Shown here: one piece after another, positions 1 to 64,000 of the stretch
Layout: each line of letters begins with the position of its first letter
Position numbering within the stretch: position 1 is the stretch's first letter
NCBI RefSeq assembly: GCF_000526495.1
Contig: NZ_JAGE01000001.1
Location: 2,414,001-2,478,000, forward strand
From: Ruminiclostridium josui JCM 17888
GTDB lineage: Bacteria; Bacillota; Clostridia; Acetivibrionales; DSM-1351
Length of the DNA stretch: 64,000 nucleotides
Direction: 5' to 3'
Position numbers and translations under genes: made by a program
The notes under the pieces: generated by a model
What the model was told of the DNA's origin: nothing
Database searches by the model: none
Seen by the model: the letters and a program-made list of their open reading frames with translations, nothing else

Positions 1-875
1 GTCCTTCGGAATGCGGGTTTATAAAATTCGTTCAAAATCGTTTGGTTAAATCGTTCGCAAATACCGTTCGTTTGGGGGCTTTTAGCCTTTGTCATTGTAT
101 GCTCTATGTCATTCATCTGCAGAAATAGTTCATACAGGTGCTTCTCGGGTGCTCCGCAATATTCCGTTCCTCTGTCCGTGAGTACTCTCATTACAGGTAT
201 CATGTGGTTCTCAAAGAACGGCAATACTCTATCATTTAATATATCTGCTGCTGTCACTGGCACCTTGGCTGTATACAATTTTGCGAATCCCACTGCCGAG
301 TAAGTATCTATGGCAGTTTGCTGATATATTCGTCCAACACCTTTGATATAGCCTACATAGAAGGTGTCTTGTGCTAATAAATATCCCGGATGCTGAGTAT
401 CAATCTCATCTATTGATATATTCTTTTCCTGCTGTGCCTTTTCCAGAGCAGCAAGTTGGTCTTCAGTGTAGAGTATACCTTCCTTTGCAGCCTTTTCTTC
501 AAGCTTCTTAAGTCTCTTGTCAAAGGTTTCTATATTATATCTCTGCCAGATTGATCTTACCCCTCCGGCTGATACAAGAACTCCTTGTTTTCTCAGTTCG
601 TTACTTGCCCTGAGTTGCCCGTATGCCGGCTTTTCATATGCTATTCTTAATACGGCTTCCTCAGTTTCTGGAGCAACCCTGTTTTTCATACAAGGCTTTC
701 TTCTGGTCTTGTCCTTTAACCCTTCCAGACCATTTTCCTCGTAAGCTTTCTTAATGTCATAGAAGTGCTGTCTGCTGACTCCATGAATTTTACATGCTTC
801 ACTTACGTTTTGAAGATATTCGGCCAACTCAATCAGGCTCATTTTGTTTTTAACTATACGATCTTGTGCTGTCAT
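1..875 (-). CDS. IS481-type DDE transposase, C-terminus beyond left edge
   Basis: The minus strand is open without a stop from an ATG at 875 to base 1, about 291 codons, so the gene leaves the window. The start is preceded by AGGAGGAGATTT on the minus strand (882-893). The N-terminal ~110 residues read as a helix-turn-helix with a long charged linker (DRIVKNKMSLIELAEYLQ near the start, RKPCMKNRVAPE further on). An rve integrase core follows: AQDTFYVGYIKG carries the first Asp, VLTDRGTEYCG the second, and SPQTNGICERFNQTILNEF the catalytic Glu. That order and spacing is the IS481 group. The IS end lies somewhere in 900-960, where AT-rich sequence with TGTCAAG occurs, but I could not match both inverted repeats because the other end is outside the window. 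It sits beside other element remnants. Confidence 0.85.
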   Translation of the reverse strand, partial: MTAQDRIVKNKMSLIELAEYLQNVSEACKIHGVSRQHFYDIKKAYEENGLEGLKDKTRRKPCMKNRVAPETEEAVLRIAYEKPAYGQLRASNELRKQGVLVSAGGVRSIWQRYNIETFDKRLKKLEEKAAKEGILYTEDQLAALEKAQQEKNISIDEIDTQHPGYLLAQDTFYVGYIKGVGRIYQQTAIDTYSAVGFAKLYTAKVPVTAADILNDRVLPFFENHMIPVMRVLTDRGTEYCGAPEKHLYELFLQMNDIEHTMTKAKSPQTNGICERFNQTILNEFYKPAFRR

Positions 876-984
876 AATTGAAATCTCCTCCTACAATTTA
901 ATTATTGTCCAGAGGAGATATTGCCCAACATTATTCAGATACTGTCAAGTGAAGTCAATTCTCTAGCAATTAAATTAATATTCC

Positions 985-1400
985 TCAATAATTCCTCACC
1001 AACACCTCACAATACGTCTTCTCCTTCCCCTCATACCTGCTCAGTAAATTATGATTCCTCTGTATTTCTTCAATAGTAAAGTCTTTGTACAGTTCCCTTA
1101 CATACTCACAATCATTGTATGATAACAGGAATTTACCTTTCATGTTTTTCAATGTTTTGGCAAGTCTTTCATGATCCTCCGGTTTGAACTCAGCCTGATA
1201 ATACTTTTCTGTTCCATAATACGGCGGATCCAGATAGAAGAAAGCTTCGGGCCTGTCGTATATTTTAATCAGATTTTCGAAGTCTCTGTTTTCCACTATC
1301 ACTCCGGCTATTCTTTTACTAATCCTGTCCAGATATTCTGTCATATTGGCAATATTCTTTTTAATGCAACCAAAATCTCTCTGGTTACTACCGTATATAT
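985..1400 (-). pseudogene. D12-class DNA adenine methylase, N-terminally truncated
   Basis: The minus strand encodes the C-terminal half of a Dam/D12-type N6-adenine methyltransferase. The catalytic DPPYYGTEKYY motif (DPPY, motif IV) is clear, followed by the conserved LLSYND and the closing EVLVRNY. An ATG at 1344 opens a 119-codon ORF, but similarity continues in frame upstream (SNQRDFGCIKKNIAN) to about 1400. The whole SAM-binding N-terminal half (FxGxG region) is missing, and sequence beyond 1412 belongs to the divergent DUF6076 gene. The methylase therefore looks truncated by a deletion or an element junction near 1400-1412. Phage and integrative elements often carry such enzymes. Without the N-terminal motifs it is unlikely to be active. 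Confidence 0.75.
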
Positions 1401-1411
1401 TGAAAATCGAA

Positions 1412-2332
1412 ATGTCAGATGGAAGCCTAACTATAAGCGAATCATGCGGATATGATGGAACTTATACCGTCGGTCATTTTGTGTTTGATTTTATAGAGGC
1501 TGATCTTAGTCATTTAATTGCTTCAACATACGATTTTAATGAAACGCTTCCGGCCTTATCCGATATACGTGAATCGTCAAATATAAGCGTTGCGGGGTTT
1601 ATTTTGAATGCTATCGCATCTATGACGGACACGCCGGACGTAACCAGAAAAAAGATAAAGGCACTCCAAAGAAAGCAAGCCACTTTCCGAAGTGCCATTT
1701 CGTCATGTTTAGATATTGATGGAGAAGGCGCAGAATTGACTTCTTGCGAACGATTCGACTTGTTAGAGTATAGCCGGCGAAGTGTGATACAAGATATAGC
1801 ATTTGGCAAAAACAGCGATCTTAAAGCTGGATATGTAGTCGTTGACGGAACTGTAAAATCTGTAATTGAATGCGATTCCATTTTATCGCTGTGCTATGTA
1901 GATTTTTGGGAACTTATTAAATCCGGCAAACGGGTAAAGAAATGTGAGAACTGCGGTCGATACTTTGTCATGTATTCTTCCGCTTCGAAATACTGTGATC
2001 GTGAATACAAAGACACTGGAAAAACATGCAAGGAATATGCTCCCCAAAAGAATTTTCAAGAAAAATTTAAGGACGGGGGACTAAATGAGGTTTATAAAAA
2101 AGCAGAAGTCAACCACCGTAAACGTTGTTCCCGTTATCCATCTGCTTATCCAATAAACGATTTTGAAAAATGGCGTAATACTGCAAAGGTTTTGAAAGAA
2201 TGTACAGAGCGCGAATTACTAACTATCGACGAATTTAAACAGCTTATAAAACCACCACATATCGACGCATTAAAAGCCGAATTGTATTTTGCCCAATTAT
2301 CACAGCTAAAAAAGGACGGTGACGCAAAATGA
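1412..2332 (+). CDS. DUF6076-like zinc-motif protein next to recombinase
   Basis: About 306 codons from the ATG at 1412 (MSDGSLTIS). An in-frame upstream ATG at 1346 would read through the methylase remnant, so I prefer 1412, although its ribosome binding site is weak and the true N-terminus may be lost at the junction. The middle has no motif I recognise. The C-terminal third contains a Cys cluster (KKCENCGRYF, then YCDR and TCKEYAP), as in DUF6076 proteins that commonly sit beside large serine recombinases in Clostridia. The stop overlaps the recombinase ATG by four bases, so the two are translationally coupled. A DNA-binding or recombination accessory role is inference only. Confidence 0.65.
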   Translation: MSDGSLTISESCGYDGTYTVGHFVFDFIEADLSHLIASTYDFNETLPALSDIRESSNISVAGFILNAIASMTDTPDVTRKKIKALQRKQATFRSAISSCLDIDGEGAELTSCERFDLLEYSRRSVIQDIAFGKNSDLKAGYVVVDGTVKSVIECDSILSLCYVDFWELIKSGKRVKKCENCGRYFVMYSSASKYCDREYKDTGKTCKEYAPQKNFQEKFKDGGLNEVYKKAEVNHRKRCSRYPSAYPINDFEKWRNTAKVLKECTERELLTIDEFKQLIKPPHIDALKAELYFAQLSQLKKDGDAK

Positions 2333-4086
2333 GAGTTGCCGCTTATGCACGTTTTTCATCTGACAACCAGCGCGAAGAAAGCATATTTGCCCAGCTTCGT
2401 GCCATTCAGGAATATGCTCAGCGAAACGGTTATGAAATCGTCAGAACATACACAGATGAAGCCAAAAGCGCTACGACCGATCAGCGCCCAGGCTTTCAAG
2501 ACATGATGAAGGACGCCACCACCAGAATTTTTGAAGGCATAATTGTACATAAATTGGACCGGTTTAGCAGGGACAGGTTTGACAGTGCCTACTATAAGCG
2601 GCACTTGAAGCTTCACGGTGTTCGGCTGTATTCTGTCATGGAAAATCTTGATGATTCGCCCGAATCTGCTATACTTGAATCAGTTCTTGAAGGTATGGCA
2701 GAATATTACAGCCGCAACCTGGCCCGTGAGGTTATGAAGGGTATGCGCGAAACGGCGTATCAGTGCAAACACACGGGCGGCATACCACCGTTAGGTTATA
2801 ATGTAAAACCTGACAAGACTTACGAAATCAATCAATATGAAGCCGAAGCTGTCCGAATGATATTTGAAATGTATTGTGATGGATACGGATATAGTTCTAT
2901 TATCGACGCCTTGAATGCTAAAGGCTATAAAACAAAGAACGGCATGACTTTTGGGAAGAATTCGATCAGTTCAATTCTTTCCAACGAAAAATATGCCGGT
3001 GTATTTGTTTTTAATAAAACTGAACGGAAAATCGCTGGGAAGCGGAATGGGCATAGAACCAAGTCAGATGAAGAAATTATTCGGGTGCCTGGCGGAATGC
3101 CGGCGATTATTCCCGTTGCGTTATGGGAAAGGGTGAAGGCAAAAATGGACAATAACAAGCACAAATCAGGATCATATAAAGCGAAACAGGTATATATCCT
3201 ATCCGGTAAAATATTCTGTGGTGCGTGTGGCGGCGCTATGGTAGGCAAACGGGGCAGGATGGGAAGAAACCATGAAATGTACTCCTACTATGAATGCTCT
3301 GTTAGAAAACAGCATAGAACATGCGACATGAAGCCAATAAATAAAGACGTCGTTGAACGAAAGGTTATAAACGCCCTTTATGATAACCTTTTCTCTGACG
3401 AAGCCATTGATATTGCAACGGACAAAATATACAGCCATGCTCAAAAGCTGAAAAGCGACGTTCCAGACCAGATCGCAGAATACAAACGTCAGTTAACGGC
3501 TATCGAAATCAAGCTGAACAATCTGGTTAATGCCATAGCCGACGGACTATATAATCCGGCCATGAAAGAAAAAATGGCCGAATTGGAATCATCCAAAAAG
3601 GCCATTCAGATTCGTATTGATGAAGCAAACCTTCATGTGGCGAAGCATTCCCTTACAAGGGAACAAATTCGTAATTATTTAAGCCGATATGCCGGAATCA
3701 AGAGTATGTCACCGGAAGAGCAAAAACAGGCCGTCAGTGTCTTTGTGGAACGTGTGACGGTCTACGAAGATTATATCGATATGGACATACTTACGACAAT
3801 CGGCGGCGGAAGCAACAATAAGGGAAAGGGCGGCGGATCGGATACGTCAGGCGGCCCTTCTGATAAAAGCGAAAACCGCCTGAATGATCATGATTCTGAT
3901 CATCAAGGCGGCAGTTGGGATTCAATGGTGGAGGCGAGGGGAATTGAACCCCTGTCCGAAATCATATCCTCAAGAACTTCTACGGGTGTAGCCTGTATTT
4001 TGTGCATTGCTCAGTATCCCTTGCGGGACTTGAACCCTGCGTTTCCCTACGGTGGACCCCTACAGGCAGGGTGCCACTTTCGGTAG
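2329..4086 (+). CDS. Large serine recombinase (site-specific integrase)
   Basis: A 585-codon large serine recombinase. The resolvase catalytic domain (about residues 1-150) has the nucleophile Ser10 in YARFSSDNQ, plus KLDRFSRDRFDSAYYKRHL. The PF07508 recombinase domain follows (about 160-270, GGIPPLGYNV). A zinc ribbon (about 290-345, CGACGGAM ... ECSV ... TCDMK) and a coiled-coil region come next. The last ~54 codons (from 3926) are antisense to the ssrA 3' end (VEARGIEPLSE), so the gene stops inside tmRNA sequence. This fits an enzyme that integrated its element into the ssrA 3' end; the coding end in the circular form would probably differ. The element then extends leftward beyond the window. 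It is coupled to the DUF6076 gene. Confidence 0.92.
   Translation: MRVAAYARFSSDNQREESIFAQLRAIQEYAQRNGYEIVRTYTDEAKSATTDQRPGFQDMMKDATTRIFEGIIVHKLDRFSRDRFDSAYYKRHLKLHGVRLYSVMENLDDSPESAILESVLEGMAEYYSRNLAREVMKGMRETAYQCKHTGGIPPLGYNVKPDKTYEINQYEAEAVRMIFEMYCDGYGYSSIIDALNAKGYKTKNGMTFGKNSISSILSNEKYAGVFVFNKTERKIAGKRNGHRTKSDEEIIRVPGGMPAIIPVALWERVKAKMDNNKHKSGSYKAKQVYILSGKIFCGACGGAMVGKRGRMGRNHEMYSYYECSVRKQHRTCDMKPINKDVVERKVINALYDNLFSDEAIDIATDKIYSHAQKLKSDVPDQIAEYKRQLTAIEIKLNNLVNAIADGLYNPAMKEKMAELESSKKAIQIRIDEANLHVAKHSLTREQIRNYLSRYAGIKSMSPEEQKQAVSVFVERVTVYEDYIDMDILTTIGGGSNNKGKGGGSDTSGGPSDKSENRLNDHDSDHQGGSWDSMVEARGIEPLSEIISSRTSTGVACILCIAQYPLRDLNPAFPYGGPLQAGCHFR
3864..3911 (-). terminator. Rho-independent terminator of ssrA
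   Basis: On the minus strand, 15 bases after the tmRNA 3' end, CCGCCT (complement of 3906-3911) pairs with AGGCGG (complement of 3876-3881). Inside the stem an inner TGATCA palindrome pairs with its second copy. A T-rich tail TTTTCGCTTTT follows. The hairpin lies inside the last codons of the convergent recombinase gene, so it was probably brought or reshaped by the integrated element. Confidence 0.7.
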
Positions 4087-4345
4087 CCTTTAAATTCCGA
4101 TTCGGCTCAAGGCTACTACCGAATCAGTGCTAGCATTTAACCTTCCTATGCAAAAGGGCTGACTTGTCGACGCCAGTGCCCCCAGGTGCAGCAACCTGGG
4201 ACTGACGGGCTGCCATTAGGCAGCAGCTAAAGCGAAATTATCGTTTTTAGCGTTTAATTTTAAGTTCTCGTTTTTTAAGAGGCCAACGAGAATCCTCTAC
4301 CCGCTTATCAAGTCTCAACAATCCCGTCGAAACCATTACGCCCCC
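3926..4345 (-). ncRNA. ssrA: tmRNA
   Basis: Transfer-messenger RNA for trans-translation: it rescues stalled ribosomes with SmpB and tags the nascent peptide for proteolysis. The 5' end GGGGGCGTAATGG (complement of 4333-4345) pairs as an acceptor stem with CGCCTCC before the encoded ACCA at 3926-3929. The T arm GGTTCAATTCCCC is intact, as is the hallmark 5' segment TTTCGACGGG. The tag reading frame is at 4251-4216. Pseudoknot-forming segments follow the tag. At ~420 nt it seems longer than the ~350 nt I expect for Clostridia. Much of the extra length is around 3990-4075, which includes a T-arm-like GGGTTCAAGTCCC. smpB lies upstream in the same orientation. The 3' end is the integration site of the serine-recombinase element. 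Confidence 0.95.
4216..4251 (-). other. tmRNA proteolysis tag reading frame
   Basis: Within ssrA the resume codon GCT at 4251 opens the frame A-K-N-D-N-F-A-L-A-A-A followed by TAA (4218-4216). It ends in the ALAAA degron recognised by ClpXP-type proteases. The tag stop is directly followed by a stem (GCTGCC/GGCAGC), as in other tmRNAs. Confidence 0.9.
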
Positions 4346-4356
4346 ATGTATAAAAT

Positions 4357-4385
4357 ATTATAGAGTCCCAAAATTGCTCTATAAA
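4357..4385 (-). promoter_or_regulatory. ssrA promoter
   Basis: On the minus strand a perfect -10 box TATAAT (complement of 4357-4362) lies 12 bases before the tmRNA 5' end. A weak -35 TTTATA (complement of 4380-4385) is 17 bases upstream. The spacing fits the sigma-70/SigA consensus. Confidence 0.65.
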
Positions 4386-4525
4386 TAATTGTAACAGATT
4401 AATTAATCAAATTAAAGGCGAACAAATAAGCTTTTAATCAATATTAAATTATCAATAATCAGATTATTATAATAACATCTGACTCGCAGAACTACAACAA
4501 GTGATTTATGGTAAATTCACATATA

Positions 4526-4992
4526 TTACCTAAACTGTTCTTTCAACTTTCTGTCAATTTCTCTCTTGGCATCACGGGAAGCAATATCATCTCTTTTATC
4601 ATACAGTTTCTTACCACGAGCAACGCCCAACTCTATTTTTACCATTCCATGTTTTAAGTATGCCTGAACGGGAACCAATGTAAAACCCTTTTGCTGAATC
4701 AACCCTATAAGCCTGTTTATTTCAGACTTGTGCAAAAGAAGTTTCCTGTCACGCAAAGGATCCTTGTTAAAAATATTTCCTTGCTCGTAAGGGCTTATAT
4801 GCATTCCGCTGACAAAAACTTCACCATCAACAATAGATGCGTAGCTTTCCTTTAAATTTATTTTGCCCTGTCTGACAGATTTTACCTCTGTACCTGACAG
4901 TACAATGCCTGCCTCTATAGTTTCTTCGATAAAATAATCATGACGAGCCTTTTTATTTTGAGCAACAATCTTAACTGCTTCTTTAACCATTT
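4526..4992 (-). CDS. smpB: SmpB, tmRNA-binding protein
   Basis: About 154 residues from ATG 4992 ([20 protein letters not shown]). A TTG at 5005 would add MGGKK, but it has no ribosome binding site, while the ATG has GGGCGGT upstream and matches the usual SmpB start. Family features are all present: the [17 protein letters not shown] start of the OB fold, [52 protein letters not shown], and the basic tail [15 protein letters not shown] that enters the ribosomal mRNA channel. It delivers tmRNA to stalled ribosomes. It is followed by ssrA on the same strand after a ~180 bp gap with its own promoter. The usual upstream neighbour rnr is not seen here. Confidence 0.96.
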
Positions 4993-5040
4993 TTTTACCG
5001 CCCAATGCTAATTTTAATTAATATATGCTTCATTAAGATA

Positions 5041-5064
5041 AAAATAACCCTTTTGGGAAAGGGT
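5041..5064 (-). terminator. Possible terminator upstream of smpB
   Basis: ACCCTTT (5047-5053) and AAAGGGT (5058-5064) form a short perfect hairpin. On the minus strand it is followed by TATTTTTATC. It would end transcription arriving from upstream on the minus strand, where no intact gene is now visible. Confidence 0.4.
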
Positions 5065-5604
5065 CAAAATTAATTATACCACTACCATAACAAAAAGGTC
5101 AAGTACACACTAGCTGTTTATTACAATATATGTAAAATATTTTTAAGCAGTACACCACTCCAAGGATAAGCATCGGGAGATAAAATCATGCCTTTACCAT
5201 CAGCACTATCAGTACCCAACTGGATATTGCGGTGTCAATGATTTGGATAACGGCCAGAAAGCGTAGATAATAGGTAAAGTCAGCGATAAAACTTGTCTTT
5301 AGTGAAATGAAATAATAAAATGGTAATGTACTTCATATTCTTATTTGTGAGTGGAGAGCAAGATGATGAGTGAAAAAAGCAGTCAATTACTTCAGGATTT
5401 CATAGATTAATTAGAATTCCATAATATTGTAAATATTTACAATGATTGATATAATTTTATTACCGAATATCTATAGGTTCACTGGAAATTATGGCTAAAT
5501 GGTGGCTAAAATGTTTTGTAAACTTATAAATTATTATAATAATAAACTTGGGTCATACAACTTGGTTTTTAGATTTGTAAAAATCAGATGGCGAATATTT
5601 TTAA
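5065..5604. other. Intergenic stretch with no recognisable gene
   Basis: About 540 bp of AT-rich sequence between smpB and the HNH pseudogene. A minus-strand open stretch around 5109-5245 (contains the run SPDAYPWSG) looks faintly protein-like, but it has no start codon or ribosome binding site and I cannot name it. Several short frames are broken by stops, consistent with decayed genes. Confidence 0.5.
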
Positions 5605-6173
5605 TTATCTCTTTTATTTCAGTATGTTGGCAACGGAATTGTTGAATTTATTGGGAATATGATTTGTATTGGTTATCACTATAGAGAATCAAATGATAAA
5701 AACGGAGATATGCGCCAGGCTATAGTATTTGAACTTCAGAGAGTTGAAGACTATAAGCACAATGAAGCATAGTATCTGATGTATCCAACAAACTTAATAA
5801 TAAATCCTTAAAGGATTTAAGAAATATGGCAACAAATTCCGAGGAAAAACATAGGACAATAGTTGAGAAGCAAAAAGAAGTTAGGGTTAGAAGTAATGCT
5901 GTAAAAGAATATGCCTTACAAAGGGCGTCAGGAAAGTGCGAATATTGTAATGAGCAAGCACCATTTACAAAAGATGATGGAACACCGTATTTAGAAGTTC
6001 ATCATATAAAAAGGCTTTCAGATGGTGGCCCTGATAAGCCAGAATGGGTTGCAGGTGTATGTCCTAACTGTCATCGTGAAGCTCATTATGGAGCAAATAG
6101 AGATCAATTAAATAGTAAACTATTACAAATGATATTTATTAAGGAAAAGGAGTTAATGGAATCATTAACATAG
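5605..6173 (+). pseudogene. HNH endonuclease, frameshifted and N-terminally truncated
   Basis: Two frames together match one HNH nuclease of the McrA-like type. Frame 1 (5605-5772) encodes a piece of the usual N-terminal domain (VEFIGNMICIGYHY, then MRQAIVFEL). Near 5766 the frame changes, and SDVSNKLNNKSLKDL continues into the intact 115-codon ORF from ATG 5826. That ORF carries the HNH domain: CEYCNEQAPF, EVHHIKRLSDGG, then CPNCHREAHYG, with paired Cys zinc ligands and the HH catalytic core. A one-base shift explains the break. The start of the N-terminal domain is also missing. The 115-residue C-terminal piece could still be expressed from 5826 as a minimal HNH protein, but no good ribosome binding site precedes it. 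Confidence 0.7.
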
Positions 6174-6185
6174 GATTTAGTTATT

Positions 6186-6560
6186 ATGATAAATGTTGTT
6201 GCAGCAATAATATTTAAAGATGATAAAGTTCTAATTGCGAAAAGAAAACCAGAAAAAAGTTTGGGCAGTTACTGGGAATTTCCTGGAGGAAAAATTGAAG
6301 AAGGAGAGGCCCCGGAAACAGCTGTTATAAGGGAAATTAAAGAAGAACTAGGAATACAGATTTCGGTAGATAAATATCTAAGCGAATCGGTTTATGAATA
6401 TGATTTTGGGACAATTAACCTAAAGGGTTATATATGTAAGTTTATATCTGGTGAAATGAGTCTAAATGACCATAGCGAAGTAAAATGGGTCAATATAAAT
6501 GAATTGAAATTATATAATATGGCACCTGCGGATGTAAAATTAGCGGAATGTTTAGTGTAA
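6186..6560 (+). CDS. Nudix hydrolase, MutT-like
   Basis: 124 residues with a full Nudix box (residues ~38-60: GGKIEEGEAPETAVIREIKE, then ELGI), including the REIKEE metal-binding glutamates. The N-terminus MINVVAAIIFKDDKVLIAKR and the WEFPGG lead-in match the 8-oxo-dGTP diphosphatase (MutT) subgroup, which clears oxidised nucleotides. Length is normal for the family. It starts 12 bases after the HNH remnant with only a modest AGGA signal. Its end abuts an IS3 relic, so the last residues may have been altered, though the fold-forming part is complete. Substrate assignment beyond Nudix is inference. Confidence 0.85.
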   Translation: MINVVAAIIFKDDKVLIAKRKPEKSLGSYWEFPGGKIEEGEAPETAVIREIKEELGIQISVDKYLSESVYEYDFGTINLKGYICKFISGEMSLNDHSEVKWVNINELKLYNMAPADVKLAECLV

Positions 6561-6595
6561 AAAAATTATCACCTGTGTGACATTTGATTACTGAG

Positions 6596-6948
6596 GTCGC
6601 TACACGGTTTTTGCCGCATTTTATTCCACCATTGTTTAAGGCTTTTGTTACTCTGGGACTTCCGTAAGTTTCACGAGATACCTTTTGGATTTCCTTAATT
6701 CTTTCAAGAAACTCACAGTTTAATTGCTTACGATGGCTTTTCGGTCTTGTAGCCCAGGCATAATAACCGTTTCTTGATACATAAAGTATTTGGCACATCT
6801 TCTCAACAGGAAATATGACGCGGTGTTTATGAATGATAGAATATTTTACTTCCGGTCTTTCGCGAAGATGGCCGTTACTTTTTTTAGGATTTCATTCTCT
6901 ATTTCAAGGTTTGCAACATGTTTTCTAAGGCTCCTGAGTTCTTCATCT
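6596..6948 (-). mobile_element. IS3-family (IS150-like) relic
   Basis: On the minus strand the C-terminal part of OrfA is readable (EELRSLRKHVANLEIENEIL, ending AIFAKDRK and a stop). It is followed in an overlapping frame by the N-terminal part of OrfB (IIHKHRVIFPVEKMCQILYV, NGYYAW, ETYGSPRVTKAL). Similarity stops abruptly at GKNRVA near 6600, so the DDE core and both ends are missing. It resembles but is clearly not identical to the intact IS3 copy at 49.8-50.9 kb. Inert fragment. Confidence 0.8.
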
Positions 6949-6996
6949 TAATGTCATTTGGTTACCAGTAAAAAATAGAGTAAACCTACTATAAAA

Positions 6997-7899
6997 TCAC
7001 AATTTACATTTTGTTTTTGTGAAACCAAATCTTTCACGAAAATTTCCTGGAGTCATATTAACATGTTTTTTAAAAAGCTTATGAAAGTAAGTTATGTTGT
7101 TTATGCCACACATATTACTTATATCAGAAATTTTCATATTTGTTGTAGTCAATAACCTTTTTGCGGTATTCATCCTGCTTTGAATAATATAATCAAATGG
7201 CGATAGTCCAATTATACTTTTGAATATCTTGCAGTAGAAATTTTTACTAACTCCACATCTTTCAGCAAGCTCTAACAAGGTTAAATCCTTATGTAGGTTG
7301 TTATCTATGTACTTTTGAGAAGACTTAATTATTTCATAATTATTTTCAAAAGACCGTGTATTGATTCTTTTAATGGTGTTTTCGGGGGATACAAGTAAGA
7401 GATTTAAAATGTTCATAAGGTGCGCTTTTAAAATCAACTGGCAATTCTGCTGCTTTTTAATAAACTCATTGAATACGGATTTAAATAAGTACTCAATCTC
7501 ATAGTTATAAGTTGTAAGTTTATAAGGCACGTCCTTGAAAAAACCAATGTTAGAAAGCATTTCCTTTTCATTTGTAATCCAATAAGGTAAAGAGCTTGCG
7601 TAAATATCTTTTCTAGATACATCATAAAAAGCGTCAAACATAATAACAATAAAATAATAACCGGAATATCCTTCAACAATTGTGCCGGGTTCTCTTAAAA
7701 AAACATCTCCTTTTGAGGCTTTAGCAGTTTCACCGTTGGTAATAATAGTTCCATTTCCACCTGTAATTAGTTCAAGCTCATAAAACTTGACAACTCTCTC
7801 TTCAAAATGGGTTCCTACAGGATAGGGGACATTTTTTTCGTTTATGCAATAAACCTCAATAATATAGGGATTAAATATTGATTGCTTTTCATTAATCAT
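6997..7899 (-). CDS. AraC-family transcriptional regulator
   Basis: 300 residues with start ATG 7899 after GGAAGAT. Residues ~1-185 form a sensor region with a cupin-like pattern (ELELITGGNGTIITNG, GDVFLREPGT). Residues ~200-290 carry two helix-turn-helix motifs of the AraC/XylS type (LTLLELAERCGVSKNFYCKIFK; MKISDISNMCGINNITYFHKLFKK) and the terminal TPGNFRERFG. It is divergent from the GH5-CBM11-dockerin gene across a 282 bp intergenic region, so it probably controls that gene in response to a sugar. The target is inferred from position only. The extra minus-strand frame in the middle is a shadow. Confidence 0.9.
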   Translation of the reverse strand: MINEKQSIFNPYIIEVYCINEKNVPYPVGTHFEERVVKFYELELITGGNGTIITNGETAKASKGDVFLREPGTIVEGYSGYYFIVIMFDAFYDVSRKDIYASSLPYWITNEKEMLSNIGFFKDVPYKLTTYNYEIEYLFKSVFNEFIKKQQNCQLILKAHLMNILNLLLVSPENTIKRINTRSFENNYEIIKSSQKYIDNNLHKDLTLLELAERCGVSKNFYCKIFKSIIGLSPFDYIIQSRMNTAKRLLTTTNMKISDISNMCGINNITYFHKLFKKHVNMTPGNFRERFGFTKTKCKL

Positions 7900-8110
7900 A
7901 CTATCTTCCTTACTAGGTTTTAAACAGTACTATTTTTTCTTATTATGTTAAAAAGCACTTTGATGCTATAGGTTTCTAGAGATTCATAAAATTACATAAT
8001 ATATAAGACAATTTCCAGTATCAATATAATGATAACACATATAGGTACGTCTATGGTATAAGAATTTTTATAAATTGAGTAATATAGTACAATTGAGTGC
8101 GATGTTAGAA

Positions 8111-8139
8111 TTGAATTCAAAGATATGGGTTTATATAAT
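8111..8139 (+). promoter_or_regulatory. Promoter of the GH5-CBM11-dockerin gene
   Basis: TTGAAT (8111-8116), a 17 bp spacer, then a perfect TATAAT (8134-8139), 42 bases before the ATG. It lies within the divergent region shared with the AraC gene. Confidence 0.6.
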
Positions 8140-8181
8140 TTAATTAGATAATATGTAAAATTTACACAGGAGGGAAATTTA

Positions 8182-9936
8182 ATGAAAAAGGTTTTAGCAC
8201 TGATTGTATTGTGCAGTATTATTATGAGTTTGTTACCTATGTCTGTCTATGGTGCCACCAGTTCACATGATATGGTAAAGAAGATGGGAATAGGAATCAA
8301 CCTTGGAAATACCTTTGACGCACCAACGGAAGGGTCTTGGTCAAAGGCAGCTCAGGAGTATTATTTTGATGATTTTAAACAGGCAGGTTTTCAGCATGTG
8401 AGAATTCCAATCCGTTGGGATCAGCATACACAAGTAAACAGTCCTTATACAATTGATAGCAGCTTCTTAGACAGAGTCGAAGAAGTAATAAATTGGTCAC
8501 TTTCTCGTGGATTTGTTACAGTAATTAATTCTCATCATGATACTTGGATTATGGAAAATTATAATCAGAATATCGGACGATTTGAAAGAATATGGCAGCA
8601 AATTGCAGAACGTTTTAAGGACAAGTCTGAAAATCTGATTTTTGAAATATTAAATGAGCCAAATGGTAATATAACAGATAGCCAGATAAACGATATGAAC
8701 AAAAGAATTCTAAATATAATAAGAAAGACTAATCCAACTAGAAATGTAATTATCGGAGCAGGTTTCTGGAATAGCTATAATTCATTAAGTCAGCTGGAAA
8801 TTCCAAACGATCAAAATCTTATTGCAACTTTCCACTACTATGACCCATATTCTTTCACTCACCAATGGCAGGGTACATGGGGAACAAAAAATGATATGGA
8901 TGCCATAAATATGGTATTTAAACAGGTTAAAAAATGGTCAGATAAAAATAACATACCTGTGTATCTTGGAGAATATGGTGTAATGGGACATTCCGATAGA
9001 AATTCTGCTATAAAGTGGTGGGATTTTGTTAGCGACCAGGCTGCATCATATGGATTTGCATCCGGAGCTTGGGATAATGGAGTGTTTGGTTCTGTTGATA
9101 ATGATATGGCATTTTATAATAGAGATACAAGACAATTTGATAGGGAAATCTTAAATGCAATATTAACTACTGGAACAACCTATGAATGGACTCCTCCAGC
9201 TGAAACAGAGCCAGATCCTCCTCATACACCTGCAACACCAGCTTATGGAGAAGAGCTTATTGAGGATTTTGAAGGTGCTTTGCAGTGGTCGGCATATTCC
9301 GGTGTTAATGCAACTGCATCCTGTAAGGTTTCTAGTGGTAAATCCGGTAACGGATTGGAAATAACATATGCAGGTTCATCAAATGGATATTGGGGTGTTG
9401 TGGACAACAAACATAGAAATCAAGATTGGGAGAAATGGCAAAAAATATCCTTCGATATAAAATCTTCAAACACAAATGAAATTAGACTACTTATAGCTGA
9501 GCAAAGTAAGATAGAAGGAGAAGACGGAGAACATTGGGTTTATGTCATAAAACCAAGTACTTCTTGGACTACTGTTGAAATTCCATTTTCAGCTTTTACA
9601 AAAAGAATGGATTATCAGCCACCTGCACAAGATGCCAGTGACACTTTTGACGTCTACAAAGTAGGCTCCTTACATTTCATGTATAGTAACGGTAATTCAG
9701 GTGTTTTAAATATTGATAATATTAAGTTGGTTGGCCTACCAGAAGAGCAAACTGGAGGAAAAATTGGAGATGTTAATGAAGATGGCAATGTTGATGCAAT
9801 AGACTTTGCATTGCTAAAAAAATACTTACTGGATTCATCTATTAGCATAAATAAAGTGAATGCAGATATTAACTCGGATGGAGATATCAATGCCATTGAC
9901 TTTGCGAAGTTAAAAATGATGATACTTGGAAATTAA
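8182..9936 (+). CDS. Cellulosomal endoglucanase: GH5-CBM11-dockerin
   Basis: 584 residues. The signal peptide is residues 1-~25 (cleavage near VYGA). The GH5 barrel spans ~28-330: RIPIRW, SHHDTW, acid/base Glu159 in FEILNEP and nucleophile Glu264 in YLGEYG. It resembles the GH5 part of C. thermocellum Lic26A-Cel5E. A Pro/Thr linker (~334-354) follows. A CBM11 spans ~356-525, beginning [20 protein letters not shown], with [21 protein letters not shown] and HFMYSN, the positions that bind beta-1,3-1,4- and beta-1,4-glucans. The type I dockerin at ~532-584 has two calcium-loop repeats ([38 protein letters not shown]). It is secreted and docks to a scaffoldin to cleave cellulose or mixed-linkage glucan. 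RBS AGGAGGG. A strong terminator follows. Confidence 0.96.
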
Positions 9937-9972
9937 TTAAATAACACCAAAAGCTCTTAAGAGCTACATTTG

Positions 9973-10011
9973 AAAAAGTCGTAGGTATAATAAATAACCT
10001 ACGACTTTTTT
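9973..10011. terminator. Bidirectional terminator between GH5 and CE1 genes
   Basis: AAAAAGTCGTAGGT (9973-9986) is perfectly complementary to ACCTACGACTTTTTT (9997-10011), with a short loop. A- and T-runs on the two sides let it serve both convergent genes. Confidence 0.85.
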
Positions 10012-10121
10012 GGCGTGCGCCGTATATCCAGAGAAATTGGACTACGCCAGTCTGTACAGTGTGTTAAAATCTTATAAATATGGTAAATACAGATTGGAAG
10101 GTTCTTTTTTGCTAATGTCTT

Positions 10122-11294
10122 TTAGAAAGTTGTTATGACACCAAGCAGATACTTTTTCATAACTGCAAAGTCAAGAGCGTTAACTTCACCATTTTTGTCC
10201 ACATCAGCATTTTTTAGAGCATCTCCCGTAAGAGGTGTGGTATTGAGTATATGCATTTTTAAGAGTGCATAATCTGTTGCGTCAACTGAACCATCGCCAT
10301 TCAAATCACCTAAGATTTGGACTGGTTCTGCGACATCTTGAAATAAATCCGGTAATATATTATATATGTACTGATTAATATATCCCCACCAATGAGTACC
10401 ACCATTAGCTACCATAAAATAGAAGTTTCCATTTTTGATATCTGATGAATATATGAAAGTATTTGTGTATTTTTTCATTGCTTCTATCTGTGGTCTCATA
10501 TTAGGATATGCAATATCTTCACTGCCTGTAGCGCAGAACAACTTGAAGTCTTGAGGTGCTTTATAACCGGATTTACTTACAACATCTGCCAAGTACTGTG
10601 CTGTTTCTGCAGGTTTACTACTTCCAGCAGTTGAACCTAATGCCCAACAGTCACCACTTAAAGGTATAAAATATTTAATATAGTCAAGACAGTTAATAAA
10701 TGTATACCATGTACATACTGAACCCATTGAGAATCCACCAAATGCCCTGTGCTCTCTGGAAGCTTTCATATCTGCAGCACTACTTGATTTTAGATATGTA
10801 TTATATTTAGTTTCAACTAATGGAATAACTGAAGTAGTTAATTCTTGAGGGAAACCTGCAACATCATTATTACCTTTGTAGAATGAAGGTGTAACAAAAA
10901 TAGCTGGTTTAATATCTCCCTTTTCAATCATATTATCAATGATTACTTTTAATTCCTTGTTCTGACCAGGTCCGCCGAATAATAAATTTTCATCTTCACC
11001 GCCACCGTGCATCAGATATACAACGTTATACTTCTTAGAAGTATCAGACTGGTTATAGCCGTAAGGAAGATAGACGTTAAAATACTTAGTATCATTACCC
11101 CATTTGTAACTTAACCTTTCAATAGTACCTTGCTTTGAACTATTCATTTTATATTCATTAGGAAGGGGTTTGTAAATTTTCTCAGTGGCATCAACTGCAG
11201 ATACCGATGTATTAGCAGCAGCTACCATACTGAGAGTCATGATACTAGAAAGAATAAAACACAGGCTCCTTTTAAAACCTTTTTTCAATAACAT
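10122..11294 (-). CDS. Cellulosomal carbohydrate esterase (CE1, feruloyl esterase-like) with dockerin
   Basis: 390 residues with start ATG 11294 after AAGGAGGAC. The signal peptide is 1-~33 (VSAVDA). The alpha/beta-hydrolase of the CE1/esterase D type spans ~40-315: YLMHGGGEDE (oxyanion region), nucleophile Ser189 in GGFSMGS, probable Asp260 in ATGSEDIAY and His301 in GGTHWWGY. C. thermocellum feruloyl esterase modules have this layout. They remove ferulate from arabinoxylan, freeing it from lignin cross-links. The C-terminal type I dockerin (~327-388) has both loops (GDLNGDGSVDATDYALLKMH; ADVDKNGEVNALDFAVMKKY). It is convergent with the GH5 gene and near a GH10 xylanase, its natural partner. 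Acetyl-xylan esterase activity is an alternative. Confidence 0.9.
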   Translation of the reverse strand: MLLKKGFKRSLCFILSSIMTLSMVAAANTSVSAVDATEKIYKPLPNEYKMNSSKQGTIERLSYKWGNDTKYFNVYLPYGYNQSDTSKKYNVVYLMHGGGEDENLLFGGPGQNKELKVIIDNMIEKGDIKPAIFVTPSFYKGNNDVAGFPQELTTSVIPLVETKYNTYLKSSSAADMKASREHRAFGGFSMGSVCTWYTFINCLDYIKYFIPLSGDCWALGSTAGSSKPAETAQYLADVVSKSGYKAPQDFKLFCATGSEDIAYPNMRPQIEAMKKYTNTFIYSSDIKNGNFYFMVANGGTHWWGYINQYIYNILPDLFQDVAEPVQILGDLNGDGSVDATDYALLKMHILNTTPLTGDALKNADVDKNGEVNALDFAVMKKYLLGVITTF

Positions 11295-11350
11295 GGATAA
11301 GTCCTCCTTAAAATAAAATAGAGTTTTTACTTCAAATTGAGTATTACCAA

Positions 11351-11384
11351 GGCTCAGAGTAAGTATATTTATCTGTTCTGAGCC
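11351..11384. repeat. 8-bp perfect inverted repeat in the CE1 5' leader
   Basis: GGCTCAGA (11351-11358) and TCTGAGCC (11377-11384) flank an 18 bp loop, about 60 bp upstream of the CE1 start. Transcribed on the minus strand it would form a leader hairpin (mRNA stability or attenuation), or it may be a DNA operator. On the plus strand it is followed by CTTCTTTTG, so a weak plus-strand terminator is another reading. Confidence 0.4.
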
Positions 11385-11394
11385 CTTCTTTTGT

Positions 11395-11706
11395 AGATGA
11401 GAAAAATCCGCGCGGAAATGAAAAATTTTTCATATAATAATTATATAATATTTGAAAAAACTTTACACTAATAATTTACATTATATGAATCTAAAGGAAA
11501 TAATTAAAAGGCTTCCCGAAGGAGTAAAATTAGAGGTTTTCAGCGAAGCTGGAAAGGTACTTTTGTAAGGCTGAACTCAAACAGTAGAATCAATGAAAGA
11601 CCTGCAAAAACCATACAATGTATAAAAAGATAAACTTAACATACATTGATAAGTATATACTAAAGCAAGTAAGGCATTTAAAATATTAATACTAGGAGGA
11701 AAAGCA
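11395..11706. other. Intergenic region between CE1 and DUF2200 genes
   Basis: Very AT-rich (TATAATAATTATATAATA around 11433-11451), probably holding promoters for both divergent genes. A short frame from ATG 11484 (MNLKEIIKRLPEGVKLEVFS) ends after 27 codons without a clear ribosome binding site. I cannot assign it and treat it as a relic. Confidence 0.4.
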
Positions 11707-12060
11707 ATGTCCAATCATAAAATTTATTCAATGAGTGTTGCAAGTGTCTATCCACTTTATATAGCAAAGGCGGAGAAAAAAGGGCGTACAAAATCCGAAG
11801 TTGATGAAATCATTCGCTGGTTAACCGGATATACGCAGGATGAGATAGAGGAACATTTAAATAAGCAAACAGACTTTGAAACATTTTTTAAAGATGCGCC
11901 TTTGCTAAACCCGTCACGAACCCTAATAAAAGGAGTTATTTGTGGTGTTAGAGTTGAAGACATTAAGGAGCCGATTATGCGGGAAATTCGTTATTTGGAT
12001 AAACTGATTGATGAATTGGCAAAGGGAAAATCTATGGATAAAATCCTTCGAATGAAATAA
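11707..12060 (+). CDS. DUF2200 family protein
   Basis: 117 residues, normal for the family. It starts [20 protein letters not shown] after a strong AGGAGGAAAAGC. The characteristic features are [18 protein letters not shown], the [20 protein letters not shown] block and [18 protein letters not shown] near the end. DUF2200 proteins are small, soluble, widespread in bacteria and of unknown function; some structures suggest a YdhG/YjbR-like or RNA-binding context, but nothing here decides it. It is a single gene between carbohydrate esterase and xylanase genes, without an evident link to them. Confidence 0.85.
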
Positions 12061-12659
12061 TTATGAATTACTTGCTAATTGGTCCAATAAAAAAAATAAA
12101 GGGATAATTTGAAATTGACTCCAAATATAGTATAATATAGTTATATATTTTAAAGTATTACTGGTAGTAGCATTTTCTAATCAAATTTATTTATTCGATG
12201 CATCGGATATTTAATCCAAACTAACAAACAAAACTCTTATCATTATGCCATCTTCCATAGCAGTAGAGAATACCCTGAAAATTGAAAGTCATGTTTCAAA
12301 AATGAGAATCAAAAGATGCGGATATTGCCGGTTAACCGGTCTTTTGTGAAATCTCAGTTTTGAATATAAATGAAAATTAAAGTAATGGAGGTGAATATTT
12401 GAGAAAATCTGTAAGTTATGTAGATTAATACCGGCAAAAAGTTATTTAACACAAGAGTAGCCTTGCAACCAGCGGTGGAAATATTGAGCTCCGTCTTGAC
12501 AGCCTGAAGAAACATAAGCTTGGTATGATAATAAATTCGCTGCTGATATGTAATTGAATATAAATGGCGGTGGGACAAAGAAAACAGAATCTGGCATCGG
12601 TTAGCAAGGGCAGATAACGTTATCTGCACAAGTACTATATTAAAAAGGAGAGTTGATTT
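12061..12659. other. Intergenic region with a possible CBM6 relic
   Basis: About 600 bp upstream of the xylanase gene. Around 12465-12535 the plus strand reads ATSGGNIELRLDSL in one frame, preceded in another frame by TRVA. This is the typical core of a family 6 carbohydrate-binding module (TRVASATSGGNIELRLDS pattern), broken by a frameshift. No start codon or continuation was found. The rest holds an AT-rich region (TATAATATAG near 12130) and the RBS AAAAGGAGAG for the xylanase. Confidence 0.4.
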
Positions 12660-13937
12660 ATGAGAAAAAACGGTTTTAAATCTTTATCAGTGGCGCTTTC
12701 TGTCTTATTGACAGTGCTGATGGTTTCTTCATCTACAGTTAGTGCCGCTACTCCTACAGGCAAAAGGTTAAAGGATGTTCAAAGCAAGGTTCTGGTGGGA
12801 ACTGAATTCCCAAGTGGTTTTTCTACAATGTCAGATGCTTCCACATTTCTCGCAACTGCCACTCCAGAATTCAATCTGGTAACAGCAGAAAATTGTATGA
12901 AGTGGGATGCTTTGGAGCCTTCACAAAATCAATTTAATTGGAGCGAAGCAGATAAACTCATGAACTGGGCGAAAACCAACAATTATAAAGTTCATGGTCA
13001 TACATTTGTTTGGCATAGTCAAGCTCCTGGTTGGATACAGAATCTTAGTGCCAGCGCTATGGAGTCTGCCATGAACAATCATATTGACAAGGTAATGGGA
13101 CGCTATAAAGGTCAGATTGAAGTATGGGACGTAGCTAACGAAGTTTTTGAGGAAAACGGAAGCTACAGAAATTCCTTCTGGTATAGAACTATGGGTAAGA
13201 GCTTTATTGAAAAAGCATTTATTCGTGCTCGTGCTGCTGACCCTTCTGCAAAGCTGATATACAACGATTATAATCTTGAGTACACTGGTCCTAAGTCAAA
13301 TGCTGCTTATGAGATGCTCAAAGATTTCAAGAGCCGTGGTATACCTGTAGATGGTATTGGTTTCCAAATGCATCTGGATATACAATACGCAATTGACTAT
13401 AATGATTTTGCAAAGAATATGCAACGTTTCGCAGATTTAGGTCTTGAGATATACATAACTGAGATGGATGTACGTATATCAAGTAATGCTTCATCTTCAG
13501 AACTCCAAACTCAAGCAAGCTACTACAAAAATATTATCGAGAAATGTATGGCGCAGCCAGCAGTAAAAGCTATTCAGTTCTGGGGCTTCACAGATAAATA
13601 TTCTTGGGTACCTCAAACATTCTCAGGTAGAGACAATGCTCTGCTCTTCGACAGAAACTATAATCCAAAACCTGCTTATTACGCAGTACAAGCTGCTCTC
13701 GCTACAGCTCCTGCACCAACAATAGTTTATGGTGACCTTGATGGTAGCGGCAGTGTTGATGCTATAGATTATTCACTGTTAAAACAATATCTGCTTGGTT
13801 CAATAACCAAATTCCCATCTGAAAATGGTTTGACTGCTGCAGATGTAAATGGCAGTGGAACAATTGATGCGTTAGATTTTGCTGTTATGAAGCAATATTT
13901 AATCGGACTTATATCAAAATTCCCTGCACAAGTGTAA
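12660..13937 (+). CDS. Cellulosomal endo-1,4-beta-xylanase (GH10) with dockerin
   Basis: 425 residues. The signal peptide is 1-~29 (VSAAT). The GH10 barrel spans ~35-350: VTAENCMKWDALEPSQ, HGHTFVWHSQAPGW, acid/base Glu161 in DVANEVF, nucleophile Glu268 in YITEMDV, QFWGFTDKYSWVP and LFDRNYNPKPAYYAV. A short linker leads to a type I dockerin (~361-425) with two loops (GDLDGSGSVDAIDYSLLKQY; ADVNGSGTIDALDFAVMKQY). It is secreted and cleaves internal xylan linkages while bound to a scaffoldin. It carries no CBM, so targeting depends on the cellulosome. RBS AAAGGAGAG, nine bases before ATG. It ends in its own terminator and stands as a monocistronic unit. Confidence 0.96.
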   Translation: MRKNGFKSLSVALSVLLTVLMVSSSTVSAATPTGKRLKDVQSKVLVGTEFPSGFSTMSDASTFLATATPEFNLVTAENCMKWDALEPSQNQFNWSEADKLMNWAKTNNYKVHGHTFVWHSQAPGWIQNLSASAMESAMNNHIDKVMGRYKGQIEVWDVANEVFEENGSYRNSFWYRTMGKSFIEKAFIRARAADPSAKLIYNDYNLEYTGPKSNAAYEMLKDFKSRGIPVDGIGFQMHLDIQYAIDYNDFAKNMQRFADLGLEIYITEMDVRISSNASSSELQTQASYYKNIIEKCMAQPAVKAIQFWGFTDKYSWVPQTFSGRDNALLFDRNYNPKPAYYAVQAALATAPAPTIVYGDLDGSGSVDAIDYSLLKQYLLGSITKFPSENGLTAADVNGSGTIDALDFAVMKQYLIGLISKFPAQV

Positions 13938-13959
13938 TCAAAGTTAATTAAAAATAAAA

Positions 13960-14002
13960 AGATATGCCAGTTTGCGAAAGCAGGCTGGCGTATCTTTTTT
14001 TT
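13960..14002 (+). terminator. Terminator of the GH10 xylanase gene
   Basis: AGATATGCCAG (13960-13970) pairs with CTGGCGTATCT (13985-13995) with one G-T pair, followed by eight Ts. Confidence 0.85.
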
Positions 14003-14254
14003 AATAATAAAATATTCACTTATGACTGTTTATAGCATAAGGAGGAATGATACTGAGAATAGAATGAGAGAAATGGGAGAAAATAAATGGATTCCAGAAG
14101 AAGGAATGGAGATTTTACAATGATAAATGAAAAAAGAGAGTTGTTACCAAAACAGAGTGAGAAACTTAAAAAAATTATGTTGCAGAAGCTATGAAAATAA
14201 AGGTAAAATTATTTCAAATTATTTAAATCGGGTTTTATACGGAGGATATTAATT
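14003..14254 (+). other. Short unassigned ORFs before the antiporter
   Basis: After AAGGAGGAATG there are overlapping tiny frames: 14064-14123 (MREMGENKWIPEEGMEILQ) and 14119-14193 (MINEKRELLPKQ...), joined by an ATGA-type overlap. Neither is recognisable. They may be remnants of a small-protein gene or a leader for the antiporter. Confidence 0.3.
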
Positions 14255-16288
14255 GTGGATTTATTAACAATCATTTTATTATTAATGCTTGGATTACTTA
14301 TATCTGATATTGTAAGTCATTATATTCCCTTCATCCCTACAGCTTTGACCCAAATTCTATTTGGGATAATTATAGCCTTTGCGATTGGGGATTATAATTT
14401 TGAAATTGGTGCAGAGTGGTTTTTGTTATTGTTTGTTGCACCACTATTGTATAATGACGGGCGCCATTTTTCCCGCACAGAATTATGGGGAATGAAGTCG
14501 CAGATTTTTGGAAATGCATTCATCCTTGTAATATTAACCACAATACTTGGGGGATATATAATTAACTTGCTTATACCCGGTATTCCGTTAGCTGTTACCT
14601 TGGCTCTGGCGGCAGTTCTTTCCCCCACAGACCCAGTAGCTGTCAATGGCATTGCTAAGAGGATAAAAATACCTGAAAAGGTGATGGTTCTTGTTAGAGG
14701 AGAATCACTTATAAATGATGCTTCCGGACTTGTAGCCTTTGAATATGCAATAGCAGCCGCTGTTACAGGTTATTTTTCTCTTCGAGAAGCCCTTTGGGAT
14801 TTTTCCTATACATTACTTATTGGAGCTGTAGCAGGAATATTGCTAGGGCTGATTGTAACCTTTGTACGCTTCAGACTGCGCAAAAACGGTATAAATGATA
14901 CGGTGTTCCATTCATTGCTGCAGATTTTGACCCCATTTGGAGTCTTTATAGTAGCCGAGGATATTCTCCACGCTTCGGGAGTTATCGCCGTTGTAACTGC
15001 CGGAATTATTCACTCCATTGTCAATGAACATACAGAAACATACATACCCGAAGAACAGTTGCTCACAGAAAATACATGGTCAATCGTATTGTTTGTCTTA
15101 AACGGATTTGTTTTTTTATTGTTAGGAATGAATATTCCAGCAGCGATGTTTGATACTATTTCAAACCCTGATATAGGCAATTGGCTGGCTTTGGGCTATG
15201 TTGTAGTTATTGGATTTGTAATTCTCGCCATTCGGTTTGTTTGGTCCTTTTTGAGCAAAGCTCACAGTTATTATTTTAGTAAAAAAAGTGATGTTGAAAA
15301 GCCAAAAGTAAGAGAAGCCCTGATTACAACCTTAGCAGGTGTGCGCGGTGCAGTAACCATGGCAGGAGTCCTTACAGTGCCTGCTTTTTTAGGAAACGGA
15401 GAAGTATTCCCATCACGTTCACTGCTTCTATTTATAGCTGCAGGAGTAGTTCTCCTGTTGTTAATTCTTGCAACGGTATTTTTGCCATTGCTCTGTAGAA
15501 AGGAAGAACTCTCCGAAGATAAAGGGAAGCATGAGGATTTGACCTGGGCGAAGAATAGGCTTTTGCTGACGGCAATTAAAAAAATTAAAGCAGAAACAAA
15601 TGAGGAAAATGAATTGGCGGCCTCAGAATTAATACACGAATACACCGTCAGTTTTCAGAGAAATCTTTCGGGACAACAATCTGATGAACAGCAGGCTGAA
15701 TATTATAACAGGAAAATAAATGAAGCCCGCTTACTTGCCATAAACCTTCAAAGAAAGTATATCAATACTCTTTTGGCTAATGACGAAATAGACATAAATG
15801 TTTTCGATACAATAACCAAATTTTTGAATCTTCGAGAAGAAACTTTGGATAATAATTTTCGGTTCTCCACTACAGTTTTTTTAAAACGAGCCATGGGTGA
15901 TTTTCGTCGATTAGGTGTGAAAAAGCACATTTCCAGAGGTAGCGGTTTTAATAATTTACATTTTGCAAGAGATATCCAAATTAAGGCTATAAGTGTAGCG
16001 ATTAAGGGGTTAGAGGAATATGCAAAAACACAGGAACAGCCGGAATATGTTTATGCCGTGCTTCTGGACTATGAAAAAATTCTGCAAAGATTAAAGCATA
16101 CAGGTGAAAGTTATAATGAAAGTCTTGAAAGCAAAAAGGAAGAATTGCGTTTTGAGGTAATGGACGCGGAACGCTCTGAAATACGCAGAATGTATGAAGA
16201 TGGCGAGATAAACGCAGAGCAGGAGAAAGAACTAAGGAGATTTACCAATTATATAGAGAGTATCGTTTTATATGAACATAACGAATAA
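14255..16288 (+). CDS. Na+/H+ antiporter, CPA1 (NhaP/YjcE-like) family
   Basis: 677 residues from a GTG start preceded by GGAGGATATTAATT. The first ~415 residues hold about twelve membrane helices with CPA1 features: PLLYNDGRHF, LAAVLSPTDPVAV (the TDP unwound segment), RGESLINDASGLVAFEYA (the ND ion-binding pair) and LAGVRGAVTMAGVL. The C-terminal ~250 residues are a hydrophilic, helical, charged cytoplasmic domain, as in YjcE-type exchangers. It exports Na+ or K+ in exchange for protons and helps pH and salt homeostasis. It is a single gene flanked by dockerin genes and not obviously co-transcribed with them. Confidence 0.92.
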   Translation: MDLLTIILLLMLGLLISDIVSHYIPFIPTALTQILFGIIIAFAIGDYNFEIGAEWFLLLFVAPLLYNDGRHFSRTELWGMKSQIFGNAFILVILTTILGGYIINLLIPGIPLAVTLALAAVLSPTDPVAVNGIAKRIKIPEKVMVLVRGESLINDASGLVAFEYAIAAAVTGYFSLREALWDFSYTLLIGAVAGILLGLIVTFVRFRLRKNGINDTVFHSLLQILTPFGVFIVAEDILHASGVIAVVTAGIIHSIVNEHTETYIPEEQLLTENTWSIVLFVLNGFVFLLLGMNIPAAMFDTISNPDIGNWLALGYVVVIGFVILAIRFVWSFLSKAHSYYFSKKSDVEKPKVREALITTLAGVRGAVTMAGVLTVPAFLGNGEVFPSRSLLLFIAAGVVLLLLILATVFLPLLCRKEELSEDKGKHEDLTWAKNRLLLTAIKKIKAETNEENELAASELIHEYTVSFQRNLSGQQSDEQQAEYYNRKINEARLLAINLQRKYINTLLANDEIDINVFDTITKFLNLREETLDNNFRFSTTVFLKRAMGDFRRLGVKKHISRGSGFNNLHFARDIQIKAISVAIKGLEEYAKTQEQPEYVYAVLLDYEKILQRLKHTGESYNESLESKKEELRFEVMDAERSEIRRMYEDGEINAEQEKELRRFTNYIESIVLYEHNE

Positions 16289-16409
16289 AGAGTAGATTTA
16301 TATTAAATCCTTCCTACGTTTTAAACTAATTTATGAATTTCCAAAGTATTTACTATTTACCAATAATAGGATAATATTTAATAAAATTAGTAAGTAGAGG
16401 AGGATTTAT

Positions 16410-17720
16410 ATGCTTAAAAAGACATTATTACTAGCCCTTGTGATTAGTAATATAGTTGTTTGGACAATGACTTCGGGAACATCGGCTGGGGCGCAAACAG
16501 TAAACCCTAGAGATGGGGAAACAGATTCGGTGACATCATCAGCTACAGGTTATGTTAAATATGGTGATGTTAATATGGATGATACCGTTGATTCTGTGGA
16601 TTTGGCATTATTAAAGGCTTATCTCTTAGCAAAATCAAGTACTCTGCCCAATGTTACAGCGGCGGATGTTACAGGTGACGGTACCCTTGATGCACTTGAT
16701 TACGCTATACTTAAAAAGTATCTTTTGGGCCTAATTACTACACTGCCTGCTGATTCAGCAGATAGCAGTGATAAGATTCTTATTCCTCATGAATCATGGA
16801 CGTGTGGAATGGCTAATGGAATACCTAAGCCTGAAAACGGTGTTCTTGTATTTGAAGCTACCATGAAGTTGCAGAATAGTTACGATTTAGGAAAAACCCA
16901 ATATGGACAGAGAAAGGTTTTGGTAGTTCAAAATGGTAGCATAACAGGTAACAAAATACAAGGCTCTGTAATGTCCGGAGGACTTGATTTTCAGCTGACT
17001 CTTTCAAATGGCGCAATGGAAATAGAACAATTATTAGTGTTAAAAGCCAATGACGGAAGTTATATTTATCTAAGAAGTGCTGGAACAGCCATTAACCAGA
17101 ATGATGTGAGGATGGTTTGGGATTTTGAGGCTCCCAACTCAAGTTCATACAATTGGCTTAACTCCGGAAAATATGCGGGCAGACGTGTTATAGACTCGGC
17201 AGCCGGAACAATGAAGATAAGTGTTTATGACGTATCTGGTATAAACTTTACACCGGATTCCACAAACTCAATAAAAGTAACTGAGCCCAGTGATGTGCCA
17301 GACCAACCTTGGGACTTTAGAAAGGCATCTTCTGAGAGAAAAGGTAATATATTTATAACTGAGTCAGTTAGCCTTGGGGCGAGTCAATCGGTAGGAGCAA
17401 GCAAGAAAGGGAGCAGAAATATTATTCCTATAACTGGTGGAACTGTAAGCGGAAATTTAACGGCTAAGATTTTACCGGCAGGTGCCGATTATCAGAACCT
17501 AGCGAATCCTATGACAATCGATGCAAGATATCTTTGGCAAACTAATGACGGAGAAATTATTATTGTGCGAAATGGGGGACAATTTGGATCTCTTGTACCT
17601 ACATTTGAAGTTCGTGCAGACAGTAAATACTCATACCTGAACCAAAAGCTATATTTGAGCTCAGATCCCGGCGGTGGAGCAGGTGGAGTAACAATTACAT
17701 TTTATGAAAGTATAAAGTAA
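16410..17720 (+). CDS. Dockerin protein with two DUF3237-like domains
   Basis: 436 residues. The signal peptide is 1-~28 (SAGAQ). A complete type I dockerin lies at the N-terminus (~50-112) with two loops (GDVNMDDTVDSVDLALLKAY; ADVTGDGTLDALDYAILKKY). Two related beta-rich domains of the DUF3237 type follow. Domain A (~125-290) has RKVLVVQNGSITGNKIQGSV and SGGLDFQL, then YLRSAGTA. Domain B (~300-436) has GSRNIIPITGGTVSGNLTAK, LPAGADYQN, DARYLWQTNDGEIIIVRNGG and the closing GVTITFYESIK. DUF3237 barrels have no established activity. The dockerin implies incorporation into the cellulosome, so sugar or polysaccharide binding or lyase-like activity is plausible, but this is inference. Dockerins are more often C-terminal. 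RBS AGAGGAGG. Confidence 0.8.
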   Translation: MLKKTLLLALVISNIVVWTMTSGTSAGAQTVNPRDGETDSVTSSATGYVKYGDVNMDDTVDSVDLALLKAYLLAKSSTLPNVTAADVTGDGTLDALDYAILKKYLLGLITTLPADSADSSDKILIPHESWTCGMANGIPKPENGVLVFEATMKLQNSYDLGKTQYGQRKVLVVQNGSITGNKIQGSVMSGGLDFQLTLSNGAMEIEQLLVLKANDGSYIYLRSAGTAINQNDVRMVWDFEAPNSSSYNWLNSGKYAGRRVIDSAAGTMKISVYDVSGINFTPDSTNSIKVTEPSDVPDQPWDFRKASSERKGNIFITESVSLGASQSVGASKKGSRNIIPITGGTVSGNLTAKILPAGADYQNLANPMTIDARYLWQTNDGEIIIVRNGGQFGSLVPTFEVRADSKYSYLNQKLYLSSDPGGGAGGVTITFYESIK

Positions 17721-17746
17721 TATAAACGCTGGTTGACTAAAAAAAC

Positions 17747-17881
17747 GGGGCTGTTGCAAAATAATTCTTACCTTTCTTAACATGTACGTGAGTAAAAATT
17801 TATCAATGAAAAGCATTGATATAATTTTATACGGAAGTACAAGTGCTAAAACAGTAAGTTATTGTTTTGCAACAGCACCAC
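17747..17881. mobile_element. MITE-like element (copy 1)
   Basis: About 135 bp with terminal inverted repeats: left GGGGCTGTTGCAAAATAAT (17747-17765), and right, read inverted, GGTGCTGTTGCAAAACAAT (17861-17879). These ends resemble IS1182-type termini. The interior shares the motif ATTGATATAATTTTATACGG (17816-17835) and the following AGTAC with copy 2 at 28.0-28.3 kb. No transposase. It ends just after the stop of the second AraC gene and may act as its terminator. Confidence 0.65.
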
Positions 17882-17895
17882 TTTTTTTGTTTTTG

Positions 17896-18663
17896 TCAGC
17901 GTTTTATTGAGTTTCGGAAGGTACCAGGTGAAAGACCAGTGATTTTATGAAACTGCCTGACAAAATGTTCTACGTTGTTATATCCGCAAAGAGTTGAAAT
18001 TTCTGCGATGGTATGGGGACTATGAATAAGTTGGTCTTTTGCAAAACGAATACGGCAATTTATTACGTCTTTCATGCAGGAAATCCCAAATGTCTCTTTA
18101 TACAACGCTTGCAGATATCCTGGGCTTAAATGAAGGCTTTCTGCCATGGCAGGAACGCTCCAAGGAAACCCCGGATTGTTATGAATCTTCCTTCGTAAAT
18201 CCAATATTGATTGAAATTGACTGAAGTTTTTCGTATATTTGGAGGCTTCGTGGAGTTTAATAAACAGTACTTTAAGTAAATAGTCAATAGTAAGTTCTCT
18301 GTAGCTGTTGCTCAATGTATTTTCTGCTACAAGTAACTGAAACAGCTTGTGGCAATATCCGGGATCGGATAAAGGGAAAGGGATACCCAGAGGGATTGCA
18401 GTATCAATGAGGTATGGCTCGGCGGAATCAAAGCGAACCCAATCGTTAACATATTTATCTGAGCAGGCTCGGTAAAGAATTTTGTGATGTGGAGGGTATA
18501 AAACAGCACTGTTAGCAGGATATTCTATCATTTCTCCATTTACCCAAAATTGTGCTGGAGTTTGTGTAAGAACCAACAACCAACAATCATGGCCTTTTGG
18601 CATATCAAAAACAAAATTTTCAGGGTGAGTAGCATCGTACTCCACATAGTATATATGAGCCAT
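17896..18663 (-). CDS. AraC-family regulator, divergent from GH43
   Basis: 255 residues from ATG 18663, which has GGAGAAAGAA directly upstream; an in-frame TTG at 18675 lies within that ribosome binding site and is not the start. The N-terminal half is an AraC cupin sensor (FVFDMPKGHDCWLLVLTQTP, VLYPPHHKILYRA). The C-terminal ~100 residues hold the two HTH motifs (SVPAMAESLHLSPGYLQALYK; TIAEISTLCGYNNVEHFVRQF) and GLSPGTFRNSIKR. It is divergently transcribed from the intracellular GH43 glycosidase with 245 bp between starts, so it likely activates that gene on arabinose or xylose oligomers. The ligand is inferred. Confidence 0.9.
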   Translation of the reverse strand: MAHIYYVEYDATHPENFVFDMPKGHDCWLLVLTQTPAQFWVNGEMIEYPANSAVLYPPHHKILYRACSDKYVNDWVRFDSAEPYLIDTAIPLGIPFPLSDPGYCHKLFQLLVAENTLSNSYRELTIDYLLKVLFIKLHEASKYTKNFSQFQSILDLRRKIHNNPGFPWSVPAMAESLHLSPGYLQALYKETFGISCMKDVINCRIRFAKDQLIHSPHTIAEISTLCGYNNVEHFVRQFHKITGLSPGTFRNSIKR

Positions 18664-18908
18664 TTCTTTCTCCAATCTTAGAATAAATCAATTTTATATT
18701 AGTATAAATCATTGTTTTATATGATTCAATATTTTACAATTTTATTGATACAGCTGTGTATATTATACGTATTGCATATTGATAATAGATACCAAATACT
18801 TTTGGGGTTATTTGAAATTATCAATTAGAGTAGTACGGTTGTTATATATAGTTATAACAAAGTGCAAATAAATAGTAGTAAAAATCATAGCAAAGGAAGG
18901 TAAATATT

Positions 18909-20330
18909 ATGATGGAAAAAAAGCAAGGTGTAAACCCATATCTCCCGTCATGGGAATATGTTCCTGACGCAGAACCCCATGTTTTCAATGGCAGAGTCTA
19001 TGCTTACGGCTCTCATGATCGTTTTAACGGTTATGCATACTGTTTAAATGACTATGTATGCTGGTCGGCACCAGTAGATGATTTGTCTGATTGGCGGTAC
19101 GAAGGTGTGATTTATAAAAAGACAGATGATCCTCAGAATCCTGACGGGAGTGCGTGTCTTTATGCTCCTGATGTTACTCAAGGGCCTGATGGACGCTATT
19201 ATCTATACTATGTACTCGATAAAGTATCCGTTGTTTCAGTAGCAGTTTGTGATACTCCTGCAGGTAAGTATGAATTTTATGGATTTGTACATTATTCCGA
19301 TGGAACACGCCTGGGTGAAAAAGAAGGAGACCAGCCTCAATTTGATCCAGGAGTATTGACAGAAGGAGATAAAACATATCTCTATACCGGATTTTGCGGA
19401 AAAGGTGATAAATCAAGGAAAGGGCCTATGGCAACAGTACTTGGTCCAGATATGCTTACGATAATTGAAAATCCGGTGTTTATAGCACCAAGTGAACCAT
19501 ACAGTGCAGGTAGCGGATATGAAGGACATGAGTTCTTTGAAGCTCCTTCCATACGCAAGAAAGGGGATACCTATTATTTCATTTATTCCTCAATTGTTTA
19601 CCATGAATTGTGTTATGCTACCAGCAAATATCCCACAAAAGGTTTTACTTACGGTGGAGTAATTGTGAGCAACAGTGATCTTCATATTGACACTTACAAG
19701 CCGGCTGAAAAACCTATGTTTTATGGTGCTAACAACCATGGAAGCATCTGCGAAATCAATGGTCAGTGGTACATTTTTTATCATAGACATACCAATGGAA
19801 CTAATTTCAGCCGTCAAGGCTGTATTGAGCCTATTTCTATTCTTGAAGACGGCTCAATTCCACAAGTGGAAATGACTTCTTGCGGCCCAAATGGAGGCCC
19901 GCTTGTAGGACGTGGAGAATATCCTACTTATCTGGCATGTAACCTGTATTACAAAGAGGAATCCATATATACGGACTGGACCGGAGCATGGATGGATCAT
20001 CAGTTCCCTAAGATTACCCAGGACGGAAGAGATGGAGATGAAGAGATTGGCTATATTGCTAATATGAAGGATTCTGCTACAGCCGGATTTAAGTATTTTG
20101 ACTGTAAGGGTATCAAGAAAGTAAAAATTAAGGTTCGAGGTTATTGTATAGGCGAATTCGAAGTAAAAACTGCCTGGAACGGTGCGGTTCTTGGAAAGAT
20201 ACCAGTGGAGTTTTCTAACATATGGAAAGAGTATTCTGCTGATATTGTGATACCTGACGGAGTAAATGCTTTATATTTCACCTATACTGGGTCAGGAAGT
20301 GCAAGTTTGGCTTCTTTTACACTAGAATAA
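18909..20330 (+). CDS. Intracellular GH43 glycosidase (arabinofuranosidase/xylosidase type)
   Basis: 473 residues without a signal peptide or dockerin, so cytoplasmic. GH43 five-bladed propeller spans ~10-330: Asp20 in YVPDAEPHVF (general base), Asp146 in QFDPGVLTEGDKTYLYTG (pKa modulator position), Glu211 in EFFEAPSIRK (general acid), NNHGSICEINGQWYIFYHRH and RQGCIEPI. The C-terminal ~130 residues (~345-473, beginning ACNLYYKEES) are beta-sandwich-like and resemble a CBM6-type accessory domain found in some GH43 enzymes. It would remove arabinose or xylose from imported arabinoxylan oligosaccharides made by the GH10 and CE1 enzymes nearby. RBS AAAGGAAGG. It is controlled by the divergent AraC gene by position. 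The exact substrate cannot be told. Confidence 0.9.
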   Translation: MMEKKQGVNPYLPSWEYVPDAEPHVFNGRVYAYGSHDRFNGYAYCLNDYVCWSAPVDDLSDWRYEGVIYKKTDDPQNPDGSACLYAPDVTQGPDGRYYLYYVLDKVSVVSVAVCDTPAGKYEFYGFVHYSDGTRLGEKEGDQPQFDPGVLTEGDKTYLYTGFCGKGDKSRKGPMATVLGPDMLTIIENPVFIAPSEPYSAGSGYEGHEFFEAPSIRKKGDTYYFIYSSIVYHELCYATSKYPTKGFTYGGVIVSNSDLHIDTYKPAEKPMFYGANNHGSICEINGQWYIFYHRHTNGTNFSRQGCIEPISILEDGSIPQVEMTSCGPNGGPLVGRGEYPTYLACNLYYKEESIYTDWTGAWMDHQFPKITQDGRDGDEEIGYIANMKDSATAGFKYFDCKGIKKVKIKVRGYCIGEFEVKTAWNGAVLGKIPVEFSNIWKEYSADIVIPDGVNALYFTYTGSGSASLASFTLE

Positions 20331-20391
20331 AAATGTGTCTACATTAAATTTTTTAAAGGGCAATATGAAGATAAGCTAAAACAGATTTAAC

Positions 20392-21390
20392 TTATAAATC
20401 TCCCAATAAATCTTCTATTGCCTTTTTTTCAATTTGATACATTTTAGGCAAAGAATCAATTATATAGTTTAAATGTTTTTTGTTTTTAGTAGAATTATAT
20501 TTCATTATGATATTTCGCATGTTTAAAGATTTCTTTTCTAATTCACCAAATATGGAAGTTATATCATTATTAGAATTGATGTACTTATTTTCTGCTAAAT
20601 ATTCTAGACGAGATACCATGGCTTTTTTATGTTCATAAAGCAAATGAAAATGTTTAATGTCACATACTTTTCCAGAATCATCATTAAGTATATTCTGGTA
20701 ATATTTTATTAACTCATCATATACTGAAATTCCGCATATACCGTTATTGGGTTTACCTATTAGGCGGAAGTTTTCAGATGTGTTTTTAGAAAATAAATAA
20801 TCAGTTAATAGATTTTTAACATTCACGATATCAAATTCATATGATGGTCTATATGATTTACTATCTTTCGCTTTCATTAATATGAAATCATTGGTTTTGT
20901 TAATAGAATTTAAGTAACTTGTTTCAAATTCAGAAAAACTTACACATGAGGGACTATATTTTAGCTCTTTATTAAAGCCTATTACATTAAATACACTTTT
21001 ATCTGAATCAAAGCCATAAATCATAATTTCGTGTCTGAAATGTATTTTTCGTTCGTAGGATATTCTATCAGGTATGTAATATTCATCAGTATATGTCATT
21101 ACATAATACCCGAGACTTATACTGTTTTTTATAAGATCAATGACATTTATATTGGACTTGTATATAAATTCTAAATCCAGCCTTTCATAATCTAGCAAAG
21201 GACATAAGCTACTGAAACCGCTTATTGGGTATGTAAGGAAGTTTAAAGTATTACCATTGATGAAATATTCCAATTGAATATAATTACTATAAAACCAAGC
21301 ATTGAAATCTTTGTGGCTCATTGCCACTGTTAGCGGATAGGCATGATGTAAATAACAATTTATGGGTGGATTGTGAAGTTCCAATTCCAT
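20392..21390 (-). CDS. Orphan protein with C39/BtrH-like cysteine-peptidase fold signature
   Basis: 332 residues with start ATG 21390 after GAGGTAATAAAT. I do not recognise a named family with certainty. Cys12 sits in PPINCYLHHAYPL at the N-terminus. A central segment HFRHEIMIYGFDSDKSVFNV (His120) followed by FSEFETSYL looks like the His-strand region of C39 peptidases and BtrH-type acyltransferases (H-x-I-x-I-Y-G-Y-D pattern). The usual Asp in the next strand (xxDP) is not evident, so catalysis is uncertain. The C-terminal ~120 residues are helical and charged. Such proteins are typical of peptide or polyketide natural-product clusters, but no biosynthetic genes lie beside it. It is flanked by the GH43 gene (convergent) and topB (divergent). 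Lower GC than its neighbours suggests transfer. Confidence 0.5.
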   Translation of the reverse strand: MELELHNPPINCYLHHAYPLTVAMSHKDFNAWFYSNYIQLEYFINGNTLNFLTYPISGFSSLCPLLDYERLDLEFIYKSNINVIDLIKNSISLGYYVMTYTDEYYIPDRISYERKIHFRHEIMIYGFDSDKSVFNVIGFNKELKYSPSCVSFSEFETSYLNSINKTNDFILMKAKDSKSYRPSYEFDIVNVKNLLTDYLFSKNTSENFRLIGKPNNGICGISVYDELIKYYQNILNDDSGKVCDIKHFHLLYEHKKAMVSRLEYLAENKYINSNNDITSIFGELEKKSLNMRNIIMKYNSTKNKKHLNYIIDSLPKMYQIEKKAIEDLLGDL

Positions 21391-21650
21391 ATTTATTACC
21401 TCGATTCAATATATTACATATAAAGTAATATAATAATGGTATTGAGACATAATTGACAATAATATACATAAAATACAATATATGTACAAATTATATCATA
21501 AATACAGATTTTTATCAATAAAAAATTACCATTGCATTTGACTGAAATGTGACTATCGATTATAACTGAATTGAATAAAACCATACATTTATTTATAATA
21601 TAATGATAAAGTACAGCCATAAAATAGGTATACGAGGAGAATAGTTTAAT

Positions 21651-23819
21651 ATGGGTTTTACATTAGTACTAGCAGAAAAACCTTCGGTGGCAAGAGACTT
21701 GGCAAAAGTTTTAAACTGCGGACAAAATGCCAATGGATATATAATGGGAAAAAAATATATAGTAACCTGGGCTTTGGGCCATCTTGTTACACTTGCAGAC
21801 CCAGAGGCTTATGGTAGTAAGTACAAGACATGGAATTTAGAAGACCTGCCAATGCTTCCAAACAAAATGGAACTGGTAGTAATAAAGCAGACTGCAAAAC
21901 AGTATGGCATAGTTAAAAGCCTTTTGAACAGGAAGGATGTTGATGAACTTGTTATAGCTACTGATTCTGGGCGAGAAGGAGAACTTGTTGCCAGATGGAT
22001 TATAATGAAGGCTGGGTTTAAGAAGCCTATAAAACGTCTATGGATATCTTCACAGACAGACAAAGCCATAAAAGAAGGTTTTGCAAAATTAAGGCCTTCC
22101 AAAGAATATGACAACCTGTATTACTCGGCACAAAGCAGGGCAGAAGCCGACTGGTTGGTGGGACTTAATGTTACAAGGGCATTGACCTGTAAATACAATG
22201 CACAGTTGTCAGCGGGAAGAGTGCAGACACCTACTCTTGCCATGATTGTAGAAAGAGAAGAGGAAATTCGTAAGTTCAGACCAAAAGACTACTGGACTAT
22301 TTCCGCACAATTTAACGGATTTACGGTTCAGTGGCAGGATAGCAAAACTAACCAAACCAGAACTTTTAACAAAGAAGAGGCAGATAGAATAGTAGCAAAA
22401 ATAACAGGGCAAATGGGTGAAGTAGTTGAGGTGAAAAAAGAAACCAAGAAAGAATTGCCTCCATTGGCCTATGACCTGACAGAGCTGCAAAGAGATGCAA
22501 ACAAAAAATTCTCATATTCAGCCAAACAAACCCTGAACATAATGCAGCGCCTTTATGAGTCACACAAGCTGGTTACGTACCCAAGAACAGATTCAAGGTA
22601 CATAACAGATGACATTGTACCAACTTTGAATGAACGCTTGAAAAGCATAGCAGTAGGCCCATATGCAAAGCTTGTGCAGGGGGTTATGAGAAACAAAATA
22701 AGTGTTACAAAAAGGTTTGTGGACAACAGTAAGGTTTCAGACCACCATGCAATTATACCAACAGAGCAATTTGTTGATTTGTCCTCTTTAAATTCAGAAG
22801 AGAGAAATATATATGACCTTATAGTCAAGAGATTTATAGCAGTACTTAGCCAGCCTTTTGAATATGAACAGACTACGGTAAAGCTTAATATATCAGGAGA
22901 AAGCTTCTATGCAAAAGGAAAGATAGTCAGGTCATCTGGCTGGAAAACTGTATATGACGGTTTTGGAAAGCTTGATGAAGATAGTGATGAAGATGACAAT
23001 GACCAGTCATTACCGGATATTCAAAAAGGGCACAAGGCAAAAGTTATTGAACCTAAAGCAATAAACGGGAAAACTAAGCCCCCTGCAAGATATACCGAGG
23101 CAACTTTACTTTCAGCAATGGAACGTCCAGGTAAGTTTGTTGACAATAAAGAATTAAAGGAGGCTTTGGAAAGTAGCAGCGGACTTGGTACACCTGCCAC
23201 TAGGGCAGATATTATCGAAAAGCTTTTTAATACGTTTTATATTGAAAGAAGAGGAAAGGAAATATATCCTACATCAAAAGGAACACAACTTATTTCTCTG
23301 GTGCCGGCTGACTTGAAATCTCCTGAGCTTACAGCAAAGTGGGAGCAGCAGCTTACCTTAATAAGTAAAGGAAAGGTTAATTCAGCTGCATTTATAGGGG
23401 AAATGAAGAATTATGCAAAAAAACTGGTGGGAGCAGTTATAGCAAGCTCGGAGCAGTTTAAACATGATAATGTAATAAGGGAAAAATGTCCCGAGTGTGG
23501 GAAATACCTTTTAGAAGTAAATGGCAAGAAGGGGAAAATGCACATCTGCCCTGATAGAGAATGTGGCTATAGAAAATCTGTAACCCTAATATCAAATGCA
23601 AGATGTCCTGAATGTCACAAGAAGATGGAAATTAGGGGAGAGGGAGAGAATAAATCCTTCTACTGTTCATGTGGATACAGGGAGAAGCTGGAGGCATTTA
23701 AAAAGCGTAAGAGTCAACAGGTGGATAAAAAGGATGTTGCAAAATTTATGAGGCAACAGGATAAGAATCAAAGTATAAATTCAGCTCTTGCCGATGCATT
23801 AGCCAAGTGGAAGAAATAA
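21651..23819 (+). CDS. topB: DNA topoisomerase III
   Basis: 722 residues, type IA topoisomerase. The Toprim domain lies at ~1-140 (LAEKPSVARDLAKVL, then IATDSGREGELVARWI with the DxD-like metal site). The core follows, with AQSRAEADWLVGLNVTRALT, SAGRVQTPTLAMIVEREEEI, active-site Tyr310 in TYPRTDSRYI, DHHAIIPT and EALESSSGLGTPATRADIIE. The C-terminal ~120 residues hold Cys zinc motifs (CPECGKYLLE, CPDRECGYRK, CPECHKK). It decatenates DNA by single-strand passage. The frame starts ATG 21651 after GAGGAGAATAGTTTA. larE follows 80 bases downstream in the same direction. Confidence 0.96.
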   Translation: MGFTLVLAEKPSVARDLAKVLNCGQNANGYIMGKKYIVTWALGHLVTLADPEAYGSKYKTWNLEDLPMLPNKMELVVIKQTAKQYGIVKSLLNRKDVDELVIATDSGREGELVARWIIMKAGFKKPIKRLWISSQTDKAIKEGFAKLRPSKEYDNLYYSAQSRAEADWLVGLNVTRALTCKYNAQLSAGRVQTPTLAMIVEREEEIRKFRPKDYWTISAQFNGFTVQWQDSKTNQTRTFNKEEADRIVAKITGQMGEVVEVKKETKKELPPLAYDLTELQRDANKKFSYSAKQTLNIMQRLYESHKLVTYPRTDSRYITDDIVPTLNERLKSIAVGPYAKLVQGVMRNKISVTKRFVDNSKVSDHHAIIPTEQFVDLSSLNSEERNIYDLIVKRFIAVLSQPFEYEQTTVKLNISGESFYAKGKIVRSSGWKTVYDGFGKLDEDSDEDDNDQSLPDIQKGHKAKVIEPKAINGKTKPPARYTEATLLSAMERPGKFVDNKELKEALESSSGLGTPATRADIIEKLFNTFYIERRGKEIYPTSKGTQLISLVPADLKSPELTAKWEQQLTLISKGKVNSAAFIGEMKNYAKKLVGAVIASSEQFKHDNVIREKCPECGKYLLEVNGKKGKMHICPDRECGYRKSVTLISNARCPECHKKMEIRGEGENKSFYCSCGYREKLEAFKKRKSQQVDKKDVAKFMRQQDKNQSINSALADALAKWKK

Positions 23820-23898
23820 TTGACACAAATAATTGATTATTGTATTATCATTATAATTTATATAGGATAACTAGGAATAAGGCTTCTGGGAGGAATTT

Positions 23899-24708
23899 AT
23901 GAGCGTATTTGATAAACTTGATTTTCTGAAAACCAACATAAAATCATTGGGAAGTGCTGCTGTAGCTTTTTCTGGCGGTGTGGATTCTTCCTTTTTATTA
24001 AAGGTAGCATTTGATGTACTTGGAAAAGATGTTGTAGCAGTAACGGCACATTCTTCTACATATCCTGAAAGAGAAATGAATGAAGCAAAGGAATTTGCTG
24101 CAAGCTACGGTATAAGGCATAGGATAATCCATTCTGAGGAACTGGATGTTGAAGGATTTTCAGATAATCCGGTTAACCGATGCTATTTATGTAAAAACGA
24201 GTTATATGATAAAATTCAGGCGGTTGCAAAAGAAGAAAATGTAAAATATATTCTGGAAGGCTCTAACCATGATGACCTTGGGGATTACCGTCCAGGACTT
24301 AAGGCAGTAAGTGAACATGGTGTCCTTAGCCCACTAAAGGATGCTCTGCTTACAAAGGACGAAATACGTTTTCTTTCAAAGGAAATGGGCCTTAATACAT
24401 GGGATAAACCTGCATTTGCATGCCTTTCCTCCAGATTTCCATATGGGGAGAAAATAACTCACCAAAGGCTTAGAATGATAGACAGAGCGGAACAGCTACT
24501 TATGGACTTGGGCTTTAAACAGGTGAGAGTAAGGTTCCATGGTGATATAGCAAGAATAGAAGTAGGACAGGAACAGTTCCTTAAATTTATTGATAGCGAA
24601 ATAAGAGAAAAGGTTTATTCTGAATTCAAAAAAATAGGCTTTATGTATACTGCTTTAGATTTAAAAGGTTATAGAACAGGCAGTATGAATGAAGGATTAA
24701 AGTTATAA
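23899..24708 (+). CDS. larE: LarE, ATP-dependent sacrificial sulfur transferase
   Basis: 269 residues. The PP-loop AFSGGVDSSFLLK (~23-35) activates substrate with ATP. Cys175 in PAFACLSSRFPYG is at the position of the sulfur-donor cysteine of Lactobacillus LarE (Cys176). NRCYLCKNELYDKI (~93-106), KEENVKYILEGSNHDDLGDY and RPGLKAV are typical. LarE converts carboxylates of a nicotinate-derived dinucleotide to thiocarboxylates for the nickel-pincer cofactor of lactate racemase. No larA, larB or larC is seen in the window, so it either serves a distant set or another sulfur insertion. It ends opposite an Rrf2 regulator. RBS GGGAGG. Confidence 0.88.
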   Translation: MSVFDKLDFLKTNIKSLGSAAVAFSGGVDSSFLLKVAFDVLGKDVVAVTAHSSTYPEREMNEAKEFAASYGIRHRIIHSEELDVEGFSDNPVNRCYLCKNELYDKIQAVAKEENVKYILEGSNHDDLGDYRPGLKAVSEHGVLSPLKDALLTKDEIRFLSKEMGLNTWDKPAFACLSSRFPYGEKITHQRLRMIDRAEQLLMDLGFKQVRVRFHGDIARIEVGQEQFLKFIDSEIREKVYSEFKKIGFMYTALDLKGYRTGSMNEGLKL

Positions 24709-24721
24709 AGAACATGTTGGT

Positions 24722-24768
24722 ACACTGCTGCAATAATTAATATATACAGCAGGATTTTTGCAGCAGTA
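24722..24768. terminator. Convergent-gene terminator-like inverted repeat
   Basis: ACTGCTGCA pairs with TGCAGCAGT across about 28 bases. The loop contains a second CAGCAG followed by GATTTTT, so two alternative hairpins are possible. It lies between larE and the convergent Rrf2 gene. The T-run is short, so this is a moderate call. Confidence 0.45.
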
Positions 24769-24776
24769 AACCAAAT

Positions 24777-25223
24777 TTAAATATAAAACATAAAGGAATC
24801 TTCTTCCTGGTTTCTTTCAGCTTCATCAACAAGATCACTAAGTGTAGTATTCTTTAGGACTTCGGAAATTGATTCATCAATTTTATTCCATACCAGGTTA
24901 GTTATTGAGCTCTCAATCCCCTCAGCCTGCTGGGAAACAGAACGCTCGGTCTTCTCAAACAGACTTATTTCAACTGCTTGCAAGATATCATAAGCAGTAA
25001 TCTTTTCTGGTGATTTAGCTAATTGATAACCACCCTGAGACCCCTTGACTGAAGTAACAAGCTTGGATCTTTTCAAAAGCGAAAATACCTGTTCAAGGTA
25101 TATTTTCGATATTCCAAGTTTTTCTGAAATACTTATTACGGTTACAAAATCACCGCTTTTGCCTAATTGTGCAACACATATCATGGATGCCATACCGTAT
25201 CTGCCTTTTGAAGAAATTCGCAT
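24777..25223 (-). CDS. Rrf2-family regulator, CymR-like
   Basis: 148 residues from ATG 25223 (MRISSKGRYGMASM), preceded by GGAGGTAAAT; the longer frame from 25271 adds a non-conserved stretch upstream of that ribosome binding site. The winged helix (~1-85) has the Rrf2 pattern YLEQVFSLLKRSKLVTSVKGSQGGYQLAKSPEKITAYDIL. It has no cysteines at all, so it lacks the Fe-S ligands of IscR/NsrR. That fits the cysteine-metabolism repressor CymR, which works through O-acetylserine sulfhydrylase. It is divergent from metNIQ (228 bp apart) and beside larE, pointing to sulfur-linked control. The regulated genes are inferred. Confidence 0.85.
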   Translation of the reverse strand: MRISSKGRYGMASMICVAQLGKSGDFVTVISISEKLGISKIYLEQVFSLLKRSKLVTSVKGSQGGYQLAKSPEKITAYDILQAVEISLFEKTERSVSQQAEGIESSITNLVWNKIDESISEVLKNTTLSDLVDEAERNQEEDSFMFYI

Positions 25224-25350
25224 ATTTACCTCCGATTTCATACTAATTATATATGTTTTATTGAACCACATACTTTATAATGTGTCAATATTTTTAGTTT
25301 TTATTCACATTTATTCCAATATGATACAATAAGAATAGTTAAAATAAACA

Positions 25351-25379
25351 TTGACAATATTAGAAACAGACATTATACT
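25351..25379 (+). promoter_or_regulatory. Promoter of metNIQ
   Basis: TTGACA (25351-25356), 17 bp spacer, TATACT (25374-25379), about 70 bases before metN. No SAM riboswitch or T-box structure is visible between it and metN. An imperfect palindrome (ATACATAT ... ATGTAT, ~25398-25430) lies downstream and could bind the divergent Rrf2 regulator. Confidence 0.65.
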
Positions 25380-25451
25380 AAATAAAAACAATAGAATACA
25401 TATATGAATTATATGAATAGTATGTATATATACTAACAGGTAGGTGAATAT

Positions 25452-26471
25452 ATGATGGACAGCAAGCCTGTAATTGAGATAGAGGGATTAACAAAAATAT
25501 TTTCAGGAGAAACAAGAGAGGTTAAGGCTCTTGAAAATATAAATCTTACAATAAACCGAGGCGATATTTTTGGAATAATCGGAATGAGTGGAGCAGGAAA
25601 AAGCACTCTAGTCAGGTGTATTAACTACCTTGAAAAGCCCACAAGCGGAAGGGTGGCAGTAGATGGGGTAGATTTGGCAAGCCTCAATGAAAAGGAATTG
25701 AGAAAGGTTCGCCAGTCTATGGGGATGATATTCCAACAATTCAATCTACTGATGCAGCGTACCGCAATAGAGAACATAACATTTCCTCTTGAAATATCAG
25801 GTATAGATAAAAAAGATGCTTTAAAGCGTGCAAAAGAGTTGCTAAACCTTGTTGATTTGGCAGACAAGGCCGAGGCTTATCCGTCCCAACTGTCTGGTGG
25901 ACAAAAACAGAGAGTTGCTATAGCCAGGGCATTATCAACAAACCCTAAAGTTTTATTGTGCGATGAGGCTACATCTGCACTTGACCCAAACACAACAAAA
26001 TCAATCCTTTCACTGCTAAAAGATATAAACAGTAGACTGGGAATAACCATAGTAATAATTACTCATGAAATGAGCGTAGTTGAACAGATATGCTCACATG
26101 TGGCAATCATTGATAAAAGTGGGATTGCAGAGCAGGGAAAGGTATCAGAGGTCTTCTCACATCCTAAGACACCTGCAGCTCAAAGATTGGTTTATCCAAA
26201 TGGCAATAAAAACGAAAGAAAAATAGGAAGCCGCTGCTTAAGAATAGTATTTGATGGAAGTTCTTCTTATGAGCCTGTTATAGCCAGAATGATATTGGAT
26301 TGCGGAGCACCTGTTAATATAATGTTTGCGGATATGCGTGACATTGAGGGGAAAGCATTCGGACAGATGGTTATACAACTTCCAGAGGACCCACTGACAT
26401 CAGAAAAAATCATTAATTACCTGAAAGAAAGAAATCTGGCAGTAGAGGAGGTTTTTGATCATGTGGGATAG
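25452..26471 (+). CDS. metN: Methionine ABC transporter ATPase
   Basis: 339 residues. Walker A GMSGAGKSTLVRC, Q-loop MIFQQFNLLMQ, signature [15 protein letters not shown], Walker B VLLCDEATSALDP and H-loop ITHEMSVVEQ. The C-terminal ~75 residues (IVFDGSSSYEPVIARMILDC onward) form the NIL domain that binds methionine for trans-inhibition, specific to MetN-type ATPases. It powers import of methionine with MetI and MetQ. It overlaps metI by 11 bases. Start at the first ATG after AGGTGAATAT; a second ATG follows immediately. Confidence 0.95.
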   Translation: MMDSKPVIEIEGLTKIFSGETREVKALENINLTINRGDIFGIIGMSGAGKSTLVRCINYLEKPTSGRVAVDGVDLASLNEKELRKVRQSMGMIFQQFNLLMQRTAIENITFPLEISGIDKKDALKRAKELLNLVDLADKAEAYPSQLSGGQKQRVAIARALSTNPKVLLCDEATSALDPNTTKSILSLLKDINSRLGITIVIITHEMSVVEQICSHVAIIDKSGIAEQGKVSEVFSHPKTPAAQRLVYPNGNKNERKIGSRCLRIVFDGSSSYEPVIARMILDCGAPVNIMFADMRDIEGKAFGQMVIQLPEDPLTSEKIINYLKERNLAVEEVFDHVG

Positions 26472-27126
26472 TTCAACATGGCTAATGCTTGGAAAAGGTA
26501 TTCTTGAAACAGTTTATATGACATTGTTTTCTACATTAGCAGCCTATGTGATAGGCCTTCCCATGGGAGTACTCCTTGTTACAAGCGAAAACAGCGGAAT
26601 TTTTCCTATGCCCAAGCTAAACAAGGTTCTGAACGTAATAGTGAACCTGCTTCGTTCAATTCCTTTTCTAATTTTATTAATAGCCGTAATGCCATTAACA
26701 AGATTATTAGTGGGAAGTACCATCGGCTCAACTGCTACCGTAGTACCCCTTGTAATAGCGGCAGCGCCTTTTATTGCAAGACTTGTGGAGTCATCCCTTC
26801 AGGAGATTGATAAAGGTGTTATAGAAGCTGCTGTTTCAATGGGCTGTAGCCCGTTTCAGATAATCTATAAGGTAATGCTGCCTGAATCCGTACCATCCCT
26901 TATTACAGGGGCGGCAATAGCAACCACAACAATACTCGGCTACTCTGCAATGGCAGGAATAGTGGGTGGAGGAGGACTAGGTGATATTGCAATACGCTAT
27001 GGCCTTTACAGGTATCAAAATGACATAATGTTTATCACTGTTGCACTGCTTGTTATTATTGTTCAGATAGCGCAGGAAGTAGGAACAGGAATAGCAAGAA
27101 AGCGTGATAAGAGAAAACAAAGTTAA
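26461..27126 (+). CDS. metI: Methionine ABC transporter permease
   Basis: 221 residues from ATG 26461, which has GGAGG 10 bases upstream inside the end of metN; a TTG six bases earlier is not needed. Five or so membrane helices with MetI features: ETVYMTLFSTLAAYVIGLPM, VNLLRSIPFLILLIAVMP, and the EAA loop VIEAAVSMGCSPFQIIYKVMLPES. GYSAMAGIVGGGGLGDIAIRYG near the end is characteristic. It forms the membrane channel of the MetNIQ importer and is coupled to metN. Confidence 0.95.
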   Translation: MWDSSTWLMLGKGILETVYMTLFSTLAAYVIGLPMGVLLVTSENSGIFPMPKLNKVLNVIVNLLRSIPFLILLIAVMPLTRLLVGSTIGSTATVVPLVIAAAPFIARLVESSLQEIDKGVIEAAVSMGCSPFQIIYKVMLPESVPSLITGAAIATTTILGYSAMAGIVGGGGLGDIAIRYGLYRYQNDIMFITVALLVIIVQIAQEVGTGIARKRDKRKQS

Positions 27127-27163
27127 TATATTTTTAATTTAATATAAACAAGGAGGTAGCAAA

Positions 27164-27973
27164 ATGAAGAAAAAATTACTTGCATTATTACTAACAACGG
27201 TATTTGCAGTCTCAGGTATATTGTCAGGCTGCGGATCCCAGTCTAAAAAACTTGTGGTTGGAGCATCGCCTACACCACATGCGGAGATACTCAAAGAGAT
27301 TCAAAGTGTGCTAAAGGACAAAGGATATGAACTTGAAATAAAAGAATTTACTGACTTTGTCCAACCCAATCTTGCATTACAGGACAAAACTCTGGATGCA
27401 AACTATTTCCAACATAAGCCGTACATGGAAAATTTCAATGAAGAAAACAATACACAATTAGTATCTGCAGCAGAAATCCATTACGAGCCATTGGGAATAT
27501 ATCCTGGAAAGGTGAAGTCACTTGATGCTATTCCTGAGGGGGCAACTATTGCAGTTCCAAACGACACTACAAATGAAGCAAGAGCACTTTTACTTCTGGA
27601 AACTGCCGGGCTGATAAAGGTAAATCCTGATTCAGGGCTGAAGGCAACAGTTAAGGATATTACGGAAAACCCAAAGAATATTAAAATTAAAGAACTGGAA
27701 GCAGCTCAGCTGGCAAGAACTCTACCTGATGTGGATGTGGCAGTTATAAACGGAAATTATGCATTACAGGCAGGTTTCAATGTTGCAACTGATGCTCTTG
27801 CCAAAGAGGAATCTGATTCTGTAGCGGCAAAGACATATGCAAATATACTTGCTATACGTGAAGGTGACGAGAACAGAGAGGACATAAAAGCATTGGTAGA
27901 TGCGCTAAAAAGTGAAAAGGTTAAGAAATTTATAGAGGAAAAGTACAAGGGAGCAGTTGTTCCACTATTCTAA
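27164..27973 (+). CDS. metQ: Methionine-binding lipoprotein
   Basis: 269 residues. Lipoprotein signal peptide with lipobox LSGC (Cys ~23). NlpA/MetQ family: LVVGASPTPHAEILKEIQ, FTDFVQPNLALQDKTLDANYFQHKPYM, HYEPLGIYPGK, IAVPNDTTNEARALLLLE, VINGNYALQAG. It captures methionine (D- or L-) outside the membrane and hands it to MetI. RBS AAGGAGG. Third gene of the operon, 37 bases after metI. A MITE-like element follows directly. Confidence 0.95.
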   Translation: MKKKLLALLLTTVFAVSGILSGCGSQSKKLVVGASPTPHAEILKEIQSVLKDKGYELEIKEFTDFVQPNLALQDKTLDANYFQHKPYMENFNEENNTQLVSAAEIHYEPLGIYPGKVKSLDAIPEGATIAVPNDTTNEARALLLLETAGLIKVNPDSGLKATVKDITENPKNIKIKELEAAQLARTLPDVDVAVINGNYALQAGFNVATDALAKEESDSVAAKTYANILAIREGDENREDIKALVDALKSEKVKKFIEEKYKGAVVPLF

Positions 27974-27998
27974 TTTATAAATAAAATAGCGGTATAAT

Positions 27999-28305
27999 AT
28001 AGGGGTTGTCACAAAATTAATTTTTATCTTTTTAACATTACGCAAGTGCAAATCGTATCAATGGAAGCTTGGTTAAAGATATTTGCAGATGTTTATCGGC
28101 GAAGTAAGGATGTTTTACCGAAAAACCTACACGATGTGGATTTTAGCGACACCATGAATCATGGACGATGAATGTGAGCGACGGTAAAATATCCAAAGCT
28201 GAGCCGCCAGAAGCTCTTGCAAATATCTTGGAAGCAATCATTGATACAATTTTATACGGGAGTACGGTGTTAAAGCAGAAAAATTTTTGTGACAACCCCT
28301 GTTAT
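27999..28305. mobile_element. MITE-like element (copy 2, longer)
   Basis: About 305 bp bounded by inverted repeats AGGGGTTGTCACAAAATTAA (left) and AATTTTTGTGACAACCCCTG (right end, read forward). The interior carries ATTGATACAATTTTATACGG (28236-28255), then AGTAC, which matches copy 1 at 17.7 kb. A second nested inverted repeat (TTTTACCG ... CGGTAAAA, ~28110-28190) is present. There is no complete ORF. It separates metQ from the convergent NMT1-like gene and could terminate both. Confidence 0.6.
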
Positions 28306-28312
28306 ATAAAAC

Positions 28313-29302
28313 CTACTTAGTTGCCTTGTCGGCGTAAGTGTTTACAACTACCTTGTCATAGGGGGCTTTTTCCTTTAGCTCTCCTGCCTTATTCATTACA
28401 GTCTGGAGCAGCTCGAAAGATTCCTTTTTCATTGATGGTTCCTTACACCAAGCATCAATTTTCTTATACCTTTCAGCTACAACCGTCAAAAGCTCTGTAT
28501 CGGTATCAGGAAAGGAAGGTTTCAGCACTTCCGCAATTTCTTTTGGAGAATGGGTATCTACCCATACTTGGCCTTTGTAAATAGCATCTGTAAACTTCTG
28601 AATTACATCCTTATTTTTTTCAATAAAACTTTTTTTGGCGAAATATGCTGTGTAAGGTATTTCACCGCTTTCTTGCCCTAAGGAAGCCAGTATGTAACCT
28701 TTTCCTTCTTTCTCCAGAGATGATGCAACAGGTTCAAACAAAGTTACATAGTCGCCTTTACCACCGGTAAATGCACCTGCCATAAGCGCAAACTGTATAC
28801 TTGTATCAACATTTACATCTACTCCGGGAACATGCCCATTTTTATTCAATACATACTCAAGAGTCATTTCGGGAACTCCGCCTTTTCTTCCACCTATAAT
28901 ATTCTTACCTTTAAGATCGCTCCACTTAAAATCAGGTTCGGGTTTTCTTCCTACAAGAAAGGAACCGTCTCTTTTAGTTACCTGGGCAAAAACCTGCGCG
29001 TAGTCAGCTTTTCCCTCATTATATACATAAATGCTTGCTTCGGGGCCTGCAAGGCCTATATCGCATTGTCCTGACAAAACTGCTGTCATAACTTTGTCGG
29101 CGCCTTGACCGTTCTGAAGCTCAATTTCCAACCCTGCATCCTTAAAAAAACCTTTATTCAACGCAACATACTGTGGAGCATAAAAGACAGAATGTGTTAC
29201 TTCGCTTAACTTTACTTTAGTTAGACCACCATTACCACCACAGGATGGCAGTACAAAAACAGTGCATATCAATATAGCTAGTAAAATAATTAATTTCTTC
29301 AT
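28313..29302 (-). CDS. ABC transporter substrate-binding lipoprotein, NMT1/THI5-like
   Basis: 329 residues. Lipobox LPSC (Cys ~21). The NMT1/SsuA-type periplasmic-binding fold starts VKLSEVTHSVFYAPQYVALN, then KGFFKDAGLEIEL, LSGQCDIGLAGPEASI, LKGKNIIGGRKGGVPEMTLE and IPYTAYFAKKSFIEKN. This family binds thiamine-pyrimidine precursors, riboflavin, aliphatic sulfonates, nitrate or taurine; no residue pattern here settles the ligand. It is the last of a three-gene operon (ATPase, permease, binding protein). No TPP or FMN riboswitch is visible upstream of the operon, which weakens thiamine or riboflavin assignments. Confidence 0.85.
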   Translation of the reverse strand: MKKLIILLAILICTVFVLPSCGGNGGLTKVKLSEVTHSVFYAPQYVALNKGFFKDAGLEIELQNGQGADKVMTAVLSGQCDIGLAGPEASIYVYNEGKADYAQVFAQVTKRDGSFLVGRKPEPDFKWSDLKGKNIIGGRKGGVPEMTLEYVLNKNGHVPGVDVNVDTSIQFALMAGAFTGGKGDYVTLFEPVASSLEKEGKGYILASLGQESGEIPYTAYFAKKSFIEKNKDVIQKFTDAIYKGQVWVDTHSPKEIAEVLKPSFPDTDTELLTVVAERYKKIDAWCKEPSMKKESFELLQTVMNKAGELKEKAPYDKVVVNTYADKATK

Positions 29303-29340
29303 ACATAACTCCCCTTTCTTTTATTAAACTTAGATTAATA

Positions 29341-30165
29341 TCAGATATGTTTTCTTATAAGAATTTTTTGAAGAAAAACAACACCCTGATACATGATACC
29401 TGCAGCAATGCATAATATAATAACGCTTGCCATAACCAGGTCTAGCTTGAAAACCTGACCGCCATATACTATGAGATAACCAAGTCCTGATTTTGAAACC
29501 AGAAATTCACCAACAATTACCCCTACCCATGAAAGACCAACATTTACTTTTAACGAGTTGATTATTACAGGAAGGTTCGCAGGGAAAACAACTTTTGTGA
29601 ATACCTGAAATCTGCTGGCACCAAAGGTTTTAACCAGCTTTATCTGGTCTTCGTCGGTTGCCATGAATCCATTGAGAACCTCCAGAATAGATACAATAAT
29701 AGATATAGCAAGGGCAATAATGATAATTGAAGTAGTCCCTGCTCCGAACCAAACAATGAAAATAGGTCCAAGAGCTATCTTTGGAAGGCTGTTTAGAATC
29801 ACGAGATACGGTTCAAGGACCTTTGATAAAAACTCTGACCACCAAAGTACCACAGCAATTAACGTACCAAACACTGTACCGGCTGCAAAGCCTACAACGG
29901 TTTCTAAGCATGTAATACCAATGTGGTGAAGTAATTGCCCTTCTTTATAAAGATTGATTATGGTATTAACAATACGTGACGGTTGGCTTGTAATAAAGGA
30001 GTCTACAATATTGAGCCTTGCAAGTATCTCCCACTGTGCCAAAAACACTACAAGTATAACTATTTGTGTCACAAGGACAGATACTTTCCGTCGCTTCCTG
30101 GATTTAAGATACTCAAGCCTTTCCGGAGATAAATTCCTTTCTTGTTTATGGTTAAACATGCACAT
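29341..30165 (-). CDS. ABC transporter permease (SsuC/TauC/ThiX-like)
   Basis: 274 residues with about six membrane helices. The EAA loop reads KLVKTFGASRFQVFTKVVFPANLP and is followed by GLSWVGVIVGEFLVSKSGLG, typical of the nitrate/sulfonate/HMP permease family. The N-terminal ~25 residues are charged and cytoplasmic (HKQERNLSPERLEYLKSRKR). It overlaps the ATPase gene by 14 bases (start within its end), so it is translationally coupled; the binding protein follows 38 bases on. It forms the channel for the unknown ligand. Confidence 0.88.
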   Translation of the reverse strand: MCMFNHKQERNLSPERLEYLKSRKRRKVSVLVTQIVILVVFLAQWEILARLNIVDSFITSQPSRIVNTIINLYKEGQLLHHIGITCLETVVGFAAGTVFGTLIAVVLWWSEFLSKVLEPYLVILNSLPKIALGPIFIVWFGAGTTSIIIIALAISIIVSILEVLNGFMATDEDQIKLVKTFGASRFQVFTKVVFPANLPVIINSLKVNVGLSWVGVIVGEFLVSKSGLGYLIVYGGQVFKLDLVMASVIILCIAAGIMYQGVVFLQKILIRKHI

Positions 30166-30931
30166 CTAGCTCCTTCCATATTAAATTAAAATAGTGTCTG
30201 AATTCTGGAGCTTCACGGCTGTTAAAAGGGGTTCTTACATCATTACAGGTTAACGATATGTTGTGCTCACTTTTTATAGACGATGGTCTCCCTGTAAGAA
30301 CAAAAATTCTGTCAGCCATACTTATACTTTCAGCTATGTCATGGGTAACCATAATTGCAGTTTTATTTTCTTTCTTGATAATATAATATATATCTTCTGT
30401 TACTGCTAGTCTGGTCTGGTAATCCAAAGCAGAAAATGCTTCATCTAAAAGAAGTATTTCGGGTCTTAAGGCCAGGGTTCTAATCAAGGCAGCACGCTGC
30501 CGCATTCCGCCTGACAGCTGAGAAGGATATTTATCTTTAAACTCACTGAGTCCATATGTATCAAGAAGATTATAAACATATTCTTTGTTTTCAGGGGTAA
30601 GGGCTTTCTTAATATTAAGCCCCAGCATAACATTCTCAAGTATAGTACTCCATTCAAAGAGAAAATCCTTTTGAAGCATATAACCTACCTGCTGCAAACA
30701 TTCATTGTTAAGACCACCATTTATGACAATTTTGCCGTAAGAGGGTTTGACAAGTCCTGCTATAATCGATAAGAGCGTCGACTTGCCGCAGCCACTGGGT
30801 CCTACAATGCAAATAAATTCCCCCTTGGAAATATTCATACTGATGTCAGCTATGGCAGGGATTTCACCATTTGGTGATTGATAATTCATTCCAATGTTTT
30901 TAATTTCAACTATGTATGACAAAATAGACAC
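30152..30931 (-). CDS. ABC transporter ATPase (SsuB/TauB-like)
   Basis: 259 residues. Walker A GPSGCGKSTLLSIIAGL, signature LSGGMRQRAALIRTL, Walker B ILLLDEAFSALDYQTR, H-loop MVTHDIAESISMADR. This is the nitrate/sulfonate/HMP transport ATPase type. First gene of the three-gene operon on the minus strand, with AGGAGG-like GGGAGGTG upstream of ATG 30931. An AT-rich region at ~30955-30990 probably contains the promoter. Confidence 0.9.
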   Translation of the reverse strand: MSILSYIVEIKNIGMNYQSPNGEIPAIADISMNISKGEFICIVGPSGCGKSTLLSIIAGLVKPSYGKIVINGGLNNECLQQVGYMLQKDFLFEWSTILENVMLGLNIKKALTPENKEYVYNLLDTYGLSEFKDKYPSQLSGGMRQRAALIRTLALRPEILLLDEAFSALDYQTRLAVTEDIYYIIKKENKTAIMVTHDIAESISMADRIFVLTGRPSSIKSEHNISLTCNDVRTPFNSREAPEFRHYFNLIWKELDVHV

Positions 30932-31015
30932 CTCCCGCCATTTGTATTAATTTATATACAAACTCTTAATACAGTATATTGACATAATCCTGAAATGGTT
31001 AAAGATTTATATAAA

Positions 31016-31050
31016 ATTAAAAACGCATAAACCAAGAAGGTCCATGCGTT
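31016..31050 (-). terminator. Terminator after the polysaccharide deacetylase gene
   Basis: On the minus strand AACGCAT (complement of 31044-31050) pairs with ATGCGTT (complement of 31022-31028). An inner GGACC/TGGTT extends the stem, and TTTTTAATTTT follows. It ends transcription of the gene at 31151-32047. Confidence 0.65.
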
Positions 31051-31150
31051 AAAGTGATTTTATATTCCAACAAACGGGAAAAGCAGATTAGATAAAATCT
31101 AGATGTGACTGTTACCCGCAATCATTATACACCACTGAAGAGATAGGTAT

Positions 31151-32047
31151 CTAAGGGCAGAAGTTTTTAAAGAAACTTTCTGTAGAAACTCCATGAGGTC
31201 GATTTTTTCTCTTTAAGCCGAAAAGAATATCTTTTTTATTTTTATTAATGATATTTACACCTTCAGCACAAGTCAAAGTTGCCTTAAAACCCATTTCCTT
31301 TAAAATAGGAATTGAATCATTGCAGATATAGCCAAAAGGATATGTAAAGGTATTTGGCTCAACACCTGCAAGTTCCTTTAGTTTTTGCTGAAGAAGACCA
31401 ACATCCGATAATAAAAGGTCCTTGTAGGCTTCTATAGATTCGTTCTTGTTCTTTTTTGCTCCCAATCTGTTTTTATTATATTTGTGAAGATTATATGTAT
31501 GATTTTGTATTTCATAGATACCTGAGTCATTCATATTTTTAATTTGCTCCCATGTTACGTAGGAATACTGAACGTTGTTTTCGGGTATTTTGGTAGATGC
31601 TTCGGTAAACTCTCCAACAACAGATATTACAGCTTTCATATTGTAGTTTTTGAGAATAGGTGTGGCATATATATAATTATTATAGTATCCGTCATCAAAT
31701 GTGAGCATAACAGGCTTAGAAGGAAGTTCCCCATCATTGTATACATAATTTATAAGGTCAGTCATTGTTATAGAAGTATATCCGTGGTCTTTAAGATATT
31801 TAATATCACTTTCCAGCTCCTTGGGAGTAATTACAAATTTGCCTAAATCTTTGGATTTTGGAATTGTCCCGTGATACATTACTATGGGTAATCTAATTCC
31901 GTTATATTTTCCCAAGCCTTCAAGTGCATCATCAAAAACGCTGATTGCAGAAGAGAAAATAAGAGTCAAAGGTAGTATTAGAATTAAAATAACTGCTAAA
32001 ACAAGTAGAATATATTTAATTAATCTTTTATTAAACAATTCATACAT
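31151..32047 (-). CDS. Polysaccharide deacetylase (NodB domain), membrane-anchored
   Basis: 298 residues. One N-terminal membrane helix (~10-35) anchors the enzyme outside the cell. The NodB domain follows: RLPIVMYHGT, PVMLTFDDGYYNNY (TFDD metal/base motif), YEIQNHTYNLHK (H-x3-5-H type metal ligands, here N-H-T-Y-N-L-H) and TFTYPFGY. CE4 enzymes remove acetyl groups from peptidoglycan, chitin or other polysaccharides. The gene lies 27 bases after the M23 peptidase gene on the same strand, so both probably act on the cell wall, perhaps in sporulation. RBS GGAGG before ATG 32047. Confidence 0.9.
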   Translation of the reverse strand: MYELFNKRLIKYILLVLAVILILILPLTLIFSSAISVFDDALEGLGKYNGIRLPIVMYHGTIPKSKDLGKFVITPKELESDIKYLKDHGYTSITMTDLINYVYNDGELPSKPVMLTFDDGYYNNYIYATPILKNYNMKAVISVVGEFTEASTKIPENNVQYSYVTWEQIKNMNDSGIYEIQNHTYNLHKYNKNRLGAKKNKNESIEAYKDLLLSDVGLLQQKLKELAGVEPNTFTYPFGYICNDSIPILKEMGFKATLTCAEGVNIINKNKKDILFGLKRKNRPHGVSTESFFKNFCP

Positions 32048-32074
32048 AAAAAGCCTCCAGTTTATATTGAACTT

Positions 32075-33112
32075 TTAAAAGTGGTAATTCATATTTGGCT
32101 CAATAATATCATAAGTACGGTAAAAATCACGGGTCTCATCGTCCTTTGTTACTGCCGAACGATTTTTTTGAAGAAGGTTTATAATGTTGTATACATCAAT
32201 CCAGATTTCATTATTACTCTCTTTTTGGGATTCATCAAAAATAAGCTGCATACCAAAATGAAGATGAGGTGTGGTAATATTGTTAACATTTTCACGTGTG
32301 CTGTAACCTGTCATTCCAAGATATCCTATAACATCTCCGGCTTTAACAATCTTACCCTCATAGAGATCCCCATGAAATGGTCTGTCTTTTCTTAAATGTG
32401 CATAATAATAATATCTTTTCTGGTCAAAACTACGGATACCTATTCTCCAGCCTCCGTACATATTCCAGCCCATTACCTCTACAATACCGGATTCCACCGC
32501 TATAATAGGGGTTCCTATAGAGCCCATGAGATCGTTGCCCAAGTGCTTTCTGGAAAAGCCAAAAGAACGGCTGTTACCAAAATCGTCGTAATGACTAAAA
32601 CTGTATCCTTTGGCAATAGGGGAAAAGACCTTTAAACCGTACTTTTTCTGCCAGATTTTTTTTTCACTGTTATCAGGGTCTTTTACCTGAATGTCGTATT
32701 CACCTACAAAATTACCAAGGATAGCATCATATGCCTGATAAAAATAGTTATAGTGTTTCATTTTTGAAGTGAGTTCTTCCATTGTATGACCTTGATTTAG
32801 CTTGTCGGCAAGTTCGTCCAAATCCTTTGCTTTATACTTCTTGAAGTTTCCGCCGTATTTGGTAGCAATATATGCAAGCATTTCAACCCAGTGAAGTTGA
32901 ACAGGTTTATCATGGGATTTTACGTCCATACTTAATGCCTTTTCCATTGCTTCATAGGGTACATTATATTCAACCCATTTTATGTAGCCCTCGTTACTTA
33001 CCGATAATACCTGACCTGTGTTATCCCTTAATAATATTGCAGTTGACCCGGCAAGGATACAAATTATTAAACCGAAACACATTATTATTTTAAAGAACTT
33101 GGTTCTAGACAA
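32075..33112 (-). CDS. M23-family peptidase, membrane-anchored
   Basis: 345 residues from a TTG start with GAGGTG seven bases upstream; no better ATG exists nearby. Membrane helix ~7-28. Residues ~190-320 form the LytM/M23 fold: HLGNDLMGSIGTPIIAVESG (H and D zinc ligands of HxxxD), YYYYAHLRKD and HLHFGMQL (HxH). The region before is a helical linker-like domain. It cleaves peptidoglycan cross-bridges or is a SpoIIQ-like scaffold; all metal ligands look present, so activity is likely. It sits in an operon with the deacetylase. Confidence 0.88.
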   Translation of the reverse strand: MSRTKFFKIIMCFGLIICILAGSTAILLRDNTGQVLSVSNEGYIKWVEYNVPYEAMEKALSMDVKSHDKPVQLHWVEMLAYIATKYGGNFKKYKAKDLDELADKLNQGHTMEELTSKMKHYNYFYQAYDAILGNFVGEYDIQVKDPDNSEKKIWQKKYGLKVFSPIAKGYSFSHYDDFGNSRSFGFSRKHLGNDLMGSIGTPIIAVESGIVEVMGWNMYGGWRIGIRSFDQKRYYYYAHLRKDRPFHGDLYEGKIVKAGDVIGYLGMTGYSTRENVNNITTPHLHFGMQLIFDESQKESNNEIWIDVYNIINLLQKNRSAVTKDDETRDFYRTYDIIEPNMNYHF

Positions 33113-33238
33113 ATAAACTCACCTCTTAACCGTTTAATGAAAGACAAGTATCTACTATTTAAATCTATGCAGTACAAACCCAACATATCCTAGCAATTTA
33201 TTTTCAGTTAATAAATTCCAAATTAAATTTATTAACTT

Positions 33239-33262
33239 ATAACTTTACTTTATTAAAGTTAT
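33239..33262. repeat. Inverted repeat upstream of amino-acid transporter gene
   Basis: ATAACTTT (33239-33246) and AAAGTTAT (33255-33262) form perfect 8-bp arms around 8 bases, about 80 bp before the binding-protein gene. It may be an operator or leader hairpin. Confidence 0.35.
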
Positions 33263-33340
33263 GAAGTAGAATAATATGTAGAAGAAAATCGAAATAGAGA
33301 GAAAAAGAGAACATTAATTTATTTGAAGGGATTGGTTTTT

Positions 33341-34213
33341 GTGAAAAAAGGTAGGATAATCAAGGCTTTGGTCAGCGTGATGGCATTGTCGTTTTTAATT
33401 GCAGGTTGCGGGACTCCGGGAGAATCTTCAAAGAGTTCAAGTACAGCTAGTGAAAGCACAACTGCTTCAAGCACCACTGCGGCTGTAGATCAGTCATGGG
33501 ACAAGGTAAAGGAAAAGGGTGAGCTTGTGCTGGGCTTGGATGAGAGTTTTCCTCCTATGGGATTCAGAGATGAAGATAATAATATCGTAGGATATGATAT
33601 AGACCTTGCAAAGGAAGTTGCAGCACGTTTAGGTGTTAAACTTACACTTCAGCCCATTAACTGGGATTCAAAGGACCAGGAATTGAACACTGGAAACATA
33701 GATTGTATATGGAATGGTTTTTCTATTAGCGAAAAAAGAAAACAAAATATACTGTTTTCAGACCCTTACATGAAAAACAATCAGGTGGTTGTTGTAATGG
33801 CTGATTCAAAGTACAACACTCTGGCAGACCTGAAAGGAAAGACAGTTTCACTTCAGGCACAATCAAGCGCTGCTGATGCAATAGATAAGAATAAAGATTT
33901 TAAAAGTTCTCTTAAAGATGTAGTAGAACTCAAGGACAACACATTGTGTCTCATGGATCTGAAAACTGGTAATACTGACGGAGTTGTAATGGATGAAGTA
34001 GTAGCAAGGTATCAGATTAAGATAAATAATGGGAAATATAGGATAATAGATGAATCTTTGGCTGTTGAGGAGTATGGTATTGGTTTCAGAAAAGGTGACG
34101 TTAAACTGATGACACAGGTAAATGACACCCTAAAAGCAATGGCTAAAGACGGTAAGATAACTGAAATATCAAACAAATGGTTTGGTAAGGATATATCTAT
34201 TATAGAAAAGTAA
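33341..34213 (+). CDS. Polar amino-acid ABC transporter binding lipoprotein
   Basis: About 290 residues from GTG 33341 (VKKGRIIKALVSVMALSF), with AAGGGA upstream; the longer TTG start at 33323 overlaps that signal. Lipobox IAGC, then a Ser/Thr-rich linker. SBP_bac_3 fold: GELVLGLDESFPPMGFRDED, NIVGYDIDLAKEVAARLGVK, DCIWNGFSISEKRKQNILFS, LKGKTVSLQAQSSA, EEYGIGFRKGD. This family binds polar amino acids or cystine; the ligand cannot be fixed. A strong terminator separates it from the permease gene. Confidence 0.88.
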   Translation: MKKGRIIKALVSVMALSFLIAGCGTPGESSKSSSTASESTTASSTTAAVDQSWDKVKEKGELVLGLDESFPPMGFRDEDNNIVGYDIDLAKEVAARLGVKLTLQPINWDSKDQELNTGNIDCIWNGFSISEKRKQNILFSDPYMKNNQVVVVMADSKYNTLADLKGKTVSLQAQSSAADAIDKNKDFKSSLKDVVELKDNTLCLMDLKTGNTDGVVMDEVVARYQIKINNGKYRIIDESLAVEEYGIGFRKGDVKLMTQVNDTLKAMAKDGKITEISNKWFGKDISIIEK

Positions 34214-34257
34214 TTTTAAAGGTTACAATAAAAATGAATGATAAGTGAAACTTTTAA

Positions 34258-34288
34258 GGGCTGATACCTCATATATCGGCCCTTTTTT
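34258..34288 (+). terminator. Terminator between binding protein and permease genes
   Basis: GGGCTGATA (34258-34266) pairs with TATCGGCCC (34274-34282), followed by six Ts. It probably lets the binding protein be made in excess over the permease and ATPase, or isolates the two units. Confidence 0.8.
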
Positions 34289-34421
34289 CAGGCGAATAGT
34301 TGAAAAATAGCAGCAAATAATGCATTATAAGTGTAGAAAATTGTACTATTGTAATATAAAATAGATAAGTATGGGTGTTGGCCCGGTTTGGTTAATGATT
34401 TTAGGGAGAGGGGATTTATCA

Positions 34422-35054
34422 GTGAAGCTGGTATTGTTGTTATTGGAAGGAATGGTAGTTTCTTTGCAAATATTTGCATTAACGCTTATTTTTGCAATAC
34501 CATTAGGGCTTATTATATCCTTTGGTAGAAAATCAAAAAACATAATTATTAGCGGCATTACAAGTATTTATATTTCCATAATGAGAGGAACGCCATTAAT
34601 ACTGCAACTACTGGTTGTATATTTTGCACCATCCTATGTTTTTGACGCTAAAGTGGGCAGATTTACTGCTGCTGTTATTGCATTTGTACTTAACTATGCG
34701 GCTTACTTTGCTGAAATATTCAGAGGTGGAATTGAGTCTATTCCGAAAGGGCAGTATGAAGCAGGAGAAGTTCTAGGCTTTACAAAACTGCAGGTGTTTT
34801 TTAAGATAATTTTGCCTCAAGTTATAAAAAGGGTATTGCCGCCTATTAGCAATGAAGTAATAACTCTTGTAAAGGATACTGCACTTGTATCAACAATCGC
34901 TGTGGAAGAAATGTTTAGAGTAGCCCAAAATGCTTCCAGCAGGATATCCTCGGTACAGCCCTTGTTTGTTGCCGGAGCCTTCTATTATGTAATGAATCTT
35001 GTTGTGGCTCAGGCCTTTTCATTTGCAGAGAAAAAGCTTAATTATTATAGATAG
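34422..35054 (+). CDS. Polar amino-acid ABC transporter permease (HisM type)
   Basis: About 210 residues from GTG 34422, which has GGGAGAGGGGAT upstream; an ATG at 34371 lacks a ribosome binding site. Five membrane helices with family motifs: LLEGMVVSLQIFALTLIFAI, ISIMRGTPLILQLLVVYF, YFAEIFRGGIESIPKGQYEA (EAA region), LPQVIKRVLPPISNEVI and LVKDTALVSTIAVEEM. It pairs with the downstream ATPase and the upstream binding protein. Confidence 0.88.
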   Translation: MKLVLLLLEGMVVSLQIFALTLIFAIPLGLIISFGRKSKNIIISGITSIYISIMRGTPLILQLLVVYFAPSYVFDAKVGRFTAAVIAFVLNYAAYFAEIFRGGIESIPKGQYEAGEVLGFTKLQVFFKIILPQVIKRVLPPISNEVITLVKDTALVSTIAVEEMFRVAQNASSRISSVQPLFVAGAFYYVMNLVVAQAFSFAEKKLNYYR

Positions 35055-35082
35055 TTAAAAGGGATTTATCCGGAGGGAATGT

Positions 35083-35844
35083 ATGGAAATGATAAGAGCA
35101 AAAGATATATATAAAAGCTTTGACGGTAATGTAGTACTTTCAGGAATCTCATTTGAGGTTAATAAAGGTGAGGTTGTTGCAATAATAGGCCCATCGGGGT
35201 CTGGGAAAAGCACACTGCTCAGATGTATTAATCTTTTGGAAAAAGTAGATATGGGTGAAATTTTTGTAGAGAATGACGAAATGGTTTCTACAAATGCACA
35301 TGGCAGGGCTGTCTACGCAGACAAAAAGAAGCTGAGGGAGATACGTTTGAAAATAGGTCTTGTATTTCAAAACTTCAATCTTTTTCCTCATTATAGTGTT
35401 TTAAACAACATTATAGCAGCTCCTGTAAGCGTTGCAGGAGTGAGCAAGACTGAGGCCAAAAAAGCAGCAATGGAATTGCTTGTAAAAATGGGGCTAGAAG
35501 ATAAAGCAGATGCATATCCGTGTAACCTATCAGGAGGTCAGTGTCAGAGAGTAGCTATAGCAAGGGCACTTGCCCTGAAACCTGAAGTTTTGTTCTTTGA
35601 TGAGCCAACATCTGCTCTTGATCCCCAGCTTACAAACGAAGTGCTTAAAGTTATCAGACAGCTTGCTGAAGAACATATGACAATGGTGGTTGTAACCCAC
35701 GAAATGAATTTTGCACGAGAAGTTGCGGATAGGGTAATTTTTATGGATGGCGGAGTTATTGTAGAAGAAGGGAAGCCTGAGGATATATTTGAAAATCCCA
35801 AAAAAGAAAGAACTAGAGCATTTATAAGGGGTTTCGCCGGATAA
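35083..35844 (+). CDS. Polar amino-acid ABC transporter ATPase (GlnQ/HisP type)
   Basis: 253 residues. Walker [30 protein letters not shown], signature [15 protein letters not shown], Walker [14 protein letters not shown], and [20 protein letters not shown]. The GlnQ/HisP/ArtP subgroup takes up amino acids. An insertion of ~10 residues ([16 protein letters not shown]) precedes the Q loop, common in cystine or arginine systems. It lies 28 bases after the permease, with RBS GGAGGGAATGT. A strong terminator follows. Confidence 0.93.
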
Positions 35845-35865
35845 AAAAATATGTAAATTTGTGTA

Positions 35866-35903
35866 AAGCAGTTGCACATTCTAAAATGTGTAACTGCTTT
35901 TTT
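35866..35903 (+). terminator. Terminator after amino-acid ABC operon
   Basis: AAGCAGTTGCACATT (35866-35880) pairs with AATGTGTAACTGCTT (35885-35899) around a CTAA loop, followed by Ts. Confidence 0.85.
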
Positions 35904-35967
35904 ATGGATAAAAAGTTAGCATTTTAAGTGCATGTTGTATATTTATGCAAAAAAACCAAAGATTTTA

Positions 35968-35996
35968 TTGACACTGATAATATAATATGATATACA
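35968..35996 (+). promoter_or_regulatory. Promoter of the regulator-potABCD operon
   Basis: TTGACA (35968-35973), 17 bp, TATACA (35991-35996). It lies ~60 bp upstream of the XRE-cupin gene. Confidence 0.7.
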
Positions 35997-36016
35997 TTTA
36001 TTTGTTGTTTAATTAG

Positions 36017-36035
36017 AGTAAACAAAAAGTTTACT
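36017..36035. promoter_or_regulatory. Palindromic operator just downstream of the pot promoter
   Basis: AGTAAAC, five As, GTTTACT: perfect 7-bp arms, located 20 bases after the -10 box and 22 bases before the regulator start codon. Position and symmetry fit an autoregulatory binding site for the XRE-cupin repressor. Binding is inferred. Confidence 0.6.
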
Positions 36036-36056
36036 TATGCTAAATGAGGAACATAA

Positions 36057-36596
36057 ATGAAAATCGGTGAAAAAATAAAACAGCTAAGAGTTAAAAATGG
36101 TCTTACACAGGAAGAACTTGCCGGAAGGTGCGAATTGTCAAAAGGCTTTATATCACAGCTTGAGAGGGATTTGACTTCTCCTTCTATTGCAACCCTGATA
36201 GATATCCTTGAATCACTTGGAACTAATATAAAAGACTTCTTTAATGAATCTGTTAACGAGAAGGTTGTTTTTAAAAAAGATGACGTTTTTACAAAAGAAG
36301 ACAAGGATTCGGGTTATATAATACACTGGCTTGTTTCGAATGCCCAGAAGAACACCATGGAGCCTATTCTCATAAAATTGGAGCCGGGAGGCAGTTCGGA
36401 GCTTGACAATCCCCATGATGGTGAAGAATTCGGATATGTTATCAGCGGGGGAGTGACAGTTTTTCTGGGGACTCAAAAGTACAAGGTGAAAAAAGGTGAA
36501 TGTTTTTACTTTAAACCTGTCAAAACCCATAAAATAGTTAATTCAGTCAAAAGTCAGTCTGTTATCCTATGGGTATCATCACCGCCTAGTTTTTAA
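36057..36596 (+). CDS. XRE-cupin regulator (PuuR-like) of polyamine transport
   Basis: 179 residues. The N-terminal HTH_3 domain (~1-62) reads [20 protein letters not shown], then [20 protein letters not shown]. The C-terminal cupin_2 domain (~105-178) has [40 protein letters not shown] and KTHKIVN. This two-domain class includes PuuR-type polyamine-responsive repressors and usually heads potABCD operons in Clostridia. It is the first gene of the operon, 14 bases before potA. It likely senses polyamine through the cupin and represses its own promoter at the palindrome upstream. The ligand is inferred from context. Confidence 0.9.
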
Positions 36597-36610
36597 AATG
36601 GAGGAAAATA

Positions 36611-37657
36611 ATGAGCGAAAATAAACCAATTATATTACTACAGAATGTTAAAAAAAGTTTTGATGATATGCAGGTTCTAAACAATATCAATTTGTACATT
36701 TTAAAAAATGAGTTCATTACCTTTCTTGGGCCAAGCGGATGCGGAAAAACAACTACACTTAGAATAATAGGTGGGTTTGAAAAGCCTGATAGTGGAGATG
36801 TTTTTTTTGAAGGCAAAAGGATAAATGATCTTCCTCCATATCAAAGAAAGGTCAATACAGTATTTCAGAAATATGCACTTTTCCCTCATATGAATGTATA
36901 TGAAAATATAGCATTTGGACTGAAAATCAAAAAATTGGACAAAGTAACAATAAACAAGAAAGTTGATGAGATGCTAGAGCTTGTAAATCTTAAAGGCTTT
37001 CAGAAAAGATCGGTGGATTCCTTGTCAGGTGGACAGCAGCAGAGAGTTGCAATAGCCAGGGCACTTGTAAACCAGCCGGAGGTTTTGTTGCTTGACGAGC
37101 CACTTGGGGCATTGGATTTAAAACTTCGTAAAGAGATGCAGATAGAGCTGAAAAATATACACAAACAAACGGGTATAACCTTTGTATATGTTACCCATGA
37201 CCAGGAAGAAGCTCTTACAATGTCTGACACAATAGTGGTTATGAATGCAGGCAGTATACAGCAAATAGGTACTCCTCAAATGATTTACAACGAGCCTAAG
37301 AATGCGTTTGTAGCTGATTTTATAGGTGAGAGCAATATTATAAAAGGAAAGATGATAAAGGATTTCACTGTTGAATTTGCAAACAGGGTCTTTGAGTGCC
37401 TCGACAAAGGCTTTTCAGAGAATGAGGAAATAGATGTAGTAGTGCGACCTGAGGATATCAAACTTGTCAGTGAAAATAAAGGAATGATATCAGGTATGGT
37501 AAAGTCAGTTACCTTTAAAGGAGTTCATTATGAAATGCTTGTGGAAGGGCAGGATTACGTCTGGACAGTCCACAGCACCCAGATGGAAGAGACTGGGAAA
37601 AAGGTAGGTATGGTAATGAACCCAAATGATATTCATATTATGAAAAGGATGGGCTGA
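36611..37657 (+). CDS. potA: Spermidine/putrescine ABC transporter ATPase
   Basis: 348 residues. Walker [39 protein letters not shown], signature [15 protein letters not shown], Walker [17 protein letters not shown], and [18 protein letters not shown]. The C-terminal ~100 residues form the TOBE/regulatory domain ([23 protein letters not shown]). It energises polyamine import. RBS GGAGG. potB starts three bases after its stop. Confidence 0.95.
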
Positions 37658-37659
37658 TA

Positions 37660-38487
37660 ATGAAAAAGAAGTGGTTGTCTTATCCATACCTTGTATGGAT
37701 GGCTATATTTATAATTATACCTTCATTGCTAATTCTTTTTTATGGATTTACAGTAAAGGATGAGCAGGGATTCAGGTTTTCACTGCAAAATTTTTATAGA
37801 TTTTGTGACCCTATATTTTTTGGTGTTTTATTTAAGTCACTCTGGCTGGCACTTTTAAGTACCTTTGTGTGTCTTATAGTAGGGTATCCAGTTGCACTTA
37901 TACTTGCCAGTAAGGAGTACAGTAAAAAGACTACCATGTCCTTACTTTTTATAATACCCATGTGGATGAACTTTCTGCTTCGTACATATGCATGGCTAAC
38001 ATTGCTGGAAAAAAACGGAATAATAAACTCCATACTGTCGTTTTTCCATCTCCCAACCATTAATATATTGTACACAAATGGGGCTGTAATACTTGGTATG
38101 GTTTATAATTTTCTTCCGTTTATGATTTTGCCTATATATACAGTGCTAATGAAAATAGACAACAAGTTGGTAGAGGCTGCACAGGATTTGGGAGGAAACT
38201 GGGTTACGGTTTTCAGAAGAGTAATTCTCCCTCTTAGCTTGCCAGGAGTTATGTCAGGACTGACTATGGTATTTATGCCGGCAGTTACAACCTTTGTAAT
38301 ATCAAAGCTTCTAGGAGGTGCACAGTATACCCTTATAGGAAATCTCATTGAGAGACAGTTCCTGACGGTGTATGATTGGAATTTTGGTGCGACTATTTCA
38401 ATAATAATGATGATATTCATATTAATAAGCATAGCAATTATGTCCAGATTTGATGAGGACAAGGGAGGAGGGGCAGCACTATGGTAA
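37660..38487 (+). CDS. potB: Spermidine/putrescine ABC transporter permease
   Basis: 275 residues with six membrane helices. Features: WLSYPYLVWMAIFIIIPSLL at the N-terminus, IIPMWMNFLLRTYAWLTLLE, ILPIYTVLMKIDNKLVEAAQ and the EAA loop DLGGNWVTVFRRVILPLSLP, then FVISKLLGGAQYTLIGNLIE. One of two channel subunits of PotABCD. It overlaps potC by seven bases. Confidence 0.94.
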   Translation: MKKKWLSYPYLVWMAIFIIIPSLLILFYGFTVKDEQGFRFSLQNFYRFCDPIFFGVLFKSLWLALLSTFVCLIVGYPVALILASKEYSKKTTMSLLFIIPMWMNFLLRTYAWLTLLEKNGIINSILSFFHLPTINILYTNGAVILGMVYNFLPFMILPIYTVLMKIDNKLVEAAQDLGGNWVTVFRRVILPLSLPGVMSGLTMVFMPAVTTFVISKLLGGAQYTLIGNLIERQFLTVYDWNFGATISIIMMIFILISIAIMSRFDEDKGGGAALW

Positions 38488-39302
38488 AAAAGATAATAAT
38501 GAAGTCATACTTAGGTCTAATACTGCTTTTTATGTATTTACCCATAGTAGTTTTGATTGCCTTTTCCTTTAATAAATCCAAGTCCCGAGGTAACTGGACC
38601 GGCTTTACTTTAAAATGGTATGGGGAGTTGTTTAGAAATTCCCAGATAAAGGATGCTCTTTACAATACGATTGTCATAGCATTGCTTTCTTCGATAATTG
38701 CCGTTGTAATAGGAACATTGGCGGCAATAGGAATACATAGTATGAAGAAGGCAAAAAAGACTGCTGTAATGAATCTGACTTATTTGCCTGTTCTGAATCC
38801 GGACATTGTTACCGGGGTTTCTCTTATGTTGATGTTTGTATTCATAGGTACGTTTGTCAAAATGCAAATGGGCTTTTTTACAATGCTTCTTGCACATGTG
38901 ACATTTAATATACCATATGTTATTTTATCTGTTTTGCCAAAGTTGAAGCAAATGAATTCAAATTTGTATGAGGCGGCTTTGGATTTAGGTGCAAGTTCAT
39001 CATATGCACTTAGAAAAGTAATAATACCCGAAATAATGCCGGGGATTGTATCGGGATTTCTTATGGCAATAACCCTCTCAATAGATGATTTTGTCATAAG
39101 CTACTTTACTACAGGTTCAGGAGTTTCAAATCTGTCCATTACCATATATTCAATGGCAAGAACAGGTGTAAAACCAACAATTAATGCATTATCTACTCTT
39201 ATGTTTGGCGGCGTACTGCTTCTACTTTTTATAATAAATATACGTTCAGACAGAGAGGAAAAGAAAAGGAAGTCAATTAAAACTGGTGGCATGGAGGTTT
39301 AA
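38481..39302 (+). CDS. potC: Spermidine/putrescine ABC transporter permease
   Basis: 273 residues with six membrane helices. Features: YLPIVVLIAFSFNKSKSRGN, WTGFTLKWYGELFRN, LPVLNPDIVTGVSLMLMFVF, the EAA loop NLYEAALDLGASSSYALRKV and IDDFVISYFTTGSGVSNLSI. Second channel subunit. ATG 38481 has GGGAGGAGG upstream inside the end of potB, so the two are coupled. potD begins directly after its stop. Confidence 0.94.
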   Translation: MVKKIIMKSYLGLILLFMYLPIVVLIAFSFNKSKSRGNWTGFTLKWYGELFRNSQIKDALYNTIVIALLSSIIAVVIGTLAAIGIHSMKKAKKTAVMNLTYLPVLNPDIVTGVSLMLMFVFIGTFVKMQMGFFTMLLAHVTFNIPYVILSVLPKLKQMNSNLYEAALDLGASSSYALRKVIIPEIMPGIVSGFLMAITLSIDDFVISYFTTGSGVSNLSITIYSMARTGVKPTINALSTLMFGGVLLLLFIINIRSDREEKKRKSIKTGGMEV

Positions 39303-39303
39303 A

Positions 39304-40353
39304 ATGAGAAGAATATTATCTGGTATTTTAGCAGCAGTTGTGGTTGCTGGTAGTGTAGCATTAACAGGTTGCGGAGGGGCTTCAAGTGATAAAGTAACCT
39401 TAAAGGTTTACAACTGGGGAGATTACATCGGGGAGGATGTGATTCAGAAATTTGAGGATAAATTCAACATAAACGTTGTTTATGATATATTCCCTACTAA
39501 TGAAGAAATGTATGTAAAGCTTAAAGCCGGTGGAAGTGATTATGATGTTGCCATTCCATCAGACTATATGATAAAGAAAATGATAAAAGAAGGTTTGGTT
39601 AAGAAAATAAATCTTAATAATATACCAAACTACAAGTATATTGAAGAAAAGTTCAAGAATCTTTCTTTCGACCCCAATAATGAGTACTCGGTTCCTTATA
39701 TGTGGGGGACTGTAGGTATTATTTACAATAAAACAATGGTTAAGGAACCTGTGGACAGCTGGAATATACTATGGGACAAGAAATATGACAAACAGATATT
39801 CATGCTTGACAGCCAAAGAGATTCTATAGCAGTTGCATTAAAGAAACTTGGTTATTCCCTTAACACTAAAAACAAAGATGAACTCGAAAAAGCCAAGAAC
39901 GAATTAATAAAACAGAAAGATATTGTACAGGCCTATGTTGGAGACGAAGTCAAGGATAAGATGATAATGGGAGAAGGAGCATTGGCTGTAGTCTGGTCAG
40001 GAGATGCAGTATACATGAAGAGTCAGAACAAAGATTTGGACTATGTAATTCCTAAGGAAGGTAGCAATTTGTGGTTTGACTCTATGGTAATACCAAGTAC
40101 AGCAAAGCACCAGAAGGAAGCTGAGGAGTTTATAAACTTTATGTGTGATACTGAAATTGCACTTGAAAATACCAACTATATTGGATACTCAACTCCACAA
40201 ACTGAAGCAAAGAAAAAGCTTGACCCTGCGTTGTTAAAGGACATTGCAGCATATCCAACTGATGAACAGATAAAAGACTGCGAGGTTTTCGTTGATTTGG
40301 ATGCCTCTATCAAGGATTATGATAAGATATGGACTGAGATTACTTCAAAATAA
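39304..40353 (+). CDS. potD: Spermidine/putrescine-binding lipoprotein
   Basis: About 349 residues from ATG 39304 (MRRILSGILAAVVVAGSVAL), with GGAGGTTTAAA upstream; a GTG at 39286 lies before that ribosome binding site. Lipobox LTGC. PotD fold: LKVYNWGDYIGEDVIQKFE, YDVAIPSDYMIKKMIKEG, YSVPYMWGTVGIIYNKTMV, AVVWSGDAVYMKSQ, SLWFDSMVIPS-like NLWFDSMVIPSTAKH and NYIGYSTPQTEAKK. Trp and Asp residues typical of the polyamine pocket are present. Last gene of the operon. A terminator follows. Confidence 0.95.
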   Translation: MRRILSGILAAVVVAGSVALTGCGGASSDKVTLKVYNWGDYIGEDVIQKFEDKFNINVVYDIFPTNEEMYVKLKAGGSDYDVAIPSDYMIKKMIKEGLVKKINLNNIPNYKYIEEKFKNLSFDPNNEYSVPYMWGTVGIIYNKTMVKEPVDSWNILWDKKYDKQIFMLDSQRDSIAVALKKLGYSLNTKNKDELEKAKNELIKQKDIVQAYVGDEVKDKMIMGEGALAVVWSGDAVYMKSQNKDLDYVIPKEGSNLWFDSMVIPSTAKHQKEAEEFINFMCDTEIALENTNYIGYSTPQTEAKKKLDPALLKDIAAYPTDEQIKDCEVFVDLDASIKDYDKIWTEITSK

Positions 40354-40373
40354 ATAAACTTTTTTTAAGTATA

Positions 40374-40419
40374 AAAACCCTATGGACAGACTGTGAAATA
40401 AGTCGAACCATAGGGTTTT
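40374..40419 (+). terminator. Terminator of the pot operon
   Basis: AAAACCCTATGG (40374-40385) pairs with CCATAGGGTTTT (40408-40419). An inner GACT/AGTC extends the stem. Confidence 0.8.
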
Positions 40420-40541
40420 GCTTTATGTAATTAGTTGCCTTATCTATAATGTTGGTAGATTAAATATGTTTTTGGATAATTTGCATAAATTACTTTTCAG
40501 AGGAAACAATATACATTAAATTCTATTATAGGAGGATATCT

Positions 40542-41126
40542 ATGGGAAAGTTATCAGGAACAAGAACTTCTGAAAACCTTGCAAGAGCTTTTGCGGGGGA
40601 ATCACAGGCAAAAAATAGGTATACATTTTACGCAAAGTATGCCAAGAAAGAGGGCCATACTATTATCGAACAGGAGTTTACAAAAATATTAAAAAACGAG
40701 GAGGCTCACGCAAAGGTATTCTATGATTTATTGATTAATGGATTGGGGCCTGGCGAGAATAATGTTAATGTAAACGGGGGATACCCATTTGAACTGGGAG
40801 ATACACTTGCAAACCTTAAAGCAGCTGCTGAAGGTGAGCATGAAGAAAATTCAAAAGCATATCCTGCCTTTGCTGATGTTGCCAAGGAAGAGGGTTTTCC
40901 CCAAGTAGAGGCTGCTTTTAGAATGATAGCAAAAATCGAAGGGGAACATGAGAAAAAATTCAAACAGTTGGCAGCTGAACTTGAAAATCAGACATTATAT
41001 AAAAAGACTGCACCTGTTAAGTGGATTTGTACCAACTGCGGACACATACATGAGGGTACGGAAGCACCAGGAATTTGTCCTGTATGTAAACATCCTCAGG
41101 GTTGGTTTGAAGTACTAAACCAATAA
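40542..41126 (+). CDS. rbr: Rubrerythrin
   Basis: 194 residues. The ferritin-like diiron domain spans ~1-145 with ligand motifs FAGESQAK (Glu20), LKNEEAHAK (Glu53, His56), AAEGEHEE (Glu94/97 region) and IAKIEGEHEKKF (Glu127, His131). The C-terminal rubredoxin domain holds CTNCGHIHEG and CPVCKHPQGWFE with four iron-binding cysteines. It is an NAD(P)H-linked peroxidase that removes H2O2 in anaerobes. Normal length and domain order. RBS AGGAGG. Monocistronic. Confidence 0.96.
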   Translation: MGKLSGTRTSENLARAFAGESQAKNRYTFYAKYAKKEGHTIIEQEFTKILKNEEAHAKVFYDLLINGLGPGENNVNVNGGYPFELGDTLANLKAAAEGEHEENSKAYPAFADVAKEEGFPQVEAAFRMIAKIEGEHEKKFKQLAAELENQTLYKKTAPVKWICTNCGHIHEGTEAPGICPVCKHPQGWFEVLNQ

Positions 41127-41319
41127 TAAAGGAAAACGGTTGATATATTGATAAAATTATGTAATCCTCTATTAGATGAAGATAAAATACGCAGACAGAG
41201 AAAAAGTATGTTTAAATATAGAAAATCATTGTTGTTTTTTTAACAATGTAGTTTTATATTAATGACATAGGGTATAAAGTTAGTAGGTAAATAAATTAAA
41301 ATAAATGGAGGGTAAAGTT

Positions 41320-42519
41320 ATGTGGGAAAATAAAATTGACATTAACCAAGTAGTAGAAATTAGGGCTAAAACAACAACCTTTTTTGGTGTAGGGGCTATC
41401 AACAAGATGGCGGATGTTGCAGCAAACTTGTCCGGAAGAGGTATAACAAAAGTTATAGTTATGACGGGGAAAAGTTCACATATTAAAACAGGTGCATGGG
41501 ACGTAACAAAGAAAGCCCTTGAAGATAATGGAATCAAGTACTTATTATATAGTAAAGTTACTCCCAACCCAACAGTTGATCATGTAGACGAAGCAACTGC
41601 AGAAGCAAAAGCATTTGGTGCTGAGGCTGTTATTGCAATAGGCGGAGGAAGCCCTATTGATGCAGCTAAGAGTGTTGCAATACTTTTGGCTTATCCTGAA
41701 AAGAATGCAACAGAGCTTTATGAATTAAAGTTTGCTCCTGATAAGGCAGTTCCGGTTATTGCTATAAACCTTACTCATGGAACAGGTACTGAAGTTGACA
41801 GATTTGCAGTTGTTAGTATTCCGGCTAAAGAATATAAGCCTGCAATAGCATATGATTGCATTTATCCTTTGTTTGCTATTGACGACCCTGCATTAATGAC
41901 AAAGTTACCGACTGAACAAACAATATATGTATCAGTTGACGCTATAAATCATGTTGTTGAGGCTTCAACAACCGTAGTAACAAATCCTTTGGCTATTCTT
42001 CTGGCAAAGGAAACAATAAGACTGGTTGCAAAATATTTACCTATCGCAATAAAGGAACCTGAAAATCTGACTGCAAGATATTATCTTTTATATGCTTCAT
42101 TGATAGCAGGAACTTCCTTTGACAACGGCTTGCTGCATTATACACATGCGCTGGAACATCCATTAAGTGCCGTAAAACCTGACCTTGCACATGGACTTGG
42201 ACTGGCAATGCTGCTGCCAGCGGTTGTAAAGGAAATTTATCCAGCTTCAGGAGAAGTCCTGGCAGAGATTTTTGAGCCGATTCTTCCAGGATTGAAGGGC
42301 TCAGCAGATGAAGCTGATAAGGTGTATGCAGGCCTTAGAAGTTGGATAGAGAGTGTAGGTGTTAAGTCACATTTGAGAGATGAAGGGTTTGACGACAGTG
42401 TTGTTGACAAACTTGTAAACCTTGCATTTGAGACACCGAGTCTTGATGGACTGCTGGGTATTGCACCTGTTAAGGCAACCAAGGAATCAGTAAGAAATAT
42501 TTATGTTAACTCACTTTAA
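41320..42519 (+). CDS. Iron-containing alcohol dehydrogenase
   Basis: 399 residues from ATG 41320 (MWENKIDINQVVEIRAKTTT); an ATG at 41305 lies within the GGAGGG ribosome binding site. Group III Fe-ADH family: TTFFGVGAINKMADV at the N-terminus, IAIGGGSPIDAAKSVAILLA (NAD(P) binding), INLTHGTGTEVDRFAVVS and HYTHALEHPLSAVKPDLAHG (metal-binding His residues). It reduces aldehydes to alcohols or the reverse, probably in fermentation. It is closer to stand-alone Fe-ADHs than to AdhE. Monocistronic, ending in a terminator. Confidence 0.92.
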   Translation: MWENKIDINQVVEIRAKTTTFFGVGAINKMADVAANLSGRGITKVIVMTGKSSHIKTGAWDVTKKALEDNGIKYLLYSKVTPNPTVDHVDEATAEAKAFGAEAVIAIGGGSPIDAAKSVAILLAYPEKNATELYELKFAPDKAVPVIAINLTHGTGTEVDRFAVVSIPAKEYKPAIAYDCIYPLFAIDDPALMTKLPTEQTIYVSVDAINHVVEASTTVVTNPLAILLAKETIRLVAKYLPIAIKEPENLTARYYLLYASLIAGTSFDNGLLHYTHALEHPLSAVKPDLAHGLGLAMLLPAVVKEIYPASGEVLAEIFEPILPGLKGSADEADKVYAGLRSWIESVGVKSHLRDEGFDDSVVDKLVNLAFETPSLDGLLGIAPVKATKESVRNIYVNSL

Positions 42520-42548
42520 AAAAGTATAAAATAACTTAATTATTAATA

Positions 42549-42590
42549 AAACAGCAGTTGTATTTTTTACAGCTGCTGTTTTGATTTTAT
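42549..42590 (+). terminator. Terminator after Fe-ADH gene
   Basis: AACAGCAG (42550-42557) pairs with CTGCTGTT (42573-42580), followed by TTGATTTT. Confidence 0.7.
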
Positions 42591-42895
42591 GTAACATTTC
42601 GGCAGAAATGAGCTATGAAAAATATACATATTCTTTTATTAATAGGTAATTTTACTTTAATATAGGAACTTTACTTTATATATGATATAAGTATACAATT
42701 ATTTATATAAATCATTCAAAATATTTGTTATAAAATCTATTGAAAAAGGATATGATGTTATGTTAACAACTATCATTAATAATGAGATCTTGTCTGAAGT
42801 ATTTATCAATCAATATATAAATCTTAAAAACATTTTAAGCAACATAATATAAATTTACATAATAAAAATAATTTAAGTAAGGTTGGGGAATTTCT
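42591..42895. other. Intergenic region with one tiny possible ORF
   Basis: AT-rich. ATG 42760-42852 encodes 30 residues (MLTTIINNEILSEVFINQYI...) after AAAGGAT; unassigned and weakly supported. A promoter for the flavin oxidoreductase gene is likely here but not clearly resolved. Confidence 0.3.
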
Positions 42896-44893
42896 ATGCT
42901 AAAAAAGTATGAAAAGTTATTCGAAACCATCAAAATTGGTTCTGTAGAAATGAAAAACCGGTTTGCCATGGCTCCTATGGGGCCGTTAGGTTTGGCAGAT
43001 GCAGAGGGCGGTTTCAATCAGCGTGGAATCGACTACTATACTGCTCGTGCCAAAGGTGGTACAGGATTGATTATTACCGGAGTTACATTTGTAGATAATG
43101 AGATTGAAGAACATGGAATGCCAAATGTCCCATGTTCTACTCACAATTCGGTACACTTTGTCCGTACTGCTAGAGAGATGACAGAACGCATTCACGCATA
43201 CGATGCAAAGATATTTTTACAACTTAGCGGAGGCTTCGGTAGAGTAACAATTCCAACAAATCTGGGTGAATATCCTCCTGTTGCACCTTCACCAATTAAA
43301 CACAGGTGGTTGGACAAAACTTGTCGTGAATTGACTGTGGAGGAGATAAAATCAATAATTAAGAAATTCGGAGACGGGGCCTATAACGCAAAACGTGCAG
43401 GGTTTGACGGAGTTCAGATTCATGCTGTACACGAAGGCTACCTTATTGATCAGTTTGCAATTTCTTTTTTCAACCACCGTACAGACGAATATGGAGGATG
43501 TCTTGAGAACAGGCTTAGATTTGCCAGAGAAATTGTTGAAGAGATTAAAATGAGATGCGGAGAGGACTTCCCTGTTACATTGAGATTCAGTCCTAAGAGC
43601 TTTATTAAGGATTGGTGTGAAGGAGCTTTGCCGGGAGAAGAGTTTGAGGAAAAAGGAAGAGATATACCGGAAGGTATCGAAGCGGCAAAATTACTGGTTT
43701 CCTATGGGTATGATGCTCTTGACGTAGATGTAGGTTCTTATGATTCCTGGTGGTGGAGTCATCCTCCAATGTATCAGGAAAAAGGGCTATATATACCCTT
43801 TGCTAAAATTGTAAAAGAGGCTGTAAATGTTCCTGTTTTGTGTGCAGGGCGTATGGATAATCCTGATCTGGCGCTAAAAGCTATTGATGATGGCGCCTGT
43901 GATATTATCAGTCTTGGCCGTCCTTTGCTAGCTGATCCAGATTTAGTGAATAAACTTAGAGCAGGTAAACTAAAATCCATAAGACCTTGTCTGTCCTGCC
44001 AAGAAGGATGTATGGGGCGTATTCAAGAATATTCTGCTTTAAACTGTGCTGTAAACCCTGAAGCGTGTAGAGAAACAATACATGGCTTGACTCCAGCTTT
44101 AAAAAGTAAAACAGTACTTATAGTAGGTGGAGGAGTTGCAGGTTGTGAAGCAGCCAGGGTTCTGGCACTTCGTGGTCACAAGCCGGTTGTGTACGAAAAA
44201 CGCAGTCGACTTGGTGGTAATTTGTTACCCGGAGGAGCGCCTGACTTTAAAGAAGATGATCTTTTGTTGGTGGCTTGGTATGAAGAAACTCTTAAAGAAC
44301 TTGGTGTAAAGGTGAATTGTAATACAGAATTAACTGCGGAGATTATAAAAAACAGTGATGCAGATACAGTTATAATTGCCACAGGTTCAAAACCCAAGAT
44401 ATTCAATTTGGGTGAACATAATAAGGTTTTTACAGCAGAAGATGTTCTGCTTGAAAAAGAAGAATCAGGCAATGAAGTAATTGTTGTGGGAGGTGGGTTG
44501 GTTGGCTGTGAGCTTGCACTCTGGCTTGCAGAAAAAGGCAAAAAAGTTACTATTGTAGAAATACAAAACAAACTTCTTGCATTAAACGGCCCTCTGTGTC
44601 ATGCAAATTCAGAGATGTTGGAAAGATTAGTACCATATAAGGGCATTGAAGTACTTACTTCCTCAAAGATAATAAAGACAACTGAAAAAGGTGCTTTGGT
44701 AGATGTTTCTGGAGATATCAGAGAGATTTGTGCCGACAGTGTAGTTTTAGCAGTAGGCTACAATTCTGAACGGACTATTTATGAGCAGATTAAATATGAT
44801 ATTGACGATATTCATTTGATAGGGGATGCACGTAAGGTAGCTAACATAATGTACGCTATTTGGGATGCCTATGAAGTTGCCAGAAACATATAG
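42896..44893 (+). CDS. Old-yellow-enzyme family NADH:flavin oxidoreductase (FadH/enoate reductase type)
   Basis: 665 residues. The N-terminal TIM barrel (~1-375) binds FMN: NRFAMAPMGPLGLAD, AKGGTGLIITGVTFVD, FDGVQIHAVHEGYLIDQF, NHRTDEYGGCLENRLRFA, VPVLCAGRMDNPDLALKAI, DIISLGRPLLADPDLVNKLR. A 4Fe-4S cluster loop follows (CLSCQEGCMGRI ... LNCAVNPEA). The C-terminal half holds FAD and NAD(P)H Rossmann folds (VLIVGGGVAGCEAARVLALR; VIVVGGGLVGCELALWLAEK). This is the 2,4-dienoyl-CoA reductase/BaiCD/enoate reductase class that reduces activated C=C bonds. Normal length. The DUF3237 gene lies 100 bases downstream and probably shares its transcript. Confidence 0.93.
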   Translation: MLKKYEKLFETIKIGSVEMKNRFAMAPMGPLGLADAEGGFNQRGIDYYTARAKGGTGLIITGVTFVDNEIEEHGMPNVPCSTHNSVHFVRTAREMTERIHAYDAKIFLQLSGGFGRVTIPTNLGEYPPVAPSPIKHRWLDKTCRELTVEEIKSIIKKFGDGAYNAKRAGFDGVQIHAVHEGYLIDQFAISFFNHRTDEYGGCLENRLRFAREIVEEIKMRCGEDFPVTLRFSPKSFIKDWCEGALPGEEFEEKGRDIPEGIEAAKLLVSYGYDALDVDVGSYDSWWWSHPPMYQEKGLYIPFAKIVKEAVNVPVLCAGRMDNPDLALKAIDDGACDIISLGRPLLADPDLVNKLRAGKLKSIRPCLSCQEGCMGRIQEYSALNCAVNPEACRETIHGLTPALKSKTVLIVGGGVAGCEAARVLALRGHKPVVYEKRSRLGGNLLPGGAPDFKEDDLLLVAWYEETLKELGVKVNCNTELTAEIIKNSDADTVIIATGSKPKIFNLGEHNKVFTAEDVLLEKEESGNEVIVVGGGLVGCELALWLAEKGKKVTIVEIQNKLLALNGPLCHANSEMLERLVPYKGIEVLTSSKIIKTTEKGALVDVSGDIREICADSVVLAVGYNSERTIYEQIKYDIDDIHLIGDARKVANIMYAIWDAYEVARNI

Positions 44894-44993
44894 GTTTTAA
44901 ATGTAGATTAGCATGGATGAGCTTTCCTTATCATAAATGGAGACAATGATAAGATGGGACAAGCTATGAATTTATAAGCTAAGGAGAAATCAT

Positions 44994-45413
44994 ATGAATT
45001 TTGAAGAAATATTAACAGTAAACGTTAAAATAGAAAGTGCAATTGATTTAAAAAACGATAATGGTGATTCAGTTGTAATGATTTCTTTCACAGGCAGTGC
45101 AGACGGAAAATATTTTGAAGGACAAGTTCTTCCTGGAGGGATTGATACTCAAATTATTGGAAAGTTTGACGACAGACATACCTTGTCCGCAAGATATATG
45201 CTTGAGGGGAAGGATTACACAGGTGAGTCCTGCAAAATTTTCATAGAGAATAACGGCCACATGGGCAAAAATCTGCAAGGTATTTTGTTCAGAACTTATC
45301 CAAAGATAATAACAAATAGTAAGGCTTTAGATTTTCTAAACCATGATATTTTAGTAGGGGAAGGCTTCCCTGCTGAGGATGGAGTAAAAATAGTAATATA
45401 TAGGGCAATATAG
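44994..45413 (+). CDS. DUF3237 family protein
   Basis: 139 residues, a single DUF3237 barrel: DSVVMISFTGSADGKYFEGQ, VLPGGIDTQ (the GG-x-D signature), ARYMLEGKDYTGESCKIFIE, and the closing FLNHDILVGEGFPAEDGVKI VIYR segment typical of the family end. No signal peptide. Start ATG with AAGGAG nine bases upstream. In many Firmicutes DUF3237 genes follow enoate-reductase-like flavoenzymes, as here, so it may act on the same substrate or product; the activity is unknown. Related domains occur in the dockerin protein at 16.4-17.7 kb. Confidence 0.8.
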   Translation: MNFEEILTVNVKIESAIDLKNDNGDSVVMISFTGSADGKYFEGQVLPGGIDTQIIGKFDDRHTLSARYMLEGKDYTGESCKIFIENNGHMGKNLQGILFRTYPKIITNSKALDFLNHDILVGEGFPAEDGVKIVIYRAI

Positions 45414-45429
45414 GGATACAGCTTTACAT

Positions 45430-45466
45430 AAAAAGAACTATGCATTATTTATGCATAGTTCTTTTT
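45430..45466. terminator. Terminator after DUF3237 gene
   Basis: AAAAAGAACTATGCAT (45430-45445) and ATGCATAGTTCTTTTT (45451-45466) are perfectly complementary with a short loop. Confidence 0.85.
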
Positions 45467-45786
45467 ATGTTGTATTAAGCTTTGTACTATGTGAAATAAC
45501 AGTGAGTCCAGGCCGAATACTATGGATGCCTATATTGCTGCACTATCGCAATTTATTTTTTCAATTTGCAACTAAACATAAGGACAAAAAAAGTAATTAC
45601 TAATTTACATATTTTAACAAATTTTTAAAAAAATGTATGATATCATTGGGTTATAAAAAAATAAGGAGGGTTTGATTGTGAAGAAAAAATTAAGGAGTTA
45701 ATTGCAAATGGATTAATTGTAGTGGGTGCTCCAACTTTCGAAAATTTGTGAATAATAATTAAATTATTTTTTATGGAGGTAATAAG
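45467..45786. other. Leader region of the helveticin-like gene
   Basis: A strong AAGGAGGG precedes GTG 45678, which opens only seven codons (VKKKLRS). In another frame the sequence reads EEKIKELIANGLIVVGAPTF to a stop at 45749-45751. Together they look like a short peptide gene with a one-base frameshift, but I cannot name it. The helveticin-like gene starts 36 bases further on with its own TGGAGG. Confidence 0.35.
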
Positions 45787-46797
45787 ATGTTTAATGAAAA
45801 TATTAACGTGTATCAAACACAAGTATCATGTCATAAAAATAGACTAATAAAAAGATTAATTTCCGTTGCCCTCTCAGTTCTTATTTTGGCAATGTCTGTT
45901 TTACCCATATTTGCGGCATCTCCGTCTAAAACTGTTAACGCTTCTGCAACACTTGCATATAATATCAAGGGTCTTAAGCACAACTTGGCAGTTCAAAAAT
46001 TTTACATTGCTTCAACATATCTTTACGTAACTCAAAGATCTGGGGGAACAGTCTATCTTTCAAGGTGTCTTATGAATGGAAGTGATGCTACATATCTTGA
46101 TGAAATGACACTCACCAACTGTGGTCATGGACAAACCCTAGATATGTATACATACAATAATATAAATTATCTCTATGTTAGTTCAAAGGCTGACCCATCA
46201 ACCACGTATTACTGGTCCCTTCAGGTAGCCAGACTTCAATATAAGGCTGGTGCAACATATGATTATACGGATCTTCATCGATTCACTTACATGAATTATG
46301 CAAATAAGACTGGCTCGAGTTTGGGTACAACATACCGTGTTGATGGTGGAGGAAATAGTACCTACACTGTTTTCAGAGTGCAAACTACATCAGGGACAGT
46401 TACCTACTCAATTTATAACACCGCAGCATTAAACAAACTACTTGACAACAATGAACAGGTGCAAATGAATAGTTCAGCGGCGGTAAATGCCTGTGTTGCT
46501 AGTTTTACACAATCAGGAGACTCTATTGTCAGGCCAAACTCATCCTTCCAGGGTATTGATATGATTGATAATACAAAAATATATGTAACAGGAGGGGCAG
46601 AAGGAGATACTCCAAAGATTGCTTTGATGTCAAACACAGGAGCATATAAAACCCTTGTAAATATTACAAATGTAGGGAGCCATGAAATAGAGGGTGTACA
46701 AACCAAAGATGGTAGAGTTTATTTTAATATAGTTTCAGACCCAACGAATAAAAAAGATACACAAAAAATTTATTATGTTTCTGATGGAATATTTTAA
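45787..46797 (+). CDS. Helveticin-J-like secreted protein
   Basis: 336 residues. An N-terminal ~25 charged residues precede a hydrophobic signal segment (LISVALSVLILAMSVLPIFA, ~26-45; cleavage near FAASP). The mature part resembles class III bacteriocin helveticin J: YNIKGLKHNLAVQKFYIAST, LYVTQRSGGTVYLSRC, MTLTNCGHGQTLDMYTYNN, YVSSKADPSTTYYWSLQVAR, and the end GSHEIEGVQTKDGRVYFNIV. It is a predicted beta-propeller-like secreted protein. Helveticins are heat-labile bacteriolysins, but many Firmicutes homologues have no tested activity and no immunity gene, as here. Antibacterial function is inference. The peptide-export-like locus lies 3 kb downstream. Confidence 0.75.
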   Translation: MFNENINVYQTQVSCHKNRLIKRLISVALSVLILAMSVLPIFAASPSKTVNASATLAYNIKGLKHNLAVQKFYIASTYLYVTQRSGGTVYLSRCLMNGSDATYLDEMTLTNCGHGQTLDMYTYNNINYLYVSSKADPSTTYYWSLQVARLQYKAGATYDYTDLHRFTYMNYANKTGSSLGTTYRVDGGGNSTYTVFRVQTTSGTVTYSIYNTAALNKLLDNNEQVQMNSSAAVNACVASFTQSGDSIVRPNSSFQGIDMIDNTKIYVTGGAEGDTPKIALMSNTGAYKTLVNITNVGSHEIEGVQTKDGRVYFNIVSDPTNKKDTQKIYYVSDGIF

Positions 46798-46922
46798 TAA
46801 TTTTCCAAATATAAAACTTTAGTATTAATATATATAGAAACTATTAATTTAGAAAAAATATAAGAAAAATGTAATAAATACAGTACTTATGTGTATATTT
46901 AAATGGAGCACTATCATTCAGA

Positions 46923-46953
46923 GAGGTTCTTCGGTGTAGAGGAACCTCCTTTT
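46923..46953 (+). terminator. Terminator after helveticin-like gene
   Basis: GAGGTTC (46923-46929) pairs with GAACCTC (46942-46948), followed by CTTTT. It is 125 bases after the stop codon. Confidence 0.65.
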
Positions 46954-47113
46954 CGTATTTTTGATTTCATAACGACAGCTGATTTAAAAGAGAAATATTA
47001 TTTATATAAATTGGAAAGATAAAATTAAATATATTTGTTGTAATATTGATTGAAAAGGAATACAATAATATAATTATAACCAGGTAATAATTATATTTAT
47101 TTCAGGAGGGCAT

Positions 47114-48934
47114 ATGGCCAAAAATGGAATCTCCATAACAAATGAAAATGGCAAAAGAACAGTCAAGGGGCTTGGATATTATGAAATCAGTCCCGTGGCA
47201 AACATTAAGGAACTACTAAAAACAAGCGTAGAAACATTTGGGGATAAAACTGCATTTATATATAAATCAGGTGCAGACACTATCACTAAATCATATAAAA
47301 GCTTTGGTGCGGAAGTAGCTAGCGTAGGTACTGCACTTCACAAGCTTGGATTAAAAGACAAAAGGATAGCGGTGATAGGTGAAAACCGTTACGAGTGGGC
47401 AGTAAGCTTTTTTTCAATTGCATGTGGTACGGGAGTAGTGGTTCCTCTTGATAAACATCTTCCTGAAATTGAAATTGAAAAACTGATTATTAGAGGCGAA
47501 GTAGATGCAATATTCTACAGTAGTCATTTTGATGCTCAAATGCGCAGCCTGTCAGAACGAATGAAAACTATCAAATACTTTATATGTATGGACGATATAG
47601 GTGAAGATTATCCTTCTTCATTTACAACTATAGAGAGACTTATTGCACAGGGAGAAAGTCTCCTAAAAAATGGCGACAGAAGCTTTACAGATGCATTCGT
47701 AGATTCAGAAAGGCTGTCTGTTCTGCTTTTTACATCGGGTACTACCAGTATGTCAAAAGGGGTAATGTTAAATCAGCGCAATATTTGCTCAGATGTAAGT
47801 GCTGTTTCTTCAGTAATAAAAGTTCTACCAAATGATGTGCATCTTTCAATACTGCCATTGCATCACACTTTTGAATTATCAATTGGTATGCTTTTTATGA
47901 TAAAAAATGGTGTGTGCATAGCGTATAGTGAGGGAATAAAGCATATTGCCAAAAACTTGAAGGAATTTAATGTAACTATTCTTGTAGTAGTTCCTGCAAT
48001 TCTGGAAGCCATGTATAAAAAAATGAAAGATGGCATAAAGAAGTCAGGGAAGGAAAAGCAGGTTGCAGTACTTGCCAAGATTTCAAAAGGACTTAACAGC
48101 ATTAAAATAGATTTAAGAAGAAAGTTTTTCAAAAGAATTCTGGAACAATTGGGACCGGGATTAAGACTGGCTGTGTCAGGTGCCGCACCAATAGACAAAG
48201 AAATAATAGAGGGCTTTGACATGCTGGGCTTAAAGGTTATACAAGGCTATGGCCTGACCGAAACTTCACCTGTTGTTGCAGCCAACAATGATTTTTATAA
48301 TAAGGCGGGTACTGTGGGACAGCCGTTGTATGGTATAGAGGTGGCTATTTATAACCCTGATGAAAACGGCATGGGTGAAATCATTACTAGGGGTCGGAAT
48401 GTAATGATGGGTTACTACCATGACGAAGTCGGAACTAAAGAAGCCATTGATGAAGAAGGTTGGTTTCACACAGGAGACTTGGGGTATATTGATGACGAAG
48501 GGTTTATAACAATTACAGGAAGGGCCAAGTCAATGATTGTTCTCACCAACGGTAAAAAAGCCTTCCCGGAAGAGTATGAAATACTTCTGAATAATATTGA
48601 AGGTATAAAAGAATCCTTTGTATGGGGAAACGAAGCCCCTGACGGAGATATACAGGTATGTGCTAAGCTGATTCTTAATGAGGCTGTTTTAAAAGATAAA
48701 TACGGAAGACTTCCATCTGAAAGTGAATTAGCAGACATTATGCAGCAGGAGATAAGAAGGATAAACAAGGATATTCCACAGTACAAAATTATAAGATATT
48801 TTATTATGAGCTATGATGAATTGATTAAAACAACTACTCTTAAAATAAAAAGGCCTATTGAGCACAAAAAAGTAATTGAGGTGCTTGACCAAGCAGGATT
48901 AAATATGAGGAAGGCCAATGGGAAGCTGTTATAA
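47114..48934 (+). CDS. AMP-dependent long-chain acyl-CoA synthetase-like protein
   Basis: 606 residues of the ANL superfamily. P-loop LLFTSGTTSMSKGVMLNQRN (~202-221), LPLHHTFE, GAAPIDKEIIEGFDMLGL, QGYGLTETSPVVAAN (A5), GWFHTGDLGYIDDEGFITIT (A7), GRAKSMIVLTNGKKAFPEE (A8 hinge) and the terminal TTTLKIKRP with the catalytic Lys (A10). It activates fatty or other carboxylic acids as acyl-AMP and then acyl-CoA. The first ~30 residues are an extension (GISITNENGKRTVKGLGYYE). RBS TCAGGAGGGC. Monocistronic. Substrate unknown. Confidence 0.9.
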   Translation: MAKNGISITNENGKRTVKGLGYYEISPVANIKELLKTSVETFGDKTAFIYKSGADTITKSYKSFGAEVASVGTALHKLGLKDKRIAVIGENRYEWAVSFFSIACGTGVVVPLDKHLPEIEIEKLIIRGEVDAIFYSSHFDAQMRSLSERMKTIKYFICMDDIGEDYPSSFTTIERLIAQGESLLKNGDRSFTDAFVDSERLSVLLFTSGTTSMSKGVMLNQRNICSDVSAVSSVIKVLPNDVHLSILPLHHTFELSIGMLFMIKNGVCIAYSEGIKHIAKNLKEFNVTILVVVPAILEAMYKKMKDGIKKSGKEKQVAVLAKISKGLNSIKIDLRRKFFKRILEQLGPGLRLAVSGAAPIDKEIIEGFDMLGLKVIQGYGLTETSPVVAANNDFYNKAGTVGQPLYGIEVAIYNPDENGMGEIITRGRNVMMGYYHDEVGTKEAIDEEGWFHTGDLGYIDDEGFITITGRAKSMIVLTNGKKAFPEEYEILLNNIEGIKESFVWGNEAPDGDIQVCAKLILNEAVLKDKYGRLPSESELADIMQQEIRRINKDIPQYKIIRYFIMSYDELIKTTTLKIKRPIEHKKVIEVLDQAGLNMRKANGKLL

Positions 48935-49477
48935 GAGAAAATAGTAGATAAGCAGTCCCTATACATTAGAATAAATTGGTCATTGTGGTAAAATTACCTC
49001 CATAAAGTTTAAGGGAGAATTTTACCTTTTTTTACACTTGCTTTAAAACCAAGGATAATAACGACGTATTCTTGAAAGGTTTCACAAAAATATTGCAGTG
49101 TACCTCAAAATATTTTCTTTATGAAAATGTACATCCAAGGTATGTGCCTATCTCTCCGCCACATCATACTGTTCACCTGCCGCTCTCGGTCTGCCTAAGT
49201 ACAAGAGCGTTAAGTGGTTTACTGAATTGCTACGTTATTTTATTAAAAATAGCATATAAATGCTCTCTAACTGATTTTAATATGCATTTATACAATATTT
49301 TACAAAACATACTTGACTTTACAAATAATACATATTACACTATGCATTGTTAATAATTAATCAAATTACTATATTACAAATACAAGCATTGTTAATAAAT
49401 AGACATAGTTATTATTACATTTTGTAAAAAGTTTACAATTAGTATGATATCAATGTTTTAGATGAGAGGGTGAAGAC
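48935..49477. other. Intergenic region with no supported gene
   Basis: About 540 bp, AT-rich. A 93-codon frame at 49072-49353 has no ribosome binding site or similarity and is rejected. The stretch ~49150-49250 is locally GC-richer and looks like a decayed fragment. Promoters for the following locus probably lie in 49380-49460 (AAAGTTTACAATTAGTATGATATC). Confidence 0.4.
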
Positions 49478-49749
49478 TTGAATCCCATTAACGATATTTT
49501 TATTTTTTTTTTTCTAGTCATTCAGGATATATATTAGCAATAATTATTACAACAATAATAGTGAAATTATTATGTACACCTATTTATGTAATTAGATTTA
49601 AGAATAGAAAATTGAAACAAATAGTTGAGCAAAAGGTAAAAGAATTATCTCTGAATATGGAAAAAAAACGTATCGGTAAAAAACAAAAAAGATATTTATA
49701 CGATTGTGTCGGTATGAAAAATGGTTTCACTATGACCTTGCCTCAATAA
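49478..49749 (+). pseudogene. YidC/Oxa1-like insertase, N-terminal part (T-tract frameshift, then IS3)
   Basis: TTG 49478 after GAGGGTGAAGA opens NPINDIFIFFF, then an 11-base T tract (49503-49513) throws the frame to a stop at 49535. One extra T would continue as SSHSGYILAIIITTIIVKLL, then CTPIYVIRFKNRKLKQIVEQ. This matches the first core helix of YidC/Oxa1 proteins, where the groove Arg (IIRLLLxPL) is here Lys (IIVKLLCTPI). A charged coiled hairpin follows (KKRIGKKQKRYLYDC). The frame ends at 49749, next to the IS3 left end. The rest of the gene continues at 50986. The T tract makes phase variation possible, but the IS now inactivates the gene. Confidence 0.6.
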
Positions 49750-49795
49750 AATAGACAGCAAGAATCACTATTTATCTCATTAATTCTTACAATAT

Positions 49796-50659
49796 CTATG
49801 ATATTTCCTTCAGCACGAATGGGGGAATATATCCATTTGCTGAATGAGTCCTTTTACGGTTATAAAACAGTTCTATGTATTCAAAAACAGCCTTTTTAGC
49901 CTCAGCTCTGGTCTCAAAATTATAATCATTTAGCCATTCCATTTTAAGTTTGCCCCAAAAAGATTCCATAGGGGCATTATCATAACAATTGCCCTTTCTG
50001 CTCATACTGCATACAAATCCATATCTTTTTAGCAGATTTTGATAGTCATTACTGGCGTATTGAATTCCCCGGTCAGAATGAATTATTAATCCTTCTTTAG
50101 CACCGGTTCTTCCAATTGCTTGATTCAGAGCAGCAGATACCAACTCCGTTCTCATATGGTTCGCCATAGCCCATCCTACAAGCCTACGTCCATAGAGGTC
50201 CATTACACCAGCAAGATAAAGCCAACCTTCTTTTGTAGGAATATACGTAATATCTGATACCCACTTCTGGTTAGGTCTACTGGCAGTAAATTCTCTATTA
50301 AGAATGTTATCTGCCACAGGAAGACTATGATTTGAGTACGTAGTCGCTTTATATTTCTTTGACACTTTGGAACGTATACCATTTGCCTTCATTAACCTTG
50401 CAACACGGCCTTTACTGGCTTTCTGATTTTCCGGAAGATTCTTTGTTATCTGAGGAGCACCATAAATTCCATGACTCTTTTTATGGATTTCTTTAATAGT
50501 TTCAAGGAGCTCTCTATTTGACTTGCTCCGATTACTTTCGCTACGTGAAAAATATGCATAATAACCGCTTCTTGATACTTGAAGGGCCTGACACATCTTT
50601 GCAATCCGAAATATGAAGCGGTGTTTATAGATAAAATTAAACTTGTTTATTTCTGATTT
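49796..50659 (-). CDS. IS3 transposase OrfB (DDE)
   Basis: The frame is open from about 50659 (KSEINKFNFIYKHRFIFRIA) through an internal ATG at 50596 (MCQALQVSRSGYYAYF) to 49796. HTH_21 region: LLETIKEIHKKSHGIYGAPQ. The DDE rve core has Asp in WVSDITYIPTKEGWLYLAGV, Asp in IIHSDRGIQYAS and Glu in NAPMESFWGKLKMEW. It is complete to PPFVLKEIS. It is probably made as an OrfAB fusion by -1 slippage on the A-rich sequence near the end of OrfA (GCGAAAAATC). It should be an active transposase if the ends are intact. Confidence 0.93.
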   Translation of the reverse strand, partial: KSEINKFNFIYKHRFIFRIAKMCQALQVSRSGYYAYFSRSESNRSKSNRELLETIKEIHKKSHGIYGAPQITKNLPENQKASKGRVARLMKANGIRSKVSKKYKATTYSNHSLPVADNILNREFTASRPNQKWVSDITYIPTKEGWLYLAGVMDLYGRRLVGWAMANHMRTELVSAALNQAIGRTGAKEGLIIHSDRGIQYASNDYQNLLKRYGFVCSMSRKGNCYDNAPMESFWGKLKMEWLNDYNFETRAEAKKAVFEYIELFYNRKRTHSANGYIPPFVLKEIS

Positions 50660-50940
50660 TTCGCAAAATAGGCCGCGGCTTTTTTTAATATTTCATTTTC
50701 CTCTTTAAGGTTAGCTAATTCCCTGCGTAATTTTCTTATTTCATCATCGTCAGGCTTAAGGTTACCACTGCCTGGAAAGGCACTTGAACCATCCTTTTCA
50801 TAAGCGATTAACCAGTCTCTTACTGTTGAGTAGTGCACTCCAATTTCTTTTGCCATTAAGCTTGCTGTTGTTTCACCTGCCAATATTTTTTCAACGGTCT
50901 GTTCCTTGAATGCTTTATCAAACTTTTTTCTCTCAGCCAT
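50647..50940 (-). CDS. IS3 OrfA (HTH protein)
   Basis: 97 residues from ATG 50940 after GGAGGGATTCAA. HTH_Tnp_1 domain: KKFDKAFKEQTVEKILAGET, then IGVHYSTVRDWLIAYEKDG. The C-terminal leucine zipper reads EIRKLRRELANLKEENEILK and ends KAAAYFAKNQK. It binds the IS ends and supplies the N-terminus of the OrfAB transposase. It overlaps the OrfB frame by about 12 bases. Confidence 0.93.
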   Translation of the reverse strand: MAERKKFDKAFKEQTVEKILAGETTASLMAKEIGVHYSTVRDWLIAYEKDGSSAFPGSGNLKPDDDEIRKLRRELANLKEENEILKKAAAYFAKNQK

Positions 50941-50985
50941 TTGAATCCCTCCATGTTTTTATTATATAGGGATTCCTTGTGTCCA

Positions 50986-51420
50986 TCAAACTGGATTAAG
51001 GTCACTATGCTTGTTTTATTTGTTCTTGAAATGACAGTGATAATAATGCTAATAAATTCAATTAGGCTCGTCGGAGCGTGTAATGTATTATGGTTTAACC
51101 TTAAATATAAAGACTTTTTTTTATCCATCATATACTTGATAACCATAATAATTAACGAAACCATATATATTAAAGGTCTACCAAAAGACCATAGAAGTTT
51201 ACAATACATATTATCCTCAATCATGGCAGTTATTATATTTTATTGTTCATTATCTGTTAAGTCAGCAATAGTTGTATATTGGGTGGTATCTGGTGTGTTT
51301 AATATCTGTTTTAATCAATATATGGAGAAATATATCTCAAAAAAACATATAGATTTTGATAATAAAGTGTTTAGTGAGATTTTTATGTCAATAAAAAATA
51401 ATAACATGAAAGGATGCTAA
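50986..51420 (+). pseudogene. YidC/Oxa1-like insertase, C-terminal part, displaced by IS3
   Basis: Directly after the IS right end the plus strand encodes NWIKVTMLVLFVLEMTVIIM, then NVLWFNLKYKDFFLSIIYLI and finally VKSAIVVYWVVSGVFNICFN, then QYMEKYISKK. These match the later YidC helices (FLWxxLxxxD; PAxxLYWxxxNxxxxxQ). An ATG at 50941 inside the IS (complement of OrfA start region) could express it as a 159-residue product, but this is probably accidental. The stop at 51418-51420 is one base before the ABC permease ATG, so the intact gene was the first of a coupled operon: YidC-like, ABC permease, ABC ATPase. Confidence 0.6.
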
Positions 51421-51421
51421 A

Positions 51422-52105
51422 ATGATTTCTGTTGCAAGAACCGAACTATTTAAGCAATTAAAAACTTTTAAAGCATTAGTTATTGTAGCCATTTTCATTA
51501 TTGTAAGTTACAGTGCTTCTAATTTTTTTAAATCCAATGAAAGTTTATTAGGCTTTAAGAATAATACTGCATTTTATTCAAGTATAAGATTATTAGTAAT
51601 TTTATTTGGCTATATTTTTGTATCAACGATATCCTATAATTGTATAAATAATGAAATTGAACTAAAGACGATTAGATTAGTAATAAATAAGATTTCAAGA
51701 ACTGAATTTATCATTGGAAAGCTTTTAGGAATATCAGCTTTTTGGTTTTTATGCCTTACCGTAAGTTTTTCAGTTGTTTCTGCAATTGCAGGAACCTTTA
51801 GCCTAAGTATTTATCTGTTAATAATTGTGGCCATGTTTTACTTTATTTGTTTAGTGATTTTTTTATCAACAATAGTCGAAAAACAATCTGTAAGTAATTT
51901 TTTAGGGATAATAGTAGGTCTTTTAATGCCTACACTTGGGTTATGGTCTACCTTAAGTAATTCAAATATTATATTTAGGGTAATAAGGTATATATTCCCT
52001 TATTACTATATGCTGAAAGAAGGGCCATATTTATTAATTCCAGCTATTATTGGAGTGCTATTCATACTTATGTCTTTAAAAGTTTTTATAGGAAAGGATC
52101 TATAA
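51422..52105 (+). CDS. ABC-2-type transporter permease
   Basis: 227 residues with six predicted membrane helices. The N-terminus ISVARTELFKQLKTFKALVI is typical of ABC-2 permeases; LVILFGYIFVSTISYNCINN is helix 2, and NEIELKTIRLVINKISRTEF, IIGKLLGISAFWFL is the conserved E-x-G-T/L-like coupling loop region. No ligand signature. It begins one base after the YidC-like stop and ends one base before the ATPase. The pair resembles peptide- or bacteriocin-export and immunity transporters (BcrAB/NosDFY-like). Very low GC compared with housekeeping neighbours. Confidence 0.8.
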   Translation: MISVARTELFKQLKTFKALVIVAIFIIVSYSASNFFKSNESLLGFKNNTAFYSSIRLLVILFGYIFVSTISYNCINNEIELKTIRLVINKISRTEFIIGKLLGISAFWFLCLTVSFSVVSAIAGTFSLSIYLLIIVAMFYFICLVIFLSTIVEKQSVSNFLGIIVGLLMPTLGLWSTLSNSNIIFRVIRYIFPYYYMLKEGPYLLIPAIIGVLFILMSLKVFIGKDL

Positions 52106-52106
52106 A

Positions 52107-53000
52107 ATGAATCCAATTGAAACGTTTAATCTATCAAAAAAATTTGGTAATAAAGTTGTTTTAAATAATATAAGCATGTCAATAGCGGAGAAAGAGCTGT
52201 TTGGCTTTTTGGGGAGAAATGGTGCAGGTAAATCAACATTTATAAATGTTTTAACAGGGAATGTAAATAAAACTGAGGGCAGCTTCAATTTGCTTGGTTA
52301 TACTGATAAAGATATAAATACTGCTAAAAAAGAGATAGGTGTTATGCCGGATGTAGCTAATTTGTATGGCGATATGACGGCGGTACAATTTTTAAGATAC
52401 ATGTCAAATCTTAAAAATATAAAAAATAATTCAACGGATGCACACAGGCTTCTTAAAATGGTTGGCTTAGAAGTATTAGATACTATGAAAATAAAGAATT
52501 ATTCATTCGGAATGAAAAAGAAAATTAGCCTCGCTCAGGCACTTATTGGTGAACCTAGACTATTGTTTCTAGACGAACCTACTTCCGGGGTTGATCCTGA
52601 ATCAATTATCAATATACAGAAACTCATTGTAGATTTAAATAAGAAAGGGACTACAATATTTTTAACCTCACACAATCTGAATGAGATAGAGAAAATTTGT
52701 ACGAGTATTGCAATTTTAAAAGGTGGACATATTGATTTGTGCGGCTCAATAACTGATATCAGAAAATCCTTTTGTAAGAATATCACTGTTACAATTAAGG
52801 CTGATATTCCTTCAGACATATCGGATATTAGTGAATTTGTTGTAACCAAAATGGTAAATAGCAATAAAAATGTCTTTACTTTTAAAGTGGACAGCGAAGA
52901 AGAGATTGCATATATAATAACACAGATTGTGAATAAGAAGGGAAGCATTTATTCGGTTACACAAAATAGCATTACTCTTGAAGAAATATTTTTGAAGTAA
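52107..53000 (+). CDS. ABC transporter ATPase (BcrA/CcmA-like)
   Basis: 297 residues. Walker A FLGRNGAGKSTFINVLTGNV, Q loop IGVMPDVANLYGDMTAVQFL, a degenerate signature NYSFGMKKKISLAQAL, Walker B RLLFLDEPTSGVDPES, and TSHNLNEIEKICTSIAIL. The C-terminal ~80 residues carry the usual DUF4162-like extension (KADIPSDISDISEFVVTK). It drives the ABC-2 permease encoded just upstream. This class handles peptide antibiotics, self-immunity or polysaccharides. Context (small peptides downstream, YidC-like upstream) favours a peptide substrate by inference. Confidence 0.88.
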   Translation: MNPIETFNLSKKFGNKVVLNNISMSIAEKELFGFLGRNGAGKSTFINVLTGNVNKTEGSFNLLGYTDKDINTAKKEIGVMPDVANLYGDMTAVQFLRYMSNLKNIKNNSTDAHRLLKMVGLEVLDTMKIKNYSFGMKKKISLAQALIGEPRLLFLDEPTSGVDPESIINIQKLIVDLNKKGTTIFLTSHNLNEIEKICTSIAILKGGHIDLCGSITDIRKSFCKNITVTIKADIPSDISDISEFVVTKMVNSNKNVFTFKVDSEEEIAYIITQIVNKKGSIYSVTQNSITLEEIFLK

Positions 53001-53065
53001 ACACAAATGATTATAAATTAATTATTTAGCAACAGTAATACTTAGTAAAACAATAAGGAGGTATT

Positions 53066-53152
53066 ATGATTCGTAATATTATAGTTGGTATTCTTACGTT
53101 CGGGGTTCTTATATTTATTGGATACATAGTTCAAAAAGTCAAAAAAAAATAA
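53066..53152 (+). CDS. Small cationic single-TM peptide (28 aa)
   Basis: ATG 53066 after a strong ATAAGGAGG encodes MIRNIIVGILTFGVLIFIGY IVQKVKKK in 28 residues: one membrane helix and a Lys-rich tail. It lies 65 bases after the ATPase and 62 bases before the amphipathic-peptide gene, all on the same strand. Such peptides occur as immunity peptides of leaderless or circular bacteriocins, as type I toxin-like peptides, or as small transporter subunits; the sequence alone does not choose. The ribosome binding site and ordered position in the locus support translation. Confidence 0.55.
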   Translation: MIRNIIVGILTFGVLIFIGYIVQKVKKK

Positions 53153-53214
53153 TTATCTAATTACTTTGTGTATTTTTAATAAGATGATAATAAAATACGA
53201 AGGAGAGATTTTAA

Positions 53215-53418
53215 ATGGGAGCATTAATAAGAAAAATAGCATCATATTTGGTAACGAACTAGAATAAACTTCCAGGAGCAGTAAAGTGGGCAATAGAGCA
53301 AATAGCTGGTTGGGGAATTACCGAAGCAGTTGCAGCTGGTGTAGACGCAGTAGTTGACTTCCTTTCTGGCTGTGCAGATTGGGTAATAGAAAAAATAGCT
53401 GGACTCTTAGGTTTATAA
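53215..53418 (+). pseudogene. Candidate amphipathic bacteriocin-like peptide gene with in-frame amber codon
   Basis: ATG 53215 after AAGGAGAG opens MGALIRKIASYLVTN, then TAG (53260-53262), then continues in frame for 51 residues to TAA at 53416: NKLPGAVKWAIEQIAGWGIT, then EAVAAGVDAVVDFL, SGCADWVIEKIAGLLGL. The whole reading of 67 codons is rich in Ala, Ile, Gly and Trp with amphipathic spacing, as in leaderless (aureocin A53-like) or circular bacteriocins, and begins with the Met-Gly-Ala-Leu often seen there. No start codon lies after the TAG. It is either a nonsense-mutated peptide gene or needs suppression. Family membership is not certain. It is followed by a strong terminator. Confidence 0.45.
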
Positions 53419-53530
53419 TATACATACATAAACCAAAAAGCGAGCTATTAAAAAAGTTTATTTAAATTTAGTATGAATTAATTTTAATACAATTTAGTAA
53501 TAAAAGCAATCATCTTATTAAATACAAATA

Positions 53531-53574
53531 AAAAAGCAAAAACCAGTGAATAACTGGTTCTTTGCTTTTTTTTT
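53531..53574 (+). terminator. Terminator of the peptide/ABC locus
   Basis: AAAAAGCAAA plus AACCAG pairs with CTGGTT plus TTTGCTTTTT, followed by more Ts. It lies 113 bases after the peptide gene and 55 before the MATE gene. Confidence 0.85.
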
Positions 53575-53629
53575 ACGGGTGTAGTATAATCACGTGAGGA
53601 TAATTATGGGGATTTATACAGGGGGATAA

Positions 53630-54991
53630 ATGCAAAGGTTACTGGCAAAAAACAAGGAATTTTATTTGAAGCTTCTTACACTGGCATTACCAATAACTAT
53701 TCAAAGCTTAATTTCAACATCTCTTGGTGTCGTGGATTCTGTAATGGTTGGTGCTTTAGGGAATCAAGCATTAGCAGCTGTTGGTGTTGCTAATCAGTAT
53801 GGTTTAATAGTATTTTTACTTTATAATGCAATACATAGCGGATGTAGTATTTATGTTGCCCAATTCTGGGGTAAAAAGGACCATGATAATATAGGCAGAG
53901 TGGTAAATATGGATATCGCAATAGCTGCAGGTGCTACTCTTTTGTTGGCAGCTATAGGGTTATTGTTGCCCGAACAGATTATTTCTATTTTTAATACCGA
54001 TCCTGTGGTTATTAGTCAGGGCGCCGGTTTTTTACGAATACTCAGTGTGAGTTTTGTATTTGCAGCAATAAGTTTTGGATTCAGTGTGGCTCTCCGAAGT
54101 ATTGGAAAGTCTGCTATGCCAATGATAATAAGTGCGTCAGCATTGGGACTTAATACTCTTCTTAATTTTGTACTGATATACGGAAGATTTGGTATGCCGG
54201 CAATGGGCGTGAGAGGCGCAGCAACAGGTACATTAATAGCAAGAATAGTTGAATTATTTATATTTTTATTTTTTGTATCAAAGTATTTTCCACTCCTTAG
54301 ATTTAGAATCAGTGAACTTAGAAAAGTTACGAAAGATTTACTGGGCAGGATAACTAAGACTACCATCCCGGTAATTCTTAATGAAATGTGCTGGGGTGTG
54401 GGTATTGCAGTATATTCAATTGCGTATGGCAGAATAAGTACTGAAGCATTTGATGCAGTGCAGATTACAAACAATGTAGTAAACATGTTTATGGTTGCGG
54501 CCTTTGGCATGGCCAGTGCTTCGGCAGTTATGACAGGACATGCTATAGGAGCAGGAGAGGAAAAGAAAGTAAGACAGTACGCTTGGAGATTTGTCCGGCT
54601 TTGTATAATTGGTGGGGTCATTTTGGGAGGTCTTTTATATCTGTTCTCTCCAGCGATTGTAAGTCTGTTTAAGGTAAGCAGTGATGTTATTGAAACAGCT
54701 ATAATTCTTATGGCAATGAACTCAATTATTTTGCCCATAAGATTTACAAATATAGTTGTCATTGTAGGAGTTTTACGTGGAGGTGGGGATGCTACCTTTG
54801 CATTTATAGCTGAAAGCATTACAATGTGGTTTATAGGTGTTCCTCTTTCTTTTATAGGAGCATTGGTGCTAAGGCTTGATGTTCAGTGGGTTGTCCTCTT
54901 GGTAATGGCTGAAGAAATCGTGAAAATGATTTGCGGTATTACCAGATTAAGGTCCAATAAATGGATAAAAAACGTTGTTAGAGAAATTTGA
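53630..54991 (+). CDS. MATE-family multidrug efflux transporter
   Basis: 453 residues with twelve membrane helices in two related halves. Features: LKLLTLALPITIQSLISTSL, VDSVMVGALGNQALAAVGVA, HSGCSIYVAQFWGKKDHDNI and FSVALRSIGKSAMPMIISAS in half one; ITKTTIPVILNEMCWGVGIA, and MASASAVMTGHAIGAGEEKK with VGVLRGGGDATFAF in half two. It exports drugs or toxic cations using a Na+ or H+ gradient. RBS AGGGGGATAA. It is monocistronic after a terminator, so not co-transcribed with the peptide locus, although it could add tolerance. Confidence 0.93.
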   Translation: MQRLLAKNKEFYLKLLTLALPITIQSLISTSLGVVDSVMVGALGNQALAAVGVANQYGLIVFLLYNAIHSGCSIYVAQFWGKKDHDNIGRVVNMDIAIAAGATLLLAAIGLLLPEQIISIFNTDPVVISQGAGFLRILSVSFVFAAISFGFSVALRSIGKSAMPMIISASALGLNTLLNFVLIYGRFGMPAMGVRGAATGTLIARIVELFIFLFFVSKYFPLLRFRISELRKVTKDLLGRITKTTIPVILNEMCWGVGIAVYSIAYGRISTEAFDAVQITNNVVNMFMVAAFGMASASAVMTGHAIGAGEEKKVRQYAWRFVRLCIIGGVILGGLLYLFSPAIVSLFKVSSDVIETAIILMAMNSIILPIRFTNIVVIVGVLRGGGDATFAFIAESITMWFIGVPLSFIGALVLRLDVQWVVLLVMAEEIVKMICGITRLRSNKWIKNVVREI

Positions 54992-55050
54992 TTTTTTCAT
55001 ATGAAATATTGGGCATTATAATAATAAAATTGTGAATTTTCGGAGGTTTT

Positions 55051-55665
55051 ATGATTATTAAGAGTGCTTCACACGAAATTACGGCTGTAAAGCCAAACCA
55101 ATACCCGGTTAAGGGTTTTCCGGAGATAGCTTTTGCAGGAAGGTCAAATGTAGGCAAGTCTTCAATAATTAATACTTTGGTTAACAGAAAAAGTCTTGCA
55201 AGAGTAGGGTCAACTCCCGGTAAAACCAGACAGATAAATTTCTTTAATGTTAATGATCTTTTTTATTTAGTGGACTTGCCTGGATACGGCTTTGCCAATG
55301 TATCAAAAGAGATGAAAGCATCATGGGCGAATATTATCGAAACATATTTGTATTCAAGGAAAGAAAACTTTCTTAAAATGGTTGTTTTGCTTGTAGATAT
55401 CAGACATTCTCCCAGTAAGGACGATATTATGATGTATCAATGGTTAAAGGGCTTTGGACTAAATACCATTATAATTGCCAATAAGGCTGATAAAATATCC
55501 AGGGGACAGATAAATCCACGTATAAATGATATACGAAAGGTTTTACAGTTGGACGGAGCTGAAAAGGTTATACCATTTTCAACGGCTAATCGTTTGGGAC
55601 TTGAAAAGGTATGGGCGGAGTTTGATATTGCATTAAATGTAACGGGTGAAGAACAGAAGGTTTAA
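55051..55665 (+). CDS. engB: Ribosome-biogenesis GTPase EngB/YsxC
   Basis: 204 residues. G1 FAGRSNVGKSSIINTLVNRK, G2 GKTRQINFF region, G3 LVDLPGYGFANVSKE, G4 IIANKADKI and G5 FSTANRLG. The order and lengths are those of EngB (YihA/YsxC), which helps assemble the large ribosomal subunit. RBS CGGAGG. The DUF445 gene follows 15 bases downstream, so they probably share a transcript. The more usual lon neighbour is absent here. Confidence 0.95.
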   Translation: MIIKSASHEITAVKPNQYPVKGFPEIAFAGRSNVGKSSIINTLVNRKSLARVGSTPGKTRQINFFNVNDLFYLVDLPGYGFANVSKEMKASWANIIETYLYSRKENFLKMVVLLVDIRHSPSKDDIMMYQWLKGFGLNTIIIANKADKISRGQINPRINDIRKVLQLDGAEKVIPFSTANRLGLEKVWAEFDIALNVTGEEQKV

Positions 55666-55680
55666 GGTGGAGATTTTGAT

Positions 55681-56934
55681 ATGGAAAAGTACACTTATAC
55701 AGATGAAAATGAAAAGCTTAGAAAAAAATTAATAATGATGAAAATTATTGCAACGTCATTATTAGTGTTTATGACTATTGTATTTATTATTTTCAGAGGA
55801 TTGGAGGGCCGAGGCCTTCTGTATTCATCTATAGCAGCCTTTGCAGAGGCTTCAATGGTAGGTGCTCTTGCGGACTGGTTTGCTGTTGTGGCACTTTTCA
55901 AACACCCTTTAGGACTTAGAGTTATTCCACATACGGCCATTATTGCAAATAACAAATCAAGAATAGCCAAGGCTTTGTCAAACTTTGTAGTGTCCAATTT
56001 TTTTACACCTGAGATTATTAAGGCAAAGCTGGACAAGGTGAGTATTTCAAAAACTATTTCAGACTATGTTGAAAAAAACAGAGAAATGATTGTAAAAGCC
56101 ATAGTTGTGAGACTTCCTTTTTTGGCGGATTCTTTTATAAATGATGAAAAAATCGGTAACTTTATTAAAGCACAGCTCTATACCAAAGCTGAGGAGATAA
56201 GTCTATATCCTTTGTTGGGTAAAAGCTTAACTCCACTTGTTGAATCAGGTTATCATAAGCCTCTTGTAAAGGGACTTCTTAATGCTACATACAAATTTAT
56301 TAATGACAATAAAGACAAGACAATTCTTGTACTTGGGGGAATAAATAAAACTCTTGCTCTGCCATTTATTGGGGATTTAGTTTATCGTAAAATACTTGAG
56401 TTCTTAATCAGACAGATTGAAGAGATAGATACAAACGACGAGGCTGAAATTAACAAACTTCTGATGTCTGTTATTCCAAAGCTTATTGATGATATGAAAA
56501 ATTCTCAGGAGCTTATTGAAAAAGGAGAGATACTCAAGGGACAGATATTGAATTCCGATATTTATACTAAAGTTGTAAATATGCTGACAGAAGTAACAGT
56601 TGCTTACAAGAATTCATATTTTGAAAATGAAGCTAAACTTACTGAAAAAGTTAGTGCACTTATTGATATGATTGCCGTTGGAATAAATAATAACGACACA
56701 CTTCGTGAAACAATTGATAATTCTGTAATCGGCGGCATTGAAAGCATAGTTTCCCAATACGGCGACAGAATAGGTTCTCTTATATACGATACCATGGAAG
56801 GCTGGGAGACAAAAGACATGGTGGATAAGCTGGAGGTTCAGGTTGGAGCTGACCTGCAGTATATCAGGATTAATGGAACGGTAATAGGTGGTTTGGCAGG
56901 CCTGGTTATCCATCTACTGTCCCAGTTATTTTAA
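55681..56934 (+). CDS. DUF445 family membrane protein
   Basis: 417 residues. Two membrane helices near the N-terminus (LIMMKIIATSLLVFMTIVFI; LYSSIAAFAEASMVGALADW), then the DUF445 hallmark ADWFAVVALFKHPLGLRVIP HTAIIANNKSRIAKALSNFV. A long helical middle and a C-terminal hydrophobic anchor follow (NGTVIGGLAGLVIHLLSQLF). The family is widespread and functionally unknown; it resembles YheB-type proteins. Coupled to engB. The CDF transporter gene follows 23 bases later. Confidence 0.88.
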   Translation: MEKYTYTDENEKLRKKLIMMKIIATSLLVFMTIVFIIFRGLEGRGLLYSSIAAFAEASMVGALADWFAVVALFKHPLGLRVIPHTAIIANNKSRIAKALSNFVVSNFFTPEIIKAKLDKVSISKTISDYVEKNREMIVKAIVVRLPFLADSFINDEKIGNFIKAQLYTKAEEISLYPLLGKSLTPLVESGYHKPLVKGLLNATYKFINDNKDKTILVLGGINKTLALPFIGDLVYRKILEFLIRQIEEIDTNDEAEINKLLMSVIPKLIDDMKNSQELIEKGEILKGQILNSDIYTKVVNMLTEVTVAYKNSYFENEAKLTEKVSALIDMIAVGINNNDTLRETIDNSVIGGIESIVSQYGDRIGSLIYDTMEGWETKDMVDKLEVQVGADLQYIRINGTVIGGLAGLVIHLLSQLF

Positions 56935-56957
56935 TATTATTTTTAAGAGGTTATTAT

Positions 56958-57815
56958 ATGGATAGGTTCAAAATTACCCGGCTTGTTGCGATACTTGGTA
57001 TTGCGGCAAATATTTTTCTTCTTTCCATAAAGCTTGCAGCGGGCTTCTTAAGCCGGAGCCAGGCTATGATTGCTGATGGTTTTAACAGCGCCGGAGACGT
57101 TTTTGCCTCGGTTATGACACTTGTAGGAAACAGTATTGCTAGCAAGCCCGAAGATAACGATCATCCTTATGGACATGGCAAGGCGGAATACATTTTTTCA
57201 ATGATTATTAGTATATCTCTTATGTTTGTTTCATTTACAATTTTTAAAAATTCACTATCCTCAATATTAAACAGGGAGTCCTTCACCGTATCATGGTTTC
57301 TGATAGCCGCAGCGATAATTACTATTGTAGTTAAGCTTTCATTATTTATTTATACCAATCGTGTTGGAAAGAAAATGGATAACCTTCTTGTCATTGCAAA
57401 TTCTGAAGACCACAGAAACGATGTCTTTGTTACTTCCGGTACAATTCTTGGTATTGTTATGGGGTATTTTGGATTTGTGTGGGTAGATGGTGCTGTAGGT
57501 ATACTCATTTCTCTTTGGATTTTTTATACCGGAATCAAAATATTTATTTCGTCATTTAAGGTTCTCATGGATACTAATATGGACCCTGCCTTTAAGGAAA
57601 ATGCACTTAATCTGATTCAAAGCATCAATGGAGTTGACCATATTGATTCTATCAATGCAAAGCCGGTGGGAGAGGGCTTTATATTAATTATAAAAGTGTC
57701 TGTAGACGGAGAAATGTCCGTAAATGAGAGTCACAAAATTGCCGGTACGATTAAGGCAAAGGTAAAGGATATTAAAGGAGTAAAAGATGCGGTAGTTCAT
57801 ATTAATCCGTGCTAA
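56958..57815 (+). CDS. Cation diffusion facilitator (CDF) transporter
   Basis: 285 residues. Six membrane helices with metal-site motifs AMIADGFNSAGDVFASVM (helix 2; the DxxxD-like pair is D-x6-D with Asn) and NSEDHRNDVFVTSGTILG (helix 5, HxxxD), plus HPYGHGKAEYIFSM. The cytoplasmic ferredoxin-like tail spans ~205-285 (INGVDHIDSINAKPVGEGF; KGVKDAVVHINPC). It exports Mn2+, Fe2+ or Zn2+ in exchange for protons; the helix-2 pattern resembles MntE-like members more than zinc-specific ones, but this is not decisive. Third gene of the engB-DUF445-CDF run. Confidence 0.9.
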   Translation: MDRFKITRLVAILGIAANIFLLSIKLAAGFLSRSQAMIADGFNSAGDVFASVMTLVGNSIASKPEDNDHPYGHGKAEYIFSMIISISLMFVSFTIFKNSLSSILNRESFTVSWFLIAAAIITIVVKLSLFIYTNRVGKKMDNLLVIANSEDHRNDVFVTSGTILGIVMGYFGFVWVDGAVGILISLWIFYTGIKIFISSFKVLMDTNMDPAFKENALNLIQSINGVDHIDSINAKPVGEGFILIIKVSVDGEMSVNESHKIAGTIKAKVKDIKGVKDAVVHINPC

Positions 57816-57853
57816 AAAACAGCCAAGGGGAACGAACCTGTCCCACTTGGCTG
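57814..57853 (-). terminator. Terminator of the copper-amine-oxidase-domain gene
   Basis: CAGCCAAG (57820-57827) and CTTGGCTG (57846-57853) form a hairpin. On the minus strand it is followed by TTTTTTAGC. It may also weakly stop transcription from the CDF gene. Confidence 0.7.
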
Positions 57854-57876
57854 TATATGAAAATATTCATTATTTC

Positions 57877-58878
57877 CTAATCACTTATTACGATGTCAGA
57901 GGCGGTAACATTAACAGTTTTCAAACGAAGAACATCTTTGAAAAAGCTTAGGGGAACAAAGGTCTTTCCATCTATAATTTCAGGGGCTGTTCCCAGTTGA
58001 ATGGGTGCAGTTCTCATATATATGTAGTTATCTTTACCTATAGTCATAAAAATACCTTTACCTAGCATTACAGTTCTCGTTTTACCGTCCCAGTTTACAT
58101 CAAATCCCAAGCTTTCAGCAATTGCACGTACAGGAACCATAACTGTACCCGTTTTATTTGTGTATGCTGAAGGAGCTTCAATTGTTTTGTTGTTAACAAC
58201 TATATTCATAGAAGCGATATTACCGCTTAGTATAGCTTCTTCATTGTCTGTAGGTTCAACAACCTTCTCAAATAATACAACTATTTTATCCGGAGTTGTC
58301 TGGGCAGGAATGCTTCTGGTCGAAATGCCGTAAAGCACTACGAGATTTCTGTTTGCAAGTTCACCGCCAAAAGCTTTTCCATCCTGGGATATTATTTCTG
58401 TTTCCTTAGAAATATTTAGTTTTAACATATTATCAGCACTGATTAAATCTTTATTGAACCTGTCAATTTTTATACACTGAACTTTACTACTGGCAACATT
58501 AACAACTTCTGCTTTATATTGTGGAGGATAAATCATTAGTGATGGTGCATTCCCATTATAATATCCTGTGATAAGAGCTCCAACTTCAATTTTTTCATTA
58601 TTAATTACGTATGTATTGCTGGATATTATCAGGTTTGCTTGTTCTCCGTTCTGATCTTCAACCAGAGCAAACTTTGAGCCCTTCACGCCTTTATAATCAG
58701 TTATTTCCTTAACTGTACCAGTAAAAGAGCTTAAGGTAACTTGGTTCTCTCTTGTATCTGTTTGCTCAGAAATATTGACTGCATTAAGATTTTCTGTGTA
58801 ATTTGCTAAAGATGGAGCAGATGAAAGTGATATAATTGTGACTGCAAATAATCCTGCTATTATTCTTTTGCTTTTCAT
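57877..58878 (-). CDS. Secreted protein with copper-amine-oxidase N-terminal-like domain
   Basis: 333 residues. Signal peptide 1-~25 (SLANY). Residues ~45-230 form an uncharacterised beta-rich region with GTVKEITDYKGVKGSKFALV and LIISSNTYVINNEKIEVGAL. The C-terminal ~100 residues carry the Cu_amine_oxidN1 domain: MNIVVNNKTIEAPSAYTNKT, GTVMVPVRAIAESLGFDVNW, DGKTRTVMLGK, then GKTFVPLSFFKDVL. In Firmicutes this domain is a cell-wall stalk-like or binding module, not an oxidase. Start ATG 58878 after AGGGAG. Monocistronic and convergent with the CDF gene. Confidence 0.85.
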   Translation of the reverse strand: MKSKRIIAGLFAVTIISLSSAPSLANYTENLNAVNISEQTDTRENQVTLSSFTGTVKEITDYKGVKGSKFALVEDQNGEQANLIISSNTYVINNEKIEVGALITGYYNGNAPSLMIYPPQYKAEVVNVASSKVQCIKIDRFNKDLISADNMLKLNISKETEIISQDGKAFGGELANRNLVVLYGISTRSIPAQTTPDKIVVLFEKVVEPTDNEEAILSGNIASMNIVVNNKTIEAPSAYTNKTGTVMVPVRAIAESLGFDVNWDGKTRTVMLGKGIFMTIGKDNYIYMRTAPIQLGTAPEIIDGKTFVPLSFFKDVLRLKTVNVTASDIVISD

Positions 58879-59057
58879 AGTACGATACTCCCTTCGAATT
58901 TATATCATATTTATTAGACATAGAAATATTATTTAAGTTCCCAAAAAGATTAAATAAATTTTTTGTTTAAAGCTATTTCTTTAGGGTACATATATAACTG
59001 TCGATAAAATTTCATATTAAAATAAAATATAGAATTATATTGGGAGGATTTTTAGTT

Positions 59058-59603
59058 ATGAAGAAATTTGTTTGTTCAGTTTGCGGATATGTACATACTG
59101 GTAATGAGGCACCTGATGCTTGTCCTCAGTGTAAAGCACCAAAGACAAAATTTATTGAGCAGTCTGAAACATCAGCACAGTGGGCTGATGAACATAGAAT
59201 AGGCGTAGCACAGGGCGTTGATCCAGAGATACTTGAAGGCCTGAGAGCAAACTTTATGGGAGAATGTACAGAGGTTGGAATGTACCTTGCTATGGCAAGA
59301 CAGGCTGAGCGTGAAGGATACCCTGAAATCGGTGCTTTTTACAAGCTTGCTGCATGGGAAGAAGCTGAGCATGCTGCAAAGTTTGCAGAATTGCTTGGAG
59401 AAGTAGTTCATGCTGACACTAAGAAAAACCTAGAGTTGAGAGCAGAAGCCGAAGCTGGCGCATGCCAAGGCAAAAAGGATCTTGCAACACGTGCAAAGCA
59501 GCTTAACCTTGATGCAATTCACGACACAGTTCATGAAATGTGTAAGGACGAAGCAAGACACGGAGCAGGATTTAAGGGCTTATTGAACAGATATTTTAAA
59601 TAA
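59058..59603 (+). CDS. Reverse rubrerythrin
   Basis: 181 residues from ATG 59058 ([20 protein letters not shown]); an in-frame TTG at 59040 lies before the GGGAGG ribosome binding site. The rubredoxin domain is at the N-terminus (CSVCGY ... CPQCKAPK), with the diiron four-helix domain behind ([60 protein letters not shown]). This is the inverse of the classical order at 40.5 kb. Reverse rubrerythrins of Clostridium scavenge H2O2 and O2 and are induced by air exposure. Confidence 0.94.
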
Positions 59604-59749
59604 AAATTAGTACAATATGATATAAAAAATACAATTCTTACTATCGGTAAACCGTTGAATACTAAGGCTTTTGGGCTACAGTACACGAAACTGATTTTAA
59701 GGATTGTATTTTTTTGTACTTTTGATTATTTTAGCATGTATTTATTTTT

Positions 59750-59871
59750 GTGGGAAAACGGTGGGAAATTCATCGAAATTAGCCCACAATTCAGAACTTT
59801 TCCCACAAATGGGGTGTAGACTAGAAGGGAATAGGGTTACGGTGCTTTTTGAACAATCGTGTGTGGGAAAA
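59750..59871. repeat. Cluster of GTGGGAAA arm-type repeats
   Basis: GTGGGAAA occurs at 59750, 59761 and 59863 on the plus strand, and as TTTCCCAC at 59798-59805 on the minus strand. A related GCCCACAA is at 59782. Such short repeats beside a tyrosine-integrase gene are the arm-type sites bound by the integrase N-terminal domain. They lie just upstream of the integrase relic. Confidence 0.5.
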
Positions 59872-59953
59872 ATTATTGACAGACCTCTCATCAATGAGAA
59901 ATGGTATGGATGATTTTAGGGAGGTAGGGTGAGAGTATTGAAGTGTAGCGTAA

Positions 59954-60067
59954 GAAAAAGGAGCATCATGGTCATTCAGAGTAGAATTAGGAAAAGCAGA
60001 TGGAAAACGTAAACAGATTGAACGTAGTGGCTTTAAGACTGAAAAGGAAGCAGTAGATAGAAAAATA
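59954..60067 (+). pseudogene. Tyrosine integrase N-terminal fragment
   Basis: In one frame, EKGASWSFRVELGKADGKRK, QIERSGFKTEKEAVDRK and a stop. This is the arm-binding (AP2-like) N-terminal domain of phage/ICE integrases (GxWxFRVxxG...GKRKQxxRSGFxTKKEA). A stop precedes it in frame, and the catalytic R-H-R-Y domain is missing. It is a dead remnant of an integrated element. Confidence 0.65.
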
Positions 60068-60341
60068 ACTATATCACATAAATTTTCCAACTGACCATGC
60101 CCAGTTTGATAGATACGGCTTATATAACCACAGGACAATAAATCAGCAAGCGGTGGATGAATACAGAATCACCGAGAGAAAAAGCAAGGGCAGCTTCAAA
60201 TTTAATTAATAAACACCTAAACTTCCAGAATATAATATTAGATACTATAAAAACAATCTTTTACTTATTTTTACAATAATGTATAATTTTTGGCATAGGA
60301 TCTGATCAGGTGCATATAAAAAAATTTTAAGGAGGGAAAAC

Positions 60342-61871
60342 ATGAAAAAAGGTTTTATATTTTTAAGCAGTATTATGCTTACTTTTATGTTCATGCTTTC
60401 AAGTATATCTGTGTTTGCAGTCGGGAATAATACATGGACGGATAAGGCAGCAATTACTGTACCACGGTATGATCATGAAGTAGCCATATTAGATGGAAAG
60501 ATATATGTGATAGGTGGATATAACAGTAGTGGCTATCTTAATTCAGTGGAAGAATACGATCCTGCAACAGATAAATGGATTACCAGAGCAACAATGCCAA
60601 CTGCAAAAGAATATCATCAAGTGGCAGTAGTAGGAGGAAAAATATATGTCATAGGTGGACAGAACAGTAGTGGTTATCTTAATTCAGTAGAAGAATATGA
60701 TCCTGCAACAAATACATGGACAACCAAGGCACCAATGACTATAGCAAGGTTTAGACATGAAGTAGCCGTAGTAGATGGCAAGGTATATGTGATAGGTGGA
60801 AGTAACAGTAACAGTAGTGGTTATCTTAATACAGTGGAAGAATACGACCCTTTAAGAGATACATGGACGAGCAAGGCCTCAATGTCCATCGGAAGAAACT
60901 TTCATAAATTAGCCGTAGTGGCAAGAAAAATCTATGCCATAGGTGGATATAACGGTAATTATCTTAATACGGTGGAGGAGTATGACACGGAATATTCTTT
61001 ACCTCAACCACCAGCTAAACTGACAGTTTTATCCGGCAATGAAAAAGTTGATTTATCATGGGAAGTTGTGGATAGTGCAACTAGTTATAACATAAAACGT
61101 TCCGAAACTTCAGGTGGTCCATATGAGACAATTGCAAGTAATATAATGGCAACAGAATATACTGACACTGATGTTACCAACGGAACTACATATTATTATG
61201 TCGTATCTGCTATAAACGAAACCGGTGAAAGTGAAAATTCAAATGAAGTATCTGCAACACCTGAAAATCCAGCCATAACCCTTGAAGTAACCTCAGTTGA
61301 CAAAGCAAAGCTTGGAGACGAAATAACCGCAAACATAGTAATCCATAACGCTGTAAACATATGTGCCGAAGATTTGAAAATAGCTTATGATACTTCAAAA
61401 TTACAATTTATAAGTGCTGAAAATGCCGATGGGATGAAGATTTATAAAGAGGATGATATCGCTGTCGGGATTAAAAGGTACATAACTGCGTGTCTAGGTA
61501 AAGCCAATGCTGCAAATGGTGATAAAGTATTATTAAAGTTGAAGTTCAAAACCATAGATAAAGGTGAAGCAAAGATTGATATTACTAACGGACGTATTGC
61601 TGACAACGCTACTCTGGAAATGGATATTTCACAGGAAAACTGTGGTGAAAAGACAATATTGATAGAAGGTCCAAAGGACGTCAATCGTAATGGTGAATAT
61701 ACTCTTTTGGATTTAGGTATTACTGCATGGTATTACGGTTGTGCCGCAGTTGACACGGATAGCAGCAAATATGATACCGACCAGGTGGTAAATGGAAGGA
61801 TTGACGATGATGATTTAGCTGAAGTAGTAGCTCAAATACTTGCTAATACCAACTATACTGCTAATATATAA
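60342..61871 (+). CDS. Secreted Kelch-FN3-cohesin-like-dockerin-like protein
   Basis: 509 residues. Signal peptide 1-~27 (VFAVG). Four Kelch repeats (~30-225), each with VAVVxGKIYVIGG, YLNSVEEYDP and a closing W; repeats two and three are almost identical at DNA level with a ~150 bp period. A fibronectin type III domain follows (~226-318, PAKLTVLSGNEKVDLSWEVV, YYYVVSAINETGES). Then a cohesin-fold domain (~320-450, LEVTSVDKAKLGDEITANIV, IAYDTSKLQFISAE). The C-terminal dockerin-like pair is degenerate (DVNRNGEYTLLDLGITAWYY; then a looser DDDDLAEVVAQILA). It could bind carbohydrate or other cell-surface proteins; whether it docks to the cellulosome is unclear. RBS TTAAGGAGGG. Confidence 0.85.
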   Translation: MKKGFIFLSSIMLTFMFMLSSISVFAVGNNTWTDKAAITVPRYDHEVAILDGKIYVIGGYNSSGYLNSVEEYDPATDKWITRATMPTAKEYHQVAVVGGKIYVIGGQNSSGYLNSVEEYDPATNTWTTKAPMTIARFRHEVAVVDGKVYVIGGSNSNSSGYLNTVEEYDPLRDTWTSKASMSIGRNFHKLAVVARKIYAIGGYNGNYLNTVEEYDTEYSLPQPPAKLTVLSGNEKVDLSWEVVDSATSYNIKRSETSGGPYETIASNIMATEYTDTDVTNGTTYYYVVSAINETGESENSNEVSATPENPAITLEVTSVDKAKLGDEITANIVIHNAVNICAEDLKIAYDTSKLQFISAENADGMKIYKEDDIAVGIKRYITACLGKANAANGDKVLLKLKFKTIDKGEAKIDITNGRIADNATLEMDISQENCGEKTILIEGPKDVNRNGEYTLLDLGITAWYYGCAAVDTDSSKYDTDQVVNGRIDDDDLAEVVAQILANTNYTANI

Positions 61872-61887
61872 TTAAATAATTTTAAGT

Positions 61888-61917
61888 AAAAGAACTTACC
61901 GTTTGGTAGGTTCTTTT
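61888..61917 (+). terminator. Terminator after Kelch gene
   Basis: AAAAGAACTTACC (61888-61900) pairs with GGTAGGTTCTTTT (61905-61917) with one mismatch around a GTTT loop. It ends only 39 bases before the next start codon. Confidence 0.8.
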
Positions 61918-61956
61918 GCTATATAAGGAGGTTTTTATGACTAATACTAAAAACAA

Positions 61957-63249
61957 ATGTTAAAACAGGAAGGAGATATAAATAACAAGGATAGTTCTGA
62001 TTATACCAAAATGAAGGAATTCGACTTGGAAGAACTTCTGAACAGATCTCGGAACAGGAGAAAAAAGAACTTAGGCTTAGGCTACGGAGCTTTGGATAAC
62101 AATTCAAGGTTTCATTTACTTTGCTCCAGAATAAAGAAACGCATTGATGAGGAATGGATTAGAGAGCAGAACAAGAATAACCAAAAGCTACTTTTAGAAA
62201 GACACAGAAAGGCCATACTTGGAAAACCCACAGAAGTAAATTACCTGAAGGATAAAATTAGGGAATATTTAAAAGCTAACAGGCTTGAAAGTGAAGGATA
62301 TCCTTCATGGTACAAAAACCTGGTTGATGCAATATTTCATGAAAATTGGGGGATAGCGGGTATTGCGGAGTGGATGGACATGCCGGAAAGCTCGTCGGCA
62401 AATATTATAGGTGATAGGATATTTTTCCTTATAGATGGTAAACAAGTGCTAAGAGAGCAGAGAATAAGCAAGAAAAGGTTTGAACAGTTAAGACAGGCTT
62501 TTATGCTGGGTGATGAAACCAAAAGAGCCAATGAGAACTATTCAGAGCTTTATATGTATTCAGGAGAGCGTGTTACCGTGTACACCGGAAGGAGGGTTAT
62601 TGACGGCCAATCCGTTATGGTATTCAGAAAGTATGTAGTAAAGGTTTTGACTTTTGAAGAGCAAGCCAGACGAGGTACTATTCCTATTGAATTGGTACCG
62701 GCACTGGAAGCACTTGTGAAATGCGGTGCTAAAGTAGCATTTATAAGCCCTGTTCGTTCAGGAAAATCCACCATGCTGTTAACATGGCAGTTATGTGAAG
62801 ACTCTGAACTGGAGGGAGTCCTTATACAGACAGACCCTGAAATTCGTATACACGAAGTAATGCCAAAAGCTCCTATCATGTCGTTGATTGCAGGAGGAAA
62901 GGAACTCTTTGAATTATCATCGGAAATACTTAAGTCAGATGAAGACTACATGGTTGTTCAGGAAGTCAGAGATAGCTACACAGCATACATTGCAGTTGAG
63001 GCAGCCAATAAAGGGACAAACCGCTTGAAGATAACTGCTCACTTGTCAAATCCGGAGGATTTCTGCTATGACATAGCCAACAAGATTCAAGGAGTATACG
63101 GAGGAAACATTGACTACCAGATGTTAAGAGTTGCAAACAGTTTTAACTTTCTCTTTGAAATGGTTCAGCTTCCGGGTAAAAGGTCACAAAAAAGGCTTAA
63201 ATCCATATATGAAATCCGTTGTGAAGGATACAAAGGTTCTCTGACATAG
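61957..63249 (+). CDS. CpaF/TadA-like secretion ATPase with altered Walker A
   Basis: 430 residues of the T2SS/T4SS ATPase (VirB11/CpaF) family. The N-terminal ~115 residues are charged and helical. The core has YSGERVTVYTGRRVIDGQSV, a Walker A-like ISPVRSGKSTMLLTWQL (~263-279; the usual first Gly of GxxGxGKT is Ser), ILKSDEDYMVVQEVRDSYTA (Walker B-like Asp/Glu) and NRLKITAHLSNPEDFC (His box). It would power a pilus-like or secretion machine. AAGGAGG at 61926 belongs to an upstream ATG (61937) that ends after eight codons, with its TAA overlapping this ATG. That suggests either coupling or a lost base in the A-rich stretch. Two or more small membrane or pilin-like genes follow. Confidence 0.75.
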   Translation: MLKQEGDINNKDSSDYTKMKEFDLEELLNRSRNRRKKNLGLGYGALDNNSRFHLLCSRIKKRIDEEWIREQNKNNQKLLLERHRKAILGKPTEVNYLKDKIREYLKANRLESEGYPSWYKNLVDAIFHENWGIAGIAEWMDMPESSSANIIGDRIFFLIDGKQVLREQRISKKRFEQLRQAFMLGDETKRANENYSELYMYSGERVTVYTGRRVIDGQSVMVFRKYVVKVLTFEEQARRGTIPIELVPALEALVKCGAKVAFISPVRSGKSTMLLTWQLCEDSELEGVLIQTDPEIRIHEVMPKAPIMSLIAGGKELFELSSEILKSDEDYMVVQEVRDSYTAYIAVEAANKGTNRLKITAHLSNPEDFCYDIANKIQGVYGGNIDYQMLRVANSFNFLFEMVQLPGKRSQKRLKSIYEIRCEGYKGSLT

Positions 63250-63554
63250 TGTATGTTGCAACACAAACAGCAAGATTAGACGGATATTTCAAGCAATCAA
63301 CTATAGATAAGCTTAAATCAGATTTGATGAAAGAATTTCCGGATCTTTCTGATGGAGATATATATATTAACGTAACAACGACCATGAAATACAGGACGAA
63401 TGGATTTGACGAAAGGGAAGCAATATACTACGATATCAGGATTCCAATTAGAAAAATAGTTGCAGTTCCGGCGTATTGGGGAATATCTGAGAGCGAAAAT
63501 CAAACTACTGCCAAAAGAGCAGGTTTTGTGTTAAGTGAGGTGTTGGCGCCATGA
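63249..63554 (+). CDS. Uncharacterised protein of the CpaF-like cluster
   Basis: 101 residues from GTG 63249, which overlaps the ATPase stop by one base. No signal peptide or membrane helix in this reading, no recognised domain: VATQTARLDGYFKQSTIDKL, MKEFPDLSDGDIYINVTTTM, REAIYYDIRIPIRKIVAVPA. The pattern resembles pseudopilin-like or DUF4320-type proteins that normally have an N-terminal helix, so the N-terminus may be lost. Coupling to the ATPase and to the next tiny gene supports a common machine. Confidence 0.55.
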   Translation: MYVATQTARLDGYFKQSTIDKLKSDLMKEFPDLSDGDIYINVTTTMKYRTNGFDEREAIYYDIRIPIRKIVAVPAYWGISESENQTTAKRAGFVLSEVLAP

Positions 63555-63628
63555 AGGCTTTTCTTTTCGGTATAGCAGCCTTCTTTTTCGGCTTGATTGT
63601 TGGCTTTTCTGCCATGATTACAACCTGA
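63551..63628 (+). CDS. Tiny single-TM protein (25 aa) or displaced N-terminus
   Basis: ATG 63551 overlaps the previous stop by four bases. MKAFLFGIAAFFFGLIVGFS AMITT is one membrane helix. In another frame the sequence continues as YNLNHMHYNQLRTVAEEASV, so this may be the true N-terminal helix of the next protein, separated by a frameshift near 63615. Both readings are open. Confidence 0.45.
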   Translation: MKAFLFGIAAFFFGLIVGFSAMITT

Positions 63629-63633
63629 ACCAT

Positions 63634-64000
63634 ATGCACTATAACCAGTTAAGAACAGTAGCAGAAGAAGCATCAGTAGCAGCAACAATGTTCACAAATT
63701 TACAGGCTGAAAGTGAGGGGAAAATAGTATTTAACCAGACAGAAGGGCATAAGGCCATAAAGGCAGTATTAAAGTCAATGCTTAAGACCGATGAAAACCT
63801 CAATCCTTTGGGGGGAGTTATTGGCAGGAGAAAATTACATATAAAGCATACTTTTTTGATGATTCAAATACAACATATCCAAAAAGTTTTACTGATCCGG
63901 AAACAGGTTTTAAGTTTGAGGTGCTGCGACCTTCCGTTGTAGTTACAATAAATGCCGGTAAAGCTAGATACACTATGTCAGGAATTATAGATGATACAGC
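63634..64000 (+). pseudogene. Pilin-like protein, frameshifted in a G6 tract, runs off right edge
   Basis: The frame from ATG 63634 reads MHYNQLRTVAEEASVAATMF TNLQAESEGKIVFNQTEG to ENLNPLGG, then changes frame at a run of six Gs near 63810-63815. One more G would continue as SYWQEKITYKAYFFDDSNTT, YPKSFTDPETGFKFEVLRPS and VVVTINAGKARYTMSGIID to the window end. The joined reading resembles extracellular proteins found after CpaF-like ATPases in Firmicutes pilus-type clusters. The break could be natural phase variation, decay or a sequence error. Confidence 0.5.

Follow-up and report, generated by a model that had tools for sequence, protein, structure and literature searches.

The protein encoded at positions 16410 to 17720 of the window, by which we mean the whole 64,000-nucleotide stretch of the Ruminiclostridium josui JCM 17888 genome analyzed here, carries a dockerin followed by two DUF3237 domains, and this two-barrel core belongs to a rare secreted family distributed across four phyla. 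We propose that the protein belongs to the cellulosome and acts there as an enzyme on phenolic links of the hydroxycinnamate or lignin type, a reading to which the comparative analysis below leads us to assign a probability of about 0.5.

The dockerin-DUF3237 protein and its surroundings

The coding region and the parts of its product are listed below.

16410..17720, + strand: dockerin-DUF3237-DUF3237 protein of 436 amino acids (ORF with an ATG start; Pfam)
16410..16493, + strand: signal-peptide-like, hydrophobic N-terminus, residues 1-28 (from the sequence; cleavage site placed by eye)
16560..16727, + strand: type I dockerin, residues 51-106 (PF00404, Dockerin_1, E 9.1e-17; solved type I dockerins such as 2vn5 match)
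16794..16811, + strand: SWTCGM motif, residues 129-134, with Cys132 (alignment of full-length relatives)
16836..17246, + strand: DUF3237 barrel 1, about residues 143-279, with R168, D193, Q195, E240 and N251 (Pfam, AlphaFold2, alignment)
17319..17717, + strand: DUF3237 barrel 2, about residues 304-436, with R336, D360, Q362, E400 and N411 (Pfam, AlphaFold2, alignment)

The earlier note, made from the letters of the window, had described an N-terminal dockerin with tandem DUF3237 domains, and Pfam confirmed this architecture. Besides Dockerin_1, DUF3237 (PF11578) matched the whole protein with 131.7 bits (E 2.3e-38; cut-off, 24 bits), and a chance ORF or chance domain match is ruled out by scores this far over the cut-off. 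Scored singly in the profile search of the genome, barrel 2 received 63.6 bits and barrel 1 53.3 bits. The second domain is thus the clear DUF3237 that it had been taken for. The first, which had been called a divergent copy, is indeed only 24% identical to the second over 127 columns, but it exceeds the cut-off alone and is therefore a DUF3237 member in its own right. No CBM, glycosidase, esterase or dirigent (PF03018) profile in Pfam matched the 436-residue protein at E values up to 10; a known CAZy family was rejected on the lack of a glycosidase, esterase or CBM match in Pfam.

The host genome gave 75 dockerin and 8 cohesin matches in the profile search, and thus a cellulosome is expected. 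The main scaffoldin lies on another contig, and a weak cohesin-like match (61275-61589, + strand; E 3e-9) was seen in a 509-aa ORF of the window (60342-61871). The N-terminal position of the dockerin, regarded as unusual in the earlier note, appeared less odd, as S-DOC1-CE2 and S-DOC1-UNK proteins are listed in a proteome study of Ruminiclostridium cellulolyticum (PMC5256962).

The genes surrounding the dockerin-DUF3237 gene are as follows.

8182..9936, + strand: GH5-CBM11-dockerin protein (profile matches)
10122..11294, - strand: CE1-type esterase with a dockerin, closest to the XynY feruloyl-esterase domain (1gkk, E 3.2e-83)
12660..13937, + strand: GH10-dockerin xylanase (profile matches)
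14255..16288, + strand: Na+/H+ exchanger, the immediate upstream neighbor (profile matches)
17896..18675, - strand: AraC-family regulator, the immediate neighbor on the other side (profile matches)
18909..20330, + strand: GH43 protein, no dockerin match (profile matches)

The GH5, CE1, GH10 and GH43 neighbors named before are all present, and the GH43, GH10, GH5 and XynY-type esterase genes lie within 7 kb of the gene. We take the XynY domain (1gkk), the best solved match of the CE1-dockerin protein, to be a feruloyl esterase. No operon with CAZymes is evident, as the direct neighbors are the Na+/H+ exchanger and the AraC-family regulator. The CAZyme neighborhood is not conserved across the genus, and it was rejected as main evidence. 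Beyond the GH43 gene, a 332-aa ORF (20392-21390, - strand) had no Pfam match at E 1e-5 or at 0.001, and a 269-aa ORF (23899-24708, + strand) had none at E 1e-5.

One of the closest orthologs (locus L065) is almost surely Ccel_1655 of R. cellulolyticum H10, as judged from gene order. Ccel_1655 shares the architecture of the window protein, is 88% identical to it in the core, and sits beside a CBM6-dockerin gene that we take as Ccel_1656. Under the label S-DOC1-UNK, Ccel_1655 was detected in the cellulosome by proteomics with a small change between paper substrates, and its entry in the table bears no domain or function (PMC5256962). Ccel_1655 and Ccel_1656 have been described as a two-gene cellulosomal cluster (PMC3656788), and Ccel_1656 as being under XydR in the straw response (PMC3572039). 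A terminator-like hairpin was recognized by eye between the two genes, so that they may or may not be under shared control. The CBM6-dockerin protein itself (L065:10949-13801, - strand), the main part of which was called unknown in 2013, matched the GH141 insertion domain (E 3.3e-9).

DUF3237 together with a dockerin has been noted in passing for Acetivibrio cellulolyticus and for beaver and moose enrichments (PMC3413522, PMC5742341); these mentions come with no word of a tandem, of gene partners, of a family spanning phyla or of a function. In the open-licence literature, supplements apart, we found no report on the function of a dockerin-tandem-DUF3237 protein.

Distribution of the core and its gene partners

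A pattern scan of the species-genome collection returned eight loci, seven of which held the core, complete or partial. Carriers were then recovered by profile searches (E 1e-15) in 11 of the 58 genomes of the order, in a single genome (the window's own) among 398 drawn from the phylum, in 3 of 387 Verrucomicrobiota (G060, one full relative and one partial), in 8 of 347 Acidobacteriota (including G062), and in 1 of 247 Spirochaetota (G059 itself). Across the four phyla, the core is 53-90% identical to that of the window protein, and the closest orthologs, at 88-90%, are those of the locus taken as R. cellulolyticum (L065, 88%) and of R. papyrosolvens (L004). Dropped before carriers were counted were G424 (one barrel matched, E 9e-18), a frame-broken second copy in G061 (L060), the fragments G029, G063 and L010, and L011, which had a dockerin match alone. 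The second copy of the Verrucomicrobial genome G061 (L060:7399-8465, + strand) is a tandem DUF3237 gene broken into two frames; it adjoins a GH2 gene and lies near fucosidase genes. Phage carriage was rejected, as none of the 47 viral contig stretches fitting a pattern encoded a relative.

In the tree, barrels 1 and 2 formed two clades, each with a support of 100/99; long branches were flagged, and the split between the barrels is safe but the deeper placing is not. The two clades indicate that the duplication preceded the spread over phyla. For barrel 2, the copy from the Spirochaete was nested among the dockerin-bearing clostridial ones (11 rows, 100/99), a position that a transfer would produce. 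The genome concerned (G059, a Spirochaetales MAG; L006/L071) has at least 150 dockerin matches, with three dockerin genes at the locus, and mis-binning is possible.

All of the 22 full-length proteins matched DUF3237 and 11 of them matched Dockerin_1, namely ten clostridial proteins and the Spirochaete one (E 4.7e-9). The genomes of these 11 have at least 63 dockerin matches each, and the other 11 genomes none to two; the tandem proteins lacking a dockerin begin with a hydrophobic leader, as judged by eye. The survey of dockerin-DUF3237 fusions suggested in the earlier note thus found the fusion in half of the tandem carriers and not in the other half. Because the dockerin is confined to carriers with dockerin-rich genomes, it is an interchangeable adaptor, and the function must sit in the barrels; the dockerin was rejected as the source of function.

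Across the phyla, the recurring partners of the core are esterases of feruloyl or aromatic-ester type and xylan enzymes. A gene for a PF07519 tannase/feruloyl esterase directly adjoins the core in six Acidobacteriota (G062, G1113, G1035, G1089, G960 and G1019) and is one gene off in two Verrucomicrobiota (G060 and G061). Among the 22 carriers searched, this partner was therefore adjacent or one gene away in 8 of the 12 non-clostridial ones against 0.12 expected, a figure computed from genome length and tannase number with rough windows that reached about 3 kb and half a gene to either side; the P value is a guide only, because genomes were treated as independent and those of the same phylum are not. 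G951, in which the contig stops just past the gene, was counted as a miss. In phmmer, the tannases beside the core in four Acidobacteriota loci (L054, L056, L057 and L070) gave E values of 1e-235 or lower against their Verrucomicrobial counterpart, whereas two other tannases (L058 and L070) scored 5e-31 and 4e-36. PF07519 was found for 0 of the 10 clostridial carriers, and no tannase was found anywhere in G114; G1097 has a GH3 gene and other alpha/beta hydrolases next door.

As PF07519 also spans tannases, and as the nearest solved relatives of one partner were MHETase (9.2e-36) and then fungal feruloyl esterase B (6.6e-28), the substrate might be gallate or an ellagitannin ester product instead of ferulate. 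We consider such a tannin-related role very unlikely, since several loci are ringed by xylan enzymes, the Spirochaete partner is of XynZ type, and one esterase of the window is of XynY type.

In five of the ten clostridial carriers (L005, L062, L063, L064 and L068), the direct neighbor is a CE3-like esterase with a dockerin; the one in L005 matched the solved structure 2vpt at E 1.8e-100, a type that we assume to be CE3 (acetyl esterase). The Spirochaete carrier has a XynZ-type esterase-dockerin gene directly upstream (1jjf, E 6.2e-97), as well as GH10 and GH39 genes, and the Verrucomicrobial cluster L007 includes genes for a GH10 protein, a SASA-type esterase and a protein that weakly matches glucuronoxylanase. 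Within the genus of the window, the esterase partnership is mixed: GH43 and AraC genes lie near the core in the R. papyrosolvens-type loci L066 and L067, the GH141-like CBM6-dockerin protein lies beside it in L065, and no feruloyl-esterase-type gene occurs in the 20 kb covered at each of the other four loci of the genus. The two genes scanned beside the core in G018 were not CAZymes. CE15 glucuronoyl esterases were dropped as candidate neighbors, as the four small esterases in question, encoded next to or near the core gene in three Acidobacterial loci (L053, L055 and L057), carry GHSCGG and weakly match PETase-like hydrolases, one of them having also been compared with the PDB, and several long ORFs in the GC-rich loci L058 and L059 were treated as spurious by eye. 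At L054:7853-9391 (- strand), an FAD_binding_2 flavoprotein gene directly adjoins the DUF3237 gene and the tannase gene; this flavoprotein family includes cinnamate-type reductases.

The earlier note was right to tie the DUF3237 protein to plant-wall attack. The esterases and xylan enzymes that recur beside the core point, however, to the phenolic groups that decorate xylan, and not to a new fold active on polysaccharides.

The esterase theme is partly repeated by single-domain DUF3237 proteins, one of which is encoded in the window.

44994..45413, + strand: single-domain DUF3237 protein, leaderless as judged by eye; apart from the tandem protein, the genome gave no further member (profile search)
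42896..44893, + strand: old-yellow-enzyme/enoate-reductase-like flavoprotein, preceding the single DUF3237 gene

Of the partner genes of single loci, the window has the enoate-reductase-like one alone. Three further single genes of the genus, all cytosolic (L081, L088 and L089), follow an enoate-reductase-like gene and a gene for 304 residues, which scans as BD-FAE in Pfam in L081; those in L088 and L089 and one in L079 are alike by eye. The single genes in L082-L084 are flanked by a gene for a beta-lactamase-type hydrolase and one for a GH51-type arabinofuranosidase, and at five of the 12 clostridial single loci (L078, L080, L085, L086 and L087) none of the partner genes sought was found. The plasmid survey returned 73 records with a match, and the six loci opened were all sphingomonad. 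Here the exported single protein is encoded next to a tannase gene (L072 and L077), two genes from one (L074), near a BD-FAE-type esterase gene (L073 and L076), or with an alpha/beta hydrolase (L075). In L076, from Novosphingobium THN1, a flavoprotein, a cytochrome c and the DUF3237 protein are encoded within 4.5 kb. As THN1 carries pinXWV homologues (PMC12607616), this DUF3237 protein is probably PinX; with the two barrels of the window protein it shares 32% and 31% identity.

Predicted fold, conserved residues and characterized relatives

AlphaFold2 modeled the core as two beta-barrels (pLDDT 91.2, pTM 0.89; barrel 2 alone, 89.9 and 0.82). In the structure search, the barrel 1 model matched 3g7g (Z 16.6, 1.9 A, 129 residues), and the barrel 2 model matched 3c5o (Z 18.4, 2.0 A, 122 residues) and PhnH (6jjs/6jjt; Z 16.6, 2.7 A, 125 residues). 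Structure prediction, proposed in the earlier note for each half, thus yielded confident models of the core and of barrel 2 alone, both predicted barrels matching the solved DUF3237/PhnH structures 3g7g, 3c5o, 4pux, 9m2y and 6jjs at Z 14-18. The closest folds, at Z 16-18, are the UPF0311 structures 3g7g, 3c5o and 4pux, which are single-domain proteins with no function in their PDB titles, in contrast to the tandem protein of the window. Weaker matches at Z 7-9 were barrels for small molecules, namely Diels-Alderases, pyocyanin demethylase, allene oxide cyclase and dirigent proteins. The dirigent/pterocarpan synthase barrel is of a similar general type (Z 7.8), in a range where fold alone may be coincidence. 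No phenolic acid decarboxylase was among the structure matches listed, which is no proof of a different fold.

These matches bear on the first proposal for the protein, a polysaccharide-active enzyme or a classical CBM. GH10, GH43, GH30-like, GH39 and GH3 genes do lie near the core in several loci; on the other hand, Pfam gave no CBM or glycosidase match, and the best structures are DUF3237 followed by small-molecule barrels such as the Diels-Alderases, allene oxide cyclase and dirigent proteins. We thus regard either of these roles as highly improbable.

Both barrels, like the probable PinX homologue, carry a polar set (G-x-R, D-x-Q, FE and LN) at equivalent positions. All 52 barrels in the alignment have the D, Q and N, and the R and the E are each found in 51 of them, both barrels of the window protein included. 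The R/D/Q/E/N set would presumably line the pocket. Ahead of barrel 1, the motif [SAG]-W-[TPS]-C-[GA]-M is present in 22/22 full-length relatives, its cysteine (Cys132) being the sole cysteine of the core in 17 of them, and 78 of 320 core positions are invariant over these 22 rows from four phyla.

DUF3237 can no longer be called a domain of wholly unknown function, as it was taken to be in the earlier note, since PinX, PhcF/PhcG and PhnH have known reactions on phenolics. PinX contains DUF3237 and is 42% and 38% identical to PhcG and PhcF, respectively (PMC12607616). PinX and PhcF/PhcG decarboxylate lignin dimers and open their phenolic ether rings, and a quinone methide is likely formed in the PhcF/PhcG route according to a review (PMC12607616, PMC12997858, PMC11323797). 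They belong to the same domain family as the barrels of the tandem protein but are single-domain, as far as L076 shows, and act in sphingomonad aromatic catabolism, whereas the tandem proteins are cellulosomal or secreted and have esterase partners. The substrates that define the PinX/PhcF/PhcG type are phenylcoumaran or lariciresinol acids, and among the neighbors scanned here neither a lignostilbene dioxygenase nor a GMC oxidase of a dilignol pathway came up. The hydroalkoxylase PhnH acts on a phenol, and calculation and docking suggest phenol deprotonation with proton transfer from a glutamate (PMC8704240). It shares the fold of the window barrels, but it is a fungal polyketide enzyme 17-19% identical to them, and it lacks the D-x-Q pair in a phmmer alignment that is itself weak (E 0.016). 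For dirigent barrels, stabilization of quinone methides has been proposed (PMC7450108).

A candidate role on wall phenolics

We propose that the protein would be secreted and that its dockerin would plug the two DUF3237 barrels into the scaffoldin alongside xylanases and feruloyl esterases. The barrels would be small-molecule pockets for p-hydroxyphenylpropanoids such as ferulate, p-coumarate, diferulates and lignin end groups, and would use acid-base chemistry to form or cleave a bond next to the phenol, like PinX, PhcF/PhcG and PhnH. From the partners and relatives, we infer that the pockets bind hydroxycinnamoyl or lignin-type phenolics. The barrels are most likely enzymes, to judge from the characterized members of the family, and they might, more tentatively, catalyze a lyase or ring-opening step via a quinone-methide-like intermediate.

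The same pockets could instead serve as a non-catalytic module that grips feruloyl or lignin groups and holds the cellulosome on the phenolic-rich wall. Two similar barrels in tandem would suit avidity, and the dirigent-like barrel, a distant fold neighbor (7r5z, Z 7.8), can bind a sugar, as OsJAC1 binds galactobiose (PMC9405769). Nevertheless, both barrels retain the polar set, which the probable PinX homologue has as well, the DUF3237 members with a reported function in the sources cited are enzymes, and the carriers lacking a dockerin and the cytosolic single proteins have less need of targeting. We hold pure binding to be doubtful, though worth weighing. As for the new polysaccharide enzyme or binding module of the earlier note, the binding part is possible, but partners and relatives point to phenolics.

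It is also conceivable, if unlikely, that an enzyme of this kind acts not on wall links but on ferulate or p-coumarate freed by the esterases, for example by decarboxylation, and clears these inhibitors. The esterase partners would supply the free acids, and PinX has been compared with the phenolic acid decarboxylase PadC, to which it is 13% identical (PMC12607616). It can be argued against such scavenging that a diffusible substrate needs no mounting on the cellulosome and that one simple acid needs no two different barrels.

Several observations weigh against the proposed phenolic enzyme as well. Wall-bound ferulate lacks the free carboxylate that PinX and PhcF/PhcG take off. The esterase in five clostridial loci is CE3-like (acetyl), the XynY-type gene of the window is no constant neighbor among the loci of the genus, and G114 without a tannase, G1097 with its GH3 and other alpha/beta hydrolase neighbors, and the 5/12 bare single loci do not fit readily. 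Furthermore, straw was not among the substrates of the R. cellulolyticum proteome study, which were cellulosic papers and cotton (PMC5256962). Genomic partnership alone does not establish chemistry.

In its most specific form, which we consider quite improbable, the proposal would give anaerobic cellulosomes a non-hydrolytic enzyme dedicated to the phenolic cross-links of the wall. The tandem protein would take the proton from a p-hydroxyphenyl group, either in a diferulate or in a benzyl ether between lignin and carbohydrate, and expel the linked sugar or aryl group via a quinone methide, so that xylan would come free of lignin without oxygen; Acidobacteria, Verrucomicrobia and the Spirochaete would have this enzyme in common, along with partners of feruloyl-esterase type.

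How fast grass and wood can be digested is limited by feruloyl cross-links and by bonds between lignin and carbohydrate, and esterases cut some of these links. To our knowledge, no enzyme is established for the benzyl-ether links between lignin and carbohydrate. The proposal is easy to test, since the window protein is a small, secreted one and its closest orthologs share 88-90% of the core residues with it. The interest of the dockerin-DUF3237 protein is real, but it shifts from polysaccharides to wall phenolics: the protein probably equips the cellulosome with an arm for wall phenolics and is likely catalytic, and, if this is true, a cellulosomal enzyme that acts on phenolics independently of oxygen would be something new for the field.
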